DNA of 22,128 nt. Origin: a virus. Below, one piece after another: positions 1-22,128 of the stretch. Location of the stretch: positions 1 to 22,128 of IMG/VR virus record IMGVR_UViG_3300049479_000274. One strand, given 5' to 3'. The number at the start of each line of letters is the position of its first letter. The stretch's first letter is position 1. The translations under genes were made by a program, and so were the position numbers. The notes under the pieces were generated by a model that worked only from the letters and a program-made list of their open reading frames with translations, was not told where the DNA came from and ran no database searches.

Positions 1-111
1 GTCGGTCATCTTCCAGTCGACCAGCGCGGTGCTGTTGTCGACCTGATCGATGAGGTCGTCGCGGCCGTCCTCCTGAAGCAGGTCCTTCAATGCGGAATAG
101 CTGAATGCCAT
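1..111 (-). CDS. Major capsid protein, N-terminal fragment (probable)
   Basis: Only the first 37 codons are inside the window; the gene continues past position 1. The ATG at 111 has a good Shine-Dalgarno (AAAGGA) about 9 bases upstream. The visible protein starts MAFSYSALKDLLQEDGRDD and goes on with a short polar helix-like stretch and a TALVDW segment. This resembles the N-terminal arm of phage capsid proteins. The main argument is position: it is the next gene after a probable scaffold in a late operon with terminase and portal. The fragment is too short for a fold-level assignment, so another head protein is possible. Confidence 0.5.
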   Translation of the reverse strand, partial: MAFSYSALKDLLQEDGRDDLIDQVDNSTALVDWKMTD

Positions 112-134
112 GTGACTCTATCCTTTCTGAACGG

Positions 135-1076
135 TCACACAGCGTGACCGAGTGCGCGCAACCGATCGAGACGTCCATTGCGGGAACGTGACTTCGGCAG
201 CGTGGTCCCAGCGGGAATGCCGGAAACAGTGGGTGCGGGAGCGGCGGCGTTGACCTTGCGCTGCTTCCACTCAAGACGCTCCATCACACGGGCGGCAGCT
301 TCATCGAAGCTGATGGTCTCGCCGATGCTCTGGGCGGTCTTGTACTCCGCATAGATGGACTTGACGTCGATGCCCTTGGACTGCGCCAGCTTCTGCATCT
401 GCGCCACCGCAGCCTGCGCTTCCTGGCGAATCTGGGCCTGCTCCTGCTGCTGGCGCTGCTGCTGGTAGTAGGTGTCGCGCTGCTTCTGCAGTTCCACCAT
501 CTGCTGCGCCGAGACGTCGCGGCTACGGTAGTTCAGCAGTTCAAGGTCGCGCGGGTCGACCTGCACACCGGCCTGTTGAATCTGCTGGCGAAGGAACTTG
601 ACCTCCTCCAGCAGCCGGCGGTTCTGCTCGACAGCCTTGCGGCCGACGTCTTCCCACTGGCCAATCTCAGCGCGGTGCTGCTCCTGCAGACCCTGATACG
701 CCTTCTTCGCGGGCTCAGCCCACGTCGTCGGGTCCTCAGTCCACTGCGGCGCAGCAGGAGCCTCCACAGCGGCCTTCTCAGCCTTCTGCGGCTTGCCCTT
801 GGCCGGCGTCTCAATCGACGCCTGCGGGGCATCCTGCTGCGTCTCAGCCTTCACCTCGACCACAGGCGCAGCGTCAGTCGGCGGGAGACCCTGACGGATG
901 CGCTTCTTCAGGTCTCCGCGTCGCTTTTCGGGCTGGGGGGAGAACTTGCCGTCAGGCCCTCGCGCTGCGCTCGACGACGCAGGAGAAGGAGCAGGCGAAG
1001 GCGTAGAGGAGGCCGGCGAAGCGGCGGGAGAGGCCGCCGGTACCGACGCAGTCGATGGAGCAGAAGTGCCGTCCAT
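135..1076 (-). CDS. Probable capsid scaffold protein
   Basis: This 313 aa protein has a low-complexity Ala/Pro/Ser N-terminus (residues 1-45), a Lys/Ala/Pro-rich linker to about 115, a long Gln/Glu-rich coiled coil (about 135-235) and a basic C-terminal tail (SRSRNGRLDRLRALG). A helical, highly charged protein with a basic C-terminus encoded just before the capsid gene fits scaffolds, whose C-terminus binds the capsid protein while the rod directs shell assembly. The ATG at 1076 overlaps the upstream stop as TGATG. An in-frame GTG at 1079 is possible but worse placed. There is no protease domain. Function is inferred from architecture and position, not from a catalytic motif. Confidence 0.6.
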   Translation of the reverse strand: MDGTSAPSTASVPAASPAASPASSTPSPAPSPASSSAARGPDGKFSPQPEKRRGDLKKRIRQGLPPTDAAPVVEVKAETQQDAPQASIETPAKGKPQKAEKAAVEAPAAPQWTEDPTTWAEPAKKAYQGLQEQHRAEIGQWEDVGRKAVEQNRRLLEEVKFLRQQIQQAGVQVDPRDLELLNYRSRDVSAQQMVELQKQRDTYYQQQRQQQEQAQIRQEAQAAVAQMQKLAQSKGIDVKSIYAEYKTAQSIGETISFDEAAARVMERLEWKQRKVNAAAPAPTVSGIPAGTTLPKSRSRNGRLDRLRALGHAV

Positions 1077-1735
1077 CACGCATACACCCCGTTACGACCA
1101 GCACCCGGCTCATCCTTCTTCACGCCCGCGCGATAGCGGATGACGAAGATGTCGGTCGCCGCGATGGATGAGCCGTGGATGTACGCGCTGTTGGCGACAT
1201 CGACGGTGGTCGCGCTGATGGCGATGGGCGACTGTTCGGTGCCCGACGCGATGCGGTAGATGGCCAACACGTCGTTCACCTGGTCGATGGGCTTCGACAG
1301 GCCGAGGGCGTTGCCGTCGATGCCGACGGTCAGGGCATCGCCAGCGGCAGCCGAGGTCAGCGTGCGGACGACAACCGAGGTCACCTGATCGAAGACCAGC
1401 GTCGACGCAACGGTGGTGGCCGCGCCACTGGTGCAGGTCGTCGTCACGTCCTCGCTGATGGGCTTGCCGAAGCGGTGCCCATTGATCTGCACGGTCACCG
1501 AGAGACCTCCGCCGCCGCCCGACGCATCGGTCAGCACAAGCGTGATCTTGCGGGCCATGCGAAGAGCTACACCGGAGGCAGTCGCGGCGAGGGTCAGGCT
1601 CTGGCCGACGGTGAGCGTCGACGGGTCAACCGAGGCGACGATGAGGTTAGCCGTCGCAGCGCGCGGGTTGGCGATGGTCTCGGTTTCGGTGCGCAGGTGC
1701 GAGTCTTCGTCGACCTGGTGCAGATTGATGGACAT
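1076..1735 (-). CDS. Beta-rich probable virion protein
   Basis: The 219 aa protein alternates short hydrophobic strands with Ser/Thr/Gly turns and has no signal peptide, membrane helix or enzyme motif. The stretch around residues 130-155 (GDALTVGIDGNALGLSKPI) is a pattern I associate with uncharacterised phage structural proteins. The ATG at 1735 follows a strong AAGGAG Shine-Dalgarno in a 62-base gap after the peptidase gene, so it may start a separate translational unit leading into scaffold and capsid. A head decoration or minor capsid protein is the best guess from position. I cannot name a family. Confidence 0.5.
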   Translation of the reverse strand: MSINLHQVDEDSHLRTETETIANPRAATANLIVASVDPSTLTVGQSLTLAATASGVALRMARKITLVLTDASGGGGGLSVTVQINGHRFGKPISEDVTTTCTSGAATTVASTLVFDQVTSVVVRTLTSAAAGDALTVGIDGNALGLSKPIDQVNDVLAIYRIASGTEQSPIAISATTVDVANSAYIHGSSIAATDIFVIRYRAGVKKDEPGAGRNGVYA

Positions 1736-1797
1736 TGCAGTTTCTCCTTGTGACCGGACAAAAGGCTATCGACGGCGTTTGGACGCTGTCAACCAGC

Positions 1798-2316
1798 CTA
1801 CGTTAGCGGGAAAACGGGACGAACACCACGAACAGAGTAGACTTTTGGCTGGTTTCCCCACGTCGTGGCCCCTCGCAGGGTCGTCTTGTCGAGGATGACG
1901 TCGTCGCCGACCGCTGAGCATGAGCAGACGATGTCGCCGGTGTCCGTCAGCGAGTGAGCCAGCACCCAGTGGTCGCCGCGCTCGTCGTTCTTGTGGTCGA
2001 CGTGCAGCAAACAGACACCCTTGGCCTTCAGGGTCGTCGTGATGGTGCTCGCCACGCTGTCACCAACCACCAAAGGCCGGATGTCGAGGCCGGCGACGCG
2101 ACCAAGCAGGTCCCAGATGACCAGAACACCCTTGAACGCCTTCGAGGACTGCCCCATCGCGTTCAGATGCGGCGGAAGGAGTTCGACGAGCCGCAGAAAC
2201 TTCGCCGCCTGGCAAACGGAGACCAGCGCGCAGCCGAATTGGCCGATGGTGCCGGGGCCAAAGCCCAGAGTCACCTTCGACCATCGACTATCGGCTTGAC
2301 GCAGGCGCTTCGACAC
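1798..2316 (-). CDS. C39-like papain-fold cysteine peptidase, lysin candidate
   Basis: The 172 aa protein begins RLRQADSRW and then has GTIGQFGCALVSV with the probable nucleophile Cys29, followed by GDHWVLAHS with His116. This Q-D-x-RW, GQxGCAL, HWV order is typical of C39-like peptidases, which occur in phage lysins and cleave peptide crosslinks. The start is a GTG at 2316 with an AAGGGGA site 7 bases upstream. There is no signal peptide, so release would need a holin; small membrane proteins lie directly upstream in the same direction. Extra cysteines (35, 102, 131, 133) are unexplained. It could instead be a virion-associated peptidase. Confidence 0.6.
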   Translation of the reverse strand: MSKRLRQADSRWSKVTLGFGPGTIGQFGCALVSVCQAAKFLRLVELLPPHLNAMGQSSKAFKGVLVIWDLLGRVAGLDIRPLVVGDSVASTITTTLKAKGVCLLHVDHKNDERGDHWVLAHSLTDTGDIVCSCSAVGDDVILDKTTLRGATTWGNQPKVYSVRGVRPVFPLT

Positions 2317-2372
2317 GACAGAGTCCCCTTCAGAAACGTGCTCATCCCCCGTGTTGCGTTTCTCCTAGGAGT

Positions 2373-2392
2373 AGGGCCCCGAAAGGGGCCTT
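2373..2392 (-). terminator. Strong hairpin between membrane-protein and peptidase genes
   Basis: GGCCCC-GAAA-GGGGCC at 2375-2390 forms a perfect 6-bp stem, extendable by a G-T wobble and an A-T pair to 2373-2392. A 10-bp palindrome (CTCCTAGGAG) follows at 2362-2371. It lies in the 88-base gap between the stop at 2405 and the GTG at 2316. There is no U-run after it on the minus strand, so it is a poor intrinsic terminator. It may be an attenuator, an RNA-processing site or a 3' stabiliser that sets the lysin level. Confidence 0.4.
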
Positions 2393-2404
2393 ACGCCTTT
2401 CTGG

Positions 2405-2623
2405 CTACTTCTTCTTCAGCGACAGCTTTTCGATGCCGTCAGCAATGACGTCGGCCGCATCGGCAGCGGCGTCGTTGCTGGGGTCCTTGTCGGTGTGAGC
2501 GCGCTTCGCATAGGCGCGCAGCATCCCAACCACGACGTCGCGAGCGAACAGCGCGAGCATCACGATGACGATCTGCGAGATGGCGTGCGGGTTGGCGAGG
2601 TCTTTCAGCATCGAGTCGAGCAT
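2405..2623 (-). CDS. Small one-helix membrane protein, holin candidate
   Basis: The 72 aa protein starts MLDSMLKDLANPHAIS, has one hydrophobic segment (about residues 17-37, IVIVMLALFARDVVVGML) and ends in a charged tail finishing KLSLKKK. I chose the ATG at 2623 rather than upstream codons because it has a good AGGGGA site and lies one base after the upstream stop; a longer reading would run into the previous gene. A small membrane protein with a positively charged end next to a peptidoglycan-peptidase-like gene suggests a holin. One helix and an Arg-Asp pair inside it leave this tentative. Confidence 0.45.
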   Translation of the reverse strand: MLDSMLKDLANPHAISQIVIVMLALFARDVVVGMLRAYAKRAHTDKDPSNDAAADAADVIADGIEKLSLKKK

Positions 2624-2624
2624 G

Positions 2625-2858
2625 TCAGTTCCCCTTCTTGAGGATGACCGCTTCGAGGCGGTCAAAACGATGGTCCATGTCGTCGCGCAGCCGGTCGACA
2701 GAGGCTTTCAGGCTGTCGAGAGACTCCTTGGACGCCTTGTCGGACTTGAGTTCCGTCACCAGCTCCTCAAGACGCCTCACGCGAGCCTGCAGGGTGGCCC
2801 ACGCAGCGGCTCCACCAGCAACGCTCGACGCCAAAGCGGTGACAATCGTTTCGATCAC
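2625..2858 (-). CDS. N-terminal membrane anchor plus coiled coil, lysis accessory candidate
   Basis: The 77 aa protein has one hydrophobic helix (residues 4-23, with a GG kink) followed by a charged heptad-patterned coiled coil (about 24-70) and a basic end, LKKGN. It overlaps the upstream gene by ATGA and precedes the holin candidate by one base, so the two are probably translated together. This resembles XhlA-type holin partners and i-spanin-like proteins, both short anchored coiled coils of phage lysis cassettes. I see no paired lipoprotein o-spanin, so the exact role is open. Confidence 0.45.
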   Translation of the reverse strand: MIETIVTALASSVAGGAAAWATLQARVRRLEELVTELKSDKASKESLDSLKASVDRLRDDMDHRFDRLEAVILKKGN

Positions 2859-3379
2859 GGCATTCCTCCATCAACGCTGGACAGGTCATAGCCCTCAGTG
2901 CGCTCTTCTGGCGTCGGACCACCGCCCCATTGCACCGGGATACCGACTGGAGACGCCGGAGTGAGCACTGCAACCGCCTCGCCGATGCTGCCGCCGTCGA
3001 CGACCTCGCCGGTCAGCACCGCACGCCACTCGCGGGCCTGTTCACGGGTCAAAGACATCGCGACACTGCAACCGACACCGTCGGGGATCGTGCGAAAGCC
3101 GCTGATGACGCCAGACTCCATCATCGCATACAGGTCGCGAGCCGCTTGAGCGCCGTCGCCGTCGAGGCCCGACACTTCACCAGGGCGGTCACCGCCACCT
3201 TCAAGCAGAACCGCGCATTGGCCCTGCGCCGGCACAGCGACAAGCACGCAGTCCCCGTCGTCTGGCGCACACTCGATAAGGTACTGCCCCGAAGACGACA
3301 GCGACGACGACAGCAAGGCAAAGCCGCCAGCAACGGTGCCACCAACAGCGACGAGGAATGCAGCCAAAGAGCGGTTCAT
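2855..3379 (-). CDS. Exported or membrane-anchored protein of unknown function
   Basis: The 174 aa protein starts MNRSLAAFLVAVGGTVAGGFALL, a signal peptide or N-terminal anchor, and continues as a mostly acidic soluble domain with four cysteines (mature part) and a Pro/Gly-rich end. The start at 3379 is fixed by an ATGA overlap with the upstream 723 aa gene; a longer reading with 19 more residues would bury that overlap. It overlaps the downstream gene by ATGA as well. I do not recognise a family. It is the third of three consecutive genes with export-type N-termini, so it probably acts in the envelope or on the cell surface. Confidence 0.5.
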   Translation of the reverse strand: MNRSLAAFLVAVGGTVAGGFALLSSSLSSSGQYLIECAPDDGDCVLVAVPAQGQCAVLLEGGGDRPGEVSGLDGDGAQAARDLYAMMESGVISGFRTIPDGVGCSVAMSLTREQAREWRAVLTGEVVDGGSIGEAVAVLTPASPVGIPVQWGGGPTPEERTEGYDLSSVDGGMP

Positions 3380-5547
3380 GGGGTCACCGAAGGCGTCACG
3401 ATGCTCGACCACAAGCGAACACGGGACAGCAAGCACGCAGACGCCGCTGCCGTCGAGCCCGTCGTTCCCAAGTAGATGAACGACGACGCAGTGGCAGGCA
3501 AAGTGGCCGATGTGTCCGTGCCGATGCTGGCGCCGTCATAGTAGGCGACGATGTCGTTGGTCGCCATCGTCTGCCGCAGTCGATGCGAGACGCCGTCGGT
3601 GACGTCGCCGCTGCCGGCGATGATGTTCCACTGCTGCGTCGTGACCGTGGCCTCAGCAAGAGCGCGGTCGTTAGTGGCGTCAACACCAAGCCTGGCGTAG
3701 TTGGCGCTGCCCGTGCCGACACTGGCGAACGTCGCCGACGCACCGGTGTCGTGTGATGGGCACAGCACGACAGCGTCGAGCGTCGAGGGAGAGCCGGTGT
3801 AATGGCTCACGCCGTCGAACCGAAAGTCGTCCGCGTTGCGTGCCGTCGCACCCGTCGTCGTCGCGAGATAGCTGGTTGGCGTCGGGAATGCCTCGACACG
3901 CACGCCCCAGAAGCCACAGTCAGCAGCCGCATCAGAGTCGGTGTAGACGAGAACGCCGTCGCTGGGAGCGCAGAGCAGGTCGTGGTTGTGCGCTGCCGCC
4001 GTTCCTGTGTACGTGATCGACACGCGGCACAGGTTGACGTCGGCGACGCCGTCTCCCGTCGTGTCGATTGGCCAACGCTCAGCCGATGCTCGCGAGACGC
4101 CGGCCTGCACCGTGTCGACTGCAGCAGTACAATCCTCGCCGACAACGCACGACGACGACGTGCAGGCCGCGACATCGAACCAAGCGACACCGTTGGCGAT
4201 GGTGGCATTGCGCAGGGCGACGAAGTTCTGCGTGCCAGTCTTTGCCCACGCTGAGAACGTATGCGTCGCCGCAGTGACTGTGATGGCTTGTCGCAGTCCG
4301 TGTTCGGCGTTGCTGTTGTTGCCGTCGATGTTGTCGCCCGTCGTCGTCAGGTCGGCGCCTGCATAGGCGTCGGCCAGCACGTTGTCCCCGACGGTGATTG
4401 CGGCCCAGGTCGTGCCCAGCGTTTGGCTCTGCAGGGCAATATTGCTGACTGCAGGCTCAGACATCAGGCCAACAGAGACAGCCCCTGCAGAGTAGGTGCG
4501 ACGAGAAACACGCGGAGCACCGTTGCCGGTCGTATAAAGGTGCCGCACGTTGCCATCGACGACGTCGACGTTGCCAGTCGTGGCGCGCGTCAAGGTCGTC
4601 GGGCCACGAGTTCCAGCAGCAACCGACGGGTCAATACCCCACGCGACAGCAGCGCGAGCGCGAGCGATGGGCGCCCATTGCGTCGGATTGGTCGCGCCGC
4701 CCGCAAAGCACGCGGCGCACTTCCAGACGCGCAGGCTGATGACCGTCGCGCTGTTTGCGGTGCCTGCTGATGCAGCACCGACAGCCAGCGTCGACGCATT
4801 GGTCAGCGTGCCGGAGCGCGCGCTCGCATCCACACCAGCGCCGGCCGCGCCGTTGACGTACAGCAGCCCGCCGTTGGTCGATGCCTCGCTGCGGTCAACG
4901 AACGCCATCCCGTGGAGGAACGAGGCGACGTGACCAGTCGGCCCCGAAAACGCCGTGGTCGTCGACGCCGTGCGCAGCGAGAATGACAGCGACGACGTGC
5001 CCGACTGGCTGAACCGCCAGCCATCGGTGCCGCCAAGCCCCTTGTCGAGGATGACGCTGTTGGAGGCGCCTTGCTTGCCCACATATTCGACGACGAGGTC
5101 TTCAGTGGTCAGGTCGCCGATGGTCGACGACGCGGCGTCGTGGCGCTTGCCGCCGGTGACGTAGAGTTCGCCGCGCTCCATGCTGTCGGTGGCGTGGAAC
5201 GGCGTGTTGATCAGGCTCGACGGCGACGTGCCCGTGCCGGCCTCGGTCAGGACGACGTTGCCGCTGCCATCGCGACAGGTCCACGACGTGCCCGACACGC
5301 CCTGAGCATCGCACGCCAGAACGAGGGTCATTGATACGGAGTTGACTGTGAGCGTATCGCTCAGGTCGTTGGGCGTCGTTGCACCAGCGACAAGGTCAAA
5401 CGTCGGCGTCGGGCCATTGGACAGCGGCGACCCGTTCGGCGTGTTGCCACCGAGGCTCGCGTCGCCACGCATGCCCGCAAACGGTCGAAGCGCCGTTGCC
5501 AGCACCGGGGCCGACAGCAGCGCCAGCACAACAACGGCACGCTTCAT
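3376..5547 (-). CDS. Large secreted LamG-like/jelly-roll protein, adhesin or receptor-binding candidate
   Basis: The 723 aa protein has an apparent Sec signal peptide (MKRAVVVLALLSAPVLATA), a LamG-like domain (about 115-280, with GGLLYVNGAAGAG and a closing SLRVWK strand), a second jelly-roll resembling carbohydrate-binding domains (about 365-575, NIALQSQTLGTTWA to FPTPTSYLATTTGATARNAD) and a third LamG-like domain (about 585-720, VAYYDGASIG, SRVRLWSS). The PTSY...ATARNADD motif is common in phage tail and receptor-binding proteins. The ATG at 5547 is preferred over GTG 5550 because GGGAG is then spaced 6 bases away. Cysteines are frequent in the middle domain, consistent with folding outside the cytoplasm. 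A signal peptide on such a virion-type protein is odd. Confidence 0.6.
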   Translation of the reverse strand: MKRAVVVLALLSAPVLATALRPFAGMRGDASLGGNTPNGSPLSNGPTPTFDLVAGATTPNDLSDTLTVNSVSMTLVLACDAQGVSGTSWTCRDGSGNVVLTEAGTGTSPSSLINTPFHATDSMERGELYVTGGKRHDAASSTIGDLTTEDLVVEYVGKQGASNSVILDKGLGGTDGWRFSQSGTSSLSFSLRTASTTTAFSGPTGHVASFLHGMAFVDRSEASTNGGLLYVNGAAGAGVDASARSGTLTNASTLAVGAASAGTANSATVISLRVWKCAACFAGGATNPTQWAPIARARAAVAWGIDPSVAAGTRGPTTLTRATTGNVDVVDGNVRHLYTTGNGAPRVSRRTYSAGAVSVGLMSEPAVSNIALQSQTLGTTWAAITVGDNVLADAYAGADLTTTGDNIDGNNSNAEHGLRQAITVTAATHTFSAWAKTGTQNFVALRNATIANGVAWFDVAACTSSSCVVGEDCTAAVDTVQAGVSRASAERWPIDTTGDGVADVNLCRVSITYTGTAAAHNHDLLCAPSDGVLVYTDSDAAADCGFWGVRVEAFPTPTSYLATTTGATARNADDFRFDGVSHYTGSPSTLDAVVLCPSHDTGASATFASVGTGSANYARLGVDATNDRALAEATVTTQQWNIIAGSGDVTDGVSHRLRQTMATNDIVAYYDGASIGTDTSATLPATASSFIYLGTTGSTAAASACLLSRVRLWSSIVTPSVTP

Positions 5548-5900
5548 CACATGCTCCCGAAGACGACGTCGACGGAGACAGTCCCTGCAGACGCCGCGCA
5601 GAACAGTCGCTTGACGTCAGCGCAGAACACCTGGCCACCGCTGCAGCCACTGCCGACCGCGAGGCCCGTCGTCGTCGTGATGCCGGAACCGCCAAGCTGC
5701 ACGCACGTCGCGCTGGTGTTCTCCACGCAGATGCTCGACGCGCCCGACGGAGCAATGGCCGTCGCCGTCGCACCGCAGGACACCGACGTGTTCTGCAGTT
5801 CCGACAGCGGGTTCGACAGCGCGCGAGCCACCGGCGGGGCGAGGCCGACGAGCATCAGCACCAGACCGAGGATGAGATAGGGGAGAGCTTCCTTCTTCAT
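5547..5900 (-). CDS. Small secreted Cys-rich beta protein
   Basis: The 117 aa protein opens with a signal peptide or anchor (residues 1-28, KKEALPYLILGLVLMLVG then APPVARALS). The mature part is short beta strands with six cysteines, suggesting three disulfides. Its pattern (TSVSCGATATAIAPSGASSI, then ENTSATCVQLGGSGITTTTG) looks like small single-sandwich phage structural proteins, but with an export signal and cysteines added. It overlaps portal by ATGA and touches the LamG-like gene by TGATG, so it is co-translated with both. It may be a partner of the large protein on the envelope or virion. Confidence 0.55.
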   Translation of the reverse strand: MKKEALPYLILGLVLMLVGLAPPVARALSNPLSELQNTSVSCGATATAIAPSGASSICVENTSATCVQLGGSGITTTTGLAVGSGCSGGQVFCADVKRLFCAASAGTVSVDVVFGSM

Positions 5901-7753
5901 GGCGTCAACGCTCCTGGAGCCTGCTGCTGCATGGCCTGTTGTTCGACTTCAGCCGTCATCTCCGGCGAGCCACCCTGCTGCTGCTCAGCCGGCTGCAGGA
6001 ACGCGCGGTAGCCGTTCAGAAGCTGCACGACGGGCGCAAGGCGCTCTGGGCCCATCTGCTCGTTAGCCTCGACGAACGACAGCAAGACCTCGACGGCGAT
6101 GGCGGCCACCAGCGTCTGGTCGGCCTGCACGCCGAAGCCCTGCATTGCCTGCTGGGCCTGCTGGAGAACCGCCTTGCGGGTCATGGTCTCCAGCGACGTC
6201 TCGCGCTGGCCGGTCTGACGGCGTTCGGTGGCGCGCTCGATGGGCTCGAAGCCAGCGACGGCGTCCTGTTCGGCTTGCGCCGCTTCGGCCGTCTTCGTCT
6301 GGTCCACACCAGGCGCAGGCTCGAGGTAGACATCGACGGCGAGGTCGGAGCCGACGAAGCGCAGGACTTCGGGCAGCCCAGCGGGGCCGGTGATGCGGAG
6401 CAGGCGCGGGACGACGACGTACTGCTTGCACAGCGCCAGCATCTGCCGGTACAGCCGCAGCAGGGCGTGGTCGCGCATCGCCAACGTCGCCGCAAACTTC
6501 TGGGCGTCCAGTTCGCTGATGTAGGCGAGGTGGCGGGCGTTCTTCGTGGCCGACGCATCGGAGCCGACGACGGCTTCGTTGATGCCGAAGACCACGTTGA
6601 TCATCCGCTCATGTTCTTCAATCTGGCTGAGCAGCAGTGGCGGCGGGGGCGGCGGGCCGACGATGCGCAAGCTCGCAATGGCCTCCGGGTCGTCGCACTC
6701 GATGATCTGGTCTTCGCCGTTCCACAGGTCGGCAATCTTCTTCGCTGCGATGACCTTCAGCCACTTGGCAGAGCGGGTGGTCATCGAGGCCAGCGAGGCA
6801 TGCAGCCGGTTCAGCGACGCCTGCAACGGGATGGCGTCGTCGACGTGGGTGCCGCCGTGCGGGCTGTCGGGCTTGTCGCCGCACTTCCAGATGGCAATGG
6901 GCAGTTCGCCATGCTGGTAGGGGAACGGGCCGTGCTCGACGACATGTCCGCTGACGTGAACCGCGTAGAAGCCGTCGGGGATGCGCGGCGTCTTCTTGTG
7001 GTAGTAGTAGATGTCCTCGACGAGGTCCCGGTTCTCGCCCCACACCGACTGCGCGGGGCTCGATGACGGCGGGTCGGTGATGCCAGCCTTCAGCAGCTTG
7101 ACGCGGGCTGTCTCGCGGTCGACGTACCGACGGACGTAGCAGTAGGCGCTGTCCTCGATGGCCTCTGAGCCGTCGGTGCCCCACTCCCAAACGGCGAGGG
7201 GCTCGACGCAGATGTCGCCCATCGGCACACCATCGGAGCCCACAGGACCCTTCGTCGTGTCCCAGTAGGTCCACAGGCAGGACGTCCCCTGGGCACCGCA
7301 GGTCCACGCCGCGCGGCTGATCATGCGCCGGTGGTCTTGCTGCTGACGCCAGTAGGCAATGAGCCGGTTGGAGATGTCGGCCGATGCGACGTCACCGAGG
7401 CTGCTCTCGCCGCCCCACGCCTTGACTGCCGGGTCGCCCTTCGTCACGCGCGCCTGCCACGTCAGGTGCATGTTGCGCAGCAGGTTGCGGGTGACGCGCG
7501 GCAGGTACTGCGGCCAGTCGTCGAAGATGAGTTCGTTCTTGCGGTAGTCGATGCCGGCGTACTGGTCGCCGTTCAGGTACCGCTCTGCGATGACAGCCCG
7601 CAGCCACGCCGTCTTCTCGTAGGGCTCGAAGACGCGCTGTGCCTCTTGCAGCAGACCACGCGCGGTGACGCGGTCACGCTGCACGGGGACGCCGTCGACG
7701 ACGAATTGCGCGACGGGGACGTCGACGTCTCGGAGGCTGTCTACGCCGCTCAC
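5897..7753 (-). CDS. Portal protein
   Basis: This 618 aa protein is the dodecameric vertex channel through which DNA is packaged and ejected. It follows large terminase, starts with an N-terminal segment typical of portals (YEKTAWLRAVIAERYLNGDQ), and has the aromatic, charged core with WRQQQDHRRMISRAAW and a GTSCLWTYWD strand. The long helical region around residues 385-450 (HERMINVVFGINEAVVGSD) fits the stem and crown helices. The C-terminal 90 residues are Gln/Glu-rich. The start is a GTG at 7753 overlapping the upstream stop as GTGA. The exact portal subfamily cannot be fixed by eye. Confidence 0.8.
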   Translation of the reverse strand: MSGVDSLRDVDVPVAQFVVDGVPVQRDRVTARGLLQEAQRVFEPYEKTAWLRAVIAERYLNGDQYAGIDYRKNELIFDDWPQYLPRVTRNLLRNMHLTWQARVTKGDPAVKAWGGESSLGDVASADISNRLIAYWRQQQDHRRMISRAAWTCGAQGTSCLWTYWDTTKGPVGSDGVPMGDICVEPLAVWEWGTDGSEAIEDSAYCYVRRYVDRETARVKLLKAGITDPPSSSPAQSVWGENRDLVEDIYYYHKKTPRIPDGFYAVHVSGHVVEHGPFPYQHGELPIAIWKCGDKPDSPHGGTHVDDAIPLQASLNRLHASLASMTTRSAKWLKVIAAKKIADLWNGEDQIIECDDPEAIASLRIVGPPPPPPLLLSQIEEHERMINVVFGINEAVVGSDASATKNARHLAYISELDAQKFAATLAMRDHALLRLYRQMLALCKQYVVVPRLLRITGPAGLPEVLRFVGSDLAVDVYLEPAPGVDQTKTAEAAQAEQDAVAGFEPIERATERRQTGQRETSLETMTRKAVLQQAQQAMQGFGVQADQTLVAAIAVEVLLSFVEANEQMGPERLAPVVQLLNGYRAFLQPAEQQQGGSPEMTAEVEQQAMQQQAPGALTP

Positions 7754-8130
7754 CGGCTGAACGCCTTCAACAGCAACTCAATCTGGCGGTCGCGCTCCAT
7801 CTGCTTCTCAAGCCCTGGACGCTCGACCATCGACGCGCCACCCTCAGCAAGACCGCCGGCCATCTGACCGAGGCTGCCGCCGATGGTGCCGCCAAGGGCA
7901 GCGCCGGGAAGGGCACCAATGCCACCAGCGCCCGCGCCGAGAAGCCCGCCGATGCCAGCACCGATGGCAGTCCCTGCAGCAGGAGCCGCACCCGCCAGCA
8001 TCCGCAGCAGGTCAGACGTCCCCGATGCCTGCTGTTGCTGTCGACGCTCTGCCGCCGACGGTCCAGCGACACGGCCCATGCCACGGAACTTCTCGTAGGG
8101 TTGTGCGTAGGGGTCCATGCGGGTGATCAT
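7750..8130 (-). CDS. Glycine-zipper protein between terminase and portal
   Basis: The 126 aa protein has a polar N-terminus (MDPYAQPYEKFRGMGR), a Gln run, then a hydrophobic Gly/Ala segment at about 44-98 with repeated GxxxG spacing (GAGIGGLLGAGAGGIGALPG), and a charged C-terminal helix. Glycine-zipper segments insert into membranes or form oligomeric pores, and proteins of this kind occur among ejected internal virion proteins. Placement beside portal fits a protein loaded into the head. No good Shine-Dalgarno precedes the ATG at 8130 or the second ATG at 8118, so the start is uncertain. It could also be a minor head protein or a holin. Confidence 0.5.
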   Translation of the reverse strand: MITRMDPYAQPYEKFRGMGRVAGPSAAERRQQQQASGTSDLLRMLAGAAPAAGTAIGAGIGGLLGAGAGGIGALPGAALGGTIGGSLGQMAGGLAEGGASMVERPGLEKQMERDRQIELLLKAFSR

Positions 8131-8164
8131 GCCGTCGCACTAGGACGCCGTCAAGAAATGCACA

Positions 8165-9685
8165 CTACCAGCCCCGGTCCTTCGGCTGTCGCAGTTTCCG
8201 CAGGATGGCTTGGCCGTCGATGATGGTCTGGTCGGGGACGCGCTTGGGCTCGATGTAGGGCGAGCGCCGCATCAGCCGCAGTGCAAAGCCACAGGCCATC
8301 AGCAGGTCTTTGCGGCCCTTCCAGTTGCCGTGGTCGTCCTGGTGGAGTTCGTCGCACTCTTCGGCAAGGTCGCGGGGACCAAACAGCTTGCGGGCGACGA
8401 TGGCTTCCCTGGCCAGCAAGAGGCCGTCGTACTTCGCAGCAACGTCGGTGGTCTGCGTCTGCACCGAGAGACCCATCGTGCGCAGACGGTCGACGGTGCC
8501 TTCGCCAATGCCGTTGTCTTCGACGATTAGGTCAGGCTGATAGGCGTTGTGTCGGATGCGCCACTGGTCGACGTGCTCCGGTCGGCTGTAGTGCTTGACG
8601 ACGTCGCGGGTGATGTTGGCCAGTTCGGTGATCGTGATCGTGTTGCTAACGAACGCGGCACAGATGGCGCTGTCTTGCTTGTCGATCACGACGACGGCGG
8701 AACGGTCGCGGTCTTTTCCTGACGCGGTGTCGACGCCCACGACGTACTGTCCACCGGCTGCAGGACGCCAGCACGGGACGCGGACGCCGCTTGCTTCGAT
8801 GTAGTGCGCTGGTGCGACGATGGCTGGTGTCGTCGGTACCCATCGGCCGGTCGACGACGACCACATGTGCTCTTCGCGTTGCGGGAACTCGCGCATCGCA
8901 CGGACTAGGTCACCCGCGCATGTGTTGCGGACGGCGGTTGTGAGCCACCATGACGCGGCGTCTCGTCGGGTGAACCCTTCGCCTTGCGCCCACGTCCATT
9001 CGTCGTCGGAGATGAGGTCAGGATCGGCGCGGTATTCGTCGTGGAGTTCGACAGGGAAGAACAGCTTATTGAAGCGGTTATCGGCGTCACGCCACAGTCG
9101 ACGAACGAGGGCGCCGCTACCGGCTGCAACGTCGCACGTCGTGTCGATCTCTGCGAAGCCATCAAGCGACAGCGTGGCCATCAAGCTGCCGTAGGTGTCG
9201 ACGTGGGACGGCCAGAAAGAGACTTCGGACAGCAAGAGGCGCTGGTAGGAGCCCGATGCACCCAAGCGGTTCGACCCTGCAGAGACGAACTCGACGACGC
9301 TACCGCCGGGATAGCGGGCCCGTTCGCTGTTGACGTCGGCCCCGAGTCCTAGTTGCCTGGAGAACAGGCCGAAGACCGCAGACCGTTCTCGCGTCTTGTC
9401 ATCCGTGTCGACGACGATGGCGGCGCGCACCCGATGGCCCATAGCGTCGACGGTTGCAGCCCATGCGGCGAGCTCGAGGGTGCGGGCGGTTGTGTTGCCG
9501 ATCTGGCGTGACTTCGCGACGAACAACCACCGTCCCGCACGTTGCGCTGTCTCGCTTGCTTCCCATGCTGCTACCTGCTCCGCATTGGGCGTCCACCTGG
9601 ACGTTGCGCCGGTACGGTGATCGGTGATCGAGCACGACGCCGCTAGGACGGACATAGCGCTAGCGGGCAGAACGGGCAGGGTCAT
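8165..9685 (-). CDS. terL: Terminase large subunit
   Basis: The 506 aa packaging motor has an N-terminal ATPase and a C-terminal RNase H-like nuclease. The Walker A is a variant, AKSRQIGNTTA (about 57-67), in the usual place after a WTPN/Q-motif-like segment. Walker B is RLLLSEVSFW with Glu154 following. The nuclease opens with VVGVDTASGKDRDRSAVVVI (Asp319), then LIVEDNGIGEG (Glu389/Asp390) and Asp460, giving the expected three acidic sites. The ATG at 9685 overlaps the stop of a tiny upstream ORF. Length is normal for the family. Confidence 0.9.
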   Translation of the reverse strand: MTLPVLPASAMSVLAASCSITDHRTGATSRWTPNAEQVAAWEASETAQRAGRWLFVAKSRQIGNTTARTLELAAWAATVDAMGHRVRAAIVVDTDDKTRERSAVFGLFSRQLGLGADVNSERARYPGGSVVEFVSAGSNRLGASGSYQRLLLSEVSFWPSHVDTYGSLMATLSLDGFAEIDTTCDVAAGSGALVRRLWRDADNRFNKLFFPVELHDEYRADPDLISDDEWTWAQGEGFTRRDAASWWLTTAVRNTCAGDLVRAMREFPQREEHMWSSSTGRWVPTTPAIVAPAHYIEASGVRVPCWRPAAGGQYVVGVDTASGKDRDRSAVVVIDKQDSAICAAFVSNTITITELANITRDVVKHYSRPEHVDQWRIRHNAYQPDLIVEDNGIGEGTVDRLRTMGLSVQTQTTDVAAKYDGLLLAREAIVARKLFGPRDLAEECDELHQDDHGNWKGRKDLLMACGFALRLMRRSPYIEPKRVPDQTIIDGQAILRKLRQPKDRGW

Positions 9686-9786
9686 GCGTCGTCGTCGACG
9701 TTGGCGTTAGACAATGCACGGGCGCACCAATAGATCGCGGCAATGGTCGCGACGTATGCCAGCAAGGCGAGCACCTTAGCGAGCAC
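9682..9786 (-). CDS. Tiny membrane protein between terminase subunits
   Basis: A GTG at 9786 with an AGGGG site 6 bases upstream opens a 34-codon ORF whose stop overlaps the terL start as ATGA. The protein is MLAKVLALLAYVATIAAIYW followed by CARALSNANVDDDA, a single strong hydrophobic helix with an acidic tail. It fills the 110-base gap between the two terminase genes almost exactly. It may couple translation of terL to the upstream gene, or be a micro-holin or regulator. I know no family for it, and it is short enough that chance is possible. Confidence 0.45.
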   Translation of the reverse strand: MLAKVLALLAYVATIAAIYWCARALSNANVDDDA

Positions 9787-9795
9787 GACGGGCCC

Positions 9796-10236
9796 CTACT
9801 TCGCAACAAGGGCCATCAGCGCCCGCACCGTGTCCGGATGCGCATCGATCGTTGACCTGGTCTCTGCAGGCGCATCGAGTCCGAGCAGCCTGGCCCGGCG
9901 TTCCTGCAGCTTGATTGCCGTCTGCACGGCCTGCAGGTCTCCGTCTTCGGCTTTCGGTCCGACAGCAGCCAGCATGCGATCTAGCCGGTCGAGTTCGATC
10001 CTCTTGACGTCTTCGGCGGCTTCCCGTGCGATCGCCCGCGTCTGTTCTAGATATGTGCAAACGGCTTTATAGGCCGCGCTCATCGACACGCCGCACGCAT
10101 CCGCGATCTGCTGGTAGGTGTGTCCCTTCGCCCGCATGTCGACGGCGGTCCGATGCCAATCGATGCGCTCCACCGTGCGCGGGCCCGTCACCGGACGCGG
10201 CGGTCTCCCCCGGCGTTTAGGCGCTTTCGGCTGCAT
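9796..10236 (-). CDS. terS: Terminase small subunit
   Basis: The 146 aa protein begins with a basic Pro/Arg tail (MQPKAPKRRGRPPRP), then a helix-turn-helix (about 40-65, HTYQQIADACGVSMSAAYKA) followed by a long helical oligomerisation region and a short C-terminal domain. This is the usual layout of small terminases that bind the packaging site and recruit the large subunit. It is the first leftward gene, just before terL. I chose the ATG at 10236 because a longer reading would run through the divergent control region. No Shine-Dalgarno is at normal spacing (GGAGGGG is about 20 bases away); a -10-like box lies 6 bases before the ATG, suggesting a leaderless message. Confidence 0.75.
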   Translation of the reverse strand: MQPKAPKRRGRPPRPVTGPRTVERIDWHRTAVDMRAKGHTYQQIADACGVSMSAAYKAVCTYLEQTRAIAREAAEDVKRIELDRLDRMLAAVGPKAEDGDLQAVQTAIKLQERRARLLGLDAPAETRSTIDAHPDTVRALMALVAK

Positions 10237-10237
10237 G

Positions 10238-10255
10238 AATGCACTATAATGCACT
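10238..10255. repeat. Direct repeat with one-helical-turn spacing over the terS promoter
   Basis: AATGCACT occurs at 10238-10245 and again at 10248-10255, exactly 10 bases apart, so both copies face the same side of the helix. The pair covers the -10 region of the leftward promoter, a position suited to a repressor or activator site. Confidence 0.45.
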
Positions 10256-10272
10256 GCCCCTCCGCATTGCAA
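10243..10272 (-). promoter_or_regulatory. Candidate sigma70-type promoter for leftward late genes
   Basis: Read on the minus strand, TTGCAA (10272-10267) and TATAGT (10248-10243) are separated by 18 bases, matching 4 and 5 of 6 consensus positions. The start of transcription would fall at or beside the ATG of terS (10236), giving a leaderless or near-leaderless message. The same bases contain a plus-strand TATAAT (10245-10250), but I see no matching -35 for that direction. Confidence 0.45.
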
Positions 10273-10300
10273 CGCCCTTGCACGCAACCCCCTACCAAAT

Positions 10301-10329
10301 TGACACCCTGTCATCGTGACACCCTGTCA
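10301..10329. promoter_or_regulatory. Two tandem operator-like inverted repeats
   Basis: TGACACCCTGTCA is a perfect 5-3-5 inverted repeat present at 10301-10313 and 10317-10329; the identity continues two more bases in each copy (TC), so 15 bases repeat with a 16-base period. A TTGACA hexamer at 10300-10305 overlaps the first copy, but I see no convincing -10 at 16-18 bases. Duplicated short dyads between divergent operons are typical dimeric-repressor sites. The XRE proteins at 16532 and 21166 are possible binders. Confidence 0.6.
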
Positions 10330-10374
10330 TCCCGGAGCCTTGCGCCGCATTGGGAAGCCCCGCAGACTGCCCCG

Positions 10375-11214
10375 ATGACCATCCGCCGCTTCCTGTGCCT
10401 GCCTGTCGACGTCCACGAAGATCCACGCACGATCGACCTATGCGCGGCATTGGGAGATCACGCCGATGCCTACCTAGTGCGGCTGTGGACGTGGGCTGTG
10501 CGGCAGTCACCCGATGGCGTCGTGGGGGCCTACAGCGACGCAGTCCTGGCTACCGCCGCGCGCTGGTCTGGCGATCCTGCTGTCTTCGTCGGGGCTCTTC
10601 GCGCTTGTGGCTGGCTTGATGGGCCCGTGCTCGCTGATTGGTCCGACCTATACCGCGTTGAAAGCGCCAAGCAGTCGCAACGAGACCGAGTAGCCAAACA
10701 CCGCGCTGCAAAGCGGAATTCCCTCTGTAACGTTACAGAAACGGAATTCTCTCTCTCTTCTCTAATTAAGAATTCAGATCTTTCTAAAGAGATCTCTCTT
10801 GGGGGAGAGTCTGAGAGGGGGAGACCGATCCCCACGCTTTCGGATCCATGGTGGTCGACCGATGCCGGCACACTGCGGGCCTATCTGCTCGCGATACCGG
10901 GCCCCGAGCCCCTGCTAGCTCTGCCCGATCCCGAAGATCCCACGCGTAGCGTCCTAGAATCGATGCAGACGCGTTTCCCGGCATGGGATGGCCTGGATGG
11001 TCGCCCGACCCTGCAGGAACGCGCACAATCGACTTGGGACGCTTTACGGGCCCGCGCCAGCAAGTACACATCCGACCCTATGCGGGCGATCGTCTCATGG
11101 CGCGGATGGGTCGGAGACCGCCACGATCAAGCCGCCCAAAGACTGCGCCGGGTCTCCGGAGATCACGATCCGGCGCTACTTCTCTCGAGCCTCGCCCCCC
11201 GCCGGGATAACTGA
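10375..11214 (+). CDS. Replisome organiser / replication initiator-like protein
   Basis: The 279 aa protein has an N-terminal winged-helix-like domain (residues 1-95) with the pattern seen in phage DnaD-like and lambda-O-like initiators: early helices (DPRTIDLCAALGDHADAYLV), an aromatic LWTWAVR helix, a DG turn, then W-rich closing (GWLDGPVLADWSDL). A basic linker (QSQRDRVAKHRAAKRN) leads to a Ser/Asn-rich segment coded by the unusual AT-rich DNA at 10715-10797, and then a C-terminal helical domain (about 155-275). It is the first early gene, with the DnaB-type helicase downstream. The ATG at 10375 has only a weak Shine-Dalgarno but matches the domain start. Confidence 0.6.
   Translation: MTIRRFLCLPVDVHEDPRTIDLCAALGDHADAYLVRLWTWAVRQSPDGVVGAYSDAVLATAARWSGDPAVFVGALRACGWLDGPVLADWSDLYRVESAKQSQRDRVAKHRAAKRNSLCNVTETEFSLSSLIKNSDLSKEISLGGESERGRPIPTLSDPWWSTDAGTLRAYLLAIPGPEPLLALPDPEDPTRSVLESMQTRFPAWDGLDGRPTLQERAQSTWDALRARASKYTSDPMRAIVSWRGWVGDRHDQAAQRLRRVSGDHDPALLLSSLAPRRDN
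10715..10797. other. Candidate replication origin inside the initiator gene
   Basis: Within 83 bases I see a perfect 16-bp palindrome TCTGTAACGTTACAGA (10724-10739), three GAATTC sites (10716, 10744, 10770), an AGATCT (10776-10781) and a 10-bp palindrome AGAGATCTCT (10788-10797). Between them is a pyrimidine tract (10749-10763) and TAATTAA, and just after is a purine tract (10801-10822). The region is far richer in A+T than its surroundings. Repeats followed by an AT-rich, strand-asymmetric stretch inside the initiator gene is the layout of the lambda ori in gene O. No copy-number or replication data are available here. Confidence 0.5.
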
Positions 11215-11273
11215 CAGATCACCCAATTAAACCGCAGATCACGCGCTAACGGCCTGAATCTCTGCCGATCCGA

Positions 11274-11289
11274 CCGTCATTGTTGACGG
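11274..11289 (+). other. Hairpin at the -35 of the 11365 gene promoter
   Basis: CCGTCA-TTGT-TGACGG is a perfect 6-bp stem with a 4-base loop. It overlaps the TTGACG hexamer at 11283, so it could be an operator dyad or the end of the upstream transcript. No U-run follows it. Confidence 0.35.
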
Positions 11290-11311
11290 CTTGGATAGTC
11301 TCGCGTAGAAA
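11283..11311 (+). promoter_or_regulatory. Candidate sigma70-type promoter upstream of small early genes
   Basis: TTGACG at 11283-11288 and TAGAAA at 11306-11311 are separated by exactly 17 bases. They lie in the 150-base gap between the initiator stop (11214) and the ATG at 11365, which holds no other gene I can support. The -10 matches four of six consensus positions, so strength is uncertain. Confidence 0.4.
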
Positions 11312-11364
11312 CACTCTCGCGACGGCGCCTAGGAAACGCCGCAAGCCAGCAACGCGGGAGACAT

Positions 11365-11628
11365 ATGCACAAGCTAACAATCCAGCCCGGTCTCTACTTC
11401 TCGCCTGCCGCAGTCGACGCCATGCGCGCCGCGCGCATGACCGATGCCGACGTGGAAGCCGACGTCGCGGCTTTCTCTGCTGGCGTCGGTACCGGGCAGG
11501 CGGCTTGGGCTATCTGGCGCCGCATCGCTAGGGAGCGCCCCGCTAGCGTCCTTGCGGGCATCCTGCGGATGTCTGCGGACCTTGTCGACGGCTGCACGTT
11601 CTACTGCGACCACAAGGCGGAAGCATGA
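11365..11628 (+). CDS. Small helical protein, unknown function
   Basis: The 87 aa protein is predicted mostly helical (SPAAVDAMRAARMTDADVEADV, then QAAWAIWRRIARERPASVLA) with two cysteines near the C-terminus (CTFYCDH). The ATG at 11365 has a GGGAGA site 5 bases upstream. Its stop overlaps the next start as ATGA. I recognise no family and no nucleic-acid or enzyme motif. Confidence 0.6.
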   Translation: MHKLTIQPGLYFSPAAVDAMRAARMTDADVEADVAAFSAGVGTGQAAWAIWRRIARERPASVLAGILRMSADLVDGCTFYCDHKAEA

Positions 11629-11870
11629 GACACGACCAACCATCCCGATCGGCAATGCGTCGCCTTGTTGGCTACCATGACGATCCGCGCTTTTCCGCAC
11701 GTCATGAGGGGACACGAGACGCGATCCGCGACTATCGGCGCCGCGTTCGGACGCCATATCCCGATGCGCCGGACTTTTTCGGGGTTCGCCTGTCAGACTC
11801 TACCGACGGCGACCGATACGTTAGCGCGTACAATTGGACGATGCGCACCTTGATCAACCGCTACGGGTGA
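11625..11870 (+). CDS. Small basic protein, unknown function
   Basis: The 81 aa protein is rich in Arg, Asp and aromatic residues (RDAIRDYRRRVRTPYPDAPDFF, YVSAYNWTMRTLINRYG). It starts in an ATGA overlap with the upstream gene, which supports the start and co-translation. There is no membrane segment or known motif. It could be a small DNA- or protein-binding accessory factor of early infection, but nothing in the sequence proves this. Confidence 0.55.
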   Translation: MRHDQPSRSAMRRLVGYHDDPRFSARHEGTRDAIRDYRRRVRTPYPDAPDFFGVRLSDSTDGDRYVSAYNWTMRTLINRYG

Positions 11871-11896
11871 CAACAACAAAAACCCACCAGCCGAAC

Positions 11897-11951
11897 GGCC
11901 CCCACTATCGGCGGGGCCTTGCGGCGTTGGGAGCGTCTAGGAACCGCTCCC
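11897..11951 (+). other. Two consecutive hairpins before the 11973 gene
   Basis: GGCCCC (11897-11902) pairs with GGGGCC (11913-11918), and GGGAGCG (11929-11935) pairs with CGCTCCC (11945-11951). They occupy the 102-base gap between the stop at 11870 and the ATG at 11973, which holds no gene I can support. Neither is followed by a U-run. The second hairpin ends about 13 bases before the Shine-Dalgarno, so it may shape translation; the first could end the upstream message weakly. Confidence 0.4.
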
Positions 11952-11972
11952 GCAACGCAACACGGAGGCAGT

Positions 11973-12695
11973 ATGGCGCAGAGTTCTGTTGAAATTTGGC
12001 GCGGCGCATCGTTGTTCGATAAAGCCCCGATCGTGGTTCTCGCGACTGGTCTGCGTCGTGGGTCAAGGAACGCAAAGACCGGCGCAATGGTCCAGACGTG
12101 GATTCTGCGGACCGACGTCGACCCGGTCTCCGCCGTCAAGAGTGGCGAGGACGACACGACGTGCGGCACGTGCCCCCACCGTGCCGGCGCCGGCTGCTAT
12201 GTTGACGTCAGTCGCGCGCCGCTTAGTGTTTGGCGGTCGTGGCGCGCTGGTCGCATCCCCCGCGCGACCGACGCGGACCTTGCACGCATCCGATCGCTCC
12301 CTGTCCGGATCGGGTCGTATGGCGATCCGGGCGCTGTTCCGGTTTTTGTTTGGGAGTCCATAACCGCAGAAGGCCAGCGCCGGACCGGTTACACCCACGC
12401 CTGGCGAACACGCCCGGACCTGCAAAATTTCTGTATGGCGTCGGCCGATAGCGCCGCAGAGCACCACGTCGCCCAATCGCAAGGTTGGAGAACGTTCCGC
12501 GTTATCTCGCCCGTGGACGACGTCGACATGGGAGCTCGGCCCGGAGAGATCGAGTGTTTGGCGGAATCGCGCGGCAAGTCGTGCATCGATTGCGGCCTGT
12601 GTCATGGATCCGGGCCTAAGGCGGCGAAAGCGTCAATCTTTATCCAAGCCCACGGCGCCAAAGCGTCGCGCGTTGGGCTGGCCATCCTGCAATGA
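11973..12695 (+). CDS. Conserved Cys-rich phage protein, function unknown
   Basis: The 240 aa protein has an N-terminal Cys cluster (CGTCPHRAGAGC, Cys64/67/75), a SYGDPGAVPVFVW segment (115-127), TGYTHAWR (138-145), MASADS (155-160), GWRTFRV (171-177) and a C-terminal cluster (Cys195, then CIDCGLC at 204-210). I recognise this combination from uncharacterised phage proteins but know no function. Seven cysteines in two clusters suggest zinc or an iron-sulfur centre, and the SYGDP and GYTH motifs look catalytic or ligand-binding. The ATG at 11973 has a GGAGG site; an upstream in-frame start at 11919 has none. Confidence 0.6.
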   Translation: MAQSSVEIWRGASLFDKAPIVVLATGLRRGSRNAKTGAMVQTWILRTDVDPVSAVKSGEDDTTCGTCPHRAGAGCYVDVSRAPLSVWRSWRAGRIPRATDADLARIRSLPVRIGSYGDPGAVPVFVWESITAEGQRRTGYTHAWRTRPDLQNFCMASADSAAEHHVAQSQGWRTFRVISPVDDVDMGARPGEIECLAESRGKSCIDCGLCHGSGPKAAKASIFIQAHGAKASRVGLAILQ

Positions 12696-12717
12696 CAGCA
12701 ACACGGAGGAGGAACGC

Positions 12718-12903
12718 ATGAGTAACGACAAGAAAGAAACGACGACGACAACCGACACGACGGAGAAGCCGCTAACCGCTTGGGAGCTGCAGGAAATCCG
12801 GCAGTATGGTTGCTGCAGCAAAGCGCGCCGCGTCTTTTGCGTGTGTCGCGTGAAGATGCATTGCCCGGACCACGGTTCGCGTTGTCACGGTTCGCACGAC
12901 TAA
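12718..12903 (+). CDS. Small zinc-binding-like protein
   Basis: The 61 aa protein has a Thr/Lys/Glu-rich N-terminus (about 1-17) and a Cys/His-rich C-terminal half: Cys32, 33, 41, 43, His48, Cys49, His52, Cys56, His57, His60. The spacing suggests a compact zinc finger. The ATG at 12718 follows a strong GGAGGAGG site 22 bases after the previous stop. I do not recognise a family. It probably works as a small DNA- or protein-binding factor of early infection; this is inference from composition. Confidence 0.6.
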   Translation: MSNDKKETTTTTDTTEKPLTAWELQEIRQYGCCSKARRVFCVCRVKMHCPDHGSRCHGSHD

Positions 12904-12929
12904 CGCCAGCCAACAACCCGACTCGCCTT

Positions 12930-12946
12930 GCCCCGTCCGCCGGGGC
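12930..12946 (+). terminator. Hairpin between two small early genes
   Basis: GCCCCG-TCCGC-CGGGGC is a perfect 6-bp stem followed by TTTA. It is a weak intrinsic terminator or an attenuator. Downstream GGCGTTAGGAG provides the Shine-Dalgarno of the gene at 12968. A similar hairpin plus GGCGTTGGGAG lies at 11897-11933. Confidence 0.4.
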
Positions 12947-12967
12947 TTTAGGCGTTAGGAGGATCGC

Positions 12968-13258
12968 ATGTCTTGCACCGTTTCCATCCCTGTCGTCGTC
13001 GACGATCGGGGCTCTGTCGATTGGCACATCTACCAGCTACCGACGGACATCTCCGCCGCAACCTACGCCATGCGAGCCTGCGGCGTCGTCTCTGTGCCGA
13101 TTGAGGACGAAAGCGACGCAACCCTGCGGCGCTTGCACGTTAGCGGCCGCATTGACGCCGTCGCCTGGCACGTTGGGCCACACGTCGCCGGCCAGCCCGA
13201 CCCGCTCGCCCCGCCGCAACCCCGCGCCGTCGACGCAGACGACGCCTTGCCGTTTTGA
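12968..13258 (+). CDS. Small protein with an SSB-like C-terminal tail
   Basis: The 96 aa protein has a beta-rich body (residues 1-70) followed by a Pro-rich linker and ends DADDALPF. That ending matches the acidic D-D-x-x-P-F tip with which bacterial SSB proteins recruit repair and replication enzymes; the phage SSB at 16129 ends NDDDLPF. The body lacks recognisable SSB OB-fold motifs. It may be a divergent ssDNA-binding protein or a decoy for SSB partners. The ATG at 12968 has a strong TAGGAGG site. Confidence 0.55.
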   Translation: MSCTVSIPVVVDDRGSVDWHIYQLPTDISAATYAMRACGVVSVPIEDESDATLRRLHVSGRIDAVAWHVGPHVAGQPDPLAPPQPRAVDADDALPF

Positions 13259-13275
13259 CCCTAGGAGCAACCACC

Positions 13276-13452
13276 ATGCAACACAACAAATTTGCCCCCG
13301 TTAGTCTCGCGCTCGCCCTGCATTTTGTCCTTTTGCATGACTTGGCACAGGCCGCCGATGACGATGACGATCGTGAGGCGATGCGCCTGCTGTCTGGCGT
13401 CATCGGCTACATTGACGGCTTCTATGATGCAGCGCTCAGCCCGATTATCTGA
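13276..13452 (+). CDS. Small secreted peptide with acidic mature end
   Basis: The 58 aa protein has a signal-peptide-like N-terminus (basic HNK, then APVSLALALHFVLLHDLAQA) with a plausible cleavage after AQA, followed by ADDDDDRE and a short hydrophobic tail. TAGGAG lies 8 bases before the ATG at 13276; an in-frame TTG at 13255 overlaps the upstream stop and is less likely. An early phage gene exporting a 32-residue acidic peptide suggests action in the envelope, for example superinfection exclusion. No family is recognised. Confidence 0.55.
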   Translation: MQHNKFAPVSLALALHFVLLHDLAQAADDDDDREAMRLLSGVIGYIDGFYDAALSPII

Positions 13453-13516
13453 GGGAAGCTGAAAATTTTAGGACGGTGGGCGGGGGCAACCCCGCTCGCC
13501 GTGTTACGGGGAAAGC

Positions 13517-14821
13517 ATGGATCACCATACGCACGCTGAGCGGCTTGTGCTCGGCGCGTGCCTGGTCGGCGGCCGTTCTGCGGTCGACGCCTTGCACGAC
13601 GTCGACTTGCGCCGCCACGACTTCGCACGCGAGAGCCACGCCCACGTTTGGGGGGCCATCTCGACGTTGCACGCGAGGGGCTCAGAAATTTCTGCGGTCT
13701 CCGTCGCCGATGCGCTGGAGAGTGAGAAAAATTTGGCCAGCATCGGGGGCGCGGCTGAGCTTGCTGCGCTCCAGGCGGTGGCCGTCGGCGGCGTTCACGG
13801 CGTCAAGGAGGCGGCGCGCATCGTCGCCGAGTCTGCTGCGCTGCGTCGCATCGCCGAAGCGGCCACGCTCATCGCCCGGTCTGCCATCGAGCGCGACGCC
13901 GACGCGGCAACGCTGGTGCAGAGGGCGCAGGAAATTTTCTACCGGCTGAACCGTCGAGCCGCCAGGACCACCTACGCAGATAGGCCGGCGGTGGTTGACC
14001 GGCTCATCGCGGAAGCCGCGACACCCGACAAGCGCACCGGACTTCGCACCGGTTGGGCAGCGCTCGACGATGGCCTGCTGTCGCGCGGTATCGGTCCAGG
14101 GCAGTTGGTCATCGTCGCGGCGCGTCCGTCTATGGGCAAGAGCGCGTTCGCTCAGCAGCTTGCGTCCTACGTCGCAGACAAGGCTGCAGCGGCGGCGCTG
14201 TTTTCGCTTGAGATGAGCGCCGAAGAACTCGTCGGGCGGGAACTCGTCCAGGCAAGCAAGATAGGGCAGCGCGATTGGCACGGCCGCATGCACGGGGCAG
14301 CGATGAACAACGCGCGAGCCATCGTCGCCGATCGCCCCCTGTACCTCTACGACTGTCCAGGGGCCACGCTGTCCTACGTTGCCAGCAGTCTGCGGCGGGC
14401 AGTGCAGCACCAGGGCGTCGGGTTGGCGGTGATCGACTACCTGCAACTGATGCGCAGCGAGTCGACGAAGGACCAGAACAAGGCAGACGCCGTCGGCGAG
14501 ATCACGGGGGGTCTGAAAATTTTGGCCCGTGAACTGAAGATCCCCATCGTGTTGCTGTCTCAGCTAAACCGCGCAGTCGAACAGCGCCCCGACAAGCGCC
14601 CGATGATGTCGGACCTGCGCGACAGCGGGACCATCGAGCAGGACGCCGACGCGGTTCTGATGCTTTACCGCCCAGCCTACTACCTCGGCGACAAGTGCCC
14701 TCCGGAGCAGCAGGACGTCTGCGAAATTTTGGTTGCCAAGAATCGCGGCGGGCCCACCGGGAAGGTCGCCCTTGCCTTCGACGGCGCGACGATGCGCTTT
14801 ACTGACCAGGAGGTGTTCTGA
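13517..14821 (+). CDS. dnaB: Replicative DNA helicase, DnaB type
   Basis: The 434 aa protein has the DnaB N-terminal helical domain (about 1-110, starting HTHAERLVLGACL) and the RecA-like helicase domain. Walker A is ARPSMGKSA (202-210), Walker B LAVIDYLQLM with Asp307, then LLSQLNRAVEQR, DLRDSGTIEQDAD and KNRGGPTG near the C-terminus, all in family order. It unwinds DNA 5' to 3' at the fork and would be loaded by the initiator at 10375. GGGGAAAG precedes the ATG at 13517. Six AAATTT hexamers fall in or just before the gene, against its GC-rich codon use. Confidence 0.92.
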   Translation: MDHHTHAERLVLGACLVGGRSAVDALHDVDLRRHDFARESHAHVWGAISTLHARGSEISAVSVADALESEKNLASIGGAAELAALQAVAVGGVHGVKEAARIVAESAALRRIAEAATLIARSAIERDADAATLVQRAQEIFYRLNRRAARTTYADRPAVVDRLIAEAATPDKRTGLRTGWAALDDGLLSRGIGPGQLVIVAARPSMGKSAFAQQLASYVADKAAAAALFSLEMSAEELVGRELVQASKIGQRDWHGRMHGAAMNNARAIVADRPLYLYDCPGATLSYVASSLRRAVQHQGVGLAVIDYLQLMRSESTKDQNKADAVGEITGGLKILARELKIPIVLLSQLNRAVEQRPDKRPMMSDLRDSGTIEQDADAVLMLYRPAYYLGDKCPPEQQDVCEILVAKNRGGPTGKVALAFDGATMRFTDQEVF

Positions 14822-15018
14822 TGCTGACGAAAGAAGAACGAGACGCCGTTGCGGCTTGCGAGAAACAACGCTGCAACGACGAGTGGTGCGACGGTCTCTG
14901 CGAGGTCTGCGGTGGGGGCTATGTGCTCCTCGGCGACGCGCTGCGAGCCATCGACGACGTGCGCAACAAGCGCCGGAACGAACGCGACGCCAGGCTGCAG
15001 GCGCTGCTCGAAGACTGA
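14821..15018 (+). CDS. Small Cys-rich protein after the helicase
   Basis: The 65 aa protein has cysteines 13, 18, 23, 27 and 30 in a CxxxxC, CxxxCxxC array that suggests a small zinc knuckle, then a basic helical C-terminus (RNKRRNERDARLQALLED). The ATG overlaps the helicase stop as TGATG, so it is translationally coupled to dnaB. Coupling and basic tail suggest a replication accessory role, but no family is recognised. Confidence 0.6.
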   Translation: MLTKEERDAVAACEKQRCNDEWCDGLCEVCGGGYVLLGDALRAIDDVRNKRRNERDARLQALLED

Positions 15019-15064
15019 CTTGTGGATCCGGCGCGAGCCCTACGACGACGACGCAGGAGGAAGC

Positions 15065-15298
15065 ATGTCTGATCAAGAAGTCAGCGCTCTGGTGTACCCG
15101 GGGCATGAGGTTTTTGGAGTGATTTTAGTGGTTCAAGACCACATGGTGAAAATCAAAATATCGTCCGTGATACCGTGCTGTTTTTGCGCGTGCCCGCCGC
15201 CCCACGCAGGCGGCGAGACGTGGGTACCTGCGCTCACGGTTGAGGCGGGCGCACGTCGGCACAGCATGCGGCCACACCGAAGCGAAGATGGAGACTAG
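15065..15298 (+). CDS. Small protein with a Cys cluster, unknown function
   Basis: The 77 aa protein has a beta-like N-terminal half (GVILVVQDHMVKIKISSVI), a tight Cys cluster (CCFCAC, residues 38-43) and a His/Arg-rich tail. AGGAGG lies 6 bases before the ATG at 15065. A longer reading from 14849 would overlap the previous gene in another frame and lacks a ribosome site. Base composition at 15115-15180 is visibly more AT-rich than the neighbours. Function unknown. Confidence 0.5.
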   Translation: MSDQEVSALVYPGHEVFGVILVVQDHMVKIKISSVIPCCFCACPPPHAGGETWVPALTVEAGARRHSMRPHRSEDGD

Positions 15299-15349
15299 CC
15301 CTTGACGGAGTATCGCGCGGCGCTACACTACCGCGCACAGGAGGCACAC

Positions 15350-16126
15350 ATGGGGACTGAGATTGCACGCATCGCTCCGGCCGCGCCGACGACGGTGGCA
15401 GACCTGCAGCGCATGGGAACGCTGTTGGCTGCGAGCGGCTACTTCAAGGACGCCCGCGACATGGCACAGGCGGCTGTGAAAATTCAGGCCGGCGCTGAGC
15501 TGGGCATCCCGCCCGTCGCGGCGATGTCGTCCATCTACATCGTCGAGGGGAAGCCCACATTGTCGGCGGTGTTGATGGGCGCGCTGGTGAAGCGCAGCGG
15601 GCGCTACAACTACCGCGTCACCGAGCACACCGACACCAAATGCGCGATCACGTTCTTCGAGGACAAGGAGCAGATCGGCGTGTCGTCGTTCAGCCTCGAC
15701 GACGCGAAGGCTGCAGGCGTCACGCGCAACCCGGTGTGGAGCAGGTACCCCCGCAACATGCTGTTCGCCCGCGCGATGTCGAACGGCTGCCGCTGGTACT
15801 GCCCCGATGTCTTCGGTGGCCCCATCTACACGCCCGAAGAGTTGGGAGAGCAGCGCGTCAACGCCGACGGCGAGCCCCTCGAAGCCAAGCCCGTCGAGCC
15901 CGTCAAGACCGTCGTCGTCGTCGAGCCGCAGCAAGAGCCGCAGCCGATGGGCGAGACCGACCTGCGCGCACTCATCACCGCCGAACTGAACCGGCTGAAG
16001 GTCGAGGGCGAGGAGCGCAAGGAGACCGTCAACCAGGTTCTCGGTCACCGCCCGATGACCGTCGATGACCTGCGCATCGTGTTGGAGACGCTGCGCGAGT
16101 ACCCCACCCCCGCAACGAAGGAGTGA
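15350..16126 (+). CDS. recT: RecT-like single-strand annealing protein
   Basis: The 258 aa protein contains the pattern found in phage RecT-type recombinases: SGYFKDARDMAQAAVKIQAG, ELGIPPVAAMSSIYIVEGKP, LMGALVKRSGRYNY, FSLDDAKAAGV and RYPRNMLFARAMSNGCRWYC (about 25-165), then a Pro/Val/Gln linker and a helical C-terminal domain. RecT proteins anneal complementary ssDNA and pair with an exonuclease; one lies at 16892, and SSB follows directly. AGGAGG precedes the ATG at 15350, which I prefer over the in-frame start at 15302. Classical RecT domain boundaries cannot be checked by eye. Confidence 0.75.
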   Translation: MGTEIARIAPAAPTTVADLQRMGTLLAASGYFKDARDMAQAAVKIQAGAELGIPPVAAMSSIYIVEGKPTLSAVLMGALVKRSGRYNYRVTEHTDTKCAITFFEDKEQIGVSSFSLDDAKAAGVTRNPVWSRYPRNMLFARAMSNGCRWYCPDVFGGPIYTPEELGEQRVNADGEPLEAKPVEPVKTVVVVEPQQEPQPMGETDLRALITAELNRLKVEGEERKETVNQVLGHRPMTVDDLRIVLETLREYPTPATKE

Positions 16127-16128
16127 AT

Positions 16129-16524
16129 ATGCCCGGATACGCTCATCTCACCATCATCGGCCACGTCGGCAAGGACCCGGAAAGCAAGGACAGCAAGGCC
16201 GGCCCGATGGCCAAGTTCTCCGTCGGCGTCACCCCTCGCCGCGACGCAGAGACGCAGTGGTTCAACGTCACCGCGTGGGGCAAGACCGCTGAGGTCTGCC
16301 TGAAGTACGTCAAGAAGGGCGGCGCTGTGCTCGTCGCTGGTGACCTGCAGGTGCGGTCCTACCAGGCGAAGGACGGCCAGACGAAGCAGTCCGTCGACGT
16401 CAACGCTCGCGAGGTCGTGCTGCTGGGCAAGCGCGACGAAGCGGTCGAGGCGAAGAGCAGCGGGGGAGGTGGGAAATTTCAGCCGCCGCCATCGCCGATG
16501 AACGACGACGACCTGCCGTTCTGA
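16129..16524 (+). CDS. ssb: Single-stranded DNA-binding protein
   Basis: The 131 aa protein has the SSB OB fold: ltiIGHVGKDPE, AKFSVGVTPR, TQWFNVTAWGKTAE, YVKKGGAVLVAGDLQVRSY and SVDVNAREVVLLG, followed by a short Gly/Pro linker and the acidic tail MNDDDLPF that binds replication partners. The ATG at 16129 is spaced correctly from GAAGGAG; the GTG at 16123 overlaps that site. It sits between RecT-like and exonuclease genes, which it would serve in recombination as well as replication. Confidence 0.9.
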   Translation: MPGYAHLTIIGHVGKDPESKDSKAGPMAKFSVGVTPRRDAETQWFNVTAWGKTAEVCLKYVKKGGAVLVAGDLQVRSYQAKDGQTKQSVDVNAREVVLLGKRDEAVEAKSSGGGGKFQPPPSPMNDDDLPF

Positions 16525-16531
16525 GGACGCC

Positions 16532-16798
16532 ATGCAGACGCGCTTCTATCAGTCCGACAAAGACCGACGGCGAAGGCCGACGACGATCGTGCTGGACGGG
16601 GCGCGTCTGCGAAAGCTGCGGCAGTCCAAGGGACTGACCCAGAAGCAGGTCGCAGAAGCCATCGGATGCAGCAAGGCGTTTATCCACCACCTCGAAGCTG
16701 AGCGAGCCATGCCATCGGTGGAGACCGCAGAAGCACTGCGGGACCTGTTTGGTGCGGAAGCACAGGACAAGCGAGCCCTGGTGATCGTGGTCGACTAA
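16532..16798 (+). CDS. XRE-family transcriptional regulator
   Basis: The 88 aa protein has a basic N-terminus and one Cro/C1-type helix-turn-helix (about 25-75): LRKLRQSKGLTQKQVAEAIG, CSKAFIHHLEAERAMPSVET, ALRDLF. It is a small DNA-binding regulator, size of a Cro-like protein, and lacks a dimerisation or peptidase domain. It starts 8 bases after the SSB stop with a weak GAGG site, so it depends on upstream translation. Possible targets are the tandem dyads at 10301 or the dyad at 16874. Confidence 0.85.
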   Translation: MQTRFYQSDKDRRRRPTTIVLDGARLRKLRQSKGLTQKQVAEAIGCSKAFIHHLEAERAMPSVETAEALRDLFGAEAQDKRALVIVVD

Positions 16799-16873
16799 TT
16801 CCGCGCGTGTGGCCCCGAGCGCGCAATCCGACGGCATTCCGTTGTCGGGCTTGGACGGTTGTGTCGGGGCATC

Positions 16874-16887
16874 TTTCTCAGGAGAAA
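16874..16887. promoter_or_regulatory. Dyad overlapping the ribosome site of the exonuclease gene
   Basis: TTTCTC-AG-GAGAAA is a perfect 6-bp inverted repeat with a 2-base centre. It contains the AGGAGA Shine-Dalgarno for the ATG at 16892 and follows the XRE gene. It could be an operator or an RNA element limiting translation. The rest of the 93-base gap (16799-16891) shows nothing else I can support. Confidence 0.35.
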
Positions 16888-16891
16888 CGGG

Positions 16892-17596
16892 ATGAAGAAA
16901 GCAAAGAAGCCGCGTCGTCAGTACTACGGCGCAGACGGCAACAAGCTGCCCAGCGTGACGACCATCCTCGGCGCTGCTGTGGCCAAGCCTGGCCTGATTG
17001 CGTGGGCCGCGAAGGTCGCCGCAGAGGCAACGGCTGAGGCGCTCCTCGATGGGTTCTGCGAGCGCGACGTGGCCATCGCCGAGGGAAGCAAGGCCCCCAA
17101 CAGCAAGCGCGACGGTGCGGCTGAGCTGGGCACGAAGGCCCACCACCTGGTCGAGTTGCACTACGACGGCGAAGAGGTTGTCGCTGAGAGCGAGGACGCC
17201 GCGCTCATCCTCGACTGCTACCGCCGCGCTGTGCGGGCCATCGACGAACGCTGGGAGGTTGAGGCGTCGGAGTGGGTTGGCGTGTCGAGCATGGGCTACG
17301 GGGGCACCCTCGACCTCGTCTGCATCGAGAAGGAGACGAAGAAGCGGTGGCTGGTCGACCTCAAGACCGGATCCTACCACGGCGAGCACATCGCCCAGTT
17401 GGCCGCTTACCGGCACCTGTGGAACGAGAACAACCCCGACAAGCCCATCGACGACGCCTGCATCCTGCACGTTCCGGTTCGCGGCGAGGGTCACCAGGTC
17501 GTCGGCATTGCACCCGCTGCGCTCGATGCCGGCTGGGATGTGTTCCGCGCCGCGATCCAAGTCCACGCCAACCTCAGCAAGTTGGTGTTCACATGA
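16892..17596 (+). CDS. PD-(D/E)XK exonuclease, RecB/Cas4-like
   Basis: The 234 aa nuclease shows the family motifs in order: SVTTILG (21-27), GTKAHH (80-85, the GxxxH site), GYGGTLDLV with Asp141, WLVDLKTG with Asp156 and Lys158, and HIAQLAAYRHL (QxxxY). These build the metal site of RecB/lambda-Exo-type 5'-3' exonucleases. Together with the RecT-like and SSB genes it forms an exonuclease/annealase pair for end resection and strand annealing. The start at 16892 has AGGAGA. A direct role in phage DNA repair is established for similar pairs; it is inferred here. Confidence 0.8.
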   Translation: MKKAKKPRRQYYGADGNKLPSVTTILGAAVAKPGLIAWAAKVAAEATAEALLDGFCERDVAIAEGSKAPNSKRDGAAELGTKAHHLVELHYDGEEVVAESEDAALILDCYRRAVRAIDERWEVEASEWVGVSSMGYGGTLDLVCIEKETKKRWLVDLKTGSYHGEHIAQLAAYRHLWNENNPDKPIDDACILHVPVRGEGHQVVGIAPAALDAGWDVFRAAIQVHANLSKLVFT

Positions 17597-17967
17597 GGGC
17601 CAAGAAATTTGGGACGTGGGTCGCAGTCAAGTCAAAGTGGACCGACTGCCCCATCGGCAACCCCGTTGCGATTGTTGGCGGCAAGGAGACCTACGAGCGC
17701 AGGGAAAAGCGCGGCGACCACGGCGTGCAGTACTGCGTCGGTGAGGTCAGCGACCACGGCCCGTTCGGCGACGCAAAGGTCAAGGCGTTTGCTCACCTCA
17801 TCGCTGCTGCACCTGACCTGTACGCGGTGTGCCTGGAAATTTTGGATTACCTCGGCGATCAGCAGTGCCCGTTCTGCTTCGCGTTCGTCGCCGACGAGGG
17901 CCACGACGAGACCTGCGTGGGGCACAGGGCCGAGAAGGCCATCGAGAAGGCACGGGGGGAGCAGTGA
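17593..17967 (+). CDS. Small protein with zinc knuckle and phage AAAPDL motif
   Basis: The 124 aa protein starts in an ATGA overlap with the exonuclease and has two parts: an N-terminal polar beta region (1-65) and the motif AHLIAAAPDLYAVCLEIL, widespread in small phage early proteins, followed by CPFC (92-95) with His104, Cys108 and His111, a likely zinc knuckle. The same AAAPDL/AAAPEL motif recurs in the proteins at 18676 and 18981. Function is not known for this motif. Two AAATTT hexamers fall inside the gene. Confidence 0.6.
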   Translation: MRAKKFGTWVAVKSKWTDCPIGNPVAIVGGKETYERREKRGDHGVQYCVGEVSDHGPFGDAKVKAFAHLIAAAPDLYAVCLEILDYLGDQQCPFCFAFVADEGHDETCVGHRAEKAIEKARGEQ

Positions 17968-18443
17968 CCAAGAAAATCCACAAGACGTTGCTGCTGGAGA
18001 CAGGCATCGTGACGACGCCGACGCCAAAGGGACGCCCACGGTTCACGTCGCGTGGTCGGTCCTACACGCCAGCCGCCACTGTGAGGGCTGAGCACGAGAT
18101 GGCCAACGCTCTGCTGCAGAAGACGCGCGAGAAGGGCGGAGAGTGGCCGAAGACGGGCCCGCTGGCGGTCAGCGTCGTCTTCGCGATGCCTGTGCCTGAG
18201 TCGTGGTCGAAGAAGAAGCAGCAGCAGGCTCGCAGCAACGAACTGTGGCACACCAGCCGGCCCGATGCCGACAATTTGCTGAAGTTGGTGCTCGACGCCG
18301 CCAACGGTGTGCTCTGGGTCGACGACGCGCAGCTTGTCATGGTTGGAGCCGGCAAAGAGTACGCAGTCAAGCACACCGGCGTGATGCTGGAACTGTTCTC
18401 TGTGTCGCTGGTCGATGACGACGACGAGGACGATTCCCGATGA
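17964..18443 (+). CDS. rusA: RusA-family Holliday-junction resolvase
   Basis: The 159 aa protein begins with a Pro/Arg-rich strand (TTPTPKGRPRFTSRGRSYTP), then contains HTSRPDADNLLKLVLDA and VLWVDDAQLV, holding the RusA catalytic acids (Asp101, Asp103, and Asp120/121) and Lys131 in GKEYAV. RusA cuts four-way junctions to resolve recombination and replication intermediates. The start is a GTG at 17964 overlapping the upstream stop as GTGA, with GGGGGAG just before. The run of acidic residues at the end (DDDDEDD) is extra to the core. Confidence 0.85.
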   Translation: MTKKIHKTLLLETGIVTTPTPKGRPRFTSRGRSYTPAATVRAEHEMANALLQKTREKGGEWPKTGPLAVSVVFAMPVPESWSKKKQQQARSNELWHTSRPDADNLLKLVLDAANGVLWVDDAQLVMVGAGKEYAVKHTGVMLELFSVSLVDDDDEDDSR

Positions 18444-18679
18444 CACCCGAAGAACTGCAGGCCCGGTGCGCGTTCCTAGAGCGCGAGTTGGGCGAGGTCG
18501 GCATCCAGTTGGACGCGGCACAGAAGCGACTGCGCCTTGCTGATGAACTAGCAAAAGCGGTCAGAACATGGCGCGAGAACAACGACCGCTATGTGTGGAT
18601 GATCGATAAGGCCATCCATGAGTGGGACAAGGTGCCAGGGGACGAAGGCAGGAAACTGCACGACACGGAGGGACGATGA
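18440..18679 (+). CDS. Small coiled-coil protein, unknown function
   Basis: The 79 aa protein is almost all charged helix with heptad spacing (PEELQARCAFLERELGEVGI, LDAAQKRLRLADELAKAV), then a W/Y segment (RTWRENNDRYVWMIDKAIHEW). It is joined to rusA and the next gene by ATGA overlaps. Coiled coils of this kind are common in phage accessory genes; no specific role can be assigned. Confidence 0.55.
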   Translation: MTPEELQARCAFLERELGEVGIQLDAAQKRLRLADELAKAVRTWRENNDRYVWMIDKAIHEWDKVPGDEGRKLHDTEGR

Positions 18680-18984
18680 CCAAGCACACACCGGGACCGT
18701 GGACTGTTCTGCATTGTCCAATACATCCACCGGAACACGCCGCATGGAATATTTGTGCTCATCTTGCAGATAAAAACGGTGTAAAAATACCCAAAACCGT
18801 TTCCAATATGCAATTGCAATCCGCCGCGCCTGACCTGCTGAAGTCGGCCGATGCTCTCTTGCGCTTTATCGATGAACATCAATTTCATCAGAGCGGTGAC
18901 GACGTAATATTTCCGTGGCCTCCGCTTCGTGACCTGATTGAAAAGATGCGAACAGCAAGCGCAAAAGCAAAAGGGAAGCCATGA
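18676..18984 (+). CDS. TKHTPGPW-family small phage protein, AT-rich copy
   Basis: The 102 aa protein starts MTKHTPGPWTVLHCP and has the AAPDLLKSADALLRFI motif, a layout seen in many uncharacterised phage early genes (TPGPW start, later AAAPELL). Codons from 18704 on are clearly more AT-rich than neighbours (for example a run around 18745-18815), suggesting recent acquisition. The first 28 bases match those of the next gene exactly, a trace of duplication or gene replacement by homologous recombination. ATGA overlap with the upstream gene sets the start. Confidence 0.6.
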   Translation: MTKHTPGPWTVLHCPIHPPEHAAWNICAHLADKNGVKIPKTVSNMQLQSAAPDLLKSADALLRFIDEHQFHQSGDDVIFPWPPLRDLIEKMRTASAKAKGKP

Positions 18985-19008
18985 CCAAGCACACACCGGG
19001 ACCGTGGA
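18676..19008 (+). repeat. 28-base direct repeat at the 5' ends of two adjacent genes
   Basis: Positions 18676-18703 and 18981-19008 are identical over 28 bases, each beginning at an ATG start and covering the codons for MTKHTPGPW. Beyond that the two genes differ in sequence and base composition. Such a repeat can serve as a site of exchange that deletes or replaces the first gene. Confidence 0.8.
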
Positions 19009-19259
19009 AACTTGGCCCGTCTCTTGGTGAGGTGCGCGACGACGACGACAATGTGTTGTGCGACGTGTACCATGACAACGACGAGCAAGCCGAAGCAGAC
19101 GCCTACCTCATCGCCGCCGCGCCCGAGCTGCTGGCGGCATGTGAGCGACTTCTGATGTCCGCTGACGCGTCGTGGCGAGGGCGCGACGTCGGGCACGATT
19201 GGGACGTCGCCTGTGATGAAGCCGTCAAGGCCATCGCGAAAGCAAGGGGGCAGGGATGA
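18981..19259 (+). CDS. TKHTPGPW-family small phage protein, GC-rich copy
   Basis: The 92 aa protein shares the MTKHTPGPW start with its upstream neighbour and has AYLIAAAPELLAACERLL (about 41-60), an acidic N-terminal part and a WD-rich end. The motif pair is familiar from phage accessory genes without assigned function. Base composition is that of the rest of the arm, so this is probably the resident copy. Both ends are ATGA overlaps. Confidence 0.6.
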   Translation: MTKHTPGPWKLGPSLGEVRDDDDNVLCDVYHDNDEQAEADAYLIAAAPELLAACERLLMSADASWRGRDVGHDWDVACDEAVKAIAKARGQG

Positions 19260-19435
19260 TCACCTTCATCATGGGGTCAGGAAAAATTGCCCATGCACAG
19301 AAGGATGGCTCGCTGCTGCGTGTGGCGACTGAGCGCCCAGACGGATGGGGCCTGATGCTCGTCCTCGACGAACTTGCATGGAACTGCGGCGTCGTCGGCA
19401 CTGAAGCAGACGCCGTCGTGTGGGTGGCTGAATGA
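19256..19435 (+). CDS. Small ORF in the accessory operon, unknown function
   Basis: A 59-codon ORF starts MITFIMGSGKIAHAQKDGS and ends ADAVVWVAE. Both its start and stop are ATGA overlaps with neighbours (19256-19259 and 19432-19435), which is strong evidence that it is translated. The protein looks like a short beta-rich domain; no signal or membrane segment is seen. A 16-base stretch (19292-19307) is repeated at the start of the gene at 19814. Confidence 0.6.
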   Translation: MITFIMGSGKIAHAQKDGSLLRVATERPDGWGLMLVLDELAWNCGVVGTEADAVVWVAE

Positions 19436-19914
19436 CCACCTACTATGAGAAGCGCGGCCGTAGGTACGTTCCCGTCGCTGAGCATGACCGATACGACGCA
19501 CTGACCGAGGGCGCCTACCTGCTGGTCGTGAAGCCTGGCTCGCGCTCGATGTGTCGGCTGGTGAAGCCTGCGTCGGGCGAGGTCGAGGCTGCCATCCGCA
19601 TCGCCTACGGTGCAATGGTCGATGCGATGCGCAAAGCGAACGAGTCCATCAGTGAGCCGATGGGGCTGATGACCAAGAAAGAGAAGCAGTTGGCCCGCAA
19701 GGCCCTCGAAGCCTACCGCGCCGTCTGGGGCAGGGAGCGGATGGTTTCGTATCGCGGTGTCAGCATGCACGACGTCGTCGACGCCGGCATCCAGGCACTA
19801 AAGGAGTACATACATGCACAGAAGGATGAGCAGGGAATCCATCGCAGCACGACGAGCGCACGCCAAGGAGATCATGCGGAAGAACCCGCATCTGACCATC
19901 GACGAGGTGCGTGA
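19432..19914 (+). CDS. Conserved-looking phage protein, unknown function
   Basis: The 160 aa protein begins MTTYYEKRGRRYVPVAEHDR, a pattern I associate with small uncharacterised phage proteins, followed by a helical core (EAAIRIAYGAMVDAMRKAN, KEKQLARKALEAYRAVWGRER). Its last 100 bases overlap the start of the next gene in another frame, so the final 33 residues may be non-conserved. Start is an ATGA overlap. No enzyme motif is seen. Confidence 0.5.
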   Translation: MTTYYEKRGRRYVPVAEHDRYDALTEGAYLLVVKPGSRSMCRLVKPASGEVEAAIRIAYGAMVDAMRKANESISEPMGLMTKKEKQLARKALEAYRAVWGRERMVSYRGVSMHDVVDAGIQALKEYIHAQKDEQGIHRSTTSARQGDHAEEPASDHRRGA

Positions 19915-20008
19915 GCGCGCGCGGTGTTCGCAGGGGATGGTTACTGAACTCCGCCGTGAACTGGCGGCTGAAAGGAGAGACGGGGATGAAAAACAAAGAG
20001 CAAATTGA
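19814..20008 (+). CDS. Small helix-turn-helix-like protein
   Basis: The 64 aa protein is basic with a probable helix-turn-helix (LTIDEVRERARCSQGMVTEL, about 27-47). AAGGAG lies 8 bases before the ATG at 19814. It overlaps the previous gene by 101 bases and the next by 23. It may be a DNA-binding regulator of the accessory operon. No dimerisation domain is visible. Confidence 0.5.
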   Translation: MHRRMSRESIAARRAHAKEIMRKNPHLTIDEVRERARCSQGMVTELRRELAAERRDGDEKQRAN

Positions 20009-20279
20009 CGCAGCGGCTGTCGAAGGTGTCGAGAGCGCCATCGGACGCCTCGCTGAGCAGTCGATGGATGGTCTGCCTGACCTGCTGCGTGCGTTCAGTG
20101 AGGCGACGACGCTGGCCGACACCTACTGGGAGATGCTGCACCTGTACACGCACAAGAACGACACATTCGTCGAGGCTTTCGCTGAGCAGGTTCGCAAGAC
20201 CCATGAGAAGCTCATCCGGCTGAAGGAGACCAACGGCAAGGTCGAGATTCAGATCCGTGAGCACCTGATGCCGCACTAG
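19986..20279 (+). CDS. Small helical protein, unknown function
   Basis: The 97 aa protein is predicted all helical and amphipathic (ESAIGRLAEQSMDGLPDLLR, FVEAFAEQVRKTHEKLIRLK). The ATG at 19986 has a GGAGAG site; a longer reading from 19911 lacks one. No Cys, signal or DNA-binding motif is seen. Its spacing suggests co-expression with the neighbours. Confidence 0.55.
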   Translation: MKNKEQIDAAAVEGVESAIGRLAEQSMDGLPDLLRAFSEATTLADTYWEMLHLYTHKNDTFVEAFAEQVRKTHEKLIRLKETNGKVEIQIREHLMPH

Positions 20280-20300
20280 AATGAGCGCCGGAGGTGACAC

Positions 20301-20450
20301 ATGCCGGCGTTCGTGAAGACCAAGTGGCAGGAGAAGCGATGGGCCAAGGCGAAGAAGGCTGCGGCCAAGAGCATCGACAAGCCTGAGAGCGAGTGGTCCG
20401 ACAAGGAGTGGGCCACCGTGACCACCATCTACAAGAACATGAAGCAGTAG
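20301..20450 (+). CDS. Small basic phage protein (MPAFVKT type)
   Basis: A 49-codon ORF with a GGAGG site 6 bases upstream encodes MPAFVKTKWQEKRWAKAKKA and ends WATVTTIYKNMKQ. I recognise this pattern (P-A-F-V-K, W-x-x-A-K, W-A-x-V-x-x-I-Y) from small uncharacterised phage proteins that recur near structural or replication genes. It is lysine-rich with a helix-turn-helix-like size, but no function is known to me. Confidence 0.65.
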   Translation: MPAFVKTKWQEKRWAKAKKAAAKSIDKPESEWSDKEWATVTTIYKNMKQ

Positions 20451-20467
20451 GACGAAAGGACACGGGG

Positions 20468-21169
20468 ATGGGAGCACATCTACACCTGGGACGCTGGCAA
20501 GACGCGCTGGCGGGCATCGACGCCGTCAACGCCATCATCACCGACCCACCCTACGGGGTGCGCACGCATGAGGGATGGAACGCTGGGGAGAAGCAGGTCC
20601 GCGACGCTACGGGGCAGTCGACGAGGACGGCCATCGGCTACGACGCGATGTCGCCCAGCGAGGTCTTCAAGTTCGTCGACCACTGGGCCCCTCGATGCAG
20701 TGGCTGGATGGCGGTGATGACGTCGCACGACCTCATCGGCTGCTGGGAGCAGGCGTTCAGGGATGCGAAGCGCCTCGCCTTCGCCCCGGTGCCCATCATC
20801 CAGAAGCGCCCCAGACTCATTGGGGACGGTCCTGCGTCGTGGGCCGTCTACTTGATGGTCTCGCGGCCCAGAACGCGCCAGATGGCATCCTGGGGTTGCC
20901 TGCCGGGTGCCTACGAAGCGCCGACCGAGAAGGGGCTGGGCATCGCAGGGGCCAAGCCGGTGGGACTCATGCAGGCCATCGTGCGGGACTACAGCAGGCC
21001 CGGCGACCTTGTGTGCGACCCGTTCACCGGTGGCGGCTCGACGGCGCTGGCGGCTCTCGGCGAGCATCGGCGCTTCGTCGGGGCTGAGATGGACCGCGAG
21101 CACTACGACATCGCGATGGGCCGGCTAGCGCAGGGTCACACGCCCGACCTCTTTGGAGGTGCGCCGTGA
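20468..21169 (+). CDS. Orphan DNA methyltransferase, beta class (N6-A or N4-C)
   Basis: The 233 aa enzyme has the catalytic motif TDPPYG near the N-terminus (residues 25-30), a middle part that would hold target recognition, and the AdoMet-binding motif near the C-terminus (CDPFTGGGSTALAAL), followed by GAEMD. DPPY before FxGxG is the beta-class order. No restriction endonuclease lies nearby, so it likely protects phage DNA from host restriction or marks it for regulation. The target site cannot be read from sequence. ATG 20468 is preceded by AAGGA. Confidence 0.85.
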   Translation: MGAHLHLGRWQDALAGIDAVNAIITDPPYGVRTHEGWNAGEKQVRDATGQSTRTAIGYDAMSPSEVFKFVDHWAPRCSGWMAVMTSHDLIGCWEQAFRDAKRLAFAPVPIIQKRPRLIGDGPASWAVYLMVSRPRTRQMASWGCLPGAYEAPTEKGLGIAGAKPVGLMQAIVRDYSRPGDLVCDPFTGGGSTALAALGEHRRFVGAEMDREHYDIAMGRLAQGHTPDLFGGAP

Positions 21170-21498
21170 AAAGACCGCCACGTCCAGACATGAAGACGCA
21201 GATCGAGGAACTGCGACTGCGCATCGACTCGCTGGAGCGCACCATCCGCATGAGACACAGCCACCAGCAGGAGCCGGTGCTGTCCGGTCTCGGTGCTGAA
21301 CTGCGACGCGCCAGAAGGGTCGCCGGTTGGTCGATGCGCTCGCTGGGCTACGCGCTCTCGGTCAGCCCGTCGACGCTGACGAACTGGGAGGTCGAGAAGC
21401 ACCCGCTGCCTCGATGGCGGGCGCAGCAGATCGTGCAGGTCTTCATCAACAGCAACGCAAAGCCGCCGGAGTTTGACCTTGAAGAAGCCGAAAGCTGA
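21166..21498 (+). CDS. XRE-like helix-turn-helix protein with N-terminal coiled coil
   Basis: The 110 aa protein has a short coiled coil (TQIEELRLRIDSLERTIRM) and then a Cro/C1-type HTH: LGAELRRARRVAGWSMRSLG, YALSVSPSTLTNWEVEKHPL. The coiled coil suggests a dimer. The start is a GTG at 21166 overlapping the methyltransferase stop as GTGA, with GGAGGT upstream. It is probably a transcription regulator, perhaps of the methyltransferase or the divergent control region. Confidence 0.75.
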   Translation: MKRPPRPDMKTQIEELRLRIDSLERTIRMRHSHQQEPVLSGLGAELRRARRVAGWSMRSLGYALSVSPSTLTNWEVEKHPLPRWRAQQIVQVFINSNAKPPEFDLEEAES

Positions 21499-21691
21499 CC
21501 CACCCGGCATGAGTTGCCACTGGTGCAACACTTGGCTGCCACTCAGGGGCCGGAGGCTGAACACATACATGCCCTGCTGCTCCGACCCCGAGTGCCAAGC
21601 CGCCAGAAGCCGACGCTACGGCGCCGAAGCGCGAGCCCGCAGGAAGGAAGCCAAGGAGTCAGCGGGCACAACGGCAGCGACGTCTTCGTGA
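21479..21691 (+). CDS. Small zinc-ribbon protein
   Basis: The 70 aa protein has CHWC (positions about 13-16), then MPCCSDPECQAARSRRYGAE, a CxxC/CxxxxxC layout typical of treble-clef or zinc-ribbon nucleic-acid-binding proteins, and a basic Arg/Ala tail. I favour a TTG start at 21479, spaced from a GGAG, because the ATG at 21509 lacks a ribosome site; another TTG is at 21473. The last 76 bases overlap, on the other strand, the end of the GroES-like gene. Confidence 0.55.
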   Translation: MKKPKADPPGMSCHWCNTWLPLRGRRLNTYMPCCSDPECQAARSRRYGAEARARRKEAKESAGTTAATSS

Positions 21692-21996
21692 TGCACGATC
21701 AGGTACGGGCTCTCGTCGTTGCGCGAGTTGACCCGTTCACCTGAGATGCTGACGTTTAGGACGATGTCGCCGACCTGAAACTTGCCGGCCGGGACCTCTG
21801 GGCTGATGGACAGCACCCGGAAAGCCACCGCGTCGGCGATGTTCAGTTTGACCGAGGCCATCAGGTCGCTGCTGACGCGACCGGCCTGCTCCTCCCAGAT
21901 GGCCTCCAGCAGCAGACGGGGCCCAGCGGGGCGCAGGATGCCCTCGGCGGCGGCGTTCTGCAGGGTGGTGCCGGTGATTCCGTGTCCGATGCTCAT
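21616..21996 (-). CDS. GroES-like co-chaperonin candidate
   Basis: The 126 aa protein shows the Cpn10 plan: an N-terminal strand RPAGPRLLLE (22-31), a mobile-loop-like stretch (34-50), AFRVLSISPE, GKFQVGDIVL (71-80, VGDxV is the family hallmark) and YLIVHHEDVAAVV (98-110) at the usual place of the closing YxIxxxxDIxAVV strand. Phages encode such proteins (T4 gp31) to help host GroEL fold the capsid protein. Length is about 25 residues longer than bacterial GroES, with a tail of SLASFLRARASAP. Start at 21996 is an ATGA overlap. Assignment is by pattern, not alignment. Confidence 0.6.
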   Translation of the reverse strand: MSIGHGITGTTLQNAAAEGILRPAGPRLLLEAIWEEQAGRVSSDLMASVKLNIADAVAFRVLSISPEVPAGKFQVGDIVLNVSISGERVNSRNDESPYLIVHHEDVAAVVPADSLASFLRARASAP

Positions 21997-22128
21997 GGCT
22001 TGCCCTTCTTTGGAGCCGGCTTCGTCGGCGCGGGGATGACCGGCGGCGGGCTCTTGAACAGTTCGCGCACCCAGGAGTCCTTGGGGACCTGCGGGCGGTC
22101 GTGGTGGGGCGTGACCATCAGGCCAACG
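21993..22128 (-). CDS. C-terminal fragment of a late gene
   Basis: Forty-four codons of an ORF enter from the right edge and end at 21993, overlapping the GroES-like start as ATGA. The visible end is VRELFKSPPPVIPAPTKPA followed by PKKGKP, a flexible Pro/Lys tail. The protein identity is unknown because its domains lie outside the window. Confidence 0.55.
   Translation of the reverse strand, partial: VGLMVTPHHDRPQVPKDSWVRELFKSPPPVIPAPTKPAPKKGKP

What the first reader, a model, noticed from the sequence alone, without database searches (positions are those of the whole stretch)
10711..10830. Candidate phage replication origin inside the initiator gene
A 16-bp perfect palindrome, a 10-bp palindrome, three GAATTC sites and a sudden AT-rich stretch with a pyrimidine tract followed by a purine tract fall in about 100 bases of otherwise GC-rich coding sequence, in the linker between the initiator's two domains. 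The lambda origin has the same general plan (repeats then AT-rich, purine/pyrimidine-asymmetric DNA inside gene O). The coding sense is kept but the amino acids are bland Ser/Asn/Leu, as expected where DNA structure outranks protein.
Basis: partly seen in the sequence, partly recalled or inferred. Interest (0 to 1): 0.75.

Follow-up and report, generated by a model that had tools for sequence, protein, structure and literature searches.

The report
Phage origin with mirror-repeat DNA element
The odd stretch in this phage's replication-starter gene is very probably where its DNA copying begins, and it holds a mirror-image DNA repeat that turns up, with its symmetry kept, in the starter genes of many unrelated phages, which suggests an unusual three-stranded DNA fold helps open their DNA.

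Summary
The 120 bp hold the AT-richest 60-mer of the window, its only three GAATTC sites, a 16-bp palindrome (not significant alone), and the only Py/Pu tract pair in the window. Two relatives support a cis-acting origin. L002 (initiator 56% identical) keeps the AT-rich/Py/Pu segment in an otherwise unconserved linker, with 8 codons free of synonymous change. G001 lacks the initiator gene but keeps Py and Pu tracts in non-coding DNA at the same locus. GATC is the most enriched tetramer at the locus in all three.

G001 has a different sequence with the symmetry kept (12-nt arms). A DNA-only scan of IMG/VR for the core found 65 distinct contexts. In 58 the arms match; flanking bases covary mirror-wise (223 matches against 146 +/- 10 permuted). 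About 20 lie in, or are related to, replication-initiator genes of several unrelated families, in four frames and both orientations.

Mirror symmetry is the requirement for H-DNA. Best reading: a lambda-like origin whose opening is helped by triplex-prone DNA. Nothing was tested experimentally. Eighteen initiators not chosen by motif, lambda O included, lack it.

The parts
10375..11214 (+). replication initiator gene, 279 aa: N-terminal domain (aa 1-96), linker (97-150), C-terminal domain (151-279)
   Evidence: ORF; PHROG 9474, 2509 and 3926 'replication initiation protein' on the N-terminal part
10301..10331 (.). two tandem palindromic units TGACACCCTGTCATCG upstream of the gene, probably operator or initiator sites
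   Evidence: tandem repeat; L002 has AACACCCTGTCATCCCAACACACTGTCATTC at the same place
10332..10368 (+). 37-nt leader identical in L002, function unknown
   Evidence: alignment A1
10711..10754 (+). two 16-nt direct repeats AAGCGGAATTCCCTCT / AAACGGAATTCTCTCT (iteron-like), 28 nt apart
   Evidence: GCGGAATTCT x3 lies beside the mirror repeat in unrelated phage L109
10724..10739 (.). 16-bp palindrome TCTGTAACGTTACAGA; L002 has repeated GTCCCCGGGACA at the same place
10728..10787 (.). AT-richest 60 bp of the window (68% AT), candidate unwinding region
   Evidence: the AT maximum of the L002 contig is at the same place
10747..10763 (+). pyrimidine tract TTCTCTCTCTCTTCTCT
10798..10821 (+). eight codons (LGGESERG) identical in L002 with no synonymous change
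10801..10821 (+). mirror repeat GGGGGAGAG-TCT-GAGAGGGGG, 9-nt arms with a 3-nt hinge; candidate H-DNA (triplex) element
   Evidence: mirror covariation in 65 contexts
10420..11270 (.). cluster of 17 GATC sites (3.0 expected), the most enriched tetramer at the locus in three genomes
13517..14821 (+). DnaB-type replicative helicase of the same module
   Evidence: PF03796, PF00772

Best explanation
The linker of the initiator gene is the phage's replication origin. Inferred steps: the N-terminal domain of the 279-aa initiator binds the palindromic, iteron-like repeats at 10711-10754, and the complex strains the adjacent 60-bp AT-rich region. The purine mirror repeat at 10801-10821 can fold back under negative supercoiling into a short purine-motif triplex (H-DNA, 9-nt arms, TCT hinge), which would absorb supercoiling and leave part of the C-rich strand single-stranded. 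The initiator's C-terminal domain then delivers the phage DnaB helicase to the open DNA. Shown here: DNA-level conservation of the element, its survival without the gene, the mirror covariation and the enrichment in initiator genes. Inferred: origin activity, protein binding, triplex formation and helicase loading.
For: (1) Against L002, the linker aa 97-125 is 10% identical, while aa 142-149 keep 8/8 codons; elsewhere about half of the codons for conserved residues are identical. (2) G001 (TerL 80% identical) has no recognisable initiator but keeps Py tract, palindromes and Pu tract in ~600 bp of non-coding DNA at the same locus. (3) The four purine mirror repeats with arms >=8 in the three genomes (73 kb) all lie at this locus; background is 8 per 750 kb. 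(4) G001 has GGGGAGAGGGAG-TCC-GAGGGAGAGGGG: different arm sequence, same symmetry. (5) Pattern scan: 65 dereplicated contexts, inner R-R pair GG 41, AA 17, GA 7, AG 0; flank mirror matches 223 vs 146 +/- 10 by permutation; only the zero offset is raised, 0.45 against 0.27-0.36; G/G and A/A in excess, A/G depleted. (6) About 20 contexts lie in, or in relatives of, initiator-family genes; among these 74 mirror matches vs 39.9 +/- 4.9. (7) GATC clusters at the locus in all three genomes. (8) Each lambdoid iteron is an inverted repeat and oriLambda is iterons plus AT-rich tract inside gene O (PMC7466680). (9) A purine-motif triplex with 9-nt stems and a 3-nt second loop folds stably in vitro (PMC4666352).
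Against: Fewer iteron copies than lambda. 18 initiators not chosen by motif, lambda O included, lack the mirror repeat, so it is not required for phage origins in general. The nearest pyrimidine arm is ~38 nt away, so the 2015 single-strand triplex motif is not met. Arms of 9 nt are short for H-DNA in a duplex; in PMC4666352 in vivo footprinting did not show protection. Many of the 65 contexts could not be tied to a replication gene. No skew turning point is clear in the window.
Confidence: 0.6

Rival explanations
1. An ordinary lambda-type origin in which Py/Pu-asymmetric, AT-rich DNA is simply easy to melt; the mirror symmetry has no structural role and the purine tract is a sequence-specific site for a helicase, primase or host protein.
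For: Same general plan as lambda (PMC7466680). The TCT centre is strongly preferred: all 20 initiator-related contexts have TCT although TCC was allowed.
Against: A directional protein site does not predict that left and right flanks covary base for base in mirror register, nor that G001 changes both arms and keeps symmetry.
Confidence: 0.2
2. RNA-level element: the Py and Pu tracts form a hairpin in the initiator mRNA that tunes its expression or is a transcription signal.
For: RNA fold of 10700-10840 z = -3.7; L002 folds similarly (z = -2.4).
Against: In G001 there is no gene to regulate at this place. Motif orientation to the gene differs among phages (L105, L109 antisense). An RNA hairpin needs complementarity, but the flanks show mirror identity, and complementary matches are below chance (0.20). 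No Rfam match.
Confidence: 0.07
3. A recombination hinge: triplex-prone DNA between the two initiator domains promotes module exchange rather than replication.
For: N-terminal and linker parts of the initiator differ much more than the C-terminal part between window and L002. Triplex motifs in bacteria are linked with rearrangement (PMC4666352).
Against: Does not explain the co-located AT maximum, iteron-like repeats and GATC clusters, or retention in non-coding DNA in G001.
Confidence: 0.08

Closest known systems
Phage lambda origin (oriLambda) inside gene O
   Same: Lies in the linker region of the initiator gene, has palindromic repeats next to an AT-rich segment, and sits in a module with a replicative helicase function.
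   Different: Lambda has four annotated iterons and no purine mirror repeat. Here there are two degenerate repeats plus palindromes, a mirror repeat, a GATC cluster, and the phage encodes DnaB itself.
Intrastrand purine-motif triplex motif TM_ECO (Holder et al. 2015, PMC4666352)
   Same: G-rich purine arms of 9 nt with a 3-nt loop between them.
   Different: TM_ECO has an adjacent C-rich third stem, occurs in many copies in bacterial genomes and has no known function. The phage element has no adjacent C-rich stem, occurs once or twice per genome in the three genomes compared, and often lies in initiator genes.
H-DNA mirror repeats (general class)
   Same: Homopurine mirror repeat with a short central hinge, which is the sequence requirement for H-DNA stated in PMC4666352.
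   Different: No report in the searched library of a mirror repeat conserved in phage origins.

Membership tests
Lambda-type origin within the initiator gene | located between the two domains of the initiator gene | tested here: met
   10711-10821 in the linker of ORF 10375-11214; N and C parts conserved, linker not
Lambda-type origin within the initiator gene | AT-rich segment next to the repeats | tested here: met
   AT maximum of the window at 10728-10787
Lambda-type origin within the initiator gene | array of about four or more iterons, each an inverted repeat | tested here: inconclusive
   two 16-nt repeats at 88% identity with GAATTC cores plus one palindrome; two repeats in L002
Lambda-type origin within the initiator gene | initiator binds the repeats and the DNA replicates in cis | not testable with these tools
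   needs binding and replication assays
Phage replication initiators (PHROG 9474/2509/3926) | sequence match to the family profile | tested here: met
   3.6e-13, 8.7e-6 and 0.0016 for the N-terminal part; aligns with known initiators
H-DNA-forming sequence | homopurine mirror repeat with short hinge | tested here: met
   9-nt arms, TCT hinge; mirror covariation
H-DNA-forming sequence | forms a triplex under supercoiling | not testable with these tools
   needs chemical probing
TM_ECO intrastrand triplex | C-rich 9-nt stem 3-6 nt before the two G-rich stems | tested here: not met
   Py tract ends at 10763, mirror repeat starts at 10801, and the tract is CT-repeat rather than C-rich

The most novel reading that the evidence does not exclude
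A previously unnamed class of phage origin element: a G-rich purine mirror repeat with a TCT hinge, kept symmetric by mirror-compensating changes, gained or retained in the origins of phages with unrelated initiator families, acting through an intramolecular triplex to open the duplex for helicase loading.
Probability: 0.45. Interest if true: 0.9.

Novelty: new variant of a known kind. Interest (0 to 1): 0.78.

Why it matters
A natural role for H-DNA has long been discussed with little evolutionary evidence. Mirror-compensating changes across unrelated phages are the counterpart of RNA covariation and give a direct way to test whether a triplex does a job in vivo. The motif also allows origins to be found in phage genomes with unknown initiators: a DNA-only pattern led straight to initiator genes. 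The original finding turns from one odd 120-bp stretch into a testable, recurrent element.

Tried and rejected
Chance as the explanation of the 16-bp palindrome alone: cannot be excluded (0.9 expected), so no weight was put on it. Protein-level selection for the GGESERG peptide: rejected, because the DNA is kept in four frames and both orientations. G-quadruplex: two G runs only in the window, and it does not predict A-with-A mirror pairing. Host DnaA origin: no cluster of DnaA boxes. Structured RNA family: no Rfam match. AlphaFold2 of the initiator from two sequences was too poor to use (pLDDT 42), so no fold search was made. Scans of genome contigs with the initiator and TerL found no relatives. 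DNA search of isolated phages with the window region found nothing. BLAST of the short motif found Nitratiruptor phages NrS-4/5; the GGGGGAGTCTGAGGGGG form gave hits I take as chance, e.g. mycobacteriophage repressor genes and a fecal contig where it lies at the end of an unrelated gene. 744 kb of DnaB-neighbour loci held only one strict (mixed A/G, at least four G) mirror repeat with arms >=9. GC skew: no clear turning point.

Full report
The observation. The 16-bp palindrome by itself is what chance would give in 22 kb (0.9 expected in dinucleotide shuffles). The combination is not: the AT-richest 60 bp of the window, the only three GAATTC sites and the only nearby Py/Pu pair of >=12-nt tracts coincide in one linker. 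RNA folding of the stretch is stronger than in shuffles (z = -3.7), mainly because CT- and GA-rich tracts pair.

The gene. ORF 10375-11214 encodes 279 aa whose N-terminal part matches PHROG replication initiation proteins and aligns with initiators of E. coli, Paenibacillus and Faecalibacterium phages. It is followed by DnaB, RecT-like, SSB and RusA genes. Small and large terminase genes diverge to the left (the names rest on my reading of the sequences and the gene order, since Pfam gave only an HTH match for the small one and none for the large one).

Relatives. Only two relatives were found in IMG/VR. L002 (contig 15.7 kb) has a 56% identical initiator. Protein identity is 52% in aa 1-96, 10% in aa 97-125 and 81% in aa 201-279, while aa 142-149 keep all eight codons without a synonymous change, against 72 of 140 conserved-residue codons in aa 1-96 and 151-279. 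In both phages the AT maximum is here, and a palindromic repeat precedes the Py tract, but with different sequence (TCTGTAACGTTACAGA and GAATTC repeats against repeated GTCCCCGGGACA). I infer that binding sites and N-terminal domain have diverged together, as in lambdoid phages (established knowledge, not tested).

G001 (35.3 kb) has the same gene order and a TerL 80% identical but no initiator by three searches. In place of the gene lie about 600 bp of non-coding DNA with a Py tract, palindromes and a Pu tract. So the nucleotide element outlives the protein. GATC is the most enriched tetramer at the locus in all three genomes (17 vs 3.0, 18 vs 2.4, 15 vs 2.8 expected), as in origins regulated by adenine methylation. 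All three encode an N6/N4 DNA methyltransferase, but a link is only a lead.

The mirror repeat. The conserved Pu tract is GGGGGAGAG-TCT-GAGAGGGGG at 10801-10821: read outwards from the TCT, both arms are the same. G001 has GGGGAGAGGGAG-TCC-GAGGGAGAGGGG, and on the other strand, within its Py tract, GAGGGGGAG-TAT-GAGGGGGAG. These four are the only purine mirror repeats with arms >=8 in the 73 kb of the three genomes, and all lie at this locus; background is 8 per 750 kb.

Unrelated phages. A scan of IMG/VR with the 16-mer GGGGAGAGTCTGAGAG hit 15 other contigs, several inside unrelated initiator genes and with G runs of equal length on both sides. A second scan with GGGRGAGTCYGAGRGGG gave 95 stretches, 65 distinct contexts after dereplication. 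The two R positions agree in 58 (GG 41, AA 17) and differ in 7 (GA 7, AG 0). Beyond the searched core, left and right flanks match mirror-wise 223 times against 146 +/- 10 in 5000 partner permutations, none reaching it. Shifting the register by one base or more drops the match from 0.45 to 0.27-0.36, and complementary matching is 0.20. At the first three flank positions G/G and A/A are in excess (46 vs 27, 48 vs 30), and A/G and G/A are depleted (13 vs 28, 8 vs 25). The core and its TCY centre are conserved by construction of the search; the R-R pairing, the flanks and the gene context are not.

Gene context. Of 44 open frames that hold the motif, 15 with matching arms match replication initiation, O-like, DnaD-like, replisome organiser or primosomal families (two of them weakly: L165, L194); L156 and L186 match a family of unknown function shared with one of these, and L126 resembles a Porphyromonas phage initiator. 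With the window and L002 this gives 20 contexts. All 20 have TCT, mean arm 10.0 nt, with 74 mirror matches against 39.9 +/- 4.9 by permutation. The encoded peptide is GESERG/GESEGE, SLRG, SQTLP/QTP or SDSP depending on frame and strand, so protein selection cannot explain it. Repeated 8-mers (>=3 copies within 250 nt) occur near 25% of symmetric contexts against 9% of background: for example GCGGAATTCT x3 in L109, with the same GGAATTC core as the window, and GTTACGGTTT in L115. A cultured example is Nitratiruptor phage NrS-4, with AAAGGGGGAGAG-TGT-GAGAGGGGGAAA in a gene annotated hypothetical.

Mechanism. Mirror symmetry has no evident use for a dyad-symmetric protein or for a Watson-Crick hairpin. 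It is the sequence requirement of H-DNA (PMC4666352), where identical bases face each other across the hinge as G-G-C and A-A-T triads. A related motif with 9-nt stems and a 3-nt loop forms a stable triplex in vitro, though not clearly in vivo. I therefore favour an origin in which initiator binding and supercoiling open the AT-rich segment with help from a triplex. Binding, opening and triplex formation are inferred.

Limits. No experiment was possible. 18 initiators not chosen by motif, lambda O included, lack it. Most contexts are metagenomic, and about 30 could not be tied to a replication gene. The literature search covers only the open-licence PMC library; it held no mention of the motif sequence apart from one unrelated match and, among the papers listed, no report of mirror repeats in phage origins.

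Noticed in passing
window 10332-10368: 37-nt leader just upstream of the initiator, 100% identical in L002 while the gene start is about 57% identical; no obvious Shine-Dalgarno before the ATG.
   Followed up: partly
window 10420-11270; L002 4240-5130; G001 26409-26750: Dense GATC clusters around the origin in all three phages, while a conserved N6/N4 DNA methyltransferase gene (window 20393-21169) is present in all three: possible methylation control of initiation.
   Followed up: partly
L006 (G001) 4855-5449: Relative with the same gene order but no initiator gene at the locus and no initiator found elsewhere in 35.3 kb; how it starts replication is unknown.
   Followed up: partly
G001 26368-26388 and 26593-26619: Two purine mirror repeats on opposite strands flank about 200 bp of palindromes, perhaps one per fork.
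   Followed up: partly
L009 1887-2905: G001 carries a QueD-like gene (PHROG 2389) next to a 210-aa gene (PHROG 15826, unknown function) that looks to me like a DpdA-type enzyme: possible 7-deazaguanine DNA modification.
   Followed up: no
window 18500-19250: AT-richer stretch (GC 0.53-0.56) holding two paralogous-looking small genes that both contain MTKHTPGPW near the start.
   Followed up: no
L106, L108, L114, L184: Chance matches to the core lie in one recurrent phage gene with TACAGGGGAGAGTCTGAGAGGGAGAAGATGTGG-like sequence and no flank symmetry; useful as a negative control.
   Followed up: yes
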